Counted from the stretch's first letter, positions 1 through 50,957 are shown. The stretch is DNA of 50,957 nucleotides from a virus (IMGVR_UViG_3300017917_002885:1-50957); one strand, 5' to 3'. Notes: generated from the letters alone by a model not told the origin. Numbers and translations are program-made.

Positions 1-3000
1 TCATTCTTGTGAATAAGAGCCAACATGTCATTTGGTACCAAGTTTGTTCCAGTATCAAGCTTTGGAATAATTCTTTTCATTGTAAGATTCTTTGACAAAC
101 CTACTAGCCAGTTTGTTACTGCTGTCAGGTTATCTCCATGATGATATCCAATATATCCTTTGCTTCTTAAGAAGGCTATAAGTGCATCATCAAATGGTAG
201 GTCCATAAGTCCGCCATAAACATTTGATCCAGATCCACCTTCTGTAGGTCTAACCTGTCCAGTCTTTTTATTGAATTCCATAATTAATTCATTTAGCTTG
301 TCTTGACCCTTTATATAGCCTTTACTAAATAATGTTTTTAAAATCATTTGTGGAGTTTGAACAACTCTATATACATTGTCTCCAAAATTATACATAGTTT
401 TTGATAGCTCACTATCAAGTGCAAAGTACGTACCTGGTCCACGAGTTCTTCCGACTCGTTTTGGAACATCTAGCGGATGTAGTATATCATCTAGTATTTG
501 AGGATTTCTATGTCTAAGAGCTGGAGACATTAATAAGGCCTTAAGTCCTCCAAAAATACCAAGGTTGGTACTATTAAATGCTTTTGAAATTGGCTGAACT
601 AGATTTGAACCAAATTCTGCAATTCTAGATCCCATGCTACCTAAGTATGGACCTCTTAAATCTTTGTTTAGTAGCTTGAGTGGCTGTAAATACTTCTCTA
701 CAAATCTTTCAGCTCCCCAGTAAGCATTTTCTATATTTGCTTGTCTAGGAGACAACTTCATGCCAGATGTAAATGGAGATATGCTATTTCTCCAAGCATC
801 AGTGACATCCCATGCATGTCCACCCCTTATCATATTTAAAACAGATTGCTTAATTGCTTTAGGGGACCATGAACTTGTAAGTGCCGAATCACGCATTCCA
901 AAAATAGGCTCCATAGCTGATGCTATTCTCTTATATAGAGGAATGCCTTCTTGCCAGTTATTAAAGTTGTATTTAGCCTGAGCTGCTCTATCGGCGAGCC
1001 CAAACATTGGTTTTTCTAAAGCTGATAATACTTTATTACCTCTAATAAAGTTTCTAATTCCTGAATAGTATTCTTGTGGTTGCTTTGCTTTAAATAAATT
1101 GCCAATAGCACCCTTTACATTTTCCAGTGGTGATTTTACTGCTTTTGATAGCATTGGCGCAACTTTAGCACCAGCCTTAACCGCATTTGGCGAATTCTTT
1201 ACTGCAGATGATCCACCAGGAATTAAGCTCAAAATAGAGAATATCCAGTCACTCTTTGTTCCACTTCCAGCTATAACTTCTTCAATAGGTCTTAGTCCAG
1301 ATTGATACATCCAATCAACAGCACTATCAACTTTTTTCTTACCAAATATATTTTGTGCCATTGAAAGAGCTGCTGCCTGTGGTCCAACATACTTCATTAT
1401 ATTCTTAAGTATTCCTTGGGTATACTTTCTTGTACCGCCGAACTTATCTACAGACTCTCTATTATTATCATATTGATTCCAGAATCTATCCCACAAATTT
1501 GGCTTCTTTGTAGCTCCGCCATTCTTATAGCCTTGAACTAGACCGCCCATAGCAAGATTCATATATGAGTAGAAGGTGCGTGAATCTGGTACTACGCTTG
1601 TTCCAGGAATATAAAGATGTGACATATCGTCTTTGTATCGCCTGTTTTTTATCTTCATCTGATCGCCCCAGAAGATCCCTGGAAGTCCTCCTGGAGTTCC
1701 TTCAAAGGTGTCTCTCATTGGCTGCTTTTTCTTTGGCTTTTGTGGTTTACGTGGCACGTTAGAAAGAGGTGTACCTGTTTCTAGTTCAGAAAGTGCAGTA
1801 AGAGTTTCTGACATTATCTTAAATTCAGAATTCTTTGTGCCAGCTTTTCCAACAAATCCGCCATTTGCATAACCCATCATCTTTAATCTATAAGCTATTT
1901 CTTTAGGTGTTAGCTCTGGCATGACAAATTCTTTGTATTTTCTTCGCTGTTCAAGGAATCTGCTACGACTTAATCTGTAATTGGCATCACGTTCTTCACG
2001 TGTCATCTTACGTGCTTCAGTGCCATCTGGAAGATAAACCTTATTAGGATCTTGAACCATTCCTCCATCAGCAAACTTTTGAGAGTTAATTGCGTGAAGA
2101 AGAGGGACTCCGTATTGCTTTACCGCAGATGCCTTGACAACAAATTCACCGTCTGAAAGCATTGCTGGAATAGAATCAGATGTTGCAGTTCCTGGACCAG
2201 ATACTTTTCCTCCTGGTTCATAGTGCTTAATAAGTCCGCCATCAGCATACTGAATAGCTTTCTTTGTATATCCTTCTCTAATAACCTTGCTCCATGCAAT
2301 AGGTGTTCCGCCTTGATCTTTTACTGCCTGGAAACCCTTTTCCCACTCAAAACTTTTTAGGCTGTAGTAATAGTTTTTACCATCAGAACCTCTGTAGTGT
2401 AGGTAACTAGTATCTCTATCCCACTGTTTATCAATTTGCTGATCTTTTGATGGACGATTTGTTAGTGTTTTACCAGCAAATTCTTTTACGGCTGCATCAA
2501 ACTCCTCAACAGCTGTTTTAAATTTATTATCTGAAGCTCCACGTGCATTAAGCTCAGAGTTAAGGCCAGACACAAGACTTTGAGCTAAAGATGGGCTTGG
2601 GGTTCTAGCATCACCTGGACCTGAAGGAGATTTAGGTCCATATTGCTTTGTTATTTCATCTGCAGCTTCTTTAAGAGTTCCTCCAGCTTTTCTCATCTCA
2701 TCAAGTATTACCATGATTCTTTTTGCATCTGTTTCATCTACTTTTGTTTTTCCACGATTACGCAGAGCAATTGATTCTAGCTCATCACGATAAGATTGTA
2801 ATTGTGCTAAATTAGCTGAAGTTTCTGATGCTCTTGCTGTTGCAGCTTGGAACGATTTATTGGTTGCATCTTTTTCTTTTTGTAAATCATCAATCTCTTT
2901 TTGAAGTTTTTTAATTTCATCATCTCTTCTGTCCTGAATATTTTGAACAGTTATAGCTCTTTGTCTGTCTGAGATTATTTTATTTACATTTGCCTGCTCT

Positions 3001-6000
3001 TGTGCAGCAAGGACCATATCTCCAGAGGCAACAGCCTGCTCATACGCAAGCTTGGCTTTTCTTAATTCATCATTGTAGTTTACACGCTCTTGTTCTAAAT
3101 TAAGAAGTTTAAGCTTTGCGTTGGCCTCTTCATTTACCTTATTGATAGCCTCATTAATTCTCTTAATCTTATTATCATAATAATCATCATCAGCCTTTTT
3201 CATCTTCTTCAATGTATCTTGAGCCTTATTGTTGGCTGCTTCAGCTTCTGTAATTAATTTAGAAAGTGGTAGAAGAGGGTTCTTTTCTTTTCCTGTTAAA
3301 TTTGTATCTTCTGTAATTGAATTCATTACATCTTGAACAACTTTAAGATTTCTTGCAAACTGCATTGCCTCTCTACCGCCCATTGCTGAAAGGTCAACCA
3401 TTTCTCCAAGACCAGCGTTATAAAGCAGTATCTTTGCTGTTATACTTCTTAAGGTTTCATTTTTACCAAGGATCGATCCATAAACTATATTTTGTTCTTT
3501 TAATGAAGTTAGCTCTTCATCAGTAAGCTGTTTTCCAGAACCCTTAACCTTTGCAATTTTATTTAAAGACATTCCTATAGAATCAGTAAGATCTAATACC
3601 TCACCTGTCTTTGTCTTAGTTCCAATTATATTATTTTGATATTGCATTAAGGCATTAATAAGTGTATCTATACCGCCAGCAATTTCTTCTGCATTAAAGC
3701 TGTCTGATCCAAATGACTTTATGATAGTTCTAGAAAGGTATCTTATTCCACTTGCAGCATCAGTCATTGAAACAAATGCTTTATTTCCAAGTGCTGACAA
3801 TGCCTGGCTTGCTTTATCGGATGCTTTTATGATTGCATATATTTGGTTAGTTGCATCAGAAGATGACATTCCCATTGCAAGGAACTGTGCTTTAAGGTTT
3901 GCTGCGTACTGTGTAACACGTGATGCATCTATATTATTAAATGCTTCAACATAATCCTTTTGATTCTTTTTAGCATTTTCAATAGCTTTATCTAATTGCT
4001 CAATTGTTAATGTTAGTCCAGTAGGTCCTTTAGCCTTGGTAAATGAATTATATGCAGAAAGTGTTTTAGCTTTTGCAAGCTCTTGTTTCTTTACATATTC
4101 CTCCATTCTTTCTGTAAGAGTCTTATATTCTTTAATTCCTACAGAAGCAAATGACTCCTTTGTTCCGCCAAACTCTAATCTATTTGCTTTGCCAGCATCC
4201 TCTCTAGATTTTTTAAGCTTTAGGAATGCAACTGTAAGCGCAGTAACAACCAGTATTGCTATTCCAATTGGATTCATAAATAAGAACTTTAGCGCATGTC
4301 CAATTGCCGTAAATGCTCTAACTGCAATACCTTTAAGTCCAGTTAGCAGGCCTCCTAGACCCTTGACTCCCTTTGCTGCTGTTGCTAATGGCTTTAATAT
4401 TGGAGCCATTTGCATTGCTGTTCCAGCTGCCATTAATGGCATAGCAAATTGTTGTGTATTTTCATTTTGTCCAGCCATAAAACCTGCAGTCTGAAGACCC
4501 ATTCCAGCCATAAAGGATCCTTGTGTGTTCATTCCAGTTCTAGCTATTGACTGTCCATCACTAGGTCTTGCAATATGTGAACCAGTTGCTGCGTTTGCCT
4601 CACCAATTCCTGGAATTCCTGCTAAATCAATTTGTCCATAATTTCTTCTATTTTTTCTAATAAATCCGCCACCAATAAATCCACCTTTATTGTATCCAAA
4701 TATAGCTTTTCTTACTACTGATGTAGCTGGCGTTGTTCCTTTATTTTCCCAGCCAAACTTCTCCATAAGAATTTTATTATCAATTGGAGATATATCCTTG
4801 CGGTGTCTCATTCTAACAATATGCGCTGCATCTCTAACCAACTGATCCACTGAGTCTGCTTCAATTCCACGCAAAAGCTTTCCATCGGCTGCCTTGTAAT
4901 ATCCGTAAGGTCTTGCCTGAGTAATTGCTTCAGCTAATGCATCATATAATAAGTTTTGAGTATGTGGCCTTAAACCAGTTTTACCAAACAACTTAGAGCC
5001 CATTCCAAGTGATAACGAATGAACTCCCCAGCCTGGATTGTCTTGGTTCTTTCCAAATCCTATTCCGAGTGAGCGCATAACCATTGACTTTGTATGAGCA
5101 TTTTGTCTTGGTTTTGGAATAGGTCTAGGAGCATTCTTTGCCCCAGCAATAGCCTTTTCTGCCCAACCAATTCCACCGCCAGGCCAGAATCCTGGGATCA
5201 TTCCTCCAGCATTAAACGTAGGAGTTTTATCTGATCTTGTAACGGTATTTATTTTTAATCTATCTAATACTTCTTGTGATCCACCAGCTGAAGTTATGTG
5301 ACCATCAATAATTGGAATAAATGAGTCAAACTGAATATCGCCCTTTTCATCTCCAATATTTAACTTTCCTTTTCCAGACAAACTTCTTCTTAGGTCTGCA
5401 TCAATTTTTCTTTCTGTTGCTCTCCATAATTCTTTTGGCACACCAGACTTCTCGAATAAATCTGTATACTTACCTCTTCTTTTAAGCTCTCTTTCTATAA
5501 AATCTGTGACATTAAGAGTTCCTTGATTAGCTTGTAAATTTGAAGATTTTGTAAAATCAACAACGTAGTTGCTGACCATTCTCTTCAAGCCCCTTTGTTC
5601 TGCTCTTGTAAGATGTGTTTTATGTGTTCTAATATTTGGGTTGATTGTAGGAAATTGATTGTCTTTAGTTAAAAGTTTATCTAGCGCTCCGCCATCAAGG
5701 TGGCCGTCCTCAATAAAATAAGGATCTCTAGCAAACCCCTTATTTTGGCCTCCAGAGCCTTGTTTAATTGTTGATCCAAATTCTTCAATTATTTTTGCAG
5801 CCTTACGTCTTTGTGCTGGTGGTAAAGACATAAGATAATCATATATCGCTGCATTTGTTCCAGCTGTTCTTGTTGCCCAAGTGTATCCAGCGTATGAACC
5901 TAACTGTGCTGTGTCTCTTAGTCTATCGTCTTTAGTAGATGATTTTGCCCTACGCATATTTTTTTCATCAACAAGTCTAGAAAGATGTCTTCTATACTCT

Positions 6001-9000
6001 GATCTATTTGAAGTAAATAGTTTTCTGATGCGAGCTGTAGGTATAGGAGTTACTCCCATACCCTTAAATCCATAATTTGTTTGTGCTTGCCTAATCATTC
6101 CGCCAACACTATATCCGCTATTTGCAGCATGCAAAGTATCTGCAAGGCCAGGGATATTATGTAGGTTTGGACCAAATACTACCTCGCCTGGTGTTAGCGC
6201 TGCTGTTATATGACCACCATTATTAAATGTATAAGGAGCAAGCTTTATCAATTCTTGATTATTTGGATCAAGAGAGGCTCTTTGATTTAATACAAATCCG
6301 CCTAGGGGAACTGTTCCTAATCTATCATCATAATTTATTGATGTTGGGCCAGAAACAACTGTTTTATTTGAGCCAAACGATTCTACATCTCCACCAGTAT
6401 TAAATCTTCTTAGTTTGGTTGTCTCTATATTATAGCCAGCACCTGAAGTTCTTACTCCTAAAGCCTCAGCAATTCTTGCAAATATACCGCCAGTTCTTGC
6501 TTTAAATAGCTCTCGCATATTAGATTTTCCAGTTGCAGATTGAACTGGCTGTGTTGTTCCTGGAACGTGAGTTAAATCAATAGTTCTACCTACGCTTGAA
6601 GCATATGTAGATGTTGCTAAACCAAGCTCTCTTTCTACTGCTAGGTTAAGTGCAATAATTCTTTCTCTTGCAGCAGCAGCTGTAATTCTACCCTGCTGTA
6701 ACTCAGCAACAATTTGCGCTGATTGAGCTGCAGCATTTTGAGTAATTCTAGTGGTTATTGGAAGAATGTCATCGAATGTACTCATGAAGTCTGCAGAAAC
6801 AGTTCCAGTGGTTGCTATTGTTTTCTTAAGAGCTTTAATCTCTTCTTTTGATTGCATAGCAAGTGTTGCCATATATGCGTGATGTCTTGCTGCTTCTGCA
6901 GAAACAATACCAGTAGAAACATCAACAGTTTGCTTTACTCCACCAATAGTTCTTGTGCTTGGAATTGATGTTACGCCACTTATTTTTGGCATATCTCCTT
7001 CTGCATAAATCATTGGGTTTTCGCCAATTGCTGCATTAACTGGTATTGATGTTGGAACTACGCCGAATATAGTTCTTGGCTGATCAACTTTTCTTGGAAC
7101 CATGTGTCCGCTTGATCTTGTTCCATATTCTCCGACCAATGGGTGTGTTGGGTCAACTACACGTGAAATGGCTTGACCGTGAGCTTGTGCAGATATATTT
7201 GTAAGAACTGGGTTAATTGATATTGCACCTGATTGTGCTCTCATAGCAAGTGCATCGTACTGTGCAGTCAAATCTCTAAGTGCTTGATTTAATACAGCAG
7301 CAGCTTTTGCGTCAGAATAGAATGTTTGTTCTACTAAATCTCCAGCTCTATCTGCTGCTAATATTTCTGGAGTTAAAAGCTTCCATCCTTCTGCGCCCTT
7401 AAATAATGCTTTAAAATGTGATACACCCTTAATAATATATCCAAAGAAGTTTCCAAGTACACCAGTAAGCATGATAAGTGGACCAGCAATTGCTGTAATT
7501 CCTCCAAGGAATCCGAGTATCGCCTTAATTGGCCCTGGTAAGTTGTTAGCAAAATCTACAATCTTATCTACAAACTTAATTAAATAAGTATTGATTGTAA
7601 GAAACTTTTCGCCAACTGTTGCTAGGTCTGCCTTTAATTCAGCAAGCGCTCTTCTATATTTACCAGAAGCAGATTCTGTAACAGCTGATAATTCTCGACC
7701 TGCCAAAGCTGACAGGTCTCCAGCACTTGCTTTCATAAGGTCTAAAACCTGTAATGTTTGAGAGCCTTGCTTTCCAAGATTTTCAAACAATGCGTTCATT
7801 CTTGAGAACTGGAACTTTCCGAAAAGCTGCTCAATTGCTTGCTGTTTTGCTAATGGGTCTAAGTTATCTAGTGCTCCTTGAAGTGCTAATAATGTATTTG
7901 TTACGTTTCCAGCATTACCTTCTACAATTCCAAGAAGATCTATTCCAAAGCCCTTAAATTTATTTACCGCAACATCCGTTGGGTTAATGAGTGATGCAAG
8001 TGCAGACTTTAATGCGTTTGCTCCTTCTGACGCATTAATACCACCTTCACGCATCGCTGTAAGATAAAGTGCAAGATCCTGTACGCTTCCGCCAAGTCCC
8101 TTAATTACTGGACCAGCTTTTGGAATTGCTTCCACTAAGTCATTAAGTGTTGTTGATGTCTGGTTTTCAACTGCGTTGAGAAAGTTAATTGAGTCTGCAA
8201 GCTCATCTGTATTTTGTTTGAATGCAGACTGAATTGCAAGGGTGGCCTTCATAGCCTCTGTTCTATCTACTTCACCAAGGATCGCAAGTCTTGTAGTTTC
8301 TTTAATTGAGCCTAATAGCTCTGTTCCAGTTTTTCCAGTTGCTGCAATATCTGCAGATAATGCTAATGTATCCTTAAATCCAGCACCCATAGATGCAGCC
8401 AATTCTTTTGCTGTATCAACAACTTCTTTTCTTACTTTGCCTAATTCAACTGCAGATGTTCCAGCCACATCTCCATAAACCTTGGTAAGCCTTACAAGTT
8501 CTTCATCTGCTTGCCTAAATGCATCTGCAGCAGCCTTACCAAATGCTGCGATTGGTACTGTTAATCCTACTGTTAACTGACGACCAGCCCACTGAGTATT
8601 TTTACCCCAGTTAATTAATTGATTTGCGCCCTCTTGAACAACACGGTTCATAATCTGCAATTCTTGTCTAGTAATTGCAGTCTTATTCTTTATCTCATCT
8701 AATCCTCTTGGAACCTGTACGGCAAAACGCATCATGCCATCGGCATTTCTACCTAATGGTTGAAGAATTGAGTTTTGTAATTGTACCTGTTGTTTTGCTA
8801 ATTCTCTGACTAATCCGCCAGCTTGTCTATGGTAGCCCTGCCATGCTCCGTAAAAATCACGTAACTTACCACGACCAGAATCAAGGTTGCGTCCAAACTT
8901 TTCAACGTCAGAGCCAATAGTAACAAAGTGTGTAGTAAACTGACCAGTGCTTCTTAATGTATCGCCGAACTGACGATTCATTACAGAAATTTGATTTGCT

Positions 9001-9131
9001 AGGGCTTTGTTTGTTGCACCAGCCTGGTTTTGCAAATTGTTAAGTGCGCTTGTGACTCTTGCTAGGTCTGATATCAGACCAGAAAAATCAGCGTTGGCTA
9101 CTATATTTGTTACTATTTGCTCATCAGCCAT
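1..9131 (-). CDS. Tail tape measure protein (C-terminus beyond window)
   Basis: Open frame of more than 3,040 codons from ATG at 9131 to the left edge; no stop was seen in the stretches checked. It sets tail length and is probably ejected with the DNA. Residues about 150-520 look like the TP901/PhageMin tail domain. Hydrophobic segments lie near residues 535-570 and 1615-1643, followed by a long charged coiled coil (about 1,900-2,200). Gly-rich 'GGxI/GGL' islands alternate with the tape-measure signature 'SDSIPAMLSDGEFVV' (about residue 2310) and 'LTPGEVVF' (about 980). 'LDTGTNLVPNDMLALIHK' sits at the left edge. A possible ADP-ribosyltransferase-like domain is near residue 2,870-3,020. The start overlaps the frameshifted chaperone stop by 8 nt, the usual coupling. 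Very long for a siphovirus, so a long tail is expected. Confidence 0.95.
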   Translation of the reverse strand, partial: MADEQIVTNIVANADFSGLISDLARVTSALNNLQNQAGATNKALANQISVMNRQFGDTLRSTGQFTTHFVTIGSDVEKFGRNLDSGRGKLRDFYGAWQGYHRQAGGLVRELAKQQVQLQNSILQPLGRNADGMMRFAVQVPRGLDEIKNKTAITRQELQIMNRVVQEGANQLINWGKNTQWAGRQLTVGLTVPIAAFGKAAADAFRQADEELVRLTKVYGDVAGTSAVELGKVRKEVVDTAKELAASMGAGFKDTLALSADIAATGKTGTELLGSIKETTRLAILGEVDRTEAMKATLAIQSAFKQNTDELADSINFLNAVENQTSTTLNDLVEAIPKAGPVIKGLGGSVQDLALYLTAMREGGINASEGANALKSALASLINPTDVAVNKFKGFGIDLLGIVEGNAGNVTNTLLALQGALDNLDPLAKQQAIEQLFGKFQFSRMNALFENLGKQGSQTLQVLDLMKASAGDLSALAGRELSAVTESASGKYRRALAELKADLATVGEKFLTINTYLIKFVDKIVDFANNLPGPIKAILGFLGGITAIAGPLIMLTGVLGNFFGYIIKGVSHFKALFKGAEGWKLLTPEILAADRAGDLVEQTFYSDAKAAAVLNQALRDLTAQYDALAMRAQSGAISINPVLTNISAQAHGQAISRVVDPTHPLVGEYGTRSSGHMVPRKVDQPRTIFGVVPTSIPVNAAIGENPMIYAEGDMPKISGVTSIPSTRTIGGVKQTVDVSTGIVSAEAARHHAYMATLAMQSKEEIKALKKTIATTGTVSADFMSTFDDILPITTRITQNAAAQSAQIVAELQQGRITAAAARERIIALNLAVERELGLATSTYASSVGRTIDLTHVPGTTQPVQSATGKSNMRELFKARTGGIFARIAEALGVRTSGAGYNIETTKLRRFNTGGDVESFGSNKTVVSGPTSINYDDRLGTVPLGGFVLNQRASLDPNNQELIKLAPYTFNNGGHITAALTPGEVVFGPNLHNIPGLADTLHAANSGYSVGGMIRQAQTNYGFKGMGVTPIPTARIRKLFTSNRSEYRRHLSRLVDEKNMRRAKSSTKDDRLRDTAQLGSYAGYTWATRTAGTNAAIYDYLMSLPPAQRRKAAKIIEEFGSTIKQGSGGQNKGFARDPYFIEDGHLDGGALDKLLTKDNQFPTINPNIRTHKTHLTRAEQRGLKRMVSNYVVDFTKSSNLQANQGTLNVTDFIERELKRRGKYTDLFEKSGVPKELWRATERKIDADLRRSLSGKGKLNIGDEKGDIQFDSFIPIIDGHITSAGGSQEVLDRLKINTVTRSDKTPTFNAGGMIPGFWPGGGIGWAEKAIAGAKNAPRPIPKPRQNAHTKSMVMRSLGIGFGKNQDNPGWGVHSLSLGMGSKLFGKTGLRPHTQNLLYDALAEAITQARPYGYYKAADGKLLRGIEADSVDQLVRDAAHIVRMRHRKDISPIDNKILMEKFGWENKGTTPATSVVRKAIFGYNKGGFIGGGFIRKNRRNYGQIDLAGIPGIGEANAATGSHIARPSDGQSIARTGMNTQGSFMAGMGLQTAGFMAGQNENTQQFAMPLMAAGTAMQMAPILKPLATAAKGVKGLGGLLTGLKGIAVRAFTAIGHALKFLFMNPIGIAILVVTALTVAFLKLKKSREDAGKANRLEFGGTKESFASVGIKEYKTLTERMEEYVKKQELAKAKTLSAYNSFTKAKGPTGLTLTIEQLDKAIENAKKNQKDYVEAFNNIDASRVTQYAANLKAQFLAMGMSSSDATNQIYAIIKASDKASQALSALGNKAFVSMTDAASGIRYLSRTIIKSFGSDSFNAEEIAGGIDTLINALMQYQNNIIGTKTKTGEVLDLTDSIGMSLNKIAKVKGSGKQLTDEELTSLKEQNIVYGSILGKNETLRSITAKILLYNAGLGEMVDLSAMGGREAMQFARNLKVVQDVMNSITEDTNLTGKEKNPLLPLSKLITEAEAANNKAQDTLKKMKKADDDYYDNKIKRINEAINKVNEEANAKLKLLNLEQERVNYNDELRKAKLAYEQAVASGDMVLAAQEQANVNKIISDRQRAITVQNIQDRRDDEIKKLQKEIDDLQKEKDATNKSFQAATARASETSANLAQLQSYRDELESIALRNRGKTKVDETDAKRIMVILDEMRKAGGTLKEAADEITKQYGPKSPSGPGDARTPSPSLAQSLVSGLNSELNARGASDNKFKTAVEEFDAAVKEFAGKTLTNRPSKDQQIDKQWDRDTSYLHYRGSDGKNYYYSLKSFEWEKGFQAVKDQGGTPIAWSKVIREGYTKKAIQYADGGLIKHYEPGGKVSGPGTATSDSIPAMLSDGEFVVKASAVKQYGVPLLHAINSQKFADGGMVQDPNKVYLPDGTEARKMTREERDANYRLSRSRFLEQRRKYKEFVMPELTPKEIAYRLKMMGYANGGFVGKAGTKNSEFKIMSETLTALSELETGTPLSNVPRKPQKPKKKQPMRDTFEGTPGGLPGIFWGDQMKIKNRRYKDDMSHLYIPGTSVVPDSRTFYSYMNLAMGGLVQGYKNGGATKKPNLWDRFWNQYDNNRESVDKFGGTRKYTQGILKNIMKYVGPQAAALSMAQNIFGKKKVDSAVDWMYQSGLRPIEEVIAGSGTKSDWIFSILSLIPGGSSAVKNSPNAVKAGAKVAPMLSKAVKSPLENVKGAIGNLFKAKQPQEYYSGIRNFIRGNKVLSALEKPMFGLADRAAQAKYNFNNWQEGIPLYKRIASAMEPIFGMRDSALTSSWSPKAIKQSVLNMIRGGHAWDVTDAWRNSISPFTSGMKLSPRQANIENAYWGAERFVEKYLQPLKLLNKDLRGPYLGSMGSRIAEFGSNLVQPISKAFNSTNLGIFGGLKALLMSPALRHRNPQILDDILHPLDVPKRVGRTRGPGTYFALDSELSKTMYNFGDNVYRVVQTPQMILKTLFSKGYIKGQDKLNELIMEFNKKTGQVRPTEGGSGSNVYGGLMDLPFDDALIAFLRSKGYIGYHHGDNLTAVTNWLVGLSKNLTMKRIIPKLDTGTNLVPNDMLALIHKN
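85..530 (-). other. Candidate ADP-ribosyltransferase-like domain inside the tape measure
   Basis: Within the tape-measure frame, about residues 2,868-3,016. It shows 'RTRGPGTYFALDSEL', then 'MYNFGDNVYRVV', then 'LPFDDALIAFLRSKGYIGYHH' (first 20 residues quoted in part), then 'TAVTNWLVGL'. This order resembles PARP/ART-type folds: a G-x-G-x-YFA strand, an A-x-Y-like helix, a GYxGI strand, and a final T/E-x-W-V-V strand. The resemblance is by pattern only. No classical R-S-E or H-Y-E triad is clear, so it could be an inactive or unrelated fold. Confidence 0.3.
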
Positions 9132-9492
9132 TTATCTCTGTGTATCCAAGACCTGCTCCGACTCCGAATCCAGCTTCCTGTGCAAATGATCCTTGTAGTG
9201 AAACAACATCATCTGCGCTAGCATTAATTCCTAATGCTTTTCTTCGAATATCGTCGAACGTCTTTTCCTCCTCATTATCTTCATTTAAATCAATTCCTTG
9301 AAGCATTGCTAGAAACTTTCTTTTGTCTCCTTCTGTCTTCTGCATTGATCTAAATGTTTGTACCATTTCTGGCATTGAAAGATTTTCTTCTAACTCCTGG
9401 TAATTTTTCCAATGACCCAGAAGAAAAATCTCTCCTTCTAAAGCGGCTAGATCTAGATCTCCCCAGCTGCTTCCAGAGCTGCCGCTACTAGG
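9124..9492 (-). CDS. Tail assembly chaperone, -1 frameshift extension (gpGT-like part)
   Basis: This frame lies at -1 relative to the upstream chaperone. It is open from 9501 (just after a TGA at 9504-9502) to a TGA at 9126-9124. Its only ATG (9375) has no ribosome site, so it is expected to be made only as a fusion: about 102 residues of the upstream frame, then '...SSWGDLDLAALEGEIFLL...' and on to '...GVGAGLGYTEING'. The stop overlaps the tape-measure ATG by 8 nt. Lambda G/GT and most siphophages place exactly this arrangement between tail tube and tape measure, where the proteins coat the tape measure during tail assembly. Confidence 0.85.
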   Translation of the reverse strand, partial: PSSGSSGSSWGDLDLAALEGEIFLLGHWKNYQELEENLSMPEMVQTFRSMQKTEGDKRKFLAMLQGIDLNEDNEEEKTFDDIRRKALGINASADDVVSLQGSFAQEAGFGVGAGLGYTEING

Positions 9493-9788
9493 TTTGGGTT
9501 TTCAAGATCGATTCCGCCACAGATCTTAATAATGCGATAAATTGTTGGAAGGTCTAACGCCTCTTCAAGCTTTTCTTTATCTGCAACAAGCTCAGGTGCT
9601 TGCTTTTCAAGTGCTACTGCACATGCATCAATAAGAATTGAAAGAGTTTGATCTTCTGTTTTTGCTTTTCCAAATTTGTCCATTTCTTTCATGAACTTTC
9701 TTAACGAGCTAATTGCTAGAGGCTTTAATAGTACCTCTGTGTCATCTTGTAGTTTAATTACTTCTACGTCGTATACTGTAGTTGCCAA
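9453..9788 (-). CDS. Tail assembly chaperone (gpG-like part)
   Basis: About 111 residues: 'LATTVYDVEVIKLQDDTEV...' to '...LVAAALEAAGEI'. I choose TTG at 9788 as start: AAGGAGG (9794-9800) sits 5 nt upstream. The in-frame ATG at 9815 lies only 1 nt after a -10 box (9817-9822), so it would precede the predicted transcript start. The family role is chaperoning the tape measure with its frameshifted longer form. The run AAAACCCAAACC at 9502-9491 offers X-XXY-YYZ slippery heptamers in the right register, just before the -1 frame opens fully. Confidence 0.85.
   Translation of the reverse strand: MATTVYDVEVIKLQDDTEVLLKPLAISSLRKFMKEMDKFGKAKTEDQTLSILIDACAVALEKQAPELVADKEKLEEALDLPTIYRIIKICGGIDLENPNLVAAALEAAGEI
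9492..9501 (-). promoter_or_regulatory. Programmed -1 ribosomal frameshift slippery site
   Basis: In the chaperone reading frame the codons run GAA AAC CCA AAC. This creates two overlapping canonical heptamers, A-AAC-CCA and C-CCA-AAC. The -1 frame is closed by TGA at 9504-9502 and open from 9501 on, so this is the first place a productive shift can occur. Confidence 0.65.
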
Positions 9789-9816
9789 TTTATCCTCCTT
9801 GGATAGTGTCTTCATT

Positions 9817-9845
9817 ATTATACTAAACTTATTTTACTAATACAA
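9817..9845 (-). promoter_or_regulatory. Promoter for chaperone/tape-measure genes
   Basis: On the minus strand TTGTAT (9845-9840), 17-nt spacer, TATAAT (9822-9817). The predicted start near 9810 gives a short leader to the SD and TTG start at 9788. It lies just downstream of the tail-tube terminator, so transcription restarts here. Confidence 0.6.
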
Positions 9846-9849
9846 GCAG

Positions 9850-9873
9850 AAAACCCCAGATTTCTCTGGGGCT
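9850..9873 (-). terminator. Intrinsic terminator after major tail protein
   Basis: Minus-strand hairpin with 7-bp arms CCCCAGA/TCTGGGG around a 4-nt loop, followed by TTTT. It sits about 20 nt past the tail-protein stop codon. Confidence 0.85.
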
Positions 9874-9894
9874 CCTGTAATTAATTTTAATTAA

Positions 9895-10614
9895 TTATGC
9901 TGTCAAAACACGGTCAATAATCTTACCGTATTCCTGGCCTGCATATGCGCTATCTCCTGATGGGAGAAGACGGAATGTGACTGGGAATGTGGTTGGTGTA
10001 TTACGAGCAAGTGAGAACTGTGACTGCTGTACTGAAAGAACACGACGTGCATAATATACACGCTCTGCCTTTGTACCGAGTGATGTTGGTCCCTGACCTA
10101 CTGCAATAAGCTGACGCTCTGTTGGAGCTGCTCCAAGAGCACCTGCTTCAAGTCCGAGTGTCTTCTTGTAATCAGTTGTTCCTGCTGTACCTGAAGCTGC
10201 AAGTGTATTTGAACCCTGTCCAAATACAACGAGTACGTTCTCAAGTGTACCTTCTGACATTTCTGTTGCAATCATAACTTCCATTGCAGACTTGAAGAGC
10301 TTCGCTGTATCGAGAAGCTGATCAACTGTTACTGAATCGTATGTTGGATTGTATGTAATCTGAAGTCCGTTGTTTGTGTAACCTACGTTGCGATAACCGA
10401 ACTTTCCTGCTACCTGATCTACACCATTAAGTGTATCTGTGTAAGGGACACCTGGTGAAAATGATGGTACACCTACTGTTGCTGTACCAGATGCTGTTCC
10501 AATTCCTGGCTCTGCATTTTCAATATAATTTGCTGATGTAACGTCTGTGTTAGAAAGGAATAGTGGTGAAGCACCGACTAAAATATTCTTAGCATTACCT
10601 GTGGCTTGTGCCAT
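9895..10614 (-). CDS. Major tail (tube) protein
   Basis: 239 residues starting MAQATGNAKNILVGASPLFL. It is placed between the neck genes and the chaperone/tape-measure pair and has its own strong terminator, as expected for an abundant virion protein. The AGGAGG ribosome site is well placed. The sequence is rich in Gly/Thr/Ser beta-strand segments and ends '...YAGQEYGKIIDRVLTA'. It should polymerise into the tail tube around the tape measure. The assignment rests on gene order and composition; no diagnostic motif was identified. Codon use is somewhat more GC-rich than its neighbours, like the capsid gene, fitting high expression. Confidence 0.82.
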   Translation of the reverse strand: MAQATGNAKNILVGASPLFLSNTDVTSANYIENAEPGIGTASGTATVGVPSFSPGVPYTDTLNGVDQVAGKFGYRNVGYTNNGLQITYNPTYDSVTVDQLLDTAKLFKSAMEVMIATEMSEGTLENVLVVFGQGSNTLAASGTAGTTDYKKTLGLEAGALGAAPTERQLIAVGQGPTSLGTKAERVYYARRVLSVQQSQFSLARNTPTTFPVTFRLLPSGDSAYAGQEYGKIIDRVLTA

Positions 10615-10711
10615 AATGTTTTACCTCCTGTAAAATTTATAAATTTAAAATTAGCTGGCTAGGCTCTTTTCTCTTAGGATAATTTTAAGCCATTATGAAT
10701 GATAAGGCAAA

Positions 10712-11224
10712 TTACAAATACCTACCACTATTATCCAATATGCGTGAATACTTGGCCTCTATTGTTATATCGGCTGTTAAAAGCCCCTGGAGCTCTTCTG
10801 AAGGGGCTACAGGAGATACATCTACAACATATAGGCTATGGAACTTAAACTTGTCAGAGAGGCTCTCAAGGGCGTTTACGTCCCTTGCAGAATCATCCAT
10901 TCTTCTAAATAAATCAATCATGAAGTTTCTTATCTCTGTTAAATCTAATATATCTACTGCATATATTGTAAATAGTAATTGATCACATGAGATCATCCAA
11001 TTATCTTCTACGGATGTACCTATTTTGTCATAAACGATATGTTTTTTTCCGCTTAAAAATTGATTTAATTCTGGTTGTTGTTGAACTGGCATTATTGGAT
11101 TTACTACTGCCCCTATATTATCGCTATAATATTCGTTAGGGTCAAATATATTATTAGATACTAGCTCGTCCCATAAAAATTTTCTTACCTCAAATGAGGC
11201 ATCAAGTTTATAGTTTGCTGTCAT
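10712..11224 (-). CDS. Tail terminator/completion-type protein
   Basis: 170 residues, MTANYKLDASFEVRKFLWDE. It lies in the slot between the neck protein (11221-12006, ATGA-type overlap) and the tail tube gene, where siphophages encode the tail terminator. 'FDPNEYYSDNIGAVVNPIMP', 'WMISCDQLLFTIYAVD' and 'FHSLYVVDVSPVAP' suggest an alpha/beta fold with strands able to form a hexameric ring. Position-based call. About 90 nt of non-coding sequence follow before the tail tube gene. Confidence 0.55.
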   Translation of the reverse strand: MTANYKLDASFEVRKFLWDELVSNNIFDPNEYYSDNIGAVVNPIMPVQQQPELNQFLSGKKHIVYDKIGTSVEDNWMISCDQLLFTIYAVDILDLTEIRNFMIDLFRRMDDSARDVNALESLSDKFKFHSLYVVDVSPVAPSEELQGLLTADITIEAKYSRILDNSGRYL

Positions 11225-12006
11225 AGTACTGCCCCTCCAAATGCTCTCATTAAGGCTTGATCTGCCTCAAGGTCTATTGTATTAGAAGAAAAATTATATT
11301 GCACCTTTTTAATGCTTGATGGGGTTTTTAATGCTTTTGTCATGCCAGCTGAAAAGACGGCTTGAAAACCAGATCTTTTAATTGATGAGCTAACCAAATT
11401 ACTTTTAAAAAAGTAATTAAATCCAGCAGCAAACGAGTTCTTTACTCCAGCACCACCAGGTTTAGAAACTGTAACACTTGCACCCTTTGGCATAAATACC
11501 GTATACCCACTTACATCAAAAACAAGTCTTTCTGAATATGTTGGTCTAATAACTACTGGTTCTCCACTTTCCATGATTGATGCTTTATTAGCAAATACAT
11601 GCTTATGCTTGCCCTTACCAGTTGGCACAAAAGATTTTGATTGTTTAAATTCATATGATATATTAAATCCTAAACCATTTGATGGATTCATTGATAAAGA
11701 GAATAATCTTTTATTTTTATTACCAGTATTTTTCCACTCATATAAATGGTGGTGCTGCTTTGGTTGAGTTCTTGCTTTTGCGTCCATATATAACCCAAAA
11801 TCTTTTTCTAATTGATCATATATTGTTTTATTAAATGTATTTATAAAAGATCTATTTTTGGTTAGTTTAGAAATAACACTTGATTTGTAGTATAGCAATG
11901 CAGATATTTGTGCTACTGTTGTATCTTTAATAACACCTGGTGCGCTACCAGCCATTAATTTTCTAAGACCGCTAGCAGCTTGTACGAGAGCTACACTAGA
12001 GTCCAA
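11221..12006 (-). CDS. Neck / head-tail joining protein
   Basis: 261 residues. The start appears to be TTG at 12006, with GGAG about 10 nt upstream, inside the end of the preceding gene. Features: a His-rich 'QPKQHHHLYEWKNTG' and 'GKGKHKHVF', then beta-rich sequence with 'MPKGASVTVSKPGGAG'. It lies between the head-closure-like gene and the tail terminator-like gene, so a joining or minor tail role is inferred. The exact function is not recognised. Confidence 0.5.
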   Translation of the reverse strand: MDSSVALVQAASGLRKLMAGSAPGVIKDTTVAQISALLYYKSSVISKLTKNRSFINTFNKTIYDQLEKDFGLYMDAKARTQPKQHHHLYEWKNTGNKNKRLFSLSMNPSNGLGFNISYEFKQSKSFVPTGKGKHKHVFANKASIMESGEPVVIRPTYSERLVFDVSGYTVFMPKGASVTVSKPGGAGVKNSFAAGFNYFFKSNLVSSSIKRSGFQAVFSAGMTKALKTPSSIKKVQYNFSSNTIDLEADQALMRAFGGAVL

Positions 12007-12424
12007 TTACTTGATTCTCCGACCTTTTAAGGGAAGAGTTGTATCCAATTATCTTACCAAAAGGATCAGTTATTGGAGTTGTTCCCATAATCTCAAACAC
12101 AGTTGGTGTTTCTATTGGATAGTTAAGCTCTGACCAAATAACAACATTATCGATATTTCTTATATTTGTAATTTTTTCTCTGAGCGTAAGCCTTTCAGAT
12201 GTTCTAACCTGAATAATTTGATCGTTAACATATTTATTTGAAAATACTTGCTTGTCGCTTGTTCTTGTTGTAGCTGAGTTGCTAATAACTCCTTTTGCAT
12301 GACATGGAATTGTTTTAAAAAAAATCCATTCTTTTATCAATGCGCCAGTATCTGAATCTTGAGAATCTATTTGTCTATAGACATCCATCTTCATGGATAA
12401 TACTGAGTCTACAATTCCAGACAC
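11996..12424 (-). CDS. Head closure (stopper)-type protein
   Basis: 142 residues. The start is GTG at 12424, directly after the TAA of the adaptor gene, so translation is likely re-initiated. The content 'MKMDVYRQIDSQDSDTGALIKEW' followed by beta-strands ('TSDKQVFSNKYVNDQIIQVRTSERLTLREKI', quoted here only to locate it at about residues 50-80) fits the small beta-barrel stopper family. Its place, third after the capsid, is the usual stopper slot. Position-based. Confidence 0.5.
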   Translation of the reverse strand: MSGIVDSVLSMKMDVYRQIDSQDSDTGALIKEWIFFKTIPCHAKGVISNSATTRTSDKQVFSNKYVNDQIIQVRTSERLTLREKITNIRNIDNVVIWSELNYPIETPTVFEIMGTTPITDPFGKIIGYNSSLKRSENQVIGL

Positions 12425-13405
12425 TTATATCAACACCATTTGAGTTATTATAAATGGGGAAAGAAGTTTATCTGCATAGGCACAACCAGTACCAGAAAAT
12501 ACTTTTGAGTCATATTCAAAGTTCCAGTCAAATGTTGAGACTTTCTTTAAGTAATGGTCTTTCCAGTTATTATCTTTTTCAAAGTAATGGCCCATTAACT
12601 CTATACATGCCTGCTCTACTTGCTGAGGAATTTCTTCCCAACCAAATACACCTTCTACGACATACCTCACTCCATTAGAAAACGCTCTTCCAGAATATGC
12701 AGCGTCTGGAGGAACCATGCCGTTTGCAGAATATACTGTATTATCTACAATATTTTGTCTATTAACTCTAATTCCATAACCGCTTTCTGTAACTTGTGGT
12801 TCATATAGCCAATTATTTATACCTTCAAGGTTATCTACAAGTAGCACGTCATTTGCATACAGCTTATGTATTTCAATTATTTTTTCTGGAAGCGCTATTA
12901 TATCTGAGTTATCACCATAAGTAGCATATGTCATTTCATGTGGGGCAAACTGCTGTCCAGTCAAATCTTCTATTTTATTTCTAGCATATCTTTCTGCTAG
13001 CTGAAGATCTGCAAATGTTTTATAAGATGGATCGCTTGGATCTGCTCCAAACTTTAGTTCATCAATTGCCTGAGTAATATCTGTATATGGCCTTATGATA
13101 TAAACCTCTATGGTTTTTACTACATCGTTTCCTTCAACTTCATAGTTCCATATAAGCTTAAATTCTCTAATTCTACTTGTAAGGCTGAGTGGTAGAAAGA
13201 CTTGATATACTCCAAAGTCTGTCTCTACCTTCTCAGCATACAATGTTGTTAATATGGTATTTGGGTTAATTGGCGGGTCAATGGTATGATCATTTGTTAC
13301 ATCATACACATGAACGTGAGGAAGAACATCAGAGTCAGTTGGCTCACCTTTCCAGAATAATCTGTGTTTAATAGGTGAATTTGTATCTAATAAAACCTCT
13401 GCCAT
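12425..13405 (-). CDS. Head-tail connector/adaptor protein
   Basis: 326 residues. The N-terminal half is beta-rich ('NSPIKHRLFWKGEPTDSDVL'). A helical segment 'TFADLQLAERYARNKIEDLTG' (21 residues, about 145-165; central part AERYARNKIED) is typical of gp6-like adaptors that bind the portal. 'VEQACIELMGHYFEKD' near the C-terminus fits the adaptor's second helix. It follows the small gene after the capsid and precedes the stopper. Family-level call from order plus helix pattern. Confidence 0.6.
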   Translation of the reverse strand: MAEVLLDTNSPIKHRLFWKGEPTDSDVLPHVHVYDVTNDHTIDPPINPNTILTTLYAEKVETDFGVYQVFLPLSLTSRIREFKLIWNYEVEGNDVVKTIEVYIIRPYTDITQAIDELKFGADPSDPSYKTFADLQLAERYARNKIEDLTGQQFAPHEMTYATYGDNSDIIALPEKIIEIHKLYANDVLLVDNLEGINNWLYEPQVTESGYGIRVNRQNIVDNTVYSANGMVPPDAAYSGRAFSNGVRYVVEGVFGWEEIPQQVEQACIELMGHYFEKDNNWKDHYLKKVSTFDWNFEYDSKVFSGTGCAYADKLLSPFIITQMVLI

Positions 13406-13418
13406 TTATATGTTTAGA

Positions 13419-13817
13419 TTAGTTATAGAAGCTTTGAACCTCTGATGGGGTTGCTAATCTAAAACCCTCCTCTGCATCAAAAATTGCCTGAGCCTGATCC
13501 TTTGTCATTGCAACAAATGGGTGCTCTTTAGTAAATGTATAACCAAGAATATCATATCTGAAATTAGCTCTGGTCATTCTTACTAATACTGTATCTTCAG
13601 GCTGGCTTGCCTTAGGATCAAACTTTGGAAGAACTTCATCCATGATATCTTCCGCTTCTTCAATATTTTCTTTTGTTTTGGAATAAATTCCCCAAGTAAC
13701 GCCTTCTTCAGCTAGTGCTGCAATAATTGTTTCCTTGTTTTTTAATCCTGTAATATCTACCGCAAAATCTTCTGCTACTTGCTTTAATTCTGCTAGCTTT
13801 AATGTGTCAAAAGACAT
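13419..13817 (-). CDS. Small capsid-adjacent protein with Rho-N/SAP-like N-terminus
   Basis: 132 residues. Residues 1-38 ('LKLAELKQVAEDFAVDITGL' then KNKETIIAAL) form the two-helix Rho-N/SAP-like motif common in phage connector or capsid-accessory proteins. The C-terminal half, 'PEDTVLVRMTRANFRYDILG' and 'FTKEHPFVAMTKDQAQAIFD', resembles domains often found next to phage head-tail genes. It begins downstream of the capsid terminator and has its own -10 box and a GAAGGAG ribosome site. The exact role is unknown. Confidence 0.5.
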   Translation of the reverse strand: MSFDTLKLAELKQVAEDFAVDITGLKNKETIIAALAEEGVTWGIYSKTKENIEEAEDIMDEVLPKFDPKASQPEDTVLVRMTRANFRYDILGYTFTKEHPFVAMTKDQAQAIFDAEEGFRLATPSEVQSFYN

Positions 13818-13843
13818 ATATGCTCCTTCTTCTAGGTATGTTA

Positions 13844-13849
13844 ATTATA
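13844..13849 (-). promoter_or_regulatory. Promoter -10 for connector genes
   Basis: A perfect TATAAT on the minus strand, just past the capsid terminator and 27 nt before the ATG at 13817. The -35 is weak (TTTCAT at a 17-nt spacing). Confidence 0.45.
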
Positions 13850-13871
13850 GCATTGATAAATTAAAATGAAA

Positions 13872-13897
13872 AGCCCCCGAAAATTAATTCGGGGGCA
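13872..13897 (-). terminator. Intrinsic terminator after major capsid gene
   Basis: Minus-strand hairpin with 9-bp arms GCCCCCGAA/TTCGGGGGC, a 6-nt AT loop and a following TTTT. About 20 nt after the capsid stop. Confidence 0.88.
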
Positions 13898-13916
13898 ATT
13901 CGTAATAGCTATCTAA

Positions 13917-14966
13917 TTATGATGCTACCTTAACGTTCTTAACAACGACCCAGGCATCTGCCTGCTCGATCTGAACACCAACACGTGTGTAAAGTGTGTA
14001 CTCGATTGAGTCCTTGCGTGGCCAGAAGAAGCGGTAAACTGTTACATCACGCTTAACACCAATTACGACGTTATTTGGGAATGTAAGGTGAACGTCACCG
14101 TGGTTTCCTGTTTCTCCTGAATATGTTCCGTCCTGTGCTTCTGGAAGAAGTGGGACTTCAACGATTGGAATACCGAATGCGTATGGTGCAACGTAACCAG
14201 CTGGTCCGCCTAATGGCTGAACATCGCCACGGATGATGCTTGAAGCAATATCCTGTGGGATTGTCTGGTTTGTTCCGATGCTGTTAGCATAGAGGAAGTC
14301 CTGAATAAGGTTTGATCCTGAAAGGAAGCGGAGGTCTGCACGACGCTGCTTGTACTTACGTGGAAGTGCCTTAAGAGCTGAGTTAAACAAAGCTCTAGAA
14401 ACTCCTGCACCTGCTGCATCTACAACGTGACCGTTTGCCTTTGCAAGCTTAACAATACCGTCAAATGACTTGTAAAGTGGATCTGATGAAAGAGCGGTGT
14501 TACCGTTAAGGATAACATCTTCAATATCATTACCTGCCTGTGTTGCCATCATACGTGCAATGTGATCTTCGAGATCTGCACCTTCGATGTTGTCTTCGAG
14601 AGACTCTGTTGAGAGTTCCCAGTCAAGACGAAGCTTCTTTGTGGTCAAAGAAATCTTCGAGAATGTTACTGCTGCGTTTGATCCTGTATCGTCTGCTTCA
14701 GTTGCAAGCTTCATAAGCTTCTCACCAACGCCGATGCGATCAATCTCAGTTGTATCTGCCTTCATGCGGACTGTACGTGCGACCTTACCGATAACGGTTG
14801 CGTCAAACATGTAGTCCAGGAAGCGAGCAGATTGTTCAGGGTTTAGAAGACCACCATTACCTTCAGAACCAACGTGGATTCCTGTAGTAGCGTCTGCTGA
14901 ACCTGTCATAGAGCCTGTTGCTGTTGTATTAGCAGCGACTGACTTTTCTAATAATTCATTACTCAT
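13917..14966 (-). CDS. Major capsid protein (HK97 fold)
   Basis: 349 residues. It directly follows the protease-scaffold gene and is closed by a strong terminator. 'NPEQSARFLDYMFDATVIGK' opens the N-arm, with 'KLRLDWELSTESLEDNIEGA' and 'IARMMATQAGNDIEDVILNG' in the spine-helix region. These are characteristic of the actinophage HK97-type capsid family. The C-terminus is '...RVGVQIEQADAWVVVKNVKVAS'. No separate delta-domain is needed because the scaffold is fused to the protease. AGGTAGGTG lies upstream of the ATG. GC content and codon choice are higher than in flanking genes, consistent with heavy expression. Confidence 0.9.
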   Translation of the reverse strand: MSNELLEKSVAANTTATGSMTGSADATTGIHVGSEGNGGLLNPEQSARFLDYMFDATVIGKVARTVRMKADTTEIDRIGVGEKLMKLATEADDTGSNAAVTFSKISLTTKKLRLDWELSTESLEDNIEGADLEDHIARMMATQAGNDIEDVILNGNTALSSDPLYKSFDGIVKLAKANGHVVDAAGAGVSRALFNSALKALPRKYKQRRADLRFLSGSNLIQDFLYANSIGTNQTIPQDIASSIIRGDVQPLGGPAGYVAPYAFGIPIVEVPLLPEAQDGTYSGETGNHGDVHLTFPNNVVIGVKRDVTVYRFFWPRKDSIEYTLYTRVGVQIEQADAWVVVKNVKVAS

Positions 14967-14985
14967 TGTTTTTTCACCTACCTTT

Positions 14986-16296
14986 TTAGTTAAAAATTTC
15001 GTTTACGTTTCCGAGAAAAGAACCGTTCCATTTTGACTTTTTTACTGTCACTTCCTGTGACCCGCCAAGGTCATAGGACTTCTTAATTGCAGTTTCTGAT
15101 TCTACTGCGTCAACACGCTTCTCTACGCCATTAATTGTATTCTTAATGTCCTCAATTGCCTTTGAAAGTGTTGTATGTTGTTCTGCTAAATCTGTAATTC
15201 TTGCATCTACGCCCTTGCTGAATGTTTCAACAGTCTGCTTGATATCGATAACCTGTGCTGCGCTTGATTCTGTTGCCTTATTAAGAGTTTCTGTAAAGAA
15301 TCCCTTAAGATCGACCAGCATCTTTGCAAAATCAGGTTCATCAACCTCAACTTCAGATACGTCGGCTGCTTTTTCTACAGTTTCGGCAGAAGCATCTTCT
15401 GCTACTTCAGCAGGAACTTCAGCTGGTGCTTCTTCAGCAACAGCCTGTGCTTCTTCTACGACAGGTGCTGTTTCTTCAACAACTGCTGTCTCTGTGTTTT
15501 CTGACACTTCATTACCTCCTTCTGCGTTTGCCTGTTTTGCAATTATTTGTGTATCAGGCAACGGTAATCTTGACTGCTTATACGAATCAAGAATTCTATT
15601 TATTTCTTTTGCTTTATTAACATCATTTGATTCAACCCAGCCAATAAGTTCTGCTGGCTTTCCTGTTACTGGAGATGTGTATGAAGAGTCTGTTGACATA
15701 AAAACTTTATTTGAATCTGGGCAGTAAAAAATATTTTCTGTTTGTGTCTCTGCTGCAATTCCTTTAAATACAAACTGACCGTCCATCTTTTGAATTGATA
15801 GTAGGTTGCATAGTTCGTTTGCTGGAGAGTCTACAATTGACAACTCTAGCAAAGCATACTTCTTGATGAATCTTACTGGCTGTCCTGTTGACTTGTTTAC
15901 TTCGTTATCTGACTCTTTAATCTTTCCGCCGATTGAAAAACCAGAAAGAGTGCCATCAAGAACTTTTTCCCAAGTATCTTGTGCACCCTTTGAGATGTAT
16001 GCATCTACATAAATTCCATTATAAAATTCACCAGTTGCTGAGTCATAAAATGTTTCTGGCTTGAATGATAGCATCTTGCCTACTGCATTTGGACCATGCA
16101 TTTCACGAATGTTTCCACGGAAGTTTTCAAATGCTTCTAAGCTTGCTTCTGCTAATACGACATCGCCTGTTTGATCAATGTTGTCTAGTGTTGCAAAACC
16201 AGACACAGTTCTCTTTTCACGATTGACTTTCGTGAATGGAACTGATAATGTTATGTCTTCTCCATTAGAAGACCACAATGATTTTTCGATGTTCAT
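14986..16296 (-). CDS. HK97-type prohead protease fused to a scaffold domain
   Basis: 436 residues. Residues 1-170 are a S78 family prohead protease: His67 in 'REMHGPN', Ser118 in 'TLSGFSIGG' and Glu151 in 'LLELSIVDSPAN' match the spacing of the HK97 gp4 triad (65/115/147). A middle segment (about 185-240) contains 'FYCPDSNKVF'. Residues about 265-330 are an Ala/Glu/Val-rich acidic linker, and 335-420 a coiled coil typical of a delta/scaffold domain. The protease would remove the scaffold during capsid maturation. The start is predicted leaderless: TAAAAT ends 7 nt before the ATG. Confidence 0.88.
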   Translation of the reverse strand: MNIEKSLWSSNGEDITLSVPFTKVNREKRTVSGFATLDNIDQTGDVVLAEASLEAFENFRGNIREMHGPNAVGKMLSFKPETFYDSATGEFYNGIYVDAYISKGAQDTWEKVLDGTLSGFSIGGKIKESDNEVNKSTGQPVRFIKKYALLELSIVDSPANELCNLLSIQKMDGQFVFKGIAAETQTENIFYCPDSNKVFMSTDSSYTSPVTGKPAELIGWVESNDVNKAKEINRILDSYKQSRLPLPDTQIIAKQANAEGGNEVSENTETAVVEETAPVVEEAQAVAEEAPAEVPAEVAEDASAETVEKAADVSEVEVDEPDFAKMLVDLKGFFTETLNKATESSAAQVIDIKQTVETFSKGVDARITDLAEQHTTLSKAIEDIKNTINGVEKRVDAVESETAIKKSYDLGGSQEVTVKKSKWNGSFLGNVNEIFN

Positions 16297-16303
16297 ATGC
16301 TTA

Positions 16304-16332
16304 ATTTTATTATGTTATATATCAAAAGGCAA
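16304..16332 (-). promoter_or_regulatory. Promoter giving a near-leaderless protease/capsid mRNA
   Basis: Minus strand TTGCCT (16332-16327), 17-nt spacer, TAAAAT (16309-16304). The expected +1 is at about 16297, adjacent to the ATG at 16296. Confidence 0.5.
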
Positions 16333-16349
16333 ATAGTAGTCGATTACTA

Positions 16350-17927
16350 TTACTCGACCTGTCTGCCATCGCCCTGGGCATTTCTGCCTTCTCCAGAATT
16401 GTCTGGAGAGTTGGCAGATCTTTCCTGGTCACGAGTTCTAGAATTATTTGCCTGAGATCTAATTTCTGCCTGATTCTGTGGCTTTAATTCTACTGGCTCA
16501 TCTCCTCCATCTAGAGGAACCATGCCTTTTCTGATTCTAATTTCATTAGGAACAATTACCTTCATTCTCAAATATCTTTCGTCTATCTTAGACTGAGTAT
16601 CTTCATCGGTAAGAGCCAACTCATTAAATTTAATTTCAAGGGCGTCTGTCATTTCCTGTATAATCTTATTTAGTTTCTTTTCAAGAATATCTTGGGCTGG
16701 GCGACAAACCTGCTCTTTAAATGTCTTATCTGCATCACGAGCAGCAGCAAGGTTTATTCCTTCAGGGGTTCCAATTTTATTAATTGGAGTTCTATGAGCC
16801 ATAAGGATTTCATCCCTATTTGCCTTGCGGTAAACGTTAAATGAAGAGTCTTGTGCTCCAGCTTCGACTGGCTGCATTTTAAATTCAACCTTTTCGTCTG
16901 GAGTATCCGCTGGAAGTGGAATATAAAGCGATCTATGGTTTTTACCCTTAAGACCAACCTGGAAAAATTCAAGCAACTTTCTTTCTGACTCTGGAGAAAG
17001 CTTGCCACCTTTTAATGTAATAATATATCTTGGGACAGCTTTGTTCTCAAAATAGTCTAGGTTGTACTTTCCAGCAAACTCGTTTCCAGCCATCGCATTT
17101 GATGCTGCAACAATATCTGGTACGCCATAATAATTATTTGTAGGCGTATATTTCTTAAAATGAATAATTTCATTTGGTCGATCTAATCCGCCAGCAATAG
17201 GATTTGGAGTTTCTTGATCTCCAAAGTTTCTGAAAAATACAGCCTTACCATAAAGCAATTGAATGAATCCGTCACGAAGTCTACGCACTCTCATTGTCTT
17301 TGCTGGGATATGACCTATGTATCCAATCTTTCCAGATGTTGTTCTTCCTACTTCAAGGTACCCGTTGCCTGTTGCCTCAACATCTGTATAAAACTTAATC
17401 ATTGTTTCTTTAAATGTTTCTTCTTCATTACAGTCTTCAAGCCATTGATTTAGATCTTGTCTAAGTCTATTAAGCTTTCTTCTTGCTCTCTCTAATTGCT
17501 TGTCATCATTAATATCATCGATTGCATCTACTGTTTTTCTTGTCTCTACAAAATCGTATCCAAGCCCAACAATGTTATAAACCTTGGCATTAATAGCTGC
17601 ATAGTTATATGGTGATATTTCATAAATTCTAGAAAGATAATCTAGGTTATACGGTGGTTCGATAAGATCGAACATTGCATAGCCAGTAATTGCTTGTGCA
17701 AGTAGGTTCTGCTGTGTCTCTGCTCCGTCTTTACCTACAAATCTTTTTTGTAAATCTCTTCCAACTTTTCTTCTAAATGTAGGGCTAAGTCCGCTAATCT
17801 TTAATATGTTTTCGCCTTCTACTTTAAACTCATCTACACTCTTGCTGATTGATGTAGAAGGAATATGAAAGTCTGATGCATTAAACACCTGTGAATCAGA
17901 AGAGTTCTCATCCTCAATAAATTTCAT
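16350..17927 (-). CDS. Portal protein
   Basis: 525 residues from ATG at 17927, with GGTGG 9 nt upstream; an upstream in-frame GTG at 17939 is less likely. Phage portal family of the HK97/SPP1-like type: 'GYAMFDLIEPPYNLDYLSRI', 'SPYNYAAINAKVYNIVGLGY', 'GNGYLEVGRTTSGKIGYIGH' and 'YYGVPDIVAASNAMAGNEFA' appear in the usual order, with a long clip/crown region and a disordered polar C-terminus rich in Asn/Asp/Arg. It forms the dodecameric DNA channel and nucleates capsid assembly. It lies upstream of the protease and capsid as expected. Confidence 0.92.
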   Translation of the reverse strand: MKFIEDENSSDSQVFNASDFHIPSTSISKSVDEFKVEGENILKISGLSPTFRRKVGRDLQKRFVGKDGAETQQNLLAQAITGYAMFDLIEPPYNLDYLSRIYEISPYNYAAINAKVYNIVGLGYDFVETRKTVDAIDDINDDKQLERARRKLNRLRQDLNQWLEDCNEEETFKETMIKFYTDVEATGNGYLEVGRTTSGKIGYIGHIPAKTMRVRRLRDGFIQLLYGKAVFFRNFGDQETPNPIAGGLDRPNEIIHFKKYTPTNNYYGVPDIVAASNAMAGNEFAGKYNLDYFENKAVPRYIITLKGGKLSPESERKLLEFFQVGLKGKNHRSLYIPLPADTPDEKVEFKMQPVEAGAQDSSFNVYRKANRDEILMAHRTPINKIGTPEGINLAAARDADKTFKEQVCRPAQDILEKKLNKIIQEMTDALEIKFNELALTDEDTQSKIDERYLRMKVIVPNEIRIRKGMVPLDGGDEPVELKPQNQAEIRSQANNSRTRDQERSANSPDNSGEGRNAQGDGRQVE

Positions 17928-17928
17928 T

Positions 17929-18282
17929 TTACATACCACCCATTTTAAGCTTATTCATTTCTTCTTTATGAACACCAATATCTAGAGGATCTGGAGTCAG
18001 TCCCCATTTTAGTCTTTGCTGCTGATATTCAAATTCTTCATCATCAATCTTGCGTCTTCCAGAAAGAAATTTAGGCTGACCAGAATCAATTCCGTATGAC
18101 CTAACTACTGTCGCAAGAGCTTCTATCTTTGACTTGTTATCTTTTGCTGAAGCTATAGACAAAAAGTTACCGTCGTCATCTCCGATCCAGCGTCCGTCTG
18201 GCATTTCCCATACGTATATACCGATGCGAGCTTCATCATCGTTCATTGCAACGCTAGTTCTTTTAATATCTGAGAGATCCAT
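17929..18282 (-). CDS. Conserved phage protein preceding portal (unknown)
   Basis: 117 residues. 'IGIYVWEMPDGRWIGDDDGN' then 'FLSIASAKDNKSKIEALATVVRSYGI' (located at about residues 40-65) and 'GRRKIDDEEFEYQQQRLKWG' resemble a small protein encoded just before the portal in many actinophages. It ends MGGM, and its stop nearly abuts the portal ATG, so the two are co-translated. Function not recognised. Confidence 0.65.
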   Translation of the reverse strand: MDLSDIKRTSVAMNDDEARIGIYVWEMPDGRWIGDDDGNFLSIASAKDNKSKIEALATVVRSYGIDSGQPKFLSGRRKIDDEEFEYQQQRLKWGLTPDPLDIGVHKEEMNKLKMGGM

Positions 18283-18291
18283 AATAAACTA

Positions 18292-18320
18292 AGTTTACCA
18301 TTCTTTTAAATCAAAGTCCA
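18292..18320 (-). promoter_or_regulatory. Promoter for the portal-capsid operon
   Basis: Minus strand TGGACT (18320-18315), 17-nt spacer, TAAACT (18297-18292), 10 nt before the ATG at 18282. An inverted repeat TTGTCA...TGACAA (18326-18344) lies just upstream and may terminate the adhesin gene weakly. Confidence 0.4.
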
Positions 18321-18344
18321 GATTTTGTCACGCATTATGACAAA

Positions 18345-20087
18345 TTATACGTTTTGGATGACCAACCAGTCATTATCATGAACCAAAGTAGAGCCTTCTG
18401 TCACGGTGAACTCTGTATCGTCAGAGGTGCCTGCTGGTCTAGATATATACATGTTATAGTGATTTAATATCTTTGTAGAGGTAAGCTCATCTTCATACAG
18501 GGCTATATTCTTATAGGTGGCCGTCTTTCCTGGAGTAGAGCCATTCATATTAAAGAGTATATCGCCAGTAATATCCTCAGATAAAACTAAAACGATATGG
18601 CATATCTCGTTATTTGTAATCGAAGATATAGAGTTTATTGAAGAAACTCCATTTATATATAAGGCATCTATTCCAGAATGTGAGACTGTACCATTTGTCC
18701 ATTTATAGTAAACATCTTCATCGGAGCTAGATGATCCAGATATAAAACCACCTACTTGAGAACTGGTTTTTGTATAAATAAACTCTACGGTTTTAATAGA
18801 ATTAGATGTAGATATCTTAAATCCGCCATCGCCTATTATCCTTAAACCATTCCTCTTGTCTCTAGCAAGAAGTGGGTAGTTTTTGTTTCCCAGAGAATAC
18901 TTATAGGTTGAAAGTGGCTGTATATAGTCTCCTCCAGTAGCTGCAAATATATTTGATGTAGTATAGAAAGATATAAATAGGCTATACAGCTCTGGATTAA
19001 ATCTAGAAGAGTCTTCTGATGAAAATACAATCTTTAAATATAGTGTTCCATTTCCATCTTCCGTCCCGCCTGCATATTGAGGAACTTCTTCTCCATTAAC
19101 ACATTCTTCATATGTGTCATCGTCTATACTTGTAAATACTGATATTCCATTAGTTCCATACCAGCTAATCTTTGATCTAGTTACTGCATCTTGGAGTGGT
19201 ACTATCAAAAAGTCTTTTACTATAACTTCTGCAGTTTGCTCATCGTCTGTTGGAGTAAGATATAATGAGTTTAATGCAGAGTCATATGTAAGTCCATCTG
19301 CTAGCAGTCTTCCAAATGAGAAGTTGGTTGGATAATCAATGCTATACGCTTCTTTTGTATTTTCATCTGATATTGTCCATAGGGTTCCGCCGTCTGGATA
19401 CACTATATGAAAAGGGCTAACCTGTTCTTGAAAAGCTAGATAGTGTGATCTAATTTGTTCTGAGTTTAATGCATACCTATAAATTGCTGGCGCATCAGCA
19501 ATAAAATATGAGCTTGAAGAAGCCGTTGGCCCTATTGAAAGGTTTAAATAATCATTTGTAAATCTAAACCCAGGAATGCTCTTTCCTGCTACTAAAATTC
19601 CATCTATATATAAATACATATGGCTTACATTATAGGTTGCCACAATATGAAATGCTTTATCTAAATAAGGAAGCGTATATTCTAATATTTCTGTGTTAAG
19701 CTTAAATATAACATTTCCCTTTTCCCATGAGATTCCTATATCATTAACTTGATCACCAAAGATAAGGTTCTCTGCAGTATTAAAGTTTGGATGAATCCAT
19801 ATCTCTAAAGAAAAGTCATTGTCTGAGAATCCTGCTTGTGCAAAAGATCCTGACTGGTCTTGACCGTAATAATCATTTGATGTTGAGCAATCTATATATT
19901 TAGTATTATTAATATAGGTACCATTGAGCCCACCTGGAACTAACGGGAATATTCCAGAGACTATACCATCTGAATACGCACCATTGTTTTCACAGCCAGA
20001 TATATCGTATGCTACCGATCCAGTTGTTTCATCTAAAGGAAGAAACATTACTGGAGAATCTTTTATTGCTTTTAAATGATATGACAT
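18345..20087 (-). CDS. LamG/concanavalin-type tail adhesin
   Basis: 580 residues from ATG at 20087 ('MSYHLKAIKDSPVMFLPLDE'). Residues 10-215 form a LamG-like jelly roll: 'SPVMFLPLDETTGSVAYDIS' start, 'FSLEIWIHP', 'HIVATYNVSHMYLYIDGILV' and 'APAIYRYALNSEQIRSHY'. A second beta-rich part extends to the C-terminus, again with a LamG-like strand set ('TNNEICHIVLVLSEDI'). Such modules bind glycans, so this is a candidate receptor-binding protein. A longer frame begins in the upstream gene, but that extension is a Leu/Gln shadow of its repeats. TATAAT ends exactly 6 nt before the ATG, so a leaderless mRNA is possible. Confidence 0.8.
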   Translation of the reverse strand: MSYHLKAIKDSPVMFLPLDETTGSVAYDISGCENNGAYSDGIVSGIFPLVPGGLNGTYINNTKYIDCSTSNDYYGQDQSGSFAQAGFSDNDFSLEIWIHPNFNTAENLIFGDQVNDIGISWEKGNVIFKLNTEILEYTLPYLDKAFHIVATYNVSHMYLYIDGILVAGKSIPGFRFTNDYLNLSIGPTASSSSYFIADAPAIYRYALNSEQIRSHYLAFQEQVSPFHIVYPDGGTLWTISDENTKEAYSIDYPTNFSFGRLLADGLTYDSALNSLYLTPTDDEQTAEVIVKDFLIVPLQDAVTRSKISWYGTNGISVFTSIDDDTYEECVNGEEVPQYAGGTEDGNGTLYLKIVFSSEDSSRFNPELYSLFISFYTTSNIFAATGGDYIQPLSTYKYSLGNKNYPLLARDKRNGLRIIGDGGFKISTSNSIKTVEFIYTKTSSQVGGFISGSSSSDEDVYYKWTNGTVSHSGIDALYINGVSSINSISSITNNEICHIVLVLSEDITGDILFNMNGSTPGKTATYKNIALYEDELTSTKILNHYNMYISRPAGTSDDTEFTVTEGSTLVHDNDWLVIQNV

Positions 20088-20094
20088 ATTTTTA

Positions 20095-20847
20095 TTATAC
20101 CTTAAATGGCTTAGCTGGACCTGAAGGGAAGATTGGTGGTGTAACGGGTGGTTTAACTGGCGGTACAACTGGAGGAGATACTGGTGTAGCAGGACCACCT
20201 GAAGGGAAGATTGGTGGTGTAACAGGAGGGCTAACAGGTGGGCTAACTGGAGAAGGAAGTGCAGCTGTTGTGCCTGTAATTGCATCTGATACCTGTTGTC
20301 CAGTTAAGCCTGTGCTGGAATAAAGAACAACAGTTTGAGTGTATGTGGTGCTTGGAGATAAACCACTTCTTGTTGCAGATGTTCCTTGTCCATCTCCAGA
20401 TGCAAAAACTTCTCCTGTTCCTGCTCTATATAACTTCCAAGAATTGTAGTTTGCTCCCGCCCAAGAGAACGTGAGAGAGTCTGTAGTTGTACCAGATATA
20501 TAAGGTAGTGTTGTAAATGATGGAGGAGGTGGTGGTGGAACAATTGGGGGCACAATTGGAGGCACGACTGGAGGCACGACTGGAGGCGTTACTGGAGGAG
20601 TAGCTTGATATAAATAATAAGATATTGATATAGAAGATCCTATTAGTACAGTTGTTCCAGCAGAAATATTCTGAGAGATAATAGTATTGTCTAAACCAGA
20701 ATTAGATGTAGTTGTTGCTGTAGATGAATATGTTAAACCTATGCTAGATAAAAGAGACTCTGCTTGTGTTTTTGTAAGTGATGATAAGTCTGGGACTGTG
20801 ACTTTTCTTATGCCAGAACCTCTTCCAAATCTATGAAGTCTAGGCAT
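20095..20847 (-). CDS. PASTA-Fn3 protein with polyproline repeats (adhesin/linker)
   Basis: 250 residues. Residues about 16-80 are a PASTA domain ('VTVPDLSSLTKTQAESLLSS' ... 'GTTVLIGSSISISYYLY'). Residues about 84-108 are a PPV/PPI repeat ending in a run of Pro. Residues about 110-190 are a fibronectin-III-like domain ('SLTFSWAGANYNSWKLYRA'). The tail is a second set of 'SPPV/TPPIFPSG' repeats. The last residues, 'PPVTPPIFPSGPAKP', are the same as in the Phe-Pro protein at 28725-29630. PASTA domains bind peptidoglycan fragments; Fn3 occurs on virion surfaces. The proline-rich segments are plausible targets of the neighbouring dioxygenases (inference). Confidence 0.8.
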   Translation of the reverse strand: MPRLHRFGRGSGIRKVTVPDLSSLTKTQAESLLSSIGLTYSSTATTTSNSGLDNTIISQNISAGTTVLIGSSISISYYLYQATPPVTPPVVPPVVPPIVPPIVPPPPPPSFTTLPYISGTTTDSLTFSWAGANYNSWKLYRAGTGEVFASGDGQGTSATRSGLSPSTTYTQTVVLYSSTGLTGQQVSDAITGTTAALPSPVSPPVSPPVTPPIFPSGGPATPVSPPVVPPVKPPVTPPIFPSGPAKPFKV

Positions 20848-22262
20848 TATGCGCTCAAATCGCCGCTAACTATCCAAAGATCCGAACCTCGTTTTACAAG
20901 CGATGCGCTTGACCATTGGGCTCTTAGCTTTAGTCCTGGAGTTCCATTTGGCGTAAATCCAGATCCAGCTATTGTTACTTGTGATGATCCTGTTTGAAGA
21001 ATTTCTATTGATGATCCGATTGGGAAGTTTACTGAGGCTTCGGCTGGAATGGTTAATGTTCCTCCACCAGACATTTCAACAATCTTATCCTTGTCTGATA
21101 ACTGCAAAGTGTAACCGCTTGACTGCTGATTAAATTGTATTAATGAGTCTGATTTAGAGTCTATCTGTGTTTGTATATTTGAAGTTACTCCATTAAGATA
21201 GCCTATTTCAGTATTTGATACATCGCCTACTTGAAGCCCTCCAACTACAAGGGTGTCATATGTGACTCCAGTAAAATTAATTATATTTCCATCTGGCTCT
21301 GCAGCATTTGAAATAAGTTTCCACTTGCTATCTGATGCATCTCTTATTAATCCAGTATGATGGTGCCCAGCTTGAATATCTCCATATGCTGCAAATATTC
21401 CAATATCTAGTACATCTGTATCGAACTGCTCTGAAGCCAAATAAATTAAAGAGTCTGTTACATCTAAATTTGTTGTATCTACAGTTGTTGTGCTGCCACT
21501 TACTGTAAGATTTCCAGTAATTGTTAAATTCTCAATGCTTCCACCAGCTGTTGTTATTAAAAGTGAAGTATCTGCAATCCCATGTACGCTAGTTGTATCA
21601 TTATTGTGAGTAGTTATATCTGATGTTGTTGCCAAAGCAGTGGTGTCTGCAATTCCATGGACATTTGTGGTATCGTTATTATGTGTAGATATATCAGAAG
21701 TAGTAGCTAACGCAGAAGTGTCTGCAATTCCATGGATATTTGTTGTGTAATTTGCGTGTGAAGAAAGCTCTGTATCTCTTGTTATACTGGATGGGATTTC
21801 TGAATCTATTATTAATCCAGAAGAATCTAATGAAGCAACTCCACCTGCAGTTCCTCTTGCTGTTATTGGAAGATAATCTCCAAGCGAGTTATCTAGGTTA
21901 GTTGGAGTTACTGTTGCATATCCAATATCATTCCATGTAGCACCAGTACCAATTTTAATCTTTAAAGTATCTGTTTCAATACCTATTTGAGTTTCTGAAA
22001 GTATGGGGTTTTCGTTATACCAATTAGTTGATGTATCTTGAACTACTGTATTTGATCCACTTATTGTTTCTACTGCATTTAATCTATACTCAATAGAGTT
22101 TACGTTTGTAGATCCCTCAATTCCAAGTCTCGCCTGGATTGCCTCTATTGCATCATTGGCATCTGTATGCTGCTCAGCATGTCCATATAAAGTATGGTTT
22201 AAAAGATGATCGCTTGATGGATTACCTAGAGAATCTAATGAATTTGGAAATGAGCTAGCCAT
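20847..22262 (-). CDS. Long tail fibre protein with HGIADT repeats
   Basis: 471 residues. The N-terminus 'NHTLYGHAEQHTDANDAIEA' is typical of fibre proteins. The middle has three near-identical repeats of the type 'HNNDTTNVHGIADTSALATT' (21-24 residue period), then beta-strand fibre sequence ('LTVSGSTTTVDTTNLDVTDS', 'GDVSNTEIGYLNGVTSNIQT'). The C-terminus is '...GLKLRAQWSSASLVKRGSDLWIVSGDLSA', nearly the same as in the fibre at 29643-31607. So two paralogous trimeric fibres flank the dioxygenase cassette. Confidence 0.8.
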   Translation of the reverse strand: MASSFPNSLDSLGNPSSDHLLNHTLYGHAEQHTDANDAIEAIQARLGIEGSTNVNSIEYRLNAVETISGSNTVVQDTSTNWYNENPILSETQIGIETDTLKIKIGTGATWNDIGYATVTPTNLDNSLGDYLPITARGTAGGVASLDSSGLIIDSEIPSSITRDTELSSHANYTTNIHGIADTSALATTSDISTHNNDTTNVHGIADTTALATTSDITTHNNDTTSVHGIADTSLLITTAGGSIENLTITGNLTVSGSTTTVDTTNLDVTDSLIYLASEQFDTDVLDIGIFAAYGDIQAGHHHTGLIRDASDSKWKLISNAAEPDGNIINFTGVTYDTLVVGGLQVGDVSNTEIGYLNGVTSNIQTQIDSKSDSLIQFNQQSSGYTLQLSDKDKIVEMSGGGTLTIPAEASVNFPIGSSIEILQTGSSQVTIAGSGFTPNGTPGLKLRAQWSSASLVKRGSDLWIVSGDLSA

Positions 22263-22289
22263 AATATATAAATTATACCACCTTAAGTA

Positions 22290-22931
22290 TTATATGTTAT
22301 TCCAAAATCCTGGGCAAATGTACTTGGTGCCAGATATTACTGGCTTAGATTCATGAAAGAAAGGAGGTTTCGAAGGGAATATAACTATGTCTCCAGCTTT
22401 TGCCTTTATTGTTATATCTTGTTCTCTAAAATGTAGTTCTCCGCCCTCGTAATCATCGTTTAGATACATAACAACTGATATGGTTGGCCTATCATCAGAT
22501 TCATGGGAATCTGTATGTGGCCCCATATATTTATCGATAAAGTATCTGCTCAAAGAAAGCGGCGCAAGGCTTCCTATCTTTATATCATGTTTTAGTCCAT
22601 AGTGCATAGATGCAAAAATTATTGGCTCAGAAAGCGTTTTGTATATCTCTGTATAATCTGCATCATCTAAACACTTTCTTTGATTAAACCTTTTTTGCTC
22701 TCCGAATATGTATTGTGATCCTTCTTCTGTACTACTTGTTCCCCATGGAGACCATTTTGTTATTGGAGATGAATCTGAAGCATTTAAGTCAAGCTTGTCG
22801 ATTGTACTAATAATTTCTTCAAAACTTTTACTACCTAGCATATTGTGATAAACGTATATATCATCATGCATTTTAGTATAATTTACATTATTATCATCAT
22901 GTAGCATTAAATATGTTTTATCATCAAGCAT
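22290..22931 (-). CDS. 2-oxoglutarate/Fe(II) dioxygenase, prolyl-4-hydroxylase type (copy 1)
   Basis: 213 residues from ATG at 22931, chosen because GAGGT lies 8 nt upstream; an in-frame ATG at 22955 has no usable spacing. Double-stranded beta-helix with His139-x-Asp141 ('GPHTDSHE'), distal His193 ('PFFHESK') and Lys203 ('SGTKY') replacing the usual Arg for 2-oxoglutarate. Core signature 'VVMYLNDDYEGGELHF'. It overlaps the upstream dioxygenase by 8 nt. The family oxidises C-H bonds in proteins, nucleic acids or small molecules using O2 and 2-oxoglutarate; the substrate here is unknown. Confidence 0.85.
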   Translation of the reverse strand: MLDDKTYLMLHDDNNVNYTKMHDDIYVYHNMLGSKSFEEIISTIDKLDLNASDSSPITKWSPWGTSSTEEGSQYIFGEQKRFNQRKCLDDADYTEIYKTLSEPIIFASMHYGLKHDIKIGSLAPLSLSRYFIDKYMGPHTDSHESDDRPTISVVMYLNDDYEGGELHFREQDITIKAKAGDIVIFPSKPPFFHESKPVISGTKYICPGFWNNI

Positions 22932-23589
22932 ACTTATTACCTCTTTCCCACTCATCTCTTTGTTTATCTTGAATTTCTTTTTGCTCTTCTTTTTGTCTTT
23001 TCATTTCATCTATTTCTGCCTGAGAGTAGGTTCTGTCATCATGGTCCCAAGACAAAAGCATAGTGTATCTTGTGCCAGATAAAATTTCAGTAACTCCATG
23101 TAAATTATCAAATCCTGGATCAAAAGCAACTAGGCTTCCTTTTTGAGGAGCTATATCTAAATCATGATTTTTAAAGGTTAGATGTCCACCCTCATAGTTA
23201 TCATTTAAATAAATGATGGTAACAAATTTATTATCTTGCCAAGCATTTGGAGTTCCGTCTAAATCTGTATTATCGGAATGATCACTAGCATATGCTCCTA
23301 CTTCCCATTTGTGAGCACTCATGCTTAAGTTCTTTAACTTTCTTCCAGCTACCTCTTCTGCTTTTTCATGAAGTCTTGCCTTTAAGTTAATAAAAAAGTC
23401 ATGATTTATTTTAGTTTCAGGATTTTTATTGTAAGGATGAATTGGGTCCATTACGGCTGAGTTATAAAAACATGTTTTCTGCCAGCCGTCTTCTCCGCTA
23501 ACATAATAGTCTACAAGTGTCTTGCATTCTTCTTCAGATAAGAAGTTTAAGTACTCTACTATATCTTCTCTATAAACAATTTTTTCCAT
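22924..23589 (-). CDS. 2-oxoglutarate/Fe(II) dioxygenase, prolyl-4-hydroxylase type (copy 2)
   Basis: 221 residues. Metal ligands His104-x-Asp106 ('DHSDNTDLDG') and His164 ('NLHGVTEI'), with Arg174 ('SGTRYTM') for 2-oxoglutarate. Signature 'IIYLNDNYEGGHLTF'. The C-terminus is a charged helix (KRQKEEQKEIQDKQRDEW). It is closely related to copy 3: both have 'AxKWxVGxxAxxHSDNxD' and 'GTPNA/GEPNA', so they arose by tandem duplication. All metal and co-substrate residues are present, so activity is expected. Confidence 0.88.
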   Translation of the reverse strand: MEKIVYREDIVEYLNFLSEEECKTLVDYYVSGEDGWQKTCFYNSAVMDPIHPYNKNPETKINHDFFINLKARLHEKAEEVAGRKLKNLSMSAHKWEVGAYASDHSDNTDLDGTPNAWQDNKFVTIIYLNDNYEGGHLTFKNHDLDIAPQKGSLVAFDPGFDNLHGVTEILSGTRYTMLLSWDHDDRTYSQAEIDEMKRQKEEQKEIQDKQRDEWERGNKYA

Positions 23590-23600
23590 GTTATATGGGG

Positions 23601-24323
23601 CTACTTTATGCCTTTAGCCCACTCCTCCTTTTGAGCTGCCTGCTCAATTCTAACTTTTTTCTCTTCTTCTTTCCATCTATCAATTGTTTCCTGATCATAT
23701 TCTAAATCCGCAAAATCCCAGAAAGAGACCATTGTGTATCTTGTTCCCTTGGTAATTTCTGAAACACCGTGAAGATTTTCTACTCCACCAGGAAAGGTGT
23801 ATAGAGAATAAGCATTTGGCTTAAATGATATATCATGTTCTGGAAAATAAAGATTTCCACCTTCGTAGTCATCATTTAAATATAATATTGCTACATACTT
23901 ATTGATCTCAAAAGCATTTGGCTCGCCATCGTTATCTGAATTATCAGAATGAACACTTGCAAATCCGCCAACATCCCACTTTTGTGCATGGGATGTGTTG
24001 GCACGAACTTTTCTATCAAAAACTATTTCTACTGCTTCTTGAAACTTATCTTTAATGTCTGCAAAAAAGGTTCCAGTTAGTCCAAAGCTTTTTAGGTACT
24101 CTGGGTCTGATTTGATTCCTTTTCCAGAAGAACCATAAAATGCAATGTCTCCCCAATCGACATCACACTCTTCAAAAAATCTTATCATGTTTGGAGCAAT
24201 TTCTGGTGATACAAAATTAGGTATCTCAACAATTTTATTTTCTGGCACATTCAATACGCCCTTATCATTTGGCTCATCTTTATAATAAATAAATGTTGAC
24301 GGATCTATATTTTCAATTATCAT
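23601..24323 (-). CDS. 2-oxoglutarate/Fe(II) dioxygenase, prolyl-4-hydroxylase type (copy 3)
   Basis: 240 residues. His125-x-Asp127 ('VHSDNSDNDG'), His185 ('NLHGVSEI') and Arg195 ('KGTRYTM'); core 'ILYLNDDYEGGNLYF'. It shares the charged C-terminal helix with copy 2 (EEEKKVRIEQAAQKEEWAKG). Its ATG overlaps the stop of copy 4 (ATGA), showing operon coupling. The N-terminal helix bundle differs from copy 2, suggesting divergent substrate recognition. Confidence 0.88.
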   Translation of the reverse strand: MIIENIDPSTFIYYKDEPNDKGVLNVPENKIVEIPNFVSPEIAPNMIRFFEECDVDWGDIAFYGSSGKGIKSDPEYLKSFGLTGTFFADIKDKFQEAVEIVFDRKVRANTSHAQKWDVGGFASVHSDNSDNDGEPNAFEINKYVAILYLNDDYEGGNLYFPEHDISFKPNAYSLYTFPGGVENLHGVSEITKGTRYTMVSFWDFADLEYDQETIDRWKEEEKKVRIEQAAQKEEWAKGIK

Positions 24324-24997
24324 GGCTGTCTATCTCCAGTGTGCTTTAAAATTGTCCAGAAGAAAGGTATAACATATCTTGTACCAGACTCAATTCTTGT
24401 TACTCCGTGAATATAATTCATATCTCCTGGAAAAAAGTATGCTCCACCAGGCTTTGGTTTAAACTGAATACCTTGATTTGGAAAGTATAGCTCTCCTCCT
24501 TCATAGTCATCGTTTAAATAAAATAATCCAGCAATATCATACCAGGGGAAATCGTTAGGCTTTCCAGCATTATCGCCTTCGTGCAACTCTTTGTCTGCAT
24601 GTGGCATTTGAAGTTGTCCTGGTAGCCATCTAACTATAGCTGGACTAGTTGGAAGTGCATCAACATTAAAAAACTTATCTACCTCAATTTTAAGTCTTGC
24701 CACAAGACCTCTAATAACCTCAGCAATTTTTGGATCATGTTTATCTAAAGAAGGATTTGTTGCAACACGGTCCTTCCAGTACTCTGAGTCATATATTACA
24801 GTCCCGTCCTCGTTATAGTGTGTTTCTGTAACATCCCAATGTGTGAGATTTTTTGCAGCATCTAAAAGGAACTCATGCTCTTCTTTGGTCATAAAGTTTT
24901 CTCTTGATTGAATCATGTCTGAAGATGACCCAAAAAATCCTGAAGGAGTTATTGAAAATCTATCATTTGAATGAGAGTTAGAGTATTGGTTTTCCAT
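24320..24997 (-). CDS. 2-oxoglutarate/Fe(II) dioxygenase, prolyl-4-hydroxylase type (copy 4)
   Basis: 225 residues. His133-x-Asp135 ('MPHADKELHEGD'), His197 ('YIHGVTRI') and Arg207 ('SGTRYVI'); core 'LFYLNDDYEGGELYF'. 'RWLPGQLQMPHAD' precedes the motif. Divergent N-terminus with a Ser/Asn-rich start. Complete set of catalytic residues. The ATGA overlap links it to copy 3. Confidence 0.88.
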   Translation of the reverse strand: MENQYSNSHSNDRFSITPSGFFGSSSDMIQSRENFMTKEEHEFLLDAAKNLTHWDVTETHYNEDGTVIYDSEYWKDRVATNPSLDKHDPKIAEVIRGLVARLKIEVDKFFNVDALPTSPAIVRWLPGQLQMPHADKELHEGDNAGKPNDFPWYDIAGLFYLNDDYEGGELYFPNQGIQFKPKPGGAYFFPGDMNYIHGVTRIESGTRYVIPFFWTILKHTGDRQP

Positions 24998-25017
24998 ATA
25001 TTTATTTTACCATTTCC

Positions 25018-25758
25018 TTATTCATAAGTTCTTTTTGTCCATACTTCGTTTTTATATACGCCACCGTTTGGCACCCTATATTTTTTACTATTTTCAACAT
25101 TTTTTTTAAATATAGTATTTTGATCTTCTATAACTATTTCAGACTCCCAGTTTTCCCTTTTAAATGGAATTAACTGTGCATAAGGTGTTCCAGCTGGAAT
25201 TACACCAGTCCATCCTTCTTTTATAAAAAAAGGCATTGATCCAGGCAAATTAACCTTATCATTATCGATAATTCCAGATACGGTCATAAACGGCAAGTCA
25301 TATCGGTTGAAAGGTGATGAGTAAAGCACACTATACCCTTCAGGAGCCTTCACAGCCCATTCTGGGAACCAAGCAAAGTGTTCCCTATAGAAACCACTAG
25401 GATGCTCGAACTGAGGCATCTCTGGGCGTGAGAGACAGAATTGACTATATCGTTTCTCTTCTATTCTGACATCTATTTTATTTTTGTTATTTATATAAAA
25501 CTCTAAATCACATGGAGTAAGCAAAGCATACCCTGTTCCAAATATATCAAAAAGGGCTGGGCATGCCTTCCATGTTGGCACCTTGCCTTTGTCTGGACCA
25601 ATCCAAAACTCTCCAGTAAATGGATTTTTTGCAAATCTATCTGCGGATCTAAACCATTCTGGCATATATTTAATTATTGAAGATGGCCTTGTTTTACTAT
25701 CAGCATCTAAACTTGGAACATTAGATATAAACTGTATCTTATTTTTATCTAGTGTCAT
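25018..25758 (-). CDS. DUF6065-like beta-helix protein (copy 1), divergent
   Basis: 246 residues. 'GYALLTPCDLEFYI', 'VKAPEGYSVLYSSPFNRYDL', 'MPFFIKEGWTGVIPAGTPYA' and 'QLIPFKRENWESEI' share the layout of the next gene ('IPAGTPVVALMPI'). The fold is probably a cupin-like double-stranded beta-helix. No HxD metal motif is visible, so it is not an obvious 2OG dioxygenase. It starts 14 nt inside the previous gene and sits within the dioxygenase run, which suggests a linked function. Function unknown. Confidence 0.6.
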   Translation of the reverse strand: MTLDKNKIQFISNVPSLDADSKTRPSSIIKYMPEWFRSADRFAKNPFTGEFWIGPDKGKVPTWKACPALFDIFGTGYALLTPCDLEFYINNKNKIDVRIEEKRYSQFCLSRPEMPQFEHPSGFYREHFAWFPEWAVKAPEGYSVLYSSPFNRYDLPFMTVSGIIDNDKVNLPGSMPFFIKEGWTGVIPAGTPYAQLIPFKRENWESEIVIEDQNTIFKKNVENSKKYRVPNGGVYKNEVWTKRTYE

Positions 25759-26455
25759 TTATCTGCATCCTTATGGCTTTTACTTCATGTTGGCCTATTG
25801 AATTGCCAGTTTCATCTGTTGCATTTCTATAGAAATTAGTCCATTCGCCAGATTGGTTAAATCTTTGCGACTCTTCCCCATATTTTTTTGCCTTAGCCCA
25901 ATGCTCTTGACCAAACTTATCTTCTGTATTGTTATATATATTTAAAATAAATTCCGAAGTCTGCTTTAAGTGTATCGGCATTAATGCAACTACTGGTGTG
26001 CCAGCTGGTATTAATATAGGAACGTTTGGCTTTGTTATTTTCCAGGCTATCGGCATTGGATTCTTATAAAAAGAGGTAGATATTATAGTTGTAAATGCTT
26101 GAGCTCCATCTATAAACTGATTGGGAACTGGCATATGCAACATACTAACATCGTCCGATGTTTCAAAAATCAATCCAGTATTAAAACTTACTGTTGCATT
26201 TGCTCTGCCAGCATGAACAAACTTTTCGCCTTTTAAAATTTTAATATGATCTGGAGTAGAATCTGATATTCCATCCCATATGAATTCAATATCTTCTGGA
26301 TAAGATATTCCCCACCCTAATGAATTTGATAGTGTTACTGGAAAACATTTATATGCGTGAGAGTTAGATGTTTTATCCATCCAGTCTCTTTTAATTTTTA
26401 TATTATCTATTATCGCTTCGTTGCCTTGTAAACTATATACGTTTACTTCATTCAT
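25745..26455 (-). CDS. DUF6065-like protein (copy 2)
   Basis: 236 residues. 'KIKRDWMDKTSNSHAYKCFP' and 'VTLSNSLGWGISYPEDIEFI' match the pattern R-x-WMD-x-T...AY(R/K)C-x-P...N-x-GW that I associate with DUF6065, an uncharacterised family. 'FNTGLIFETSDDVSMLHMPV' and 'IPAGTPVVALMPIHL' complete a beta-helix. It is coupled to its neighbours by short overlaps. The role is unknown; being embedded among hydroxylases, it may act on or bind the same substrate (inference). Confidence 0.65.
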   Translation of the reverse strand: MNEVNVYSLQGNEAIIDNIKIKRDWMDKTSNSHAYKCFPVTLSNSLGWGISYPEDIEFIWDGISDSTPDHIKILKGEKFVHAGRANATVSFNTGLIFETSDDVSMLHMPVPNQFIDGAQAFTTIISTSFYKNPMPIAWKITKPNVPILIPAGTPVVALMPIHLKQTSEFILNIYNNTEDKFGQEHWAKAKKYGEESQRFNQSGEWTNFYRNATDETGNSIGQHEVKAIRMQINDTR

Positions 26456-27141
26456 TACGAACCAGTTTCTTGATAAAATTCTGGTTTGTGGAACTTGTCA
26501 CTATAATCAAGCATTGTTACCAAAGAATACTTTACTCCTTTTGTAACAACTTTTGCTTGATGAGGGTACATAAAGTTTGACGGGAATAATACAGTATCTC
26601 CAGCCTTAGGCTTATAGTCAAGCCCTTGTAGTCTGAAGAAAATCTCACCACCCTCATAATCATCATTTAAGTATGTTACCAAAGATACTGTGCAATTATA
26701 TGAGAAGCCATGATCGTGGTGTTCCTGGAAATGCTGTCCTTCTCCATATCTCACAAAGTTGAATGCTTCCCAGTATCTTAGATTATGGATATTATATTTT
26801 TGACAGTAGTCTGCAACTGCAGGCGCCTGTGCATCATAACAATCTTGCCATATTCCTTGTAGCTTTAATGATGCTTCTGACTTATCAACGGCAATGTCTG
26901 TTTTCTTAAACTTAAAATCTACACAGTCTCTGTATTCTGGCATTCTTTGTCTGTAACCAACGTATGCTTCCTGCCAATTATAATAATTTGATTCATTGCC
27001 AAGAACATCTTCAAGCCTATTAACTACATCTAGCTCTGGCTTTACAACATCATGGTAGACCCAAATTCCAGCACCAATTTCTTTTGCTGAACTCCAAGTT
27101 TTATTAAAAGTTTGAGCGTTTGGTGTAAGCATATCCATCAT
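26455..27141 (-). CDS. 2-oxoglutarate/Fe(II) dioxygenase, prolyl-4-hydroxylase type (copy 5)
   Basis: 228 residues. 'FQEHHDHGFSYNC' supplies His141-x-Asp143; His194 in 'MYPHQAKV'; Lys204 in 'KGVKYSL' takes the 2-oxoglutarate position. Core 'VTYLNDDYEGGEIFF'. Related to copy 6: both contain 'RDCVDFK', 'FNFVxY-GEG' and 'FPSNxxYxH'. ATGA overlap with copy 6. Likely active; substrate unknown. Confidence 0.87.
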   Translation of the reverse strand: MMDMLTPNAQTFNKTWSSAKEIGAGIWVYHDVVKPELDVVNRLEDVLGNESNYYNWQEAYVGYRQRMPEYRDCVDFKFKKTDIAVDKSEASLKLQGIWQDCYDAQAPAVADYCQKYNIHNLRYWEAFNFVRYGEGQHFQEHHDHGFSYNCTVSLVTYLNDDYEGGEIFFRLQGLDYKPKAGDTVLFPSNFMYPHQAKVVTKGVKYSLVTMLDYSDKFHKPEFYQETGS

Positions 27142-27884
27142 ATAACTTTGCCGTCCTGTCCTATTCTAGTACCATAGCCATTATCTTTATGAGCTAAATC
27201 GTTTATATCCATCATTACTACAACACAATACTTAGTTCCAGATTTAATTGGAAGAGATGCATGCTCGTAAGCATAATTTGAAGGGAATATTGCTATATCT
27301 CCATAACCTGGCTTTACTTCAAGCTTATCTAATCTAGGGAAATATATTTCCCCTCCTTCATAATCATCATTAAGATAAATTACTGCTGAAACAGCACACT
27401 TATAAGAAGGGCCATCATCTGCATGAATTCTAAAGTGTTTACCTTCTCCCTCATACTTAACAAAGTTAAATATTTCATAGAAGTTAACATTTATGCCCCA
27501 GTATCTTGCATAGTCATCTACACATTTTCTTAGACCATTAAAAACTTCATCATAAACTTCATGCAGCCCTGCATTAAATTCATTTTTTGGCCCAAGTGCC
27601 TTGCTGTTCATTTTAAAATCTACGCAGTCTCTAGCTTTTTTAATTGGCTGATCTGAATTTGTTACCTTGGCTTCATTCCATCTGTATGGACCATTGCCAG
27701 AAAGAGTTTCTTCTAATACAGATATATATTTAGCTATCTGATCTTTTGAAAAAACATTATGATAAACATTAAGTCCAAATCCAGGATTTGAAACCCGAAT
27801 TGAATTAAACATTTTGTCTGGCATTCTAAAAGAGGTTGACTCTGTTCTATCTTTTTCAAACCACTCGTTATTAATATGTTCCAT
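27138..27884 (-). CDS. 2-oxoglutarate/Fe(II) dioxygenase, prolyl-4-hydroxylase type (copy 6)
   Basis: 248 residues. 'FRIHADDGPSYKC' gives His154-x-Asp156; His208 in 'YEHASLPI'; Lys218 in 'SGTKYCV'. Core 'VIYLNDDYEGGEIYF'. First gene of a six-gene overlapping run served by its own promoter (27902-27930) and an AAGGAG ribosome site. The family in bacteria and viruses hydroxylates prolines in repeats or in translation factors; here the neighbours suggest virion proteins. Confidence 0.88.
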   Translation of the reverse strand: MEHINNEWFEKDRTESTSFRMPDKMFNSIRVSNPGFGLNVYHNVFSKDQIAKYISVLEETLSGNGPYRWNEAKVTNSDQPIKKARDCVDFKMNSKALGPKNEFNAGLHEVYDEVFNGLRKCVDDYARYWGINVNFYEIFNFVKYEGEGKHFRIHADDGPSYKCAVSAVIYLNDDYEGGEIYFPRLDKLEVKPGYGDIAIFPSNYAYEHASLPIKSGTKYCVVVMMDINDLAHKDNGYGTRIGQDGKVI

Positions 27885-27901
27885 TTTTTTCTCCTTATTT
27901 A

Positions 27902-27930
27902 ATTATAGCATTTTGATTGCTATGTGTCTA
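27902..27930 (-). promoter_or_regulatory. Promoter of the dioxygenase operon
   Basis: Minus strand TAGACA (27930-27925), 17-nt spacer, TATAAT (27907-27902), in the only sizeable gap of the cassette. The predicted start near 27895 precedes AAGGAG and the ATG at 27884. Confidence 0.6.
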
Positions 27931-27946
27931 GAGATAAACGGATACA

Positions 27947-28723
27947 TTATTTTTTAAGCCTTGCGTTAAATTCCTCTTCGCCTAAAATATTTTGTACAAC
28001 ATCTGATACGCCCCAATAATTATGGCATTCGCATCTTTCTTGTCCTTCTGGCAGCTGTGGCTGTGATACTTCTCCAGTATGCAAGAAATACCTAAGGTCT
28101 CCATCTGAAGCGTATTTACCAAATGCTTCCCAACGCTCATCGCTTGATGAATTAATAATATCGGCAAACCAGTGTTCTGGTCTAACAAAATGTAAGAACA
28201 ATACAGTTAAGTAGTCATCCTCTGTTGCATCTGCTGGATATTCTGGTCTTGAGTGAACCTGCTGTTGTCCATAAAAACATACCGCTGAGTTTTCTTTTTC
28301 TGGAAATACTACTCCATCAACTTCAATGCCCCAGTTAACGCCTTCTTGTTCAATACAAATATCTACTGTTTGCTCACAGCCATTTTGATCCATATGCTTA
28401 TGAAGATGAGGGATATTTCCATTTTGCTTTTGATATCTAACTGTATAATAATATGTCTTTACAAGATCATCATTGCCATAAAGTTTTCTACCAACATTTA
28501 ACATAATCTCTTCAAGATCTGGATCAAACTCAATTGGGCTTTCCCACCTTCCCATAGAAGTATGGTAAAAAGTGCTAGATCCTGGACCCCAATTAATCTG
28601 CTGTATTCTTTTTTTAATTCTATCGAATACCTCTGGCTCAAAAACATTATCTACAGAAAATGCTGGTTTAACTTCTGGCAGTGGAAACTTTATTGCTGGA
28701 TGTGTATCTGCATTTGTTGGCAT
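27947..28723 (-). CDS. Divergent 2-oxoglutarate/Fe(II) dioxygenase-like protein (copy 7)
   Basis: 258 residues. A HxD-like 'LHKHMDQNG' (His110-x-Asp112) and distal His157 ('QQVHSRPEYP') are present, with the beta-helix strands 'YYYTVRYQKQNGNIPH' and 'LTVLFLHFVRPEHWF'. It lacks the YLNDDYEGG signature of the other copies, and the 2-oxoglutarate Arg/Lys is not obvious. The C-terminus 'ERCECHNYWG' has a Cys/His cluster. It lies between the Phe-Pro protein (2-nt gap) and the dioxygenase promoter. Probably a distant member of the same superfamily. Confidence 0.6.
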   Translation of the reverse strand: MPTNADTHPAIKFPLPEVKPAFSVDNVFEPEVFDRIKKRIQQINWGPGSSTFYHTSMGRWESPIEFDPDLEEIMLNVGRKLYGNDDLVKTYYYTVRYQKQNGNIPHLHKHMDQNGCEQTVDICIEQEGVNWGIEVDGVVFPEKENSAVCFYGQQQVHSRPEYPADATEDDYLTVLFLHFVRPEHWFADIINSSSDERWEAFGKYASDGDLRYFLHTGEVSQPQLPEGQERCECHNYWGVSDVVQNILGEEEFNARLKK

Positions 28724-28724
28724 A

Positions 28725-29630
28725 TTATTCTTGTTCCTTTATAGGTTTCGCTGGCCCCGATGGGAATATCGGAGGAGTTACTGGTGGGCTAAAGTATGGG
28801 AAGTAAGGGAAGTATGGGAAGTACGGGAAGTACGGTGGGAAGAATGGTGGGAAATATGGGAAAAATGGTGGGAAGTATGGGAAGAATGGTGGAAAATATG
28901 GGAAAAATGGTGGGAAGTATGGTGGAAAGAATGGTGGGAAGAACGGGAAGAAAGGTGGGAAAAACGGTGGGAAGAATGGTGGGAAGAATGGAGCTGTTGT
29001 TGTAATAGATGCTGTAACTGCACCAAGCGATGTTCCATTATTGTTGATTGCATAAATTGTATATGTTTGTGATGTTCCAGCTGTTTCATCAATTGTTTTT
29101 GGTGATGTTGCATTTGGATAGCTTGGTCCATCTGAAGAAACAACAGTATAGCTATTTATTGTTTTTCCTCCAGAAGCAGGTGCTGTCCAAGAAACAACGT
29201 CTTGATTTGCATTTGGTGATGAAGCAGTTGGATTTTGTGGGGCCTGAGGAACTGTAGTCACTGTTATGGAAGAAGATGTTGTTCCAGAAGAAGATCCAGC
29301 TGCATTTACACCTACTACAGTAAATGTATATGATGTGTTAGATGCAAGTCCCTGGAATGTGTATGAAGTGCTATCGCTTCCAGTATTTACAGTATATGTA
29401 GTTGGAGTTGATGTAATTGTATAAGATGTGGCTGCTGGTGATCCAGCTGGTAGAGTCCATGATAAGCTGGCTGCTGCGCCTGTACCTGCTGCTGAAGCAG
29501 CAGATGTAGTATTTGCAGTTGCTAAATAAGGACGTGAAGTTCCTACGTCAGATGCAGTTAAGCTTTCGACTGGTTTTGGCTCTAAAAAGTCGTTTGAAGA
29601 TTGTGATTTTCTACCAGCTCTTTTGCTCAT
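28725..29630 (-). CDS. Two-Fn3 protein with Phe/Tyr-Pro-Pro repeat tail
   Basis: 301 residues. Residues about 45-128 and 130-210 are fibronectin-III repeats ('AASLSWTLPAGSPAATSYTI', 'SYTFTVVGVNAAGSSSGTTS'; 'PQNPTASSPNANQDVVSWTA'). Residues about 213-280 are almost only Phe, Tyr and Pro in FFPP/YFPP/YFPY units. The end 'SPPVTPPIFPSGPAKP' is shared with the PASTA protein. Such a stretch cannot fold as a globule; it may form a polyproline rod or bind glycans or hydrophobic surfaces. It lies between a tail fibre and the dioxygenases. GGGAGAA precedes the ATG. A likely virion adhesin or linker. Confidence 0.8.
   Translation of the reverse strand: MSKRAGRKSQSSNDFLEPKPVESLTASDVGTSRPYLATANTTSAASAAGTGAAASLSWTLPAGSPAATSYTITSTPTTYTVNTGSDSTSYTFQGLASNTSYTFTVVGVNAAGSSSGTTSSSITVTTVPQAPQNPTASSPNANQDVVSWTAPASGGKTINSYTVVSSDGPSYPNATSPKTIDETAGTSQTYTIYAINNNGTSLGAVTASITTTAPFFPPFFPPFFPPFFPFFPPFFPPYFPPFFPYFPPFFPYFPPFFPYFPPFFPPYFPYFPYFPYFPYFSPPVTPPIFPSGPAKPIKEQE
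28742..28995 (-). repeat. Short-period DNA repeat encoding FFPP/YFPY
   Basis: The plus strand shows repeated GGTGGGAAGAATGGT / GGGAAGTATGG units of 9-15 bp with few interruptions. The period is always a multiple of 3, so unit gain or loss keeps the frame. Such DNA can change length by slipped-strand replication. Confidence 0.75.
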
Positions 29631-29642
29631 TATGTTCTCCCG

Positions 29643-31607
29643 TTATGACTTCAAATCTCCATAGACGACCCAAGTATTTGAGGCTCGCTTTAATAATGTG
29701 GCAGAAGACCACTGTGTTCTTAACTTTAATCCTGGTGTTGCATTTACTGTAACCCCTGATCCAGCAACAACTGTTACTAATCCAGTATTTATATTCATAA
29801 TATCTAGTGTAGTTCCAACTGGATAGTTTACTGAAGAATCTGGTGGAATTGTTACTGTTATATCTGATGAGCTATTTAGCTCAATCATAGTATCTCTTTC
29901 ATTAAGGTTTGAAAGAGTATAGTTTGATGTTTTTTGCGTAATAGTGGTTATTGATGGAACACCCTGTTTTGTTTGAGTTCCGTCATCAAATTCAACTCCA
30001 GAAGAAGATAATCTAACAACTCCAACAAATGTGGGAGAATTAATTGGTGCTCTATCATTTATTTGATCTTGAATTGAGCTTCCAACTCCATTAAGGTATC
30101 CTATTTCGGTATCTGAAACTCCAGAAACTATTGCCTGTTTTCCATCTAACTGTGTTTGAATAGCAGATGTTACTCCATTTAGGTATCCAAACTCAGTATT
30201 AGAGACATCGCCTACTACTATAGATGAGGCTGTAAGTCCAGCAACTGCAAGATTATCAAGGGATCCTTGACCAAAATTAACTGTTGTTGTTGGTTCGTCT
30301 GTTACGCCTTTAAATAATTTCCATGTGCCTGTTGAGGAGTCACGAACAAGCCCTGTATGCTGATAAGTGCCATCATTAAAATTAGCTACAAATCCAAGAT
30401 CTACAAGATTTCCAGTATTACCTTCACCAAGATAAATAAGTGAATCAGATACAACTAAATCTGTAGTAGAAACTGTTGTTGTAGTTCCGCTAACTGTTAA
30501 ATCGCCAGATATATTTACATCAGTAGCATTTAAAGTTGGAACAGTGACAGTTCCAGCAAATGTTGCACCGCCTGCACCAACAGCTGCATAATTAATTAAC
30601 TGCGCTTCTACCGCAAGTGCTGCATCGTTTGCATACTGCTGTGTTGCTAATAAGCTTGTATCTGCAATACCATGAACACCAGTAGTGTCATTATTATGAT
30701 TTGTAACTGCTGTAGATACATCTGAATTTGTGGCCAACACAGAAGTATCTGCTATGCCATGGATACTTGTTGTATCATTATTATGAGCTGATATTGAAGT
30801 TGCTACTTCTGAGCTGGTAGCCAAAGCTGCGGTATCTTGAATTCCATGAACATTTGTTGTATCGCTGTTATGTGTAGAAATTTCTCCAGTCACAGTTGTA
30901 TGTAATGCATCTATTTCATTATCTGTATATGCCTCAGCTGTTGCAACGGCATCATTTGCTTTTGTTGTCGCATCTGCAGCTGCAGTTGTAATTGCATCAT
31001 TTACATTTGAAATATGAGCTAAAGTTCCTGAAGCATCCTGTAAAGTAATTGTTCTATCTGCTGTAGGATCTACAACTGTAAGTGTTGTTTCAAAATCGTT
31101 TGATGTAGCACCTTCAAATTTAAGTGCTGTTTGAACATTAATTTCTGTTGAATTTACAGTTGTAGTTGTTCCATTGACTGTAAGGTTTCCAGATACTGTA
31201 ACATTTCCGCTTCCATCTGAAAGAACTAATGTTCCAGATGAGTTTGGAATTGTAATTGTTCTGTCTGCAGTTGGGTCAGTTGCTGTAATAATTGTTTCAT
31301 AAGCATCTGCTGTAGCGCCTTCAAGAATTATTGATGAGCCTGGAACCAAAAGATTTGATGATGAATCAAGTCCCGCTACTCCGCCTGCTGATCCTCTTTC
31401 TGATGAAAGAATATAATCTGAAAGGCTGCTTGTTAAGTCACTTGGTGTTGTATTAGCATAATTTGCTATATCTGCCCAGTTAGAGCCATTTCCAATTTTA
31501 AATTTAAGGGTATCTGTTTCAATACCAATTTCACCTGCAAGCAACACTGGGTTTGCGCTTGTCCAGTTTGCAGCGGTGTCTCTTCTAAGTTGAATTCTAA
31601 TTGCCAT
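29643..31607 (-). CDS. Long tail fibre protein (paralogue 2)
   Basis: 654 residues from ATG at 31607 ('MAIRIQLRRDTAANWTSANP'), with a perfect GGAGGT 7 nt upstream; a longer reading to 31676 is an out-of-context extension inside the previous gene. It has four 'HN(S/N)DTT-VHGI(A/Q)DT' repeats, an Ala-rich coiled coil ('AAADATTKANDAVATAEAYT'), and the same '...GDVSNTEFGYLNGVTSAIQT' and C-terminal 'LKLRTQWSSATLLKRASNTW' as the fibre at 20847-22262. A trimeric beta-helical fibre is expected. It overlaps the preceding gene by 11 nt. Confidence 0.82.
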   Translation of the reverse strand: MAIRIQLRRDTAANWTSANPVLLAGEIGIETDTLKFKIGNGSNWADIANYANTTPSDLTSSLSDYILSSERGSAGGVAGLDSSSNLLVPGSSIILEGATADAYETIITATDPTADRTITIPNSSGTLVLSDGSGNVTVSGNLTVNGTTTTVNSTEINVQTALKFEGATSNDFETTLTVVDPTADRTITLQDASGTLAHISNVNDAITTAAADATTKANDAVATAEAYTDNEIDALHTTVTGEISTHNSDTTNVHGIQDTAALATSSEVATSISAHNNDTTSIHGIADTSVLATNSDVSTAVTNHNNDTTGVHGIADTSLLATQQYANDAALAVEAQLINYAAVGAGGATFAGTVTVPTLNATDVNISGDLTVSGTTTTVSTTDLVVSDSLIYLGEGNTGNLVDLGFVANFNDGTYQHTGLVRDSSTGTWKLFKGVTDEPTTTVNFGQGSLDNLAVAGLTASSIVVGDVSNTEFGYLNGVTSAIQTQLDGKQAIVSGVSDTEIGYLNGVGSSIQDQINDRAPINSPTFVGVVRLSSSGVEFDDGTQTKQGVPSITTITQKTSNYTLSNLNERDTMIELNSSSDITVTIPPDSSVNYPVGTTLDIMNINTGLVTVVAGSGVTVNATPGLKLRTQWSSATLLKRASNTWVVYGDLKS

Positions 31608-32043
31608 TTGCGTTACCTCCGTCAAGTATATCATTAAATGATACTGAATACGCATTTCCTGCGTCATATGCAACAATTGATGTATCTACAAATGTGCCAT
31701 AATTTATATATCCAACTGAGCCATTATAATTGTGTGCGTGATCTAATAACGCTTTTGGACCACCTACATCTGACCAGCTATTTCCATCATATGCCTTAAT
31801 TACATTTTCGGCAGTATCAAAATAAACATCTCCTTCTGATGGAGAAGATGGTGCAGTGCTTAATGTTCTAATTGAGCTTGCTGCTGTTGATCCACCAGCT
31901 TGAGCTAATGTAACCCAATTAGAGCCATCATAAAATTTTAAAGCATTTGTGGAAGAATTAAAATAAATAGCACCCTCAGTCCCACCAGCTGGGTCTGATG
32001 CCAAAACTGGTGGGACTATAGGGACTACAAATTTTCTTGCCAT
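31597..32043 (-). CDS. Short tail-fibre/collar protein (MARKFVV family, short)
   Basis: 148 residues. The first residues MARKFVV are the same as in the next gene upstream. Two copies of the motif 'AIYFNSSTNALKFYDGSNWV' / 'DVYFDTAENVIKAYDGNSW' form small beta-hairpins seen in fibre N-termini. The start lies 1 nt past the previous TAA, so re-initiation is likely. It may be a partial duplicate of the 32045-33586 gene. Role: fibre base or adaptor (inference). Confidence 0.65.
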   Translation of the reverse strand: MARKFVVPIVPPVLASDPAGGTEGAIYFNSSTNALKFYDGSNWVTLAQAGGSTAASSIRTLSTAPSSPSEGDVYFDTAENVIKAYDGNSWSDVGGPKALLDHAHNYNGSVGYINYGTFVDTSIVAYDAGNAYSVSFNDILDGGNANGN

Positions 32044-32044
32044 A

Positions 32045-33586
32045 TTATGCTGTAATTACCACTCTATATTGATCTGCTGTAGCCACAGCAGCAAATGCTA
32101 CTGTAACTGTATTTGAAGAGGCTAGAGTTACATCTGCCTCAACTTGTGTTGATCCTTCAAAAACCTGCACAGTTGCCCATTGGTTTCCAAGGTTGTGTGT
32201 TACTGTGTAAGACGTATTTGTTCCGTCTCCAATCAATGTTGTGTATTTACGTGCTACTACTGATGTATCAATCGCTACATCATTAGCATTTACAGTAATA
32301 CCAGTTCCTTGGCCTACTGCGAATGTTGTTCCGTCTTGAGTTAAACCAGCTCCTGCTGTATATGCACCAGCTCCAGAGAACTGAACCCAATCCTGGTTAG
32401 TAAAATCAGTTAAGTAGTGATTTGACTGTACCCATGAAGTATTTGCATAGTTTGTACCTTCCATAACAAATACTGAGGCTCCAACTAGCTCTGAATACAC
32501 ATCTGCATCATCTGTTCTAGAAAGTGTTATATTGCTTCCTGTTGCAGCAACTACTTCGTATATACCATTATCTGCATCAGTTGATTGTCCTGTAAGAAGT
32601 ATTCTATAGCCAATCTGGTCTACATCTACTACGTGACTATCAATTGTTATTGTTGTAAAGTCTGTTAAATCTGCAATATTTGATGTTGCGAGAAGGTTTA
32701 CAGCCTGCTTCCAATTAAGGCCAGCAACTGCATTGTCTACATATCCCTTGTTTGCTGCATCTCCAGGAGCTGTAGGTGTAGCAAGGTTTGTAATCTTTTT
32801 GCTATTTGCATCTAAATCATTAGTTAATGATGCTGATTCAAGTGTCTTATTTTTTAGATTCTGTGAACCTTCTAATGTAGCAACAGTTGAATCAATATCA
32901 ATTGTTACTGTTCCTGTTGAATCATTATATGTCGCATCAATTCCAGTGCCACCATGAATTTCGCTAGCAACAATATCCTGAATTCTTTCTTCATTAATTG
33001 TTACAGCTCCAGATGATACTGTAAAGTCTGTTGCATTAAAGCTTGCAATACCCTTATTTGAAGATGTTGCATCTTCTGCTGAAATTGTTACTGTATTTCC
33101 AGATATAGATGTATCAATTCCTTCTCCTCCAGATACAGTTAATGTTTCTGAAAGTAATGAAATTGTTCCAGTTCCTGAATCTGATGAAAGATTAAGGTCT
33201 GTAGAAATTGTTTCTTCGCCAGCAGCAGTTAATCTACCCTGTGCGTCTACAGTAAATGTAGGAATTGATGTTGTTGATCCATATGAACCAGCTGTTACTG
33301 TTGTATTATCAAGGTCGATTGTTGTTGTTCCAGCTAAGTCAGCATATGTTGCTGTGAGGCCTGTTCCGCCTACTATAGATGAACCAATTACATCTTGAAT
33401 TACTTCTGTTGAACCAGAAGTTGGGGTCCACTCTGAACCATTGTAAAAATAAAGTACATTTGTACTTGTGTTATAGTAAATCTGACCAGCTACTGGGCTT
33501 GATGGCGCAGAGCTGAGATTTTGAATTCGTGCGTTTAGAAGCTCATTTTTATTGAGGTCTAAACTAACTACAAATTTTCTTGCCAT
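32045..33586 (-). CDS. Tail fibre protein (MARKFVV family, long)
   Basis: 513 residues. The N-terminal hairpin '[20 protein letters not shown]' is followed by fibre repeats, the tail-fibre signature '[20 protein letters not shown]', then a C-terminal domain with '[20 protein letters not shown]', which also resembles the end of the 33600-34037 protein ('YSVAITHNLGFNPNVTV'). AAGGAG precedes the ATG. It probably forms the base-proximal fibre. Confidence 0.8.
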
Positions 33587-33599
33587 TATTTATCTCCTT

Positions 33600-34037
33600 T
33601 TAGGACAGGTACGCTGTCCCTGAAAATGGTTGCGCCATTGTCAGTGTTAATTGATTTGTACTATTATAATCTATTCCAGTTTCCAATACATCTCCGCTGG
33701 AAGACTTAACCGTAACGTTTGGGTTAAAACCCAAATTATGTGTTATAGCCACAGAATAAACCCCATTTGCTGGTCCAGTGACTTGTGCTAATTCCCATGA
33801 AACACTGTAAGAAATATCTTTATCTAAAATAAAGCTATTTGCAATATTCCATGTGTTTGTGCTTAGAGCCTTTGGGCCCCAAAATCTTGTTGTTATTGTA
33901 TCAAAATAAAAATCTCCAGGAACTCCTAATGAGTTTGCTGGATTTCCCTCTCCGCTGATAATTGTTCTTCCAGGTGCACCAGAAGCCCTTACTACTACAA
34001 GAGGGTTGTTTTCAGTAACGATTAATTTTGTACCCAT
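33600..34037 (-). CDS. Small tail/baseplate protein
   Basis: 145 residues. It contains 'GVPGDFYFDTITTRFWGPKA', a hairpin like those in the neighbouring fibres, and a terminal domain with 'HNLGFNPNVTVKSSSGDVLE'. The ATG overlaps the stop of the preceding gene (TAATG). Likely a fibre attachment or baseplate subunit; assigned by context and shared modules. Confidence 0.6.
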   Translation of the reverse strand: MGTKLIVTENNPLVVVRASGAPGRTIISGEGNPANSLGVPGDFYFDTITTRFWGPKALSTNTWNIANSFILDKDISYSVSWELAQVTGPANGVYSVAITHNLGFNPNVTVKSSSGDVLETGIDYNSTNQLTLTMAQPFSGTAYLS

Positions 34038-34381
34038 TAAATTGTCACCGATCTACTTAGAGTCATATATCCTTCAAGCAGTCTTGTTTTATTGACGCTA
34101 GGATCTATTAAAACTAAATCATATGCTGATTTTGGATAGAACATTTTATTTGTTCTGTCTGCAGATATAGAAACAGAAAGCTTTCCTTCTGTTGGACTAA
34201 TTGTAATTCCATCTTCTTCTGTTAATGTAAAAGCTAATTTTTTTCCGCCCTGTGTATCTCTAACCTGCATTTTAGCTTGATGAGCATTTAATTGAATGGG
34301 ATTTAAATCTTCGTCTAAGTATTGCACTTCAAACGTAAATGTGGTGTTTTGGTCTACTTCAAAATTTTTTTGCGCTGCCAT
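34037..34381 (-). CDS. Tail protein with BppU-like N-terminal Ig fold
   Basis: 114 residues from the second of two adjacent ATGs (GGGAG 5 nt upstream). Pattern: 'TTFTFEVQYLDEDLNPIQLN', 'HQAKMQVRD', 'DGITISPTEGKLSVSISADR', 'YDLVLIDPSVNKTRLLEGYM'. This is the common small beta-sandwich of phage baseplate/tail proteins. First gene of the fibre run. Confidence 0.6.
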   Translation of the reverse strand: MAAQKNFEVDQNTTFTFEVQYLDEDLNPIQLNAHQAKMQVRDTQGGKKLAFTLTEEDGITISPTEGKLSVSISADRTNKMFYPKSAYDLVLIDPSVNKTRLLEGYMTLSRSVTI

Positions 34382-34398
34382 CATTACTCCCGTGGAAT

Positions 34399-34438
34399 AG
34401 AAATACTCCTGTACCTATTTTAGCACAAGAGTATTTCT
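34399..34438 (-). promoter_or_regulatory. Dyad-flanked promoter for the fibre operon
   Basis: Perfect 10-bp inverted arms AGAAATACTC (34399-34408) and GAGTATTTCT (34429-34438) enclose a TAAAAT -10 (34422-34417, minus strand). The arms may be an operator or, when transcribed from the holin gene, a weak hairpin. Confidence 0.4.
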
Positions 34439-34454
34439 AACTAAGCGTTAATTA

Positions 34455-34697
34455 CTACTTATTGGTAAAACCAAAGCTCTTATCGTTTGGATTTAAAGCC
34501 TTTAAAATTACTGGAGCAATTGCAGCAAAACCAGCTGCGACCAAATCCTTTGGATCTGTATTTCCAGTCATATAAAGAGCCATTGCAGCAGAGAGAAACG
34601 CTCTGCCATATGTTCCTAATGCAGATAAAATCTGTTCTTGCATAGTTACTTTCCCATCTTTATTTAAATCAGCCTTGTCAAATTTCTTTGTGGCCAT
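34455..34697 (-). CDS. Holin-like membrane protein with EF-hand loop
   Basis: 80 residues from ATG at 34697, with GGAGA about 9 nt upstream; the ATG at 34706 abuts the ribosome site and is unlikely. Residues 10-21, DLNKDGKVTMQE, are a canonical 12-residue EF-hand calcium loop (D1, N3, D5, G6, V8, E12). Two hydrophobic stretches follow (about 25-46 and 50-68), ending in a charged tail. The size and topology fit small actinophage holins, which permeabilise the membrane for lysis. The endolysin-like gene lies 3 kb away on the other strand. A structural role is also possible. Confidence 0.55.
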   Translation of the reverse strand: MATKKFDKADLNKDGKVTMQEQILSALGTYGRAFLSAAMALYMTGNTDPKDLVAAGFAAIAPVILKALNPNDKSFGFTNK

Positions 34698-34765
34698 ATA
34701 TATCATCTCCTATCATAGCGTTGTTGCCATGAGATTTGGGTTTTGCCCATAACACTATTGTATCA

Positions 34766-36700
34766 TTAAGCGGAAATATCTACAATCTCACAATTTCCAT
34801 CCGAAGTACAGGCCAGGGTTTGAGTTCCGCTGGTCCCGTCTTCTGTTTCGTAGAAAGACAAATCTTCCCATCTAATGGACTTTGGCATCCTAGATACCAA
34901 ATCTTCGTACTCTTCTTTTGAGACTTCCTGATATGGAGCCTGCTTGTATGTGTGATCTGAATGTGGTAAGAATGAGATTCCAGATACCTCATCAAAATGC
35001 TTATAGACCCAGGCTCCAACTTCCATCCACTCTTCTTCTTTTACAGATACAGTAATAGATGGCTTATGTTCACACCATGCTCGCTGATAAACAAGCCAAA
35101 TATTTAAATGATCAATCGCTGTTAAATCATTTCTTGTAATTGCACCTTCTGGAGCCTTTACTGGAAATGAAAATACTGAAGTATCATTTGGCTTCATTAC
35201 ATCATCTTCTACTGGAATTCCAACTTCTGTCAAGAATGTTGTGATTGGATCCTTCTTATCTCCACGAACTGTTCTAATGTAATAATCAGAATGCCATGCA
35301 TGCATTCCTGAGCTAACCCCGACCAATTGAGATACTGTTCCAGAAGGCTTTACACATGTAATAGCTGCAGACTCAGGAATCCCAATTTTCCCTGCCTCTT
35401 CTGAGTTAATTGTTCTTGCATACTCACGAAGACCATTAAGTGTGTCCTCTAACTTTGTAAGATTCTCCTTACCAGAAAAGAACTTGTGGCCAAACTGTCC
35501 TGTAAGTGAAACTCCAAGTAGTCGTTCTTCTTCTGTATTATCTTTCCAAATCTTTCTTAAATACTTAAAGTCTGTTAGCGTTGATTGCCACGTTCCAAGA
35601 ATTGTTGCAAGGCGAACCTTATTTGCAACATCTTCAACTGTATCCTCTTCACGTAATACGACTTCTGAAAGATTACAAAACTGATAGGGACGTAAAATAA
35701 TCTCTGAGCATGGATTTGTTCCATAATGGATCTCAGGGTCTCTGCGACCATATTTAGCTGCTTGCGCCTGCGCTGCTGCGACATTATAGATTCCACGTTC
35801 CCCAGACTTCGAGTCATATAAAGATTTCCATTCTGCTATAAATTGTTCCATATCAGGTTTGCGTGAATATGCAACCGAATTGTTTGACAAAGCTCTTTGA
35901 GAATTATTCTCCCACCAATTACCAGACTTTGCCTGTGCCATTTCAATATCGTTAATATTAGAAAGAGAAATCATTGCTGAGCGACGAACTCCACCAACTA
36001 CAACAATTTCACCAATCTTACACATAATGTCATGTGCCTCAATTGGCTTAAGCTGACGACCTGTAGCATTCTTAAACTTTGCAATAGTAAAATCAAATAA
36101 GTTAATGAGTGGCTGTGGTCCTGATGAACGTCCACCCATTGTCTTAAGACGAGCACCAGCTGGTCTTAGCTTGCTAACATCAATTGCTGGAATGTGTCCT
36201 GTCCAAAGAAGTGCAAGAAGTTCACGATATGCTTTTGCCCAACCCTGTTTTGAATCTTCTACAACGATTACTGTGTCTGACTTTTCAAGTGTCTCTGGAA
36301 CGGCAGGAAGCTTATTAACATATTTATACTCAACAGAAAATCCAACACCCGTTCCACACATTAAGATATACATTGTCTCATCAAATGATCTTGGATTATC
36401 TACTGGAACAAATGAGCAGTTATATCCTGCAACGTGATCTCTATCTAATGCAGCACCTGCAGTCATTACTGATCTCATTGATGGCATGACATTGCGATTA
36501 AATACTGCAGACTTCATTTCTTCAATAAGCTTTATATCTGGGATATAGTTATTGTTTTTCTCAAGGTGAGAAAGCATAAAGTCAAAATATCTATCTACTG
36601 TTTCACCCCATGTTTCACGACGGTTTTCTTCTGGGATCCATCTTGCATATCGAGACAATGCAATAAAGTTTTCATATGGGTTTTCAATAGTTCTAGACAT
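34766..36700 (-). CDS. Class II (adenosylcobalamin-dependent) ribonucleotide reductase
   Basis: 644 residues, monomeric RTPR-like form. Active-site landmarks in order: 'GYNCSFVPVD' (redox Cys), 'GTGVGFSVEY', 'GGVRRSAMIS', 'GTNPCSEIIL' (thiyl-radical Cys), 'QFCNLSEVVL' (second redox Cys), 'CVKPSGTVSQLVG', and a C-terminal 'CTSDGNC' pair for re-reduction by thioredoxin-type donors. It supplies dNTPs for phage DNA without needing oxygen but needs B12, implying that the host makes or imports cobalamin. Shorter than the Lactobacillus enzyme (about 740). AAAGGTGA precedes the ATG. Confidence 0.95.
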   Translation of the reverse strand: MSRTIENPYENFIALSRYARWIPEENRRETWGETVDRYFDFMLSHLEKNNNYIPDIKLIEEMKSAVFNRNVMPSMRSVMTAGAALDRDHVAGYNCSFVPVDNPRSFDETMYILMCGTGVGFSVEYKYVNKLPAVPETLEKSDTVIVVEDSKQGWAKAYRELLALLWTGHIPAIDVSKLRPAGARLKTMGGRSSGPQPLINLFDFTIAKFKNATGRQLKPIEAHDIMCKIGEIVVVGGVRRSAMISLSNINDIEMAQAKSGNWWENNSQRALSNNSVAYSRKPDMEQFIAEWKSLYDSKSGERGIYNVAAAQAQAAKYGRRDPEIHYGTNPCSEIILRPYQFCNLSEVVLREEDTVEDVANKVRLATILGTWQSTLTDFKYLRKIWKDNTEEERLLGVSLTGQFGHKFFSGKENLTKLEDTLNGLREYARTINSEEAGKIGIPESAAITCVKPSGTVSQLVGVSSGMHAWHSDYYIRTVRGDKKDPITTFLTEVGIPVEDDVMKPNDTSVFSFPVKAPEGAITRNDLTAIDHLNIWLVYQRAWCEHKPSITVSVKEEEWMEVGAWVYKHFDEVSGISFLPHSDHTYKQAPYQEVSKEEYEDLVSRMPKSIRWEDLSFYETEDGTSGTQTLACTSDGNCEIVDISA

Positions 36701-36752
36701 TTTTTAGTGTCACCTTTTCTTCCGCCTTACGGATTGATTATTTTTAAGTAAG

Positions 36753-36780
36753 AGTATAATTCTACCAAAAGTATTTACAA
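36753..36780 (-). promoter_or_regulatory. Promoter of the ribonucleotide reductase gene
   Basis: Minus strand TTGTAA (36780-36775), 16-nt spacer, TATACT (36758-36753), in the 91-nt gap between the glycosyltransferase and the reductase. Confidence 0.5.
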
Positions 36781-36791
36781 CAAGGAAGAGT

Positions 36792-37781
36792 TTATGAGAA
36801 CTTTTTGAAAATATGATCAAATGCATTATTGGTCAACTGTAACCAATTATAAGTTTCATGAACTTTTTCAGCTTGTGCATAGTAATATCCAGAATATGCT
36901 TTGCTATTTAATGCAAAGTCTCTCATTATCTCAAGTAGATGTTGATAGTTTGGCTCAAAAACTTTTCCAGCATGTGGGTGTGGCCATGGAGAATCTATTA
37001 ACTCTGAATCTAACTTAAGTGGTCCAAGAAAGTCTTTATACTCTGCCCAATCATATGTTGATATTACTGGCATACCAGTTGCAAGTGCTTGCAATGGTAT
37101 AAAACCAAAACCCTCTCCATATGTTGGATATACGAGAACATCGTGATCATAATAAAGCTGAAGCATTTGTTCTTCATTATAGTCTTCATCAATTATTTTA
37201 ATATTATTATAAATCTTATCTGGTAGACCAATTATTTCTTTATCTATGTAGTTATTATATACTCTAGTTGTATTTGTCTTATAAGCTTTTATAGTTAATG
37301 AATACTTTGGATTATTGCCAAACAATGTAGAGAATGCGTCTACTGTCATTTGACCAGCTTTTCTTGGTGCTGGCTCTCCAATGTGCAAAAACTTTATTAC
37401 ATCGCCTTGTTTTCTTTTTCTTGGCTGCCATATATCTTCTATTCCATGTGGAAAAACTCGTACATCTTTTAATCCATTTGCCTCAAAAACTTCTTTACAC
37501 CAAGTGGATGTGGTCCAAACTTCATCACAGGCTTCTAAGTATTCCATCCATGATTCTGGAAGCTCTGTTGATTCCCATGGGGTATAACCAATCTGATATT
37601 GATTTCTATGCATTTTAAAATGTGTTGGCTGAGAAAAATTTAATTGTACTGGAGCAGATGGAGCCTGATATGGCACCTGGTGCCCTAGTTTATTTAATGA
37701 ATCTACTATATTAATAGCTGCGTGTCCGTATCCAACGGACTTATTAAAGTTCGATCTAAGCGTAGAAAATGAAATTTGCAT
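36792..37781 (-). CDS. GT4-type glycosyltransferase
   Basis: 329 residues, GT-B fold. 'SVGYGHAAINIVDSLNKLGH' is the N-terminal acceptor-side glycine loop. 'DEVWTTSTWCKEVFEANGL', 'VFPHGIE', 'HIGEPAPRKAGQMTVDAF' and 'YPTYGEGFGFIPLQALATGM' are the family-1/GT4 nucleotide-sugar motifs. Phages use such enzymes to modify their DNA, host surface polymers or their own virion proteins. It is separate from any DNA-modification gene in this window and close to the adhesin module. Donor and acceptor unknown. Confidence 0.85.
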   Translation of the reverse strand: MQISFSTLRSNFNKSVGYGHAAINIVDSLNKLGHQVPYQAPSAPVQLNFSQPTHFKMHRNQYQIGYTPWESTELPESWMEYLEACDEVWTTSTWCKEVFEANGLKDVRVFPHGIEDIWQPRKRKQGDVIKFLHIGEPAPRKAGQMTVDAFSTLFGNNPKYSLTIKAYKTNTTRVYNNYIDKEIIGLPDKIYNNIKIIDEDYNEEQMLQLYYDHDVLVYPTYGEGFGFIPLQALATGMPVISTYDWAEYKDFLGPLKLDSELIDSPWPHPHAGKVFEPNYQHLLEIMRDFALNSKAYSGYYYAQAEKVHETYNWLQLTNNAFDHIFKKFS

Positions 37782-37804
37782 ATAAATCTTTTCAGTTGAC
37801 TAAC

Positions 37805-37834
37805 TTGACAGTAACTTACTGACAATGATACTAT
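37805..37834 (+). promoter_or_regulatory. Promoter with overlapping 21-bp dyad operator
   Basis: TTGACA (37805-37810), 18-nt spacer, TACTAT (37829-37834). The -35 lies within the dyad TTGaCAGTAA-c-TTACTGaCAA (37805-37825). The dyad is symmetric except for one pair of mismatches. It sits in the divergent gap between the glycosyltransferase and the lysis gene and could control both. Confidence 0.6.
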
Positions 37835-37867
37835 TATAGTTCGTTATCTCTAAAGGAGGAAATGCCA

Positions 37868-38431
37868 ATGGAGAATATAAAACAGCAGTTAAGTGATGTT
37901 GTGCATCACTGGACAGCAATAGTAATGATAACATTATTTCTATTTCCAGTCCATACTACGCCAGCAATTGCATTAACTGCACCAGCAGTAAAAACTGAAT
38001 ACCAATTAAAGCAAGCGACGTTGCATAGACTAAGTACTGAAAAGTACACGGCTAAGCAGCAACTCACAGATGAAGATCTTATAGGCCTTTTAAAGGCGGT
38101 AGGATTTGAAGGTACAGGTCTTAAAACAGCTTGGGCCATAGCAAAGAGGGAATCTAATGGACGACCACTTGCATATAACGGAAACAGAAAAACTGGAGAT
38201 AGTTCCTATGGAATATTTCAGATTAACATGCTAGGAAATCTAGGAGTAGAAAGATTAGCATTGTTTAACGAGAAATTTGACATGAAAACTAAAACTGAGT
38301 TATTCGACCCAGTAACAAACGCAGAGATAACGTACTACATGACCAATGGCGGAAAAGATTGGTCAAGCTGGAAAGGTTTAACCCCGAAAGCTAAGGAATG
38401 GCTCAAGCTATTCCCGAATAACAAAGCATAA
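37868..38431 (+). CDS. Secreted lysozyme-like/transglycosylase endolysin
   Basis: 187 residues from ATG at 37868; GGAGGA is 7 nt upstream, whereas the ATG at 37862 is only 1 nt from it. Residues 14-36 form a signal peptide or anchor ('WTAIVMITLFLFPVHTTPAI' then A). The catalytic domain resembles soluble lytic transglycosylase/goose lysozyme: 'AWAIAKRESNGRPLAYN' with Glu95, 'GDSSYGIFQINM', and 'PVTNAEITYYMTNGGKDWSS'. It should cleave peptidoglycan glycan strands. The signal sequence implies holin-independent export (SAR- or Sec-type). It could alternatively be a virion lysin. Confidence 0.85.
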   Translation: MENIKQQLSDVVHHWTAIVMITLFLFPVHTTPAIALTAPAVKTEYQLKQATLHRLSTEKYTAKQQLTDEDLIGLLKAVGFEGTGLKTAWAIAKRESNGRPLAYNGNRKTGDSSYGIFQINMLGNLGVERLALFNEKFDMKTKTELFDPVTNAEITYYMTNGGKDWSSWKGLTPKAKEWLKLFPNNKA

Positions 38432-38439
38432 GAGGAATA

Positions 38440-38658
38440 ATGCAGATACAAACAGTATCTAGATATATAGCTCTTTCAGAAGAGGGCCTTGTACCAAATT
38501 TGGAATGTCCAATGGATCAAGGCTCTCTTTTTTGCAATCTAGACAAAAACGACGAGATATACCTTTACTGTGTCTCATGTGATTATAAAAAATATATCGG
38601 AATATCAATGTACGATAAAATTAAAATTGAGGTAGAGAATGCTTTTCGGAAACGATAA
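38440..38658 (+). CDS. Small Cys-rich phage protein
   Basis: 72 residues. 'NLECPMDQGSLFCN' and 'LYCVSCDYKKYIG' form a possible zinc ribbon (C23, C32, C44, C47). The pattern matches a small protein family frequent in actinophages. AGAGGAA lies 4 nt before the ATG and 1 nt after the lysin stop, so it is co-expressed. Function unknown. Confidence 0.75.
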   Translation: MQIQTVSRYIALSEEGLVPNLECPMDQGSLFCNLDKNDEIYLYCVSCDYKKYIGISMYDKIKIEVENAFRKR

Positions 38659-38755
38659 AAACAATATTGAAACAGAATCAACGCCTATGCCAATTACGGA
38701 CAATATGGGTAGAGAAATATTTTGGGAAGACCTAGGAAGACCAGATGGAAAATAA
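38639..38755 (+). CDS. Micro-protein with WEDLGRPDG motif
   Basis: 38 residues, MLFGNDKNNIETESTPMPIT then DNMGREIFWEDLGRPDGK. It overlaps both neighbours, with GAGG 8 nt upstream of the ATG. The terminal 'WEDLGRPDG' recurs in small actinophage proteins. Translationally coupled to 38440. Function unknown. Confidence 0.7.
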   Translation: MLFGNDKNNIETESTPMPITDNMGREIFWEDLGRPDGK

Positions 38756-38945
38756 AAATAATTTAGAGGACAATCTTCCTATGGCATCATATATCATGCT
38801 GCATAGAATATATGATATCCTTACATTAATAGCAATAAAATTAAATCCAGAAGATGCTGCGAAGATGATTTCGTATCATGAGCAGGGGCACTTATTGGGT
38901 CCTCTGCCGTCATATTTATCAGATGAGGAAACAGAAAATGAATAA
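38745..38945 (+). CDS. Small helical protein
   Basis: 66 residues; 'MASYIMLHRIYDILTLIAIK' is an amphipathic helix and the C-terminus is acidic. The same 'M..L..IYDLL..' pattern occurs in the next gene ('FMLSNIYDLLVSKN'), suggesting related subunits. The start is inside the previous gene. Function unknown. Confidence 0.65.
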   Translation: MENKNNLEDNLPMASYIMLHRIYDILTLIAIKLNPEDAAKMISYHEQGHLLGPLPSYLSDEETENE

Positions 38946-39129
38946 AGATGAAGTTGTAGACATGATGGTTAAAAGCTTTAATGATGACAACTATAAGATG
39001 GCTGAAGCTGCTGGAATGCTTGAAGGAGATATTAAGGAAAACCTTGAGAATAGCCAACCTTCGATCACATTCATGCTTTCAAACATCTACGATTTGCTTG
39101 TATCAAAAAATATTATCGTAAACGATTGA
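38938..39129 (+). CDS. Small helical protein, related to preceding
   Basis: 63 residues from ATG at 38938 (GAGGAA upstream, ATGAATAA overlap with the previous stop). 'MNKDEVVDMMVKSFNDDNYK' then 'SITFMLSNIYDLLVSKNIIV'. An upstream in-frame start would remove the ribosome site. Function unknown. Confidence 0.65.
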   Translation: MNKDEVVDMMVKSFNDDNYKMAEAAGMLEGDIKENLENSQPSITFMLSNIYDLLVSKNIIVND

Positions 39130-39154
39130 CTTTAAAAAAACTATATCATACAAT
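39126..39154 (+). promoter_or_regulatory. Strong promoter of a predicted small RNA
   Basis: TTGACT (39126-39131), 17-nt spacer, TACAAT (39149-39154). The -35 overlaps the stop codon of the preceding gene. The expected start is at about 39161. Confidence 0.65.
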
Positions 39155-39160
39155 TACATT

Positions 39161-39247
39161 GCAGGTTGAAGCATCCCGCATACTGCTCCCTGCATTGCAC
39201 TTAGGTGCAGCATAACCCAATCGGATCCGCCTCTGGTTGGGTTTTTT
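39161..39247 (+). ncRNA. Predicted small structured RNA (about 87 nt)
   Basis: It lies between a near-consensus promoter and an intrinsic terminator (arms AACCCAA 39214-39220 region and TTGGGTT, then TTTTTT). It has no credible ORF. Internal stems: GCAGG (39161-39165) with CCTGC (39190-39194); TGCAC-TTAG-GTGCA; and a CGGATCCG dyad in the terminator loop. The family is not recognised. It could be a regulatory or decoy RNA. Confidence 0.55.
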
Positions 39248-39261
39248 GCTATAATAAGAGT

Positions 39262-39417
39262 ATGACTAGAGATAGATTCAAGAAAACGATGTTCTCTCCT
39301 TATTTTCAAAGCGAGTACTACAAAAATGAAAGCGCTGCTGGAAAAATGGAAAAAAGGATTGAGTCTTTTTTTATTAAACTTTTTTCTCTAGGTAAAAAAA
39401 ATAAATCTGAAGACTAG
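39262..39417 (+). CDS. Small basic protein, predicted leaderless
   Basis: 51 residues, MTRDRFKKTMFSPYFQSEYY then ...MEKRIESFFIKLFSLGKKNKSED. TATAAT (39250-39255) ends exactly 6 nt before the ATG and no Shine-Dalgarno is present, so the mRNA should start at the ATG. Lys-rich with an amphipathic C-terminal helix. It overlaps the end of the convergent dioxygenase by 4 nt. Function unknown. Confidence 0.55.
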   Translation: MTRDRFKKTMFSPYFQSEYYKNESAAGKMEKRIESFFIKLFSLGKKNKSED

Positions 39418-40046
39418 TAAACGTCTTTCTCTGTCCAGATAAAAGAAGGCATTGCATACCTTACTGGGCCATCATTTACAACTTTAACCCCATGCCAATA
39501 TTCTTCTGTTGCTGGAAAAACTAACATTGATTTGCGTGGTGGTTTAATAGATATATTTTTTTCTCTAAAATAAAATTCCCCACCATTATAATTATCATTT
39601 ATATATACTACTGCTGCCCATTTCATTCTTTCATCAACATATTGATCATAATGACCACGAAGCTCTGATCCAGTATATTGTCTTTGAATAATGCCAAATG
39701 ATCTGAAGAAGTACCCCAGATCTTTGTTGAAAAGTTTTGCAAGTCTCTCGTCTAGGTTATATATTCTGCATTCTTCTCTTATATAAACTACTTTATCATT
39801 CCAGTCAGTAGTTACCTCTAGCTTTGTTTGCTCTAAGTCTCTGGTGCCATATATTTTTTCTGATCTAGTTTCAACGCCATCTAGATAATCGCCTAGCCAG
39901 TCTTGCTCTGTTTTTGATTCCGCTAAATTATAAAAAAAGTTACATTCTTCTTCTGATAAAAAATTTTTAATTAGAAATACGTTAGGATCTAGCTGATCAA
40001 ACTCGTAACCAGCTTCTGTTATATTTTTTGCATTTATATCAGACAT
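39414..40046 (-). CDS. 2-oxoglutarate/Fe(II) dioxygenase, prolyl-4-hydroxylase type (copy 8, isolated)
   Basis: 210 residues from ATG at 40046; the in-frame ATG at 40076 would lie inside tRNA-Glu. His132-x-Asp134 ('RGHYDQYVD'), His185 ('EYWHGVKV') and Arg196 ('GPVRYAM'); core 'VVYINDNYNGGEFYF'. TACAAT ends 6 nt before the ATG, so it may be leaderless. It sits apart from the other seven copies, between the small RNA and the tRNA array, so it may have a different substrate or timing. Confidence 0.85.
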   Translation of the reverse strand: MSDINAKNITEAGYEFDQLDPNVFLIKNFLSEEECNFFYNLAESKTEQDWLGDYLDGVETRSEKIYGTRDLEQTKLEVTTDWNDKVVYIREECRIYNLDERLAKLFNKDLGYFFRSFGIIQRQYTGSELRGHYDQYVDERMKWAAVVYINDNYNGGEFYFREKNISIKPPRKSMLVFPATEEYWHGVKVVNDGPVRYAMPSFIWTEKDVY

Positions 40047-40064
40047 GACACTATTGTACAATAT

Positions 40065-40139
40065 TGGTAGCTCCAACGGGAATCGAACCCGTCTTGCCAG
40101 ATTGAAAATCTGAAGTCCTAACCGATAGACGATGGAGCC
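40065..40139 (-). tRNA. tRNA-Glu (TTC)
   Basis: Cloverleaf with acceptor GGCTCCA/TGGAGCT (first pair G-U), anticodon loop TTTTCAA, T-loop GTTCGAT, discriminator A and an encoded CCA. Confidence 0.92.
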
Positions 40140-40143
40140 AAGC

Positions 40144-40179
40144 GATTAATAAGTCTACGAGCAGACTAACTTATTAATC
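40144..40179. repeat. Long perfect hairpin upstream of tRNA-Glu
   Basis: Arms GATTAATAAGT and ACTTATTAATC (11 bp) continue into AGTCT/AGACT with one bulge around a 6-nt loop. It lies 4 nt from the tRNA 5' end. It may help RNA processing or act as a terminator on either strand. Confidence 0.5.
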
Positions 40180-40269
40180 ATAATACATGAGGATTTACAT
40201 AAGCCCGTTGTCCTCCAGTTGTCCCCGTCGGGAGTCAGTCTTTATACCTGCAACGCAACCTTAGTATCG

Positions 40270-40343
40270 TGCATCAAGTAGGACTCGAACCTACAACAAT
40301 CAGTTCCTAAGACTGACGCCTCTACCATTTGGGCTACTGACGC
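40270..40343 (-). tRNA. tRNA with anticodon TAG (Leu), class I body
   Basis: Acceptor GCGTCAG/TTGATGC, anticodon stem TCAGT/ACTGA with loop CTTAGGA (anticodon TAG, reading CUA), T-arm GTAGG-TTCGAGT-CCTAC, discriminator A. The variable arm is only about 5 nt, unlike normal leucine tRNAs, which have a long one. Confidence 0.75.
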
Positions 40344-40394
40344 AAAAACCTAACACACTAGTTGCTAGGGTAGTATTTTAATTATATCAAATTA

Positions 40395-40480
40395 TGGCGG
40401 AAGATACAGGATTCGAACCTGTGGACCTTTCGGACTACGATTTAGCAAACCGCTGCATTCGACCACTCTGCCAATCTTCC
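40395..40480 (-). tRNA. tRNA-Ser (GCT)
   Basis: Acceptor GGAAGAT/ATCTTCC, anticodon loop TTGCTAA (GCT), long class II variable arm, T-loop GTTCGAAT, discriminator G, encoded CCA. Confidence 0.92.
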
Positions 40481-40481
40481 G

Positions 40482-40563
40482 TACCCGTAATCGGACTTGA
40501 ACCGATACATCTTGCGATGGCAAATTTTAAGTCTGCTGTGTCTGCCTATTCCACCATACGGGC
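40482..40563 (-). tRNA. tRNA-Leu (TAA)
   Basis: Acceptor GCCCGTA/TACGGGT (first pair G-U), anticodon loop CTTAAAA (TAA), long class II variable arm, T-loop GTTCAAGT, discriminator A; CCA not encoded. Confidence 0.9.
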
Positions 40564-40567
40564 TTAG

Positions 40568-40641
40568 TGTTCCCAGTTGGGCTCGAACCAACGACCCGCA
40601 GATTAAAAGTCTGCTGCTCTACCAACTGAGCTATAGGAACC
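40568..40641 (-). tRNA. tRNA-Lys (TTT)
   Basis: Acceptor GGTTCCT/..GGGAAC, D-arm AGCTCAGTTGGTAGAGC, anticodon loop CTTTTAA (TTT), T-loop GTTCGAGC, discriminator A. Confidence 0.93.
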
Positions 40642-40644
40642 TAG

Positions 40645-40718
40645 CGATCTGTATGGGACTTGAACCCACGACCTCTACCGTGACAGGGTAGCGCTCTAAC
40701 CAACTGAGCTAACAGACC
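40645..40718 (-). tRNA. tRNA-Asp (GTC)
   Basis: Acceptor GGTCTGT/ACAGATC, anticodon loop CTGTCAC (GTC), T-loop GTTCAAGT, discriminator G as usual for Asp. Confidence 0.92.
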
Positions 40719-40722
40719 TTAG

Positions 40723-40793
40723 AGCGGATGATGAGAATCGAACTCACCCCTTCTGCTTGGAAGGCAGAGGCACTACCAATATGCAACATCCGC
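40723..40793 (-). tRNA. tRNA-Gly (TCC)
   Basis: Acceptor GCGGATG/CATCCGC (7 perfect pairs), anticodon loop CTTCCAA (TCC), T-loop GTTCGATT, discriminator T. Confidence 0.92.
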
Positions 40794-40934
40794 ATGAGAA
40801 CTCGGTTTATAGAGTGCCACACCGTAAGGCCGTGTACTTGTGCGTTCTCAACACAATGCAGTCGTCTAGCTAGGGCCGAACTGCACATACTTACTTCTGC
40901 AACCGACGGCAGGTGTAGAGGTATGGTCATCCAG
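40794..40934 (-). other. Structured spacer between tRNA-Asn and tRNA-Gly
   Basis: A 140-nt spacer without ORF or recognisable tRNA. It has two inverted repeats: GAGAAC (40796-40801) with GTTCTC (40844-40849), and TGCAGT (40857-40862) with ACTGCA (40880-40885). It would be part of the tRNA precursor; it may be a decayed tRNA or a separate RNA. Confidence 0.35.
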
Positions 40935-41007
40935 CTGGTCCAGCAGGTCTCGATCCTGCGACATCCGAATTAACAGTTCGGCGCTCTACCAACTGAGCTA
41001 TGGACCA
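40935..41007 (-). tRNA. tRNA-Asn (GTT)
   Basis: Acceptor TGGTCCA/TGGACCA, anticodon loop CTGTTAA (GTT), D-arm AGCTCAGTTGGTAGAGC, T-loop ATCGAGA, discriminator G. Confidence 0.92.
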
Positions 41008-41013
41008 AAAACA

Positions 41014-41032
41014 AAAGCCCTTGTCGGGCTTT
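41014..41032 (-). terminator. Hairpin at the head of the tRNA array
   Basis: Arms AAAGCCC/GGGCTTT with a 5-nt loop. On the minus strand a TTTTGTTTTT run follows, so it can stop transcription entering the tRNA array from the right. Confidence 0.6.
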
Positions 41033-41115
41033 GATTAAGAATATAAGTATATATTATATTATAAACATAGTCAATCTTTTTCGAATTATTTATTTAATCA
41101 AGGTATAATAGTTTT

Positions 41116-41394
41116 ATGATTAAGCATGAAGTTAGATCTATATCAAATTCTACTGCAACAAGCTTAGACCTGCCAGAAAATATTAGATCATCATACACTT
41201 TAGTTGTACAAAACGTAAATAACTCTGGATATATCTATATTGGAAATGAAGAGGTGACTACATCTAATTATGGATACAAGCTTTTCCCAGGTCAAGGTAT
41301 AACGATTGAGCTTCCTTCAAGAACAACAATGTACGCTATTTCATCTAACGGCGGAATGTCTCTAGCTATAATGGAGATTAGTCGTGCCATTTAA
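41116..41394 (+). CDS. Small beta-rich protein, predicted leaderless
   Basis: 92 residues. 'STATSLDLPENIRSSYTLVV', 'GYIYIGNEEVTTSNYGYKLF', 'PGQGITIELPSRTTMYAISS' resembles small virion-associated beta-sandwich proteins. TATAAT (41104-41109) ends exactly 6 nt before the ATG, with no ribosome site. It overlaps the next gene, with which it probably forms a pair. Function inferred only as structural. Confidence 0.6.
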   Translation: MIKHEVRSISNSTATSLDLPENIRSSYTLVVQNVNNSGYIYIGNEEVTTSNYGYKLFPGQGITIELPSRTTMYAISSNGGMSLAIMEISRAI

Positions 41395-41875
41395 TACAGT
41401 TGGAATTGGTGAAATTCCTTTTGGAGATGTTGTTCGATGGTCTCCAACATTTTCTGCTACTGGATTAACTTTTACTGGAACAAATAGCACGTATCCAACA
41501 TATGAATCGTATTATGTTAAGAATGGTCATATAGTATCTTTTTGGATCAAGGTCGATCTTACTACAGTAACAAACTTTGGAAATGGTCAATATAAAGTAG
41601 AGATACCTTTTGCGCCACTATCTGGAGCAATGAATCATTTTCTTGGATGGGTGTGGGTCAATCCAGCTGTTCCAGCTGATCAACTAAATGGACATATTCA
41701 AATACTTGCAGATCATATGCCTGGCGGAACAACATTAGATCTTCATTGGATTGGAGCAACTACAGCTGATCCAAAACCTACTATTGAGCATTTATTTTAT
41801 CAAGGGTATCCTGTAGATCTAACAACAAATTCTAAGATATACATTAATGGTACTTACATAGCGCAAGCTATCTAG
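41384..41875 (+). CDS. Beta-rich virion-like protein
   Basis: 163 residues from GTG at 41384 (GGAG 7 nt upstream). 'VVRWSPTFSATGLTFTGTNS', 'YYVKNGHIVSFWIKVDL' and 'INGTYIAQAI' recall C-terminal jelly-roll domains of tail fibres. It is the only plus-strand structural-looking gene pair with 41116, perhaps a decoration or receptor-binding module acquired separately. Function uncertain. Confidence 0.55.
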   Translation: MPFNTVGIGEIPFGDVVRWSPTFSATGLTFTGTNSTYPTYESYYVKNGHIVSFWIKVDLTTVTNFGNGQYKVEIPFAPLSGAMNHFLGWVWVNPAVPADQLNGHIQILADHMPGGTTLDLHWIGATTADPKPTIEHLFYQGYPVDLTTNSKIYINGTYIAQAI

Positions 41876-42152
41876 AACGTTTAGTAGTTTTTCTCATATG
41901 AGTGCGAACACGGTGGCAGTTAGAACATACCACTTCACATTTCTTAATCTCTTCATCTATCTTCTTCTTAGATAGTGTTGGAATCAGTTCCATAACATTC
42001 TTATGCTTAACCCCACGGACATGATCAAAGTCCATAACATAATAGGGGAAGTGTAGTTTACAATCGGCGCAAGGGTGTTTCTCCTTGTACTCTCGTATAT
42101 AAGTGGCGAGGGCTGCCTTTTGTTTGGCGACAGAAGTCTTTTCAGTCTTCAT
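41868..42152 (-). CDS. HNH endonuclease-like protein (copy 1)
   Basis: 94 residues. 'HPCADCKLHFPYYVMDFDHV' and 'CEVVCSNCHRVRTHMRKTTK' give the zinc-binding CxxC...CxxC and the HNH core (DFDH...N...H). Basic N- and C-termini for DNA contact. It is a free-standing, possibly homing-type nuclease beside the tRNA array, and overlaps the convergent gene by 8 nt. Confidence 0.8.
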   Translation of the reverse strand: MKTEKTSVAKQKAALATYIREYKEKHPCADCKLHFPYYVMDFDHVRGVKHKNVMELIPTLSKKKIDEEIKKCEVVCSNCHRVRTHMRKTTKRSR

Positions 42153-42227
42153 TACCCTAATTATATTATATAGCTCTTATTCAGTGCGAAAAAAAGTGCT
42201 TCGGCGGGAGAGAAGAACATTATTTTG

Positions 42228-42302
42228 TAGGGATACTCGGATTTGAACCGAGAGTCGGCAGTATATAAGACTGATGCTTTAACCAGATTAAGCTATATCC
42301 CC
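42228..42302 (-). tRNA. tRNA-Ile (TAT)
   Basis: Acceptor GGGGATA/TATCCCT (first pair G-U), anticodon loop CTTATAT (TAT, reads AUA), T-loop GTTCAAAT, discriminator A. Separate from the main array, between the two HNH genes; useful for an AT-rich phage in a host that rarely uses AUA. Confidence 0.88.
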
Positions 42303-42382
42303 TAGATTACATATATTTGTAGCAGTAAGCCACATATATGAACTAGGATTGCTATAATTCCTACCCAGAGAATTGTCTTCAT
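42302..42382 (-). CDS. Micro-protein with one membrane segment
   Basis: 26 residues, MKTILWVGIIAILVHICGLL then LQIYVI. Almost entirely hydrophobic. The ATG overlaps the stop of the upstream HNH gene (ATGA) and its TAG touches the tRNA-Ile 5' end. Possibly a small membrane toxin or effector; function unknown. Confidence 0.55.
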   Translation of the reverse strand: MKTILWVGIIAILVHICGLLLQIYVI

Positions 42383-42696
42383 GCTTCCACCTTTGTACTC
42401 ATATAATCTTTATTGATATAAGTCTTGAGTCTATGGCAGTTAGCGCAGAGGATCTGGAAATTAGATTCATCATTATTGAGATGATTTCCATCGATATGAT
42501 CTACATCTAGCTGACATCTATGTTCGGCTTGGAATCCACACTTAAAGCAGATAGCTTCGTGCTTCATGATAAAGTTAAATCTAGCACGAGACTTTCTGCA
42601 TGTTGTGCAGTATCTGCCGAAATACTGTCTACCCTTTATTCTGCCTTTAGACTCTTGTAAATTACCGCATGGACAGAAACCTTTTGTATACCCCAT
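42379..42696 (-). CDS. HNH endonuclease-like protein (copy 2)
   Basis: 105 residues. 'GFCPCGNLQ' and 'RYCTTCRKSR' form an N-terminal zinc knuckle; 'AICFKCGF...LDVDHIDGNHLNNDE...NFQILCANCHRLKT' is a clear HNH core. Typical of homing endonucleases scattered in phage genomes. GGGGG lies about 6 nt before the ATG. No intron is visible around it. Confidence 0.85.
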   Translation of the reverse strand: MGYTKGFCPCGNLQESKGRIKGRQYFGRYCTTCRKSRARFNFIMKHEAICFKCGFQAEHRCQLDVDHIDGNHLNNDESNFQILCANCHRLKTYINKDYMSTKVEA

Positions 42697-42822
42697 ATAA
42701 TCCCCCTATATATAAAGTATATCATTAGATATAATTTTTGTATATATATTATTTTTGTTTTTATAATGATACTTCCAGATTTAGAGCATACAAACCCTAT
42801 ACCCTTTTTATGTTTTTAAAAT

Positions 42823-42981
42823 AAAAAAACTAAAAGGGACCCCGAAATGGTCAGGTTATAAATCCGCCATTCATCGGTTGAACTGCCCATAAAAAGCTGG
42901 CAGCCTAGAAGTATCTAACACTTCCGTCATTATCGCACTTGGAGTTTAAACCCTTGATGTTATCTCCTAAAACTGTCCAAG
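42823..42981 (-). ncRNA. Predicted non-coding RNA (about 160 nt)
   Basis: From the predicted start near 42981 to a T-rich run (42829-42823). It holds four small hairpins: GTTTAAAC dyad, GAAGT/ACTTC, CTGCC/GGCAG and CCG/CGG. The longest ATG frame is 19 codons without a ribosome site. Family not recognised. It fills most of the gap 42,697-43,124. Confidence 0.4.
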
Positions 42982-42987
42982 GTGTTT

Positions 42988-43017
42988 AGTATAACATTAT
43001 GATTTTATCTAGGTCAA
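42988..43017 (-). promoter_or_regulatory. Promoter of the predicted 160-nt RNA
   Basis: Minus strand TTGACC (43017-43012), 18-nt spacer, TATACT (42993-42988). No protein gene starts within 250 nt downstream. Confidence 0.5.
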
Positions 43018-43124
43018 GAGAATGAAGAAAATTTGATCCATACCGACCAAATTAGAATAGCCCTTAGAAGCCCTCTATAGCCCCTTAGACAAAAGTTTAG
43101 CCTTATTTGGTACCCAAGTGTTAG

Positions 43125-43226
43125 CTATGCCTTACAAGAGGACTTATGATTCATGAAAGTCATATGGGCAAAAGGAGATTTCACTTGGATCTCCCGCCCA
43201 CATTTATCACATATAACGATTCTCAT
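43125..43226 (-). CDS. Mini zinc-finger-like protein
   Basis: 33 residues: MRIVICDKCGREIQVKSPFA then HMTFMNHKSSCKA. CxxC and HxxxxxHxxxC spacing could hold one zinc ion. The ATG overlaps the TAA of a 7-codon leader ORF (TAATG), suggesting coupling. A TTGTAG-N18-TACTAT promoter lies upstream (43257-43286). Function unknown. Confidence 0.45.
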   Translation of the reverse strand: MRIVICDKCGREIQVKSPFAHMTFMNHKSSCKA

Positions 43227-43256
43227 TAGAGATATATCCATATTCTCATATCGCAT

Positions 43257-43286
43257 ATAGTATCATAATATTCTAGTTGACTACAA
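43257..43286 (-). promoter_or_regulatory. Possible promoter of the mini zinc-finger gene
   Basis: Minus strand TTGTAG (43286-43281), 18-nt spacer, TACTAT (43262-43257). It lies in the first copy of a 55-bp direct repeat. Confidence 0.35.
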
Positions 43287-43316
43287 TATCAGATCTATAA
43301 AAATGTTAATAAAATT

Positions 43317-43400
43317 TTATTTTTTCCAAAGATGTTTTGCATAACTCTTTACAAGAGCTACTGTGACAATAGCCCATAGTATGATCATTATATCTGCCAT
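43317..43400 (-). CDS. Leaderless membrane micro-protein
   Basis: 27 residues, MADIMIILWAIVTVALVKSY then AKHLWKK: one transmembrane helix and a basic tail. The promoter TTGACT-N16-TATAAT places +1 exactly at the ATG. Function unknown; similar in kind to the other micro membrane proteins nearby. Confidence 0.55.
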   Translation of the reverse strand: MADIMIILWAIVTVALVKSYAKHLWKK

Positions 43401-43406
43401 GTATCT

Positions 43407-43434
43407 ATTATATCCCGCCTAATATTCTAGTCAA
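43407..43434 (-). promoter_or_regulatory. Promoter for a leaderless mRNA
   Basis: Minus strand TTGACT (43434-43429), 16-nt spacer, TATAAT (43412-43407), 6 nt before the ATG at 43400. Confidence 0.65.
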
Positions 43435-43539
43435 CTACTATTTCATATTTCTAGAAATGTTAATAGATTTTTAATTTGTATGATACACACCTAGGAAAAT
43501 GTCCGATTTGTCCGTTAGTGCGCCCATATGACTGGTCAA

Positions 43540-43555
43540 TGTGGTCTATATCACA
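43540..43555 (+). promoter_or_regulatory. Crp/GlxR-like operator, cassette 1
   Basis: TGTGG-TCTATA-TCACA, one mismatch to TGTGA-N6-TCACA. Centre about 84 bp upstream of the predicted start of the next promoter. Lies in a 26-bp segment repeated at 44681-44706. Confidence 0.5.
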
Positions 43556-43602
43556 AAGTATTTTTTCAATATGTCCCTAATGTCCGTTTTGCGAGTTGAA
43601 AT

Positions 43603-43625
43603 TTGTCAGACCCCCGTGTTAATCT
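43603..43625 (+). promoter_or_regulatory. Early promoter module 1
   Basis: TTGTCA (43603-43608), 11 nt (GACCCCCGTGT), TAATCT as a weak -10. Followed by ACGAAAGGAG and ATG 43659. Confidence 0.55.
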
Positions 43626-43658
43626 TAAGATATAGAAATTAAACGAAAGGAGTTTTAA

Positions 43659-43802
43659 ATGAACTCAATTTTTGAAGGTGGCACAATGAGTGCCGATGAA
43701 TTTGCTCGATTTGTAGAGCGTATGGGCGATGCCCGATGTGCAGAGTGTGGATACTGCGGATATATCCACCAGAATAATTGTTCAAAGAAAGTTGGTAAAT
43801 AA
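43659..43802 (+). CDS. Small CxxCxxC protein
   Basis: 47 residues; 'DARCAECGYCGYIHQNNCSK' is a compact Cys/His cluster, likely zinc binding. ACGAAAGGAG lies 6 nt before the ATG. First gene of the early operon. The C-terminal 'SKKVGK' is shared with the next gene. Function unknown. Confidence 0.65.
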   Translation: MNSIFEGGTMSADEFARFVERMGDARCAECGYCGYIHQNNCSKKVGK

Positions 43803-43803
43803 T

Positions 43804-43923
43804 ATGAACTATAATGATTACTATGATGAAATCTATCTTGATATCTATGAAGAATTTGGCGAAACCGCCGTTTCTGATGTATCATATGCTAAAGAATTAC
43901 AATCTAAGAAAGTAGGTAAATAA
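43804..43923 (+). CDS. Small acidic Tyr-rich protein
   Basis: 39 residues, MNYNDYYDEIYLDIYEEFGE then TAVSDVSYAKELQSKKVGK. It follows the previous stop by 1 nt; the shared end SKKVGK suggests duplication of the upstream tail, which also provides the AAAGAAAG ribosome site. Function unknown. Confidence 0.6.
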   Translation: MNYNDYYDEIYLDIYEEFGETAVSDVSYAKELQSKKVGK

Positions 43924-43925
43924 TA

Positions 43926-44096
43926 ATGGGATATGCTAGCGATTCTATCTATGGTCACTCTTATTCTAAGTGGGACACAATTCAAGAAGATGTTTCAGAC
44001 ATGTATCTTGATGATGTTGAAGATGAAGAGTTCGATGTTGAACTAGATGATGTCGAAGATGTAGAGTTCGACCTTGATGAGTGGGAGGAGATGTAA
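43926..44096 (+). CDS. Small highly acidic protein
   Basis: 56 residues; from about residue 20 mostly Asp/Glu/Val in repeats ('DDVEDEEFDVELDDVEDVEF'). Such a charge pattern is typical of DNA mimics, e.g. phage anti-restriction or anti-nucleoid proteins, but this is inference. The stop overlaps the next ATG (TAATG). Confidence 0.6.
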   Translation: MGYASDSIYGHSYSKWDTIQEDVSDMYLDDVEDEEFDVELDDVEDVEFDLDEWEEM

Positions 44097-44161
44097 TGGC
44101 TACGCTATTACTAACCGCCTCCGTATTGTTCGCTATTAAACAAATGAAAGAAGGTAAATAA
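44096..44161 (+). CDS. Membrane micro-protein
   Basis: 21 residues, MATLLLTASVLFAIKQMKEG then K. One hydrophobic helix and a basic end, TAATG coupled; the GGAGGAG at 44085-44091 precedes it. Function unknown. Confidence 0.5.
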   Translation: MATLLLTASVLFAIKQMKEGK

Positions 44162-44314
44162 ATGAGCGAAGGGATCTTTACACTAGAGTTAGGTCGCTAT
44201 GGTTTCATGCTCGACACAGAATGGTGCTATGTTGCGCTATCATGGGAGCTCATCGGCTTGTCAGTAGTCGGTGCTATAATCTATAAAGTAATCAAGAGAA
44301 AGAAGAATAAATAA
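44162..44314 (+). CDS. Small single-pass membrane protein
   Basis: 50 residues; 'WELIGLSVVGAIIYKVIKRK' forms a membrane helix with a basic cytoplasmic tail. Its codons 33-40 contain an internal copy of the early promoter (44258-44280). The start follows the previous TAA directly. Function unknown. Confidence 0.6.
   Translation: MSEGIFTLELGRYGFMLDTEWCYVALSWELIGLSVVGAIIYKVIKRKKNK
44258..44280 (+). promoter_or_regulatory. Early promoter module 14, inside a coding region
   Basis: TTGTCA (44258-44263), 11 nt (GTAGTCGGTGC), TATAAT (44275-44280). 34 nt before ATG 44315; no ACGAAAGG leader. Confidence 0.5.
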
Positions 44315-44464
44315 ATGAAGTGTAATGTAGAAGGTTGCGAATCAACCGACCTAGTATATAGCGGAGTAGATGCGTTCTGCTTACAAGTACCTACAGAAAA
44401 GTATTGCTATGCATGCTCTAATAGAGGTGTAGCGCAAGAGTTAGAGAATGCGTTAAGACAATGA
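44315..44464 (+). CDS. Small Cys-rich (zinc-ribbon-like) protein
   Basis: 49 residues; 'MKCNVEGCESTDLVYSGVDA' and 'FCLQ...KYCYACSNRGVAQE' give CxxxxC and CxxC pairs. Probably a zinc ribbon. Stop overlaps next ATG (ATGA). Function unknown. Confidence 0.62.
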   Translation: MKCNVEGCESTDLVYSGVDAFCLQVPTEKYCYACSNRGVAQELENALRQ

Positions 44465-44571
44465 ATAGACTACTAACTACTATCGTTCAGTTATTTATCG
44501 CTATCCCCGCCTTATATATGGCTCGCATGGTATGGCGTGACATGCGTGAGATGTGGCACGAATCACACTAA
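44461..44571 (+). CDS. Small membrane protein
   Basis: 36 residues, MNRLLTTIVQLFIAIPALYM then ARMVWRDMREMWHESH. One N-terminal helix and an amphipathic Trp/Arg-rich tail. ATGA coupled. Function unknown. Confidence 0.58.
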   Translation: MNRLLTTIVQLFIAIPALYMARMVWRDMREMWHESH

Positions 44572-44576
44572 CCTAA

Positions 44577-44651
44577 CGGCGTGTCGCCTTGACAAAAGGC
44601 GATCCGCCCGCAGTCTTTTGCGGGCTTGTCAAGTCAATATACGGCGTGTCG
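44577..44651 (+). repeat. CGGCGTGTCG repeats with a nested hairpin
   Basis: CGGCGTGTCG at 44577-44586 and 44642-44651. Between them a nested hairpin: outer CTTGACAA (44588-44595) with TTGTCAAG (44626-44633), inner GCCCGCA (44606-44612) with TGCGGGC (44619-44625). It probably ends the preceding operon. Confidence 0.6.
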
Positions 44652-44690
44652 CAAAAATACCCTGAATTTTCCTAAAGTTTGACTAGTCAG

Positions 44691-44722
44691 TGTGGCCTAC
44701 ATCACATGTGACCTACACCACA
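44691..44722 (+). promoter_or_regulatory. Tandem Crp/GlxR-like operators, cassette 2
   Basis: TGTGG-CCTACA-TCACA (44691-44706) and TGTGA-CCTACA-CCACA (44707-44722), abutting. Each has one mismatch to the TGTGA-N6-TCACA consensus, and both have the central TA favoured by GlxR. Confidence 0.55.
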
Positions 44723-44754
44723 AAGTCTAATATGTCCGATTTATACCCCTCAAT

Positions 44755-44777
44755 ATGTCAGACCCCCCTGCTACAAT
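44755..44777 (+). promoter_or_regulatory. Early promoter module 2
   Basis: ATGTCA (44755-44760), 11 nt (GACCCCCCTGC), TACAAT (44772-44777); then ACGAAAGGGG and ATG 44810. Confidence 0.65.
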
Positions 44778-44809
44778 AGTGGCATATCAACAAACGAAAG
44801 GGGTCAAAA

Positions 44810-44965
44810 ATGACTCAACTAACAGAAGAATTATTTAGCAAGATTGTGCATGAATATCACAACGGAGGCGTTAAGTCTTCATATGGTTTAAATAAATATA
44901 CACGCAAGGAATTGCTTGCGTTCCTTATCCGTTCTACACAATGCAATTGCATTAACTGTCTATAA
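44810..44965 (+). CDS. Small protein with C-terminal Cys cluster
   Basis: 51 residues, MTQLTEELFSKIVHEYHNGG ... 'KYTRKELLAFLIRSTQCNCI' NCL. Helical with a CxCxxC end. Function unknown. Confidence 0.62.
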   Translation: MTQLTEELFSKIVHEYHNGGVKSSYGLNKYTRKELLAFLIRSTQCNCINCL

Positions 44966-44981
44966 GAAAGAAGGTCAATTC

Positions 44982-45110
44982 ATGAACCTAGATGAATATA
45001 AAGCGCATGTAGAAGCGCAACGCAAGGAAAGCTTGCTAAAGGCTATCGCTACAATGTCGGTGGCTAATGCTACAATGTCACAATTGTTCAACACTAAGGA
45101 GGCAGACTAA
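44982..45110 (+). CDS. Small helical protein
   Basis: 42 residues from ATG 44982 (AGAAGG upstream), MNLDEYKAHVEAQRKESLLK ... The second half encodes both protein (ATMSVANATMSQLFN) and an early promoter copy (45054-45076). TAATG overlap with the next gene. Function unknown. Confidence 0.58.
   Translation: MNLDEYKAHVEAQRKESLLKAIATMSVANATMSQLFNTKEAD
45054..45076 (+). promoter_or_regulatory. Early promoter module 15, inside a coding region
   Basis: ATGTCG (45054-45059), 11 nt (GTGGCTAATGC), TACAAT (45071-45076); 33 nt before ATG 45110, with AAGGAGG between. Confidence 0.55.
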
Positions 45111-45247
45111 TGCTAAAAGATGTAGTAGCACAATTGTGCGATGTATGCGATGAGGTCGCATTTGTTTTTGATAACGATGGATGGGTAGAGATTCATCCTT
45201 GTGCATGTGTTGATGGTATGAGCGACTTAGATTGGATAAATGAATGA
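45110..45247 (+). CDS. Small Cys-rich protein
   Basis: 45 residues; 'LCDVCDEVAFVFDNDGWVEI' 'HPCACVDG' gives CxxC and CxC, probably zinc binding. AAGGAGG lies 9 nt before the ATG. Function unknown. Confidence 0.62.
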   Translation: MLKDVVAQLCDVCDEVAFVFDNDGWVEIHPCACVDGMSDLDWINE

Positions 45248-45432
45248 TGACTAGAAAAGACTATAAGCGTTTTGCTTATCTACTTAATTCAATGCATCAC
45301 GGATTTCCCGCCGAGATGCTTAGCATTGATGCTAAGAAATTCTTAGTAAATAATATGTGCGAAATATTCGAAACCGATAACCCACGATTTGACCGAGCCA
45401 AATTCAAGGAGGCCGTATATGCAGAACGATAA
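45244..45432 (+). CDS. Actinophage MTRKDY-family protein (copy 1)
   Basis: 62 residues; 'MMTRKDYKRFAYLLNSM' and 'FETDNPRFDRAKFKEAV'. This N- and C-terminal pattern is a widespread small family in actinophages, of unknown function. ATGA overlap with the previous stop. A paralogue lies at 46417-46608. Confidence 0.75.
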   Translation: MMTRKDYKRFAYLLNSMHHGFPAEMLSIDAKKFLVNNMCEIFETDNPRFDRAKFKEAVYAER

Positions 45433-45526
45433 CGATCCATTTGGTTTTTCTAAGGCTATTGAGATTGACCATCTAAGCGATGAAGACCTAAAAACTTTAG
45501 AAGAAATTTTTAAAGATTTTAAATAA
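45419..45526 (+). CDS. Small acidic micro-protein
   Basis: 35 residues, MQNDNDPFGFSKAIEIDHLS then DEDLKTLEEIFKDFK. GGAGG lies 7 nt upstream, within the end of the previous gene. Function unknown. Confidence 0.58.
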   Translation: MQNDNDPFGFSKAIEIDHLSDEDLKTLEEIFKDFK

Positions 45527-45530
45527 ATAG

Positions 45531-45633
45531 CGGCGTGTCGGCTTGACAAAAGCTGATCCGCCCGCAAAAGCTGCGGGGTCGGGCGTGTCGTTATGAAAGA
45601 GTTATAAATTCCCTGGAATTTTACGGCGTGTCG
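45531..45633 (+). repeat. CGGCGTGTCG repeats and GC hairpin
   Basis: CGGCGTGTCG at 45531-45540 and 45624-45633, with GGGCGTGTCG at 45581-45590. Hairpin CCCGCA-AAAGC-TGCGGG at 45561-45577. TTGACA follows two of the copies after 2 nt. Confidence 0.6.
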
Positions 45634-45660
45634 ATTTGACAGACAATTCGGACATTTTGA

Positions 45661-45676
45661 TGTGATGTAAAACACA
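45661..45676 (+). promoter_or_regulatory. Crp/GlxR-like operator, cassette 3
   Basis: TGTGA-TGTAAA-ACACA, one mismatch in the right half. Centre about 85 bp upstream of the predicted start. Confidence 0.45.
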
Positions 45677-45724
45677 TGGCTTGAGCGTCTTATTATATGG
45701 AATTACTGCCTAGTAAGTAGAGAT

Positions 45725-45747
45725 TTGTCAGACCCCTTTGGTACAAT
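45725..45747 (+). promoter_or_regulatory. Early promoter module 3
   Basis: TTGTCA (45725-45730), 11 nt (GACCCCTTTGG), TACAAT (45742-45747); ACGAAAGG and ATG 45779 follow. Confidence 0.65.
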
Positions 45748-45778
45748 ATCACCATAACAACAACGAAAGGCGGACACC

Positions 45779-45982
45779 ATGTCAGCAAATGTTTATTCTA
45801 TCGAATCCCTACTAGTGGGAAAAAACTATCACTCACGAACCTTGCAGGGCGAAATTGTATCTGCAGAAAAACATCCTCAAGCAATTTGGTATGAGGGTTG
45901 CGAAACCTATCTTGTAGAGGTTGCGCCTAATAGCGGATATGGTCGCACATATCGCACAGTAGCCGTCAAGGTGCCCGACTAA
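45779..45982 (+). CDS. Small beta-rich early protein
   Basis: 67 residues, MSANVYSIESLLVGKNYHSR ... 'GEIVSAEKHPQAIWYEGCET' YLVEV... It may be an SH3-like or small beta-barrel. Served by module 3. Function unknown. Confidence 0.65.
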   Translation: MSANVYSIESLLVGKNYHSRTLQGEIVSAEKHPQAIWYEGCETYLVEVAPNSGYGRTYRTVAVKVPD

Positions 45983-46005
45983 TTGTCGGTGCCTTGCGCT
46001 ATAAT
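45983..46005 (+). promoter_or_regulatory. Early promoter module 4
   Basis: TTGTCG (45983-45988), 11 nt (GTGCCTTGCGC), TATAAT (46000-46005). The upstream element begins right after the stop codon and forms the 3' arm of an inverted repeat (CCGAC-TAATT-GTCGG). Confidence 0.65.
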
Positions 46006-46036
46006 CTCTCTATAAGCAAAACACGAAAGGAAAACT

Positions 46037-46195
46037 ATGAAAACAAAACTCAACGAAATGTATTACTCAACAGATGAAGGTTTATTCTGTTGTGATGAAT
46101 TTCAGTATCGTTCATACTGCGAGGCTCATGATGAATTCATGGGTTGCTACTATTGCGAATTCGACTACACACAGCCTTGCGGTTGTGAAGAATAA
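46037..46195 (+). CDS. Small Cys-rich acidic protein
   Basis: 52 residues; 'GLFCCDEFQYRSYCEAHDEF' and 'GCYYCEFDYTQPCGCEE' hold eight cysteines in CC, CxxC and CxC groups. Likely metal binding. Preceded by ACGAAAGGA. Function unknown. Confidence 0.65.
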   Translation: MKTKLNEMYYSTDEGLFCCDEFQYRSYCEAHDEFMGCYYCEFDYTQPCGCEE

Positions 46196-46207
46196 GAAAG
46201 GGAAACT

Positions 46208-46417
46208 ATGTATAAAATAACTTGCCAATATGATTTCGAGGAGAGCCCTCATTGGTCTGCAACATATGAAAACGAATTTGGTGCATGGGAAAGTTTTTTC
46301 CGATTCACCGACTGGGGTATGGCTAACGAATACTCAACAGTTAATATCTACACGCCAACAGGCAAATGCTACACAAAAGTTTTTTATCGAGATGGAAGAG
46401 TGCAGGTGAAGGCATAA
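46208..46417 (+). CDS. Small beta-strand protein
   Basis: 69 residues, MYKITCQYDFEESPHWSATY ... 'YSTVNIYTPTGKCYTKVFYR'. Possibly a small ferredoxin-like or beta-sheet protein. Stop overlaps the next ATG by 1 nt. Function unknown. Confidence 0.65.
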   Translation: MYKITCQYDFEESPHWSATYENEFGAWESFFRFTDWGMANEYSTVNIYTPTGKCYTKVFYRDGRVQVKA

Positions 46418-46608
46418 TGATGACTAGAAAAGATTATATCGCCACCGCTGAAATTCTAAAGTATATGAGCAACAAAACTCACCCCGCTTTATTTTCTAAA
46501 GTCGTTACAGATTTTGCGGAGATGTTTGCAAAAGATAATCCACGCTTTGATGTAAAACGATTTCACGAAGCAAGCAACTACACAACAATTTTTGGAAAGG
46601 TAGAATAA
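46417..46608 (+). CDS. Actinophage MTRKDY-family protein (copy 2)
   Basis: 63 residues; 'MMTRKDYIATAEILKYM' and 'FAKDNPRFDVKRFHEAS' match copy 1 (45244-45432) at both ends. Frames extending upstream to 46366 are unlikely because the TAATG overlap marks the start. Function unknown. Confidence 0.75.
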   Translation: MMTRKDYIATAEILKYMSNKTHPALFSKVVTDFAEMFAKDNPRFDVKRFHEASNYTTIFGKVE

Positions 46609-46610
46609 AA

Positions 46611-46739
46611 ATGGGATACATTGAATTTAATAAAGATGGCAATTGGGTTTCATGGGAAGAGTTAAGTGATGAAGCTAAATTTGATATTGAATGGGAGTTA
46701 CTAAATGAAAATGCGTTTAATCATGAGCGAGAAAGTTAA
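46611..46739 (+). CDS. Small acidic Trp-rich protein
   Basis: 42 residues, MGYIEFNKDGNWVSWEELSD then EAKFDIEWELLNENAFNHERES. Overlaps the basic protein that follows. Function unknown. Confidence 0.58.
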   Translation: MGYIEFNKDGNWVSWEELSDEAKFDIEWELLNENAFNHERES

Positions 46740-46836
46740 ACGAATTCAGGAGTTGCGTCGATCAAATGCAGCGACTGCAATTCCATCGAAGAAAAAATAC
46801 ACACGCAAGCGCAAGCATAAAAATTCATATGAATGA
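46705..46836 (+). CDS. Small very basic protein
   Basis: 43 residues, MKMRLIMSEKVKRIQELRRS ... 'KKKYTRKRKHKNSYE'. Encoded 35 nt inside the end of the acidic gene in another frame. The charge suggests nucleic-acid binding. Ribosome site weak; moderate confidence. Confidence 0.48.
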   Translation: MKMRLIMSEKVKRIQELRRSNAATAIPSKKKYTRKRKHKNSYE

Positions 46837-46849
46837 ATAAATATGCGGG

Positions 46850-46866
46850 CCCGCAAAAGCTGCGGG
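46850..46866 (+). terminator. Recurrent GC hairpin after early operon
   Basis: CCCGCA-AAAGC-TGCGGG, same element as at 45561-45577; preceded by GCGGGCCCGC. No U-run, so the terminator role is uncertain. Confidence 0.45.
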
Positions 46867-46873
46867 GGGCGCA

Positions 46874-46889
46874 TGTGAATTACGTCACA
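46874..46889 (+). promoter_or_regulatory. Crp/GlxR-like operator, cassette 5 (perfect)
   Basis: TGTGA-ATTACG-TCACA, full match to the consensus halves. Lies between the GC hairpin and early promoter module 5. Confidence 0.65.
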
Positions 46890-46929
46890 TTTTAAAAATG
46901 CCCTGAACTTTCGGCGTGTCGATTATGAT

Positions 46930-46952
46930 TTGTCAGACCCCAATGGTATATT
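46930..46952 (+). promoter_or_regulatory. Early promoter module 5
   Basis: TTGTCA (46930-46935), 11 nt (GACCCCAATGG), TATATT (46947-46952); ACGAAAGG and ATG 46981. CGGCGTGTCG at 46912-46921 precedes it. Confidence 0.62.
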
Positions 46953-46980
46953 TCTCTTAAATCAAACGAAAGGCAAACTC

Positions 46981-47130
46981 ATGGGAAACCTACTTGAAAA
47001 CCTATGCACAACATGTGCAGGAATATCCAACACAATTGTTTCATCTCTTTGCGATACTCATTACTTTGAGTGGGCTGAAGAAAAAATGTATATGGAATTA
47101 GATTGCTCAACTGAAGGGATGTATCTCTAA
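46981..47130 (+). CDS. Small Cys-containing protein
   Basis: 49 residues from ATG 46981, MGNLLENLCTTCAGISNTIV ... CDTHYFEWAEEKMYM... An ATG at 46930 inside the promoter is rejected. 'CTTC' plus C and H residues could bind a metal. TAATG overlap with the next gene. Confidence 0.62.
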   Translation: MGNLLENLCTTCAGISNTIVSSLCDTHYFEWAEEKMYMELDCSTEGMYL

Positions 47131-47333
47131 TGGAATATAAAGTATATTGCATGAACGGCGAATGCAGCCAATATATCATAATGGATGCGTATGAATATGG
47201 CTATTATCAAGATGATTTCATGTGTCATGAATGCTATGATGCAGATGAAATGGCATTCTATGAATTAACTGGATGGGATGACAGCGATGCTCTTGCTTCC
47301 GCTGGATTTGGTTCAGACGAAGATTATATGTAA
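47130..47333 (+). CDS. Small Cys/Tyr-rich acidic protein
   Basis: 67 residues; 'YCMNGECSQYIIMD' and 'FMCHECYDADEMAFYE' form a four-Cys zinc-ribbon-like pattern, followed by an acidic tail. Function unknown. Confidence 0.65.
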   Translation: MEYKVYCMNGECSQYIIMDAYEYGYYQDDFMCHECYDADEMAFYELTGWDDSDALASAGFGSDEDYM

Positions 47334-47338
47334 ATAGT

Positions 47339-47466
47339 CGGCGTGTCCTCTTGACAAGATCAAGGGGATGCCCGCAAAGTTGTGGGGGCAAAAAGCTCTT
47401 TAAGTCAAGTTACGACACACCCTGGGAATTGTGAGATTAAACACAAAATATATTTGCGACACGCCG
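47339..47466 (+). repeat. CGGCGTGTCG-type repeats, direct and inverted
   Basis: CGGCGTGTC at 47339-47347 followed by TTGACA, and the inverted copy CGACACGCCG at 47457-47466. A CCCGCA...TGTGGG hairpin (47371-47386) lies between. Confidence 0.55.
47430..47445 (+). promoter_or_regulatory. Crp/GlxR-like operator, cassette 6
   Basis: TGTGA-GATTAA-ACACA, one mismatch. Centre about 73 bp upstream of the predicted start. Confidence 0.45.
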
Positions 47467-47481
47467 AGATTAAACTATTAA

Positions 47482-47504
47482 ATGTCGGTGGCTTCGGCTA
47501 TAAT
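47482..47504 (+). promoter_or_regulatory. Early promoter module 6
   Basis: ATGTCG (47482-47487), 11 nt (GTGGCTTCGGC), TATAAT (47499-47504); ACGAAAGG and ATG 47535. Confidence 0.65.
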
Positions 47505-47534
47505 ACTCTCATACCAACAAACGAAAGGCACGAA

Positions 47535-47756
47535 ATGTCAAATGTAATTCGAGTACCGCACACAATTAACTTCATGGCAGAAATCAACATAGATAAGGTT
47601 GAGGCAAGCTTGCTTCCTACTCTTATCTCTCTTTCACCAGAAGAACTTACCGACATGGTTAAGCAAACTACAATTCATGCTCTTGGCTTCACAAAGTTTA
47701 TTGAAGATGTCAATGAGGGTTCCGCAGGCTTCGCCCGTCTAACTCTCGCAGAATAA
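47535..47756 (+). CDS. Small early protein
   Basis: 73 residues from ATG 47535, MSNVIRVPHTINFMAEINID ... 'LISLSPEELTDMVKQTTIHA' LGFTKFIEDV... A reading starting at 47382 crosses the promoter and is rejected. Function unknown. Confidence 0.66.
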   Translation: MSNVIRVPHTINFMAEINIDKVEASLLPTLISLSPEELTDMVKQTTIHALGFTKFIEDVNEGSAGFARLTLAE

Positions 47757-47762
47757 TTAAAT

Positions 47763-47800
47763 GGGGGTACTGATTAAATGTCAGTACCCCCTGATATAAT
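47763..47800 (+). promoter_or_regulatory. Early promoter module 7 fused to a perfect hairpin
   Basis: ATGTCA (47778-47783), 11 nt (GTACCCCCTGA), TATAAT (47795-47800). TCAGTACCCCC (47781-47791) pairs with GGGGGTACTGA (47763-47773): an 11-bp perfect inverted repeat with a 7-nt loop. Confidence 0.65.
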
Positions 47801-47831
47801 CTCTCTATCAACCAACGAACAAAGGAATAAC

Positions 47832-48107
47832 ATGGGACACACAACCGCAGTAGGACTTGCAGAAGAACTATCACTAGAGGCAGGACTTGCTTATCACCTC
47901 CAGGCTAATCATTATCCGCCAGTACCAGTATCTATGGTACAGCCATGCATCGATGCTATCGATGCATTCTACGAAGAAGACTATGGTCGTGAGATTAACT
48001 TGCCAGAAGGTATCTCATGGCGTGGGCAAACTTCATGTCCTGCACACGCTATCGTAGAGGCTCACCACCTAGACGCATGGCTACCAATGGAGGAGTACTA
48101 TGAGTAA
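47832..48107 (+). CDS. Early protein, alpha-helical
   Basis: 91 residues from ATG 47832, MGHTTAVGLAEELSLEAGLA ... 'MVQPCIDAIDAFYEEDYGRE'. The in-frame ATG at 47778 lies inside the promoter. Acidic, mostly helical. Function unknown. Confidence 0.66.
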   Translation: MGHTTAVGLAEELSLEAGLAYHLQANHYPPVPVSMVQPCIDAIDAFYEEDYGREINLPEGISWRGQTSCPAHAIVEAHHLDAWLPMEEYYE

Positions 48108-48240
48108 TCTATATGCTATCTTAGCTGAAATGCACCCAAACGGGGACTTTACAGAATCCGATCTATGGGAGGCTATTGCAGAATCTGAAGGCGTAGATGT
48201 CTATGATATCATGGACGGCGACCTCACAGAATACTTGTGA
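48100..48240 (+). CDS. Small acidic protein
   Basis: 46 residues, MSNLYAILAEMHPNGDFTES then DLWEAIAESEGVDVYDIMDG DLTEYL. GGAGG precedes the ATG inside the previous gene. Its stop codon TGA is part of the following Crp-like site. Function unknown. Confidence 0.62.
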   Translation: MSNLYAILAEMHPNGDFTESDLWEAIAESEGVDVYDIMDGDLTEYL

Positions 48241-48251
48241 TATATCTCACA
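48236..48251 (+). promoter_or_regulatory. Crp/GlxR-like operator, cassette 8 (perfect)
   Basis: TGTGA-TATATC-TCACA; overlaps the stop codon of the preceding gene. Centre about 63 bp upstream of the predicted start. Confidence 0.65.
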
Positions 48252-48277
48252 ATTAAATAATTAAATAAACACGATAA

Positions 48278-48300
48278 ATGTCGGTGGGGTCGTGTATAAT
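48278..48300 (+). promoter_or_regulatory. Early promoter module 8
   Basis: ATGTCG (48278-48283), 11 nt (GTGGGGTCGTG), TATAAT (48295-48300); CGAAAGGA and ATG 48330. Confidence 0.65.
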
Positions 48301-48329
48301 ACTCACCATAACCAATCGAAAGGAAACAA

Positions 48330-48467
48330 ATGCTAGAAGTAGGACAAACCTTCACAACCGCCAAGTCTGGGGTTACAGGAATAATCAAGGAAATCGTTGC
48401 GAACCCAACAGGAACACAGCGTCTTCTTCTTGATGTAAATGGAACAGACCGCTGGACAACAGCATAA
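48330..48467 (+). CDS. Small beta-rich protein
   Basis: 45 residues, MLEVGQTFTTAKSGVTGIIK then EIVANPTGTQRLLLDVNGTD RWTTA. Looks like an SH3/KOW-type small barrel. Function unknown. Confidence 0.65.
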   Translation: MLEVGQTFTTAKSGVTGIIKEIVANPTGTQRLLLDVNGTDRWTTA

Positions 48468-48546
48468 CTAAATAATCGAAACAGGGACAGTTTCAGAGAG
48501 TGTTCTCGTCCAATGTCGTAAGTAAGAACTCTCTCCCTTCGGGGAA

Positions 48547-48569
48547 ATGTCAGACCAATCCGCTATAAT
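48547..48569 (+). promoter_or_regulatory. Early promoter module 9
   Basis: ATGTCA (48547-48552), 11 nt (GACCAATCCGC), TATAAT (48564-48569); ACGAAAGAGG and ATG 48600. A TCCC-TTCG-GGGA hairpin sits just upstream. Confidence 0.65.
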
Positions 48570-48599
48570 ACAACTAACCAACAAACGAAAGAGGAAAAA

Positions 48600-49001
48600 A
48601 TGTCAAGAGCGTTATCAGTTAAGGTGGCAACACCAAAGGTCATCAAGGCACTTGAGGCAAAGTTAGAGGCTGGCACAAAGGCTGTTGTATCTAACGAGAA
48701 GAAGCGTAAAGAATACACAAAGGTAGAAGCAACTTGGGCTAAAGAAGTTGCAGAACTCATCATCAAGAATATCTCAAAGGCAGAAGTTTCTGCTGATGAA
48801 AACTGGCGTGGTGAAATTACTGCTCGTTTCTCAGTTCCTGCTGGCGTAATCAAACTACCTGCAAAGCCAGAGTTAAACTTGGAGCAAGAACTTGGTCGCT
48901 ACGAAGTTCAGGAGATTGAGAACGCAATTCGTATTCTTAAAATGACAGATGAGGAAACTGTAAATGCCTCAACTTTTAAGACTATCGCTCAATATCTATA
49001 A
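48600..49001 (+). CDS. Early protein, helical and lysine-rich
   Basis: 133 residues, MSRALSVKVATPKVIKALEA ... 'EKKRKEYTKVEATWAKEVAE', ending '...NASTFKTIAQYL'. N-terminal basic helices, C-terminal helix with acidic face ('ELGRYEVQEIENAIRILKMT'). Resembles small conserved early proteins of actinophages, but function is not recognised. Confidence 0.68.
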   Translation: MSRALSVKVATPKVIKALEAKLEAGTKAVVSNEKKRKEYTKVEATWAKEVAELIIKNISKAEVSADENWRGEITARFSVPAGVIKLPAKPELNLEQELGRYEVQEIENAIRILKMTDEETVNASTFKTIAQYL

Positions 49002-49012
49002 ATAAATATAGC

Positions 49013-49048
49013 GGGGGCTAGACAAAATCTAGCCCCCAATGCTATAAT
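49013..49048 (+). promoter_or_regulatory. Early promoter module 10 fused to a perfect hairpin
   Basis: TATAAT (49043-49048) preceded by inverted repeat GGGGGCTAGA (49013-49022) / TCTAGCCCCC (49028-49037). The usual TGTCAG is replaced by ATCTAG within the arm; ATG 49076 follows. Confidence 0.5.
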
Positions 49049-49075
49049 TTCTATCCCTACTAACAAAGGAATAAA

Positions 49076-49339
49076 ATGGAAAACCGTTTCCGTGTTGAGA
49101 TGTATGATGAAGTAAAGTCTAACGATCTCACAATCTATTCAGAGCAGGGTGTTGATAAAGAATATCTCACCGAGCTAATCTATTCAAACATATCACGGTT
49201 TGATGGTAACATCAAGGCGTTTGTATATGACACACTAAAGAAGAAGAAGACCACTGGAGCATTTGTTCCTATGGAGATAACACAATCAATTAAAAAGCAG
49301 ATTGGTCTCCCAACCGCCGTCCTTCTTGATTCTATTTAA
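49076..49339 (+). CDS. Small early protein
   Basis: 87 residues, MENRFRVEMYDEVKSNDLTI ... 'KAFVYDTLKKKKTTGAFVPM'. Alternating strands and helices. Ribosome site AAAGGA. Function unknown. Confidence 0.66.
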   Translation: MENRFRVEMYDEVKSNDLTIYSEQGVDKEYLTELIYSNISRFDGNIKAFVYDTLKKKKTTGAFVPMEITQSIKKQIGLPTAVLLDSI

Positions 49340-49344
49340 TAATA

Positions 49345-49366
49345 GCGGGCCCTTCGGGGCCCGCTT
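49345..49366 (+). terminator. Intrinsic terminator with UUCG loop
   Basis: GCGGGCCC-TTCG-GGGCCCGC followed by TT; 5 nt after the preceding gene's stop region. Confidence 0.7.
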
Positions 49367-49428
49367 GTGCCCGTACAGCTGTGGGGGCCTTTTGCGTCTT
49401 ACGTCAAGCTTCAAAACACCCTGGATCC

Positions 49429-49444
49429 TGTGAATTTGATCACA
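49429..49444 (+). promoter_or_regulatory. Crp/GlxR-like operator, cassette 11 (perfect)
   Basis: TGTGA-ATTTGA-TCACA; centre about 74 bp upstream of the predicted start of module 11. Confidence 0.65.
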
Positions 49445-49481
49445 TATCAGATCGTGAGACTGAATCCAACTAGACTAGTAA

Positions 49482-49504
49482 ATGTCAGACCCACCTGTTA
49501 TAAT
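49482..49504 (+). promoter_or_regulatory. Early promoter module 11
   Basis: ATGTCA (49482-49487), 11 nt (GACCCACCTGT), TATAAT (49499-49504); CCGAAAGGA and ATG 49535. Confidence 0.65.
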
Positions 49505-49534
49505 TATCCAATCAAACCAACCGAAAGGAAAATC

Positions 49535-50548
49535 ATGGCTCACAATCTCGAAATCGAAAACGGCGAAGTTGCATTTGCTCTTCGTGGCGCTCCTGCATGG
49601 CACAACCTTGCAAATCGTATCTTCTCACAAGATGAAGAAGTTACAACTCAACTCATGTTAGATGAGGCAAAACTATCTAATTGGAATGTTCGCCTTTCTC
49701 CACTAACTGAGCACATTTCTTCAGAATGGAATGATGTTTCTAATTCTCACCTTGTATTGCGTACTAATCCATTTAATGGCGGAACTGATGTTCTTGCCAA
49801 TGTTGGTAAGCGCTATAAGGTAGTTCAGAATGAGGAACTATTCGCATTTGCTGATGCAATTCATGATGCAGACCCTAACTGCCGTTGGGAATCTGCTGGC
49901 TCTCTTCGTCAGGGTAAAGTTGTATTTGGTACTGTTGAGATTCCCCGCACAATGGTTCTAGACCCACAAGGTGCAAATGATGAGACAAAACTTTATCTTA
50001 TCGTATGGACTTCACACGACGGTTCTGTTGCGGTGCAGGCTGCTGTTACTCCTGTTCGTGTTGTCTGCCAAAACACATTGAATCTTGCAATGCGTAATGC
50101 AAAGCAATCTTTCAAAATTCGTCACACTCAGACCGCTGAGGGCAAAATCCAAATTGCTCGTGAAACTCTTGGCCTTACTCTTGGCTATTTTGATGAGTTC
50201 GAAAAGCAGGCTAAGGAACTATTTGAAATGGAAGTTTCAGATAAGAAGTTCCACGAAATTATTCGTGCAATGTATCCAAAGCCAGATGAGGATAAGTCTA
50301 AGCAGGCTCTTACTAAGTGGGAAAATAAAGTTCTCTTAATTGACGACATTTATTTCAACTCACCAACTCAGACCAATATCAAGGGCACCGCTTGGGGTGT
50401 TGTTAATGCTCTTACTGAGCGCATTGACTATTTCCGTTCTGCTCGTGGTAATGGTGAAACACTGATGGCGGGTGCAAGTGGTTTCGACCCAGTTGTTACC
50501 GCAGAAAAAAATAAAATCGTTAAGCAAGTTATGGCGCTAGCGAAATAA
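49535..50548 (+). CDS. DUF932 family protein
   Basis: 337 residues from ATG 49535 (CGAAAGGA upstream). 'GEVAFALRGAPAWHNLANRI', 'NPFNGGTDVLANVGKRYKVV', 'WESAGSLRQGKVVFGTVEIP' and 'TPVRVVCQNTLNLAMRNAKQ' are hallmarks of the phage/plasmid DUF932 (TIGR03299-like) family. It is common in phages and plasmids; the biochemical function is not settled. Largest gene of the early region. More GC-rich codons than its neighbours, suggesting high expression. Confidence 0.88.
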   Translation: MAHNLEIENGEVAFALRGAPAWHNLANRIFSQDEEVTTQLMLDEAKLSNWNVRLSPLTEHISSEWNDVSNSHLVLRTNPFNGGTDVLANVGKRYKVVQNEELFAFADAIHDADPNCRWESAGSLRQGKVVFGTVEIPRTMVLDPQGANDETKLYLIVWTSHDGSVAVQAAVTPVRVVCQNTLNLAMRNAKQSFKIRHTQTAEGKIQIARETLGLTLGYFDEFEKQAKELFEMEVSDKKFHEIIRAMYPKPDEDKSKQALTKWENKVLLIDDIYFNSPTQTNIKGTAWGVVNALTERIDYFRSARGNGETLMAGASGFDPVVTAEKNKIVKQVMALAK

Positions 50549-50614
50549 AAATAAAATCCTGAGCATGATTTAAAACTGCTCTCCCTCTAGGGATCTTCAA
50601 AGCTTCTTTTATAA

Positions 50615-50642
50615 ATAAATATTCATGCTAATGAATATTTAT
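50615..50642. repeat. AT-rich 12-bp perfect inverted repeat
   Basis: ATAAATATTCAT and ATGAATATTTAT with a 4-nt loop, in the gap after the DUF932 gene. Could be an operator, a weak terminator or an unwinding element. Confidence 0.5.
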
Positions 50643-50672
50643 GCAGGCCCGCAATATTGAAGGCAGTTTTTA

Positions 50673-50688
50673 TGTGTTACGTATCACA
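50673..50688 (+). promoter_or_regulatory. Crp/GlxR-like operator, cassette 12
   Basis: TGTGT-TACGTA-TCACA, one mismatch. Centre about 54 bp upstream of the predicted start of module 12. Confidence 0.5.
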
Positions 50689-50705
50689 TTTAAAATGCCC
50701 TGAAT

Positions 50706-50728
50706 TTGTCAGTGGGGTACGGTATAAT
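50706..50728 (+). promoter_or_regulatory. Early promoter module 12
   Basis: TTGTCA (50706-50711), 11 nt (GTGGGGTACGG), TATAAT (50723-50728); ACGAAAGAGG and ATG 50755. Confidence 0.65.
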
Positions 50729-50754
50729 ATGACAATACAACGAAAGAGGTAAAA

Positions 50755-50957
50755 ATGGAAAAATGGACCAAGTATTCATTTGTCTGCGACCCAGATGCTT
50801 GTGATACTTTAATTGAATATACAGTTAGAGATGATCGTGGAATTCCAAATGTGATGAGCATCACATGTCCTTGTGGCAGATTCTTATCACTTTTGTCAGT
50901 GGCAGATGCTACAATACTCCCATCAACAACAACGAAAGAGGAACCAATGATTGAAAA
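50755..50957 (+). CDS. Small Cys-containing early protein (runs off the window)
   Basis: At least 67 codons, MEKWTKYSFVCDPDACDTLI ... 'ITCPCGRFLSLLSVADATIL' PSTTTKEEP. Two Cys pairs (CxxxxC and CxC) suggest a zinc ribbon. From codon about 33 the DNA also contains a perfect Crp-like site and a complete promoter module, and an in-frame ATG at 50947 follows its ribosome site. The end lies outside the window. Confidence 0.6.
   Translation, partial: MEKWTKYSFVCDPDACDTLIEYTVRDDRGIPNVMSITCPCGRFLSLLSVADATILPSTTTKEEPMIE
50850..50865 (+). promoter_or_regulatory. Crp/GlxR-like operator, cassette 13 (perfect, intragenic)
   Basis: TGTGA-TGAGCA-TCACA inside the 50755 reading frame; centre about 64 bp upstream of the predicted start of module 13. 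Confidence 0.6.
50893..50915 (+). promoter_or_regulatory. Early promoter module 13 (intragenic)
   Basis: TTGTCA (50893-50898), 11 nt (GTGGCAGATGC), TACAAT (50910-50915); ACGAAAGAGGA and ATG 50947, which is in frame with the surrounding ORF. Confidence 0.6.

Follow-up and report, generated by a model that had tools for sequence, protein, structure and literature searches.

PafBC promoters are already known as a bacterium's own repair switch. The LexA-independent recA promoter P1 (RecA-NDp) is described by the consensus 'tTGTCRgtg - 8 nt - TannnT' (PMC5656591), and the RecA-NDp class, which is bound by PafBC, is said to reach past mycobacteria to other Actinobacteria (PMC8223512). The activator, a damage regulator that redirects the housekeeping polymerase, works by sigma adaptation, in which PafB binds the -26 motif and PafC contacts domain 4 of SigA, and it is activated by single-stranded DNA (ssDNA) in its WYL domains (PMC11804915). 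A second element of relevance is TGTGA-N6-TCACA, which is recognised by CRP and by the actinobacterial regulators CRP-Mt and GlxR; the CRP of S. coelicolor is listed as one that does not bind it (PMC5449483). Among phages, the cluster K mycobacteriophages carry a repeated motif, SAS/ESAS, before many non-structural genes. Among the papers on PafBC and phages that were listed, judged by title and abstract, no earlier description of phage promoters read by PafBC was found. Herein, an array of RecA-NDp-kind promoters with phased CRP-type sites is described from a virus (IMGVR_UViG_3300017917_002885:1-50957), whose stretch of 50,957 nucleotides is termed the window; the array is real and conserved among relatives.

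The promoter array and its closest counterparts

The pattern TGTCRG-N10-TANNNT occurs 14 times in the window, exclusively on the plus strand between 43604 and 50915, against 0.87 expected and a largest count of 4 in 100 shuffles. All of the elements of uniform geometry reported by the initial annotation, which had counted at least 14, are thus present on one strand; its gap of 11 nt after (T/A)TGTC(A/G) is equivalent to 10 nt after TGTC(A/G)G, with coordinates shifted by one. When the -10 hexamer was required to match TATAAT in at least five of six positions, 13 plus-strand copies followed TGTCRG at a spacing of 10, while each of the other spacings from 4 to 24 gave at most two.

Every element ends 26-34 nt 5' of an ATG, and what precedes these ATGs could plausibly bind the ribosome, (A)CGAAAGG being the commonest form. 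The first element, TGTCAG-N10-TAATCT (43604-43625, next ATG 43659), has a weak -10. TGTCAG-N10-TATAAT is found at 44259-44280 (ATG 44315), 47779-47800 (ATG 47832), 48548-48569 (ATG 48600), 49483-49504 (ATG 49535) and 50707-50728 (ATG 50755), and TGTCGG-N10-TATAAT at 45984-46005 (ATG 46037), 47483-47504 (ATG 47535) and 48279-48300 (ATG 48330). TGTCAG-N10-TACAAT stands at 44756-44777 (ATG 44810), 45726-45747 (ATG 45779) and 50894-50915 (ATG 50947, in a gene cut by the contig end), TGTCGG-N10-TACAAT at 45055-45076 (ATG 45110), and TGTCAG-N10-TATATT at 46931-46952 (ATG 46981). The copies at 44259 and 45055 overlap the preceding open reading frame and had been labelled intragenic, a label that does not hold, for the ATGs at 44315 and 45110 stand 34 and 33 nt past the respective -10. 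The largest gene of the region, preceded by the element at 49483, is located at 49535-50548 on the plus strand and encodes a DUF932 protein of 337 amino acids that is 52.6% identical to its counterpart in Streptomyces phage Jay2Jay, and the small proteins of the array gave no notable match to Pfam or PHROG. The early timing ascribed to these promoters is presumed from their position.

Only one unit of the array is devoid of TGTCRG. It had been regarded as a variant module, and it does differ from the rest, but it proved to be an ordinary promoter, TAGACA-N18-TATAAT (49019-49048, plus strand, 11 of 12 matches), before the open reading frame at 49076. Elsewhere in the array, no hexamer at a spacing of 17 exceeds three of six matches to TTGACA, two copies at a spacing of 18 reach four or five, and in most copies a -35-like hexamer is missing at spacings 16-18. 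The view that TGTC(A/G) is not an ordinary -35 is thereby borne out, and the further suggestion of an extra factor is upheld, as a repeated promoter array without an ordinary -35 implies one. A sigma-70 pair with a short spacer was rejected, since the array has no -35, and SOS control was likewise rejected because the number of LexA-type boxes in the window does not exceed chance.

In letters and in spacing, the 14 exact matches coincide with the published RecA-NDp/P1 consensus. The shared features comprise the TGTCRG core, the ten bases, TAnnnT, the missing -35 and the -26 location; by arithmetic, a -10 hexamer set at -12 to -7 places TGTCRG at -28 to -23. The 'tg' that follows TGTCRG in the consensus is the commonest choice among relatives, and about half of the copies in the window have AC or TA. 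In contrast with RecA-NDp promoters, the array lies on a phage, is repeated, carries CRP-type sites at most copies and stands before small genes of the phage, not before repair genes, with LexA-type boxes at chance level. The cluster K comparison leads to a different outcome: SAS, with GGGATAGGAGCCC close to the start codon, has a consensus without TGTCRG or a -10 box, whereas the sequences before the start codons of the array are mostly (A)CGAAAGG, in agreement with the earlier judgement that the two elements are different.

Several other features were noted in the window. The sequence GGCGTGTCG occurs six times on the plus strand, in the array region only (44578, 44643, 45532, 45582, 45625 and 46913), where its copies lie 5' of promoters and close to hairpins rich in G+C. 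Next to the array region stand nine tRNA genes, encoded on the minus strand (40065-42302), and 34766-36700 encodes a ribonucleotide-reductase-like protein whose barrel domain is matched only in part.

Phased CRP/GlxR-type palindromes

A second element, absent from the initial annotation, is constituted by CRP/GlxR-type sites 5' of the array promoters. With at most one mismatch, TGTGA-N6-TCACA occurs 11 times in the window (2.2 expected), always between 43540 and 50865, and nine of the 14 promoters have such a palindrome with its centre 26-57 nt 5' of TGTC. Perfect palindromes stand at 46874-46889, 48236-48251, 49429-49444 and 50850-50865, with centres 49, 35, 46 and 36 nt before TGTC, respectively. 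The remaining ones are TGTGGTCTATATCACA at 43540-43555 (56 nt), a tandem pair beginning at 44691 and 44707 (44691-44722), the second of which is 41 nt from TGTC, and the palindromes at 45661-45676 (57 nt), 47430-47445 (45 nt) and 50673-50688 (26 nt).

Among relatives, 731 CRP-type sites were counted in 79.5 kb just 5' of the motif, compared with 105 in 1034 kb elsewhere. Measured from the palindrome centre, TGTC is mostly 26, 35-36, 45-46 or 56-57 nt away, a minor group lies at 41 nt, and the best period is about 10.5 bp (R = 0.75, whereas none of 10000 random draws exceeded 0.25). This helical phasing implies that a protein bound at these sites would touch the initiation complex. Class I CRP-dependent promoters similarly display TGTGA-N6-TCACA at helical intervals upstream, but there the site goes with a -35, whose place in the array is taken by a -26 element.

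Distribution among relatives and cultured phages

In a scan of IMG/VR, the N10 pattern accompanied by CGAAAGG was found in at least 119 stretches, often with several matches each, while the N11 and N9 patterns were found in 20 and 4 stretches with a single match each. In the fetched DNA, spacing 10 occurred 688 times and other spacings 2-28 times, in loci that had been chosen by the motif; for this reason, 80 relatives were then picked by their DUF932 protein, independently of the motif. All 80 of these carry the array with at least three copies (range 6-20), amounting to 1141 sites on the plus strand and one on the minus strand, and in all 80 the DUF932 gene has its own TGTCRG-N10 promoter 25-33 nt 5' of the ATG. 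The consensus, aaWTGTCRGTGS...TGnTATAAT, was derived from 290 non-redundant promoters of relatives not chosen by motif, with near-copies removed, which as related sequences are not independent of one another. Within it, the two positions after TGTCRG, which were free in the search, are mostly T (0.66) and G (0.52), and the extended -10 TG, equally free, is common (T 0.59, G 0.77).

Certain lineages depart from this design. CRP-type sites are missing from the arrays of contigs L116 and L069 and from the two TGTCRG-N10 copies of L061. In L069, moreover, a -35 element is present, as TTGACA stands two bases 5' of TGTCRG in some copies (TTGACA-N2-TGTCAG-N10-TATACT), and the resulting 18-nt -35/-10 pair could possibly be read by the housekeeping sigma alone, with or without an activator. 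Separately, two GC-rich viral contigs (L270:5151-5190 and L271:1155-1191) have TGTCRGTG-N8-TAnnnT followed directly by the LexA-type box CGAACnnnnGTTCG, an arrangement that resembles double-controlled host repair promoters.

The DUF932 region of Jay2Jay is comparable to the window in that short genes with their own promoters accompany a DUF932 gene. Its promoters, in contrast, are ordinary -35/-10 ones: TTGNNN-N17-TA(G/T)ANT stands 12 times before short genes, with no TGTCRG-N10 and no CRP-type site in the stretch, whereas the same comparison gave 0 and 13, respectively, on the plus strand of the window's array. The Jay2Jay promoters themselves are alike, about 12 conforming to TTGTnn-N17-TAGACT, and many of them follow a GC-rich stretch with CCGGACA. 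The array is absent from all 13 sampled cultured actinophage genomes with DUF932, and in the DUF932 tree these 13 phages are separated from a single group that contains the array-bearing sequences (support 98/99). The ordinary promoters of Jay2Jay, the absence from cultured phages and the separate tree group together lead to the view that a promoter class seems to have been exchanged between related phage lineages. A single TGTCGG-N10-TAACGT was also noted immediately 5' of the DUF932 gene of Microbacterium phage Megan (NC_073368.1, 41670-41691), within the gap there, perhaps by chance.

Candidate readers and proposed mechanism

The portal protein of the window shares about 60% identity with those of Streptomyces phages, and WhiB is encoded in 16 of 20 related records; on these grounds an actinobacterial host is very probable. 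The G+C content of 38% fits low-GC freshwater Actinobacteriota, the host genus and freshwater source being what we infer, and the clade that carries the array probably consists of freshwater actinophages. A genome scan with the strict pattern for host promoters yielded 21 scattered matches, none of them in an identified actinobacterium.

The initial annotation had named a phage regulator and an alternative sigma factor among the possible readers of the array. No WYL domain was found in the 20 related viral records, some of which may be fragments, and neither Sigma70_r2 nor HTH_Crp_2 was found in these possibly fragmentary records or in the window; on the basis of these three Pfam domains, a phage-encoded sigma factor, WYL protein or Crp regulator is not supported, and the promoters match a host consensus, RecA-NDp/P1. 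The lack of such phage domains points to host PafBC, host SigA and host CRP as the most likely readers, and control of the array by host PafBC is probably the best explanation of the promoters' design. Points that weigh against it are the scattered outcome of the genome scan, the TTGACA of L069 and the missing array in the 13 cultured phages. An activator of the phage's own, for instance the WhiB-like protein of the relatives, might instead bind TGTCRG together with the housekeeping sigma, so that host PafBC is not needed. The presence of WhiB in those 16 records and the small array proteins of unassigned function leave some room for this reading, but Rhodococcus phage Trina has WhiB without the array, and coincidence would have to account for how exactly the promoters fit the RecA-NDp consensus of hosts, which makes such an activator unlikely.

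Temperate actinophages are known to have repeated operators at their promoters. On this general ground, TGTCRG could be the operator of a phage or host repressor, as had also been suggested, with SigA alone reading the extended -10 (TGnTATAAT), whose TG is indeed common in the consensus. A repressor would, however, tolerate shifts, while the spacing to the -10 is invariant and the orientation single, which is what an activator sitting within the polymerase complex should show. The analysis turned up no repressor candidate, and the operator reading, conceivable as it is, fits poorly and appears quite improbable. Very improbable is a reading of the promoters by ClgR or some further factor of the host, or by more than one, for although ClgR has been described as recognising the P1 motif and the induction of DNA-repair genes is impaired in a clgR mutant (PMC5656591), later work locates PafB, within the initiation complex, at the -26 motif (PMC11804915).

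Under the preferred reading, control by host PafBC, the TGTC(A/G)G at about -28 to -23 would occupy the place of the PafBC -26 element, followed by a -10 that is frequently extended by TG, with no -35. The ssDNA arising during infection, be it at DNA ends, in replication or as host DNA is broken down, would load the WYL domains of host PafBC, and the loaded activator would allow host RNA polymerase with its housekeeping sigma to start at the array promoters. Host CRP/GlxR on the helically phased upstream sites may help to recruit the polymerase, and the host damage sensor would thereby be used by the phage to turn on its small-gene region.

Taken as a whole, one proposal is favoured slightly over its negation: that a whole clade of freshwater actinophages gave up ordinary -35/-10 promoters in favour of the sigma-adaptation kind and now has its small-gene programme under PafBC, the ssDNA sensor of the host, with host CRP acting as co-activator and the damage alarm turned into a sensor of infection. 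The clade would then represent a natural library of hundreds of PafBC-type promoters, and comparing it with Jay2Jay-type promoters would allow promoter exchange among related phages to be studied as a natural experiment. Moreover, PafBC and CRP would be linked in one promoter, a pairing that is directly testable. The resemblance of the array to the host's emergency DNA-damage promoters suggests that the host damage sensor switches the phage genes on, and, if true, a phage lineage using the PafBC promoter design en bloc would amount to a viral capture of a stress response.
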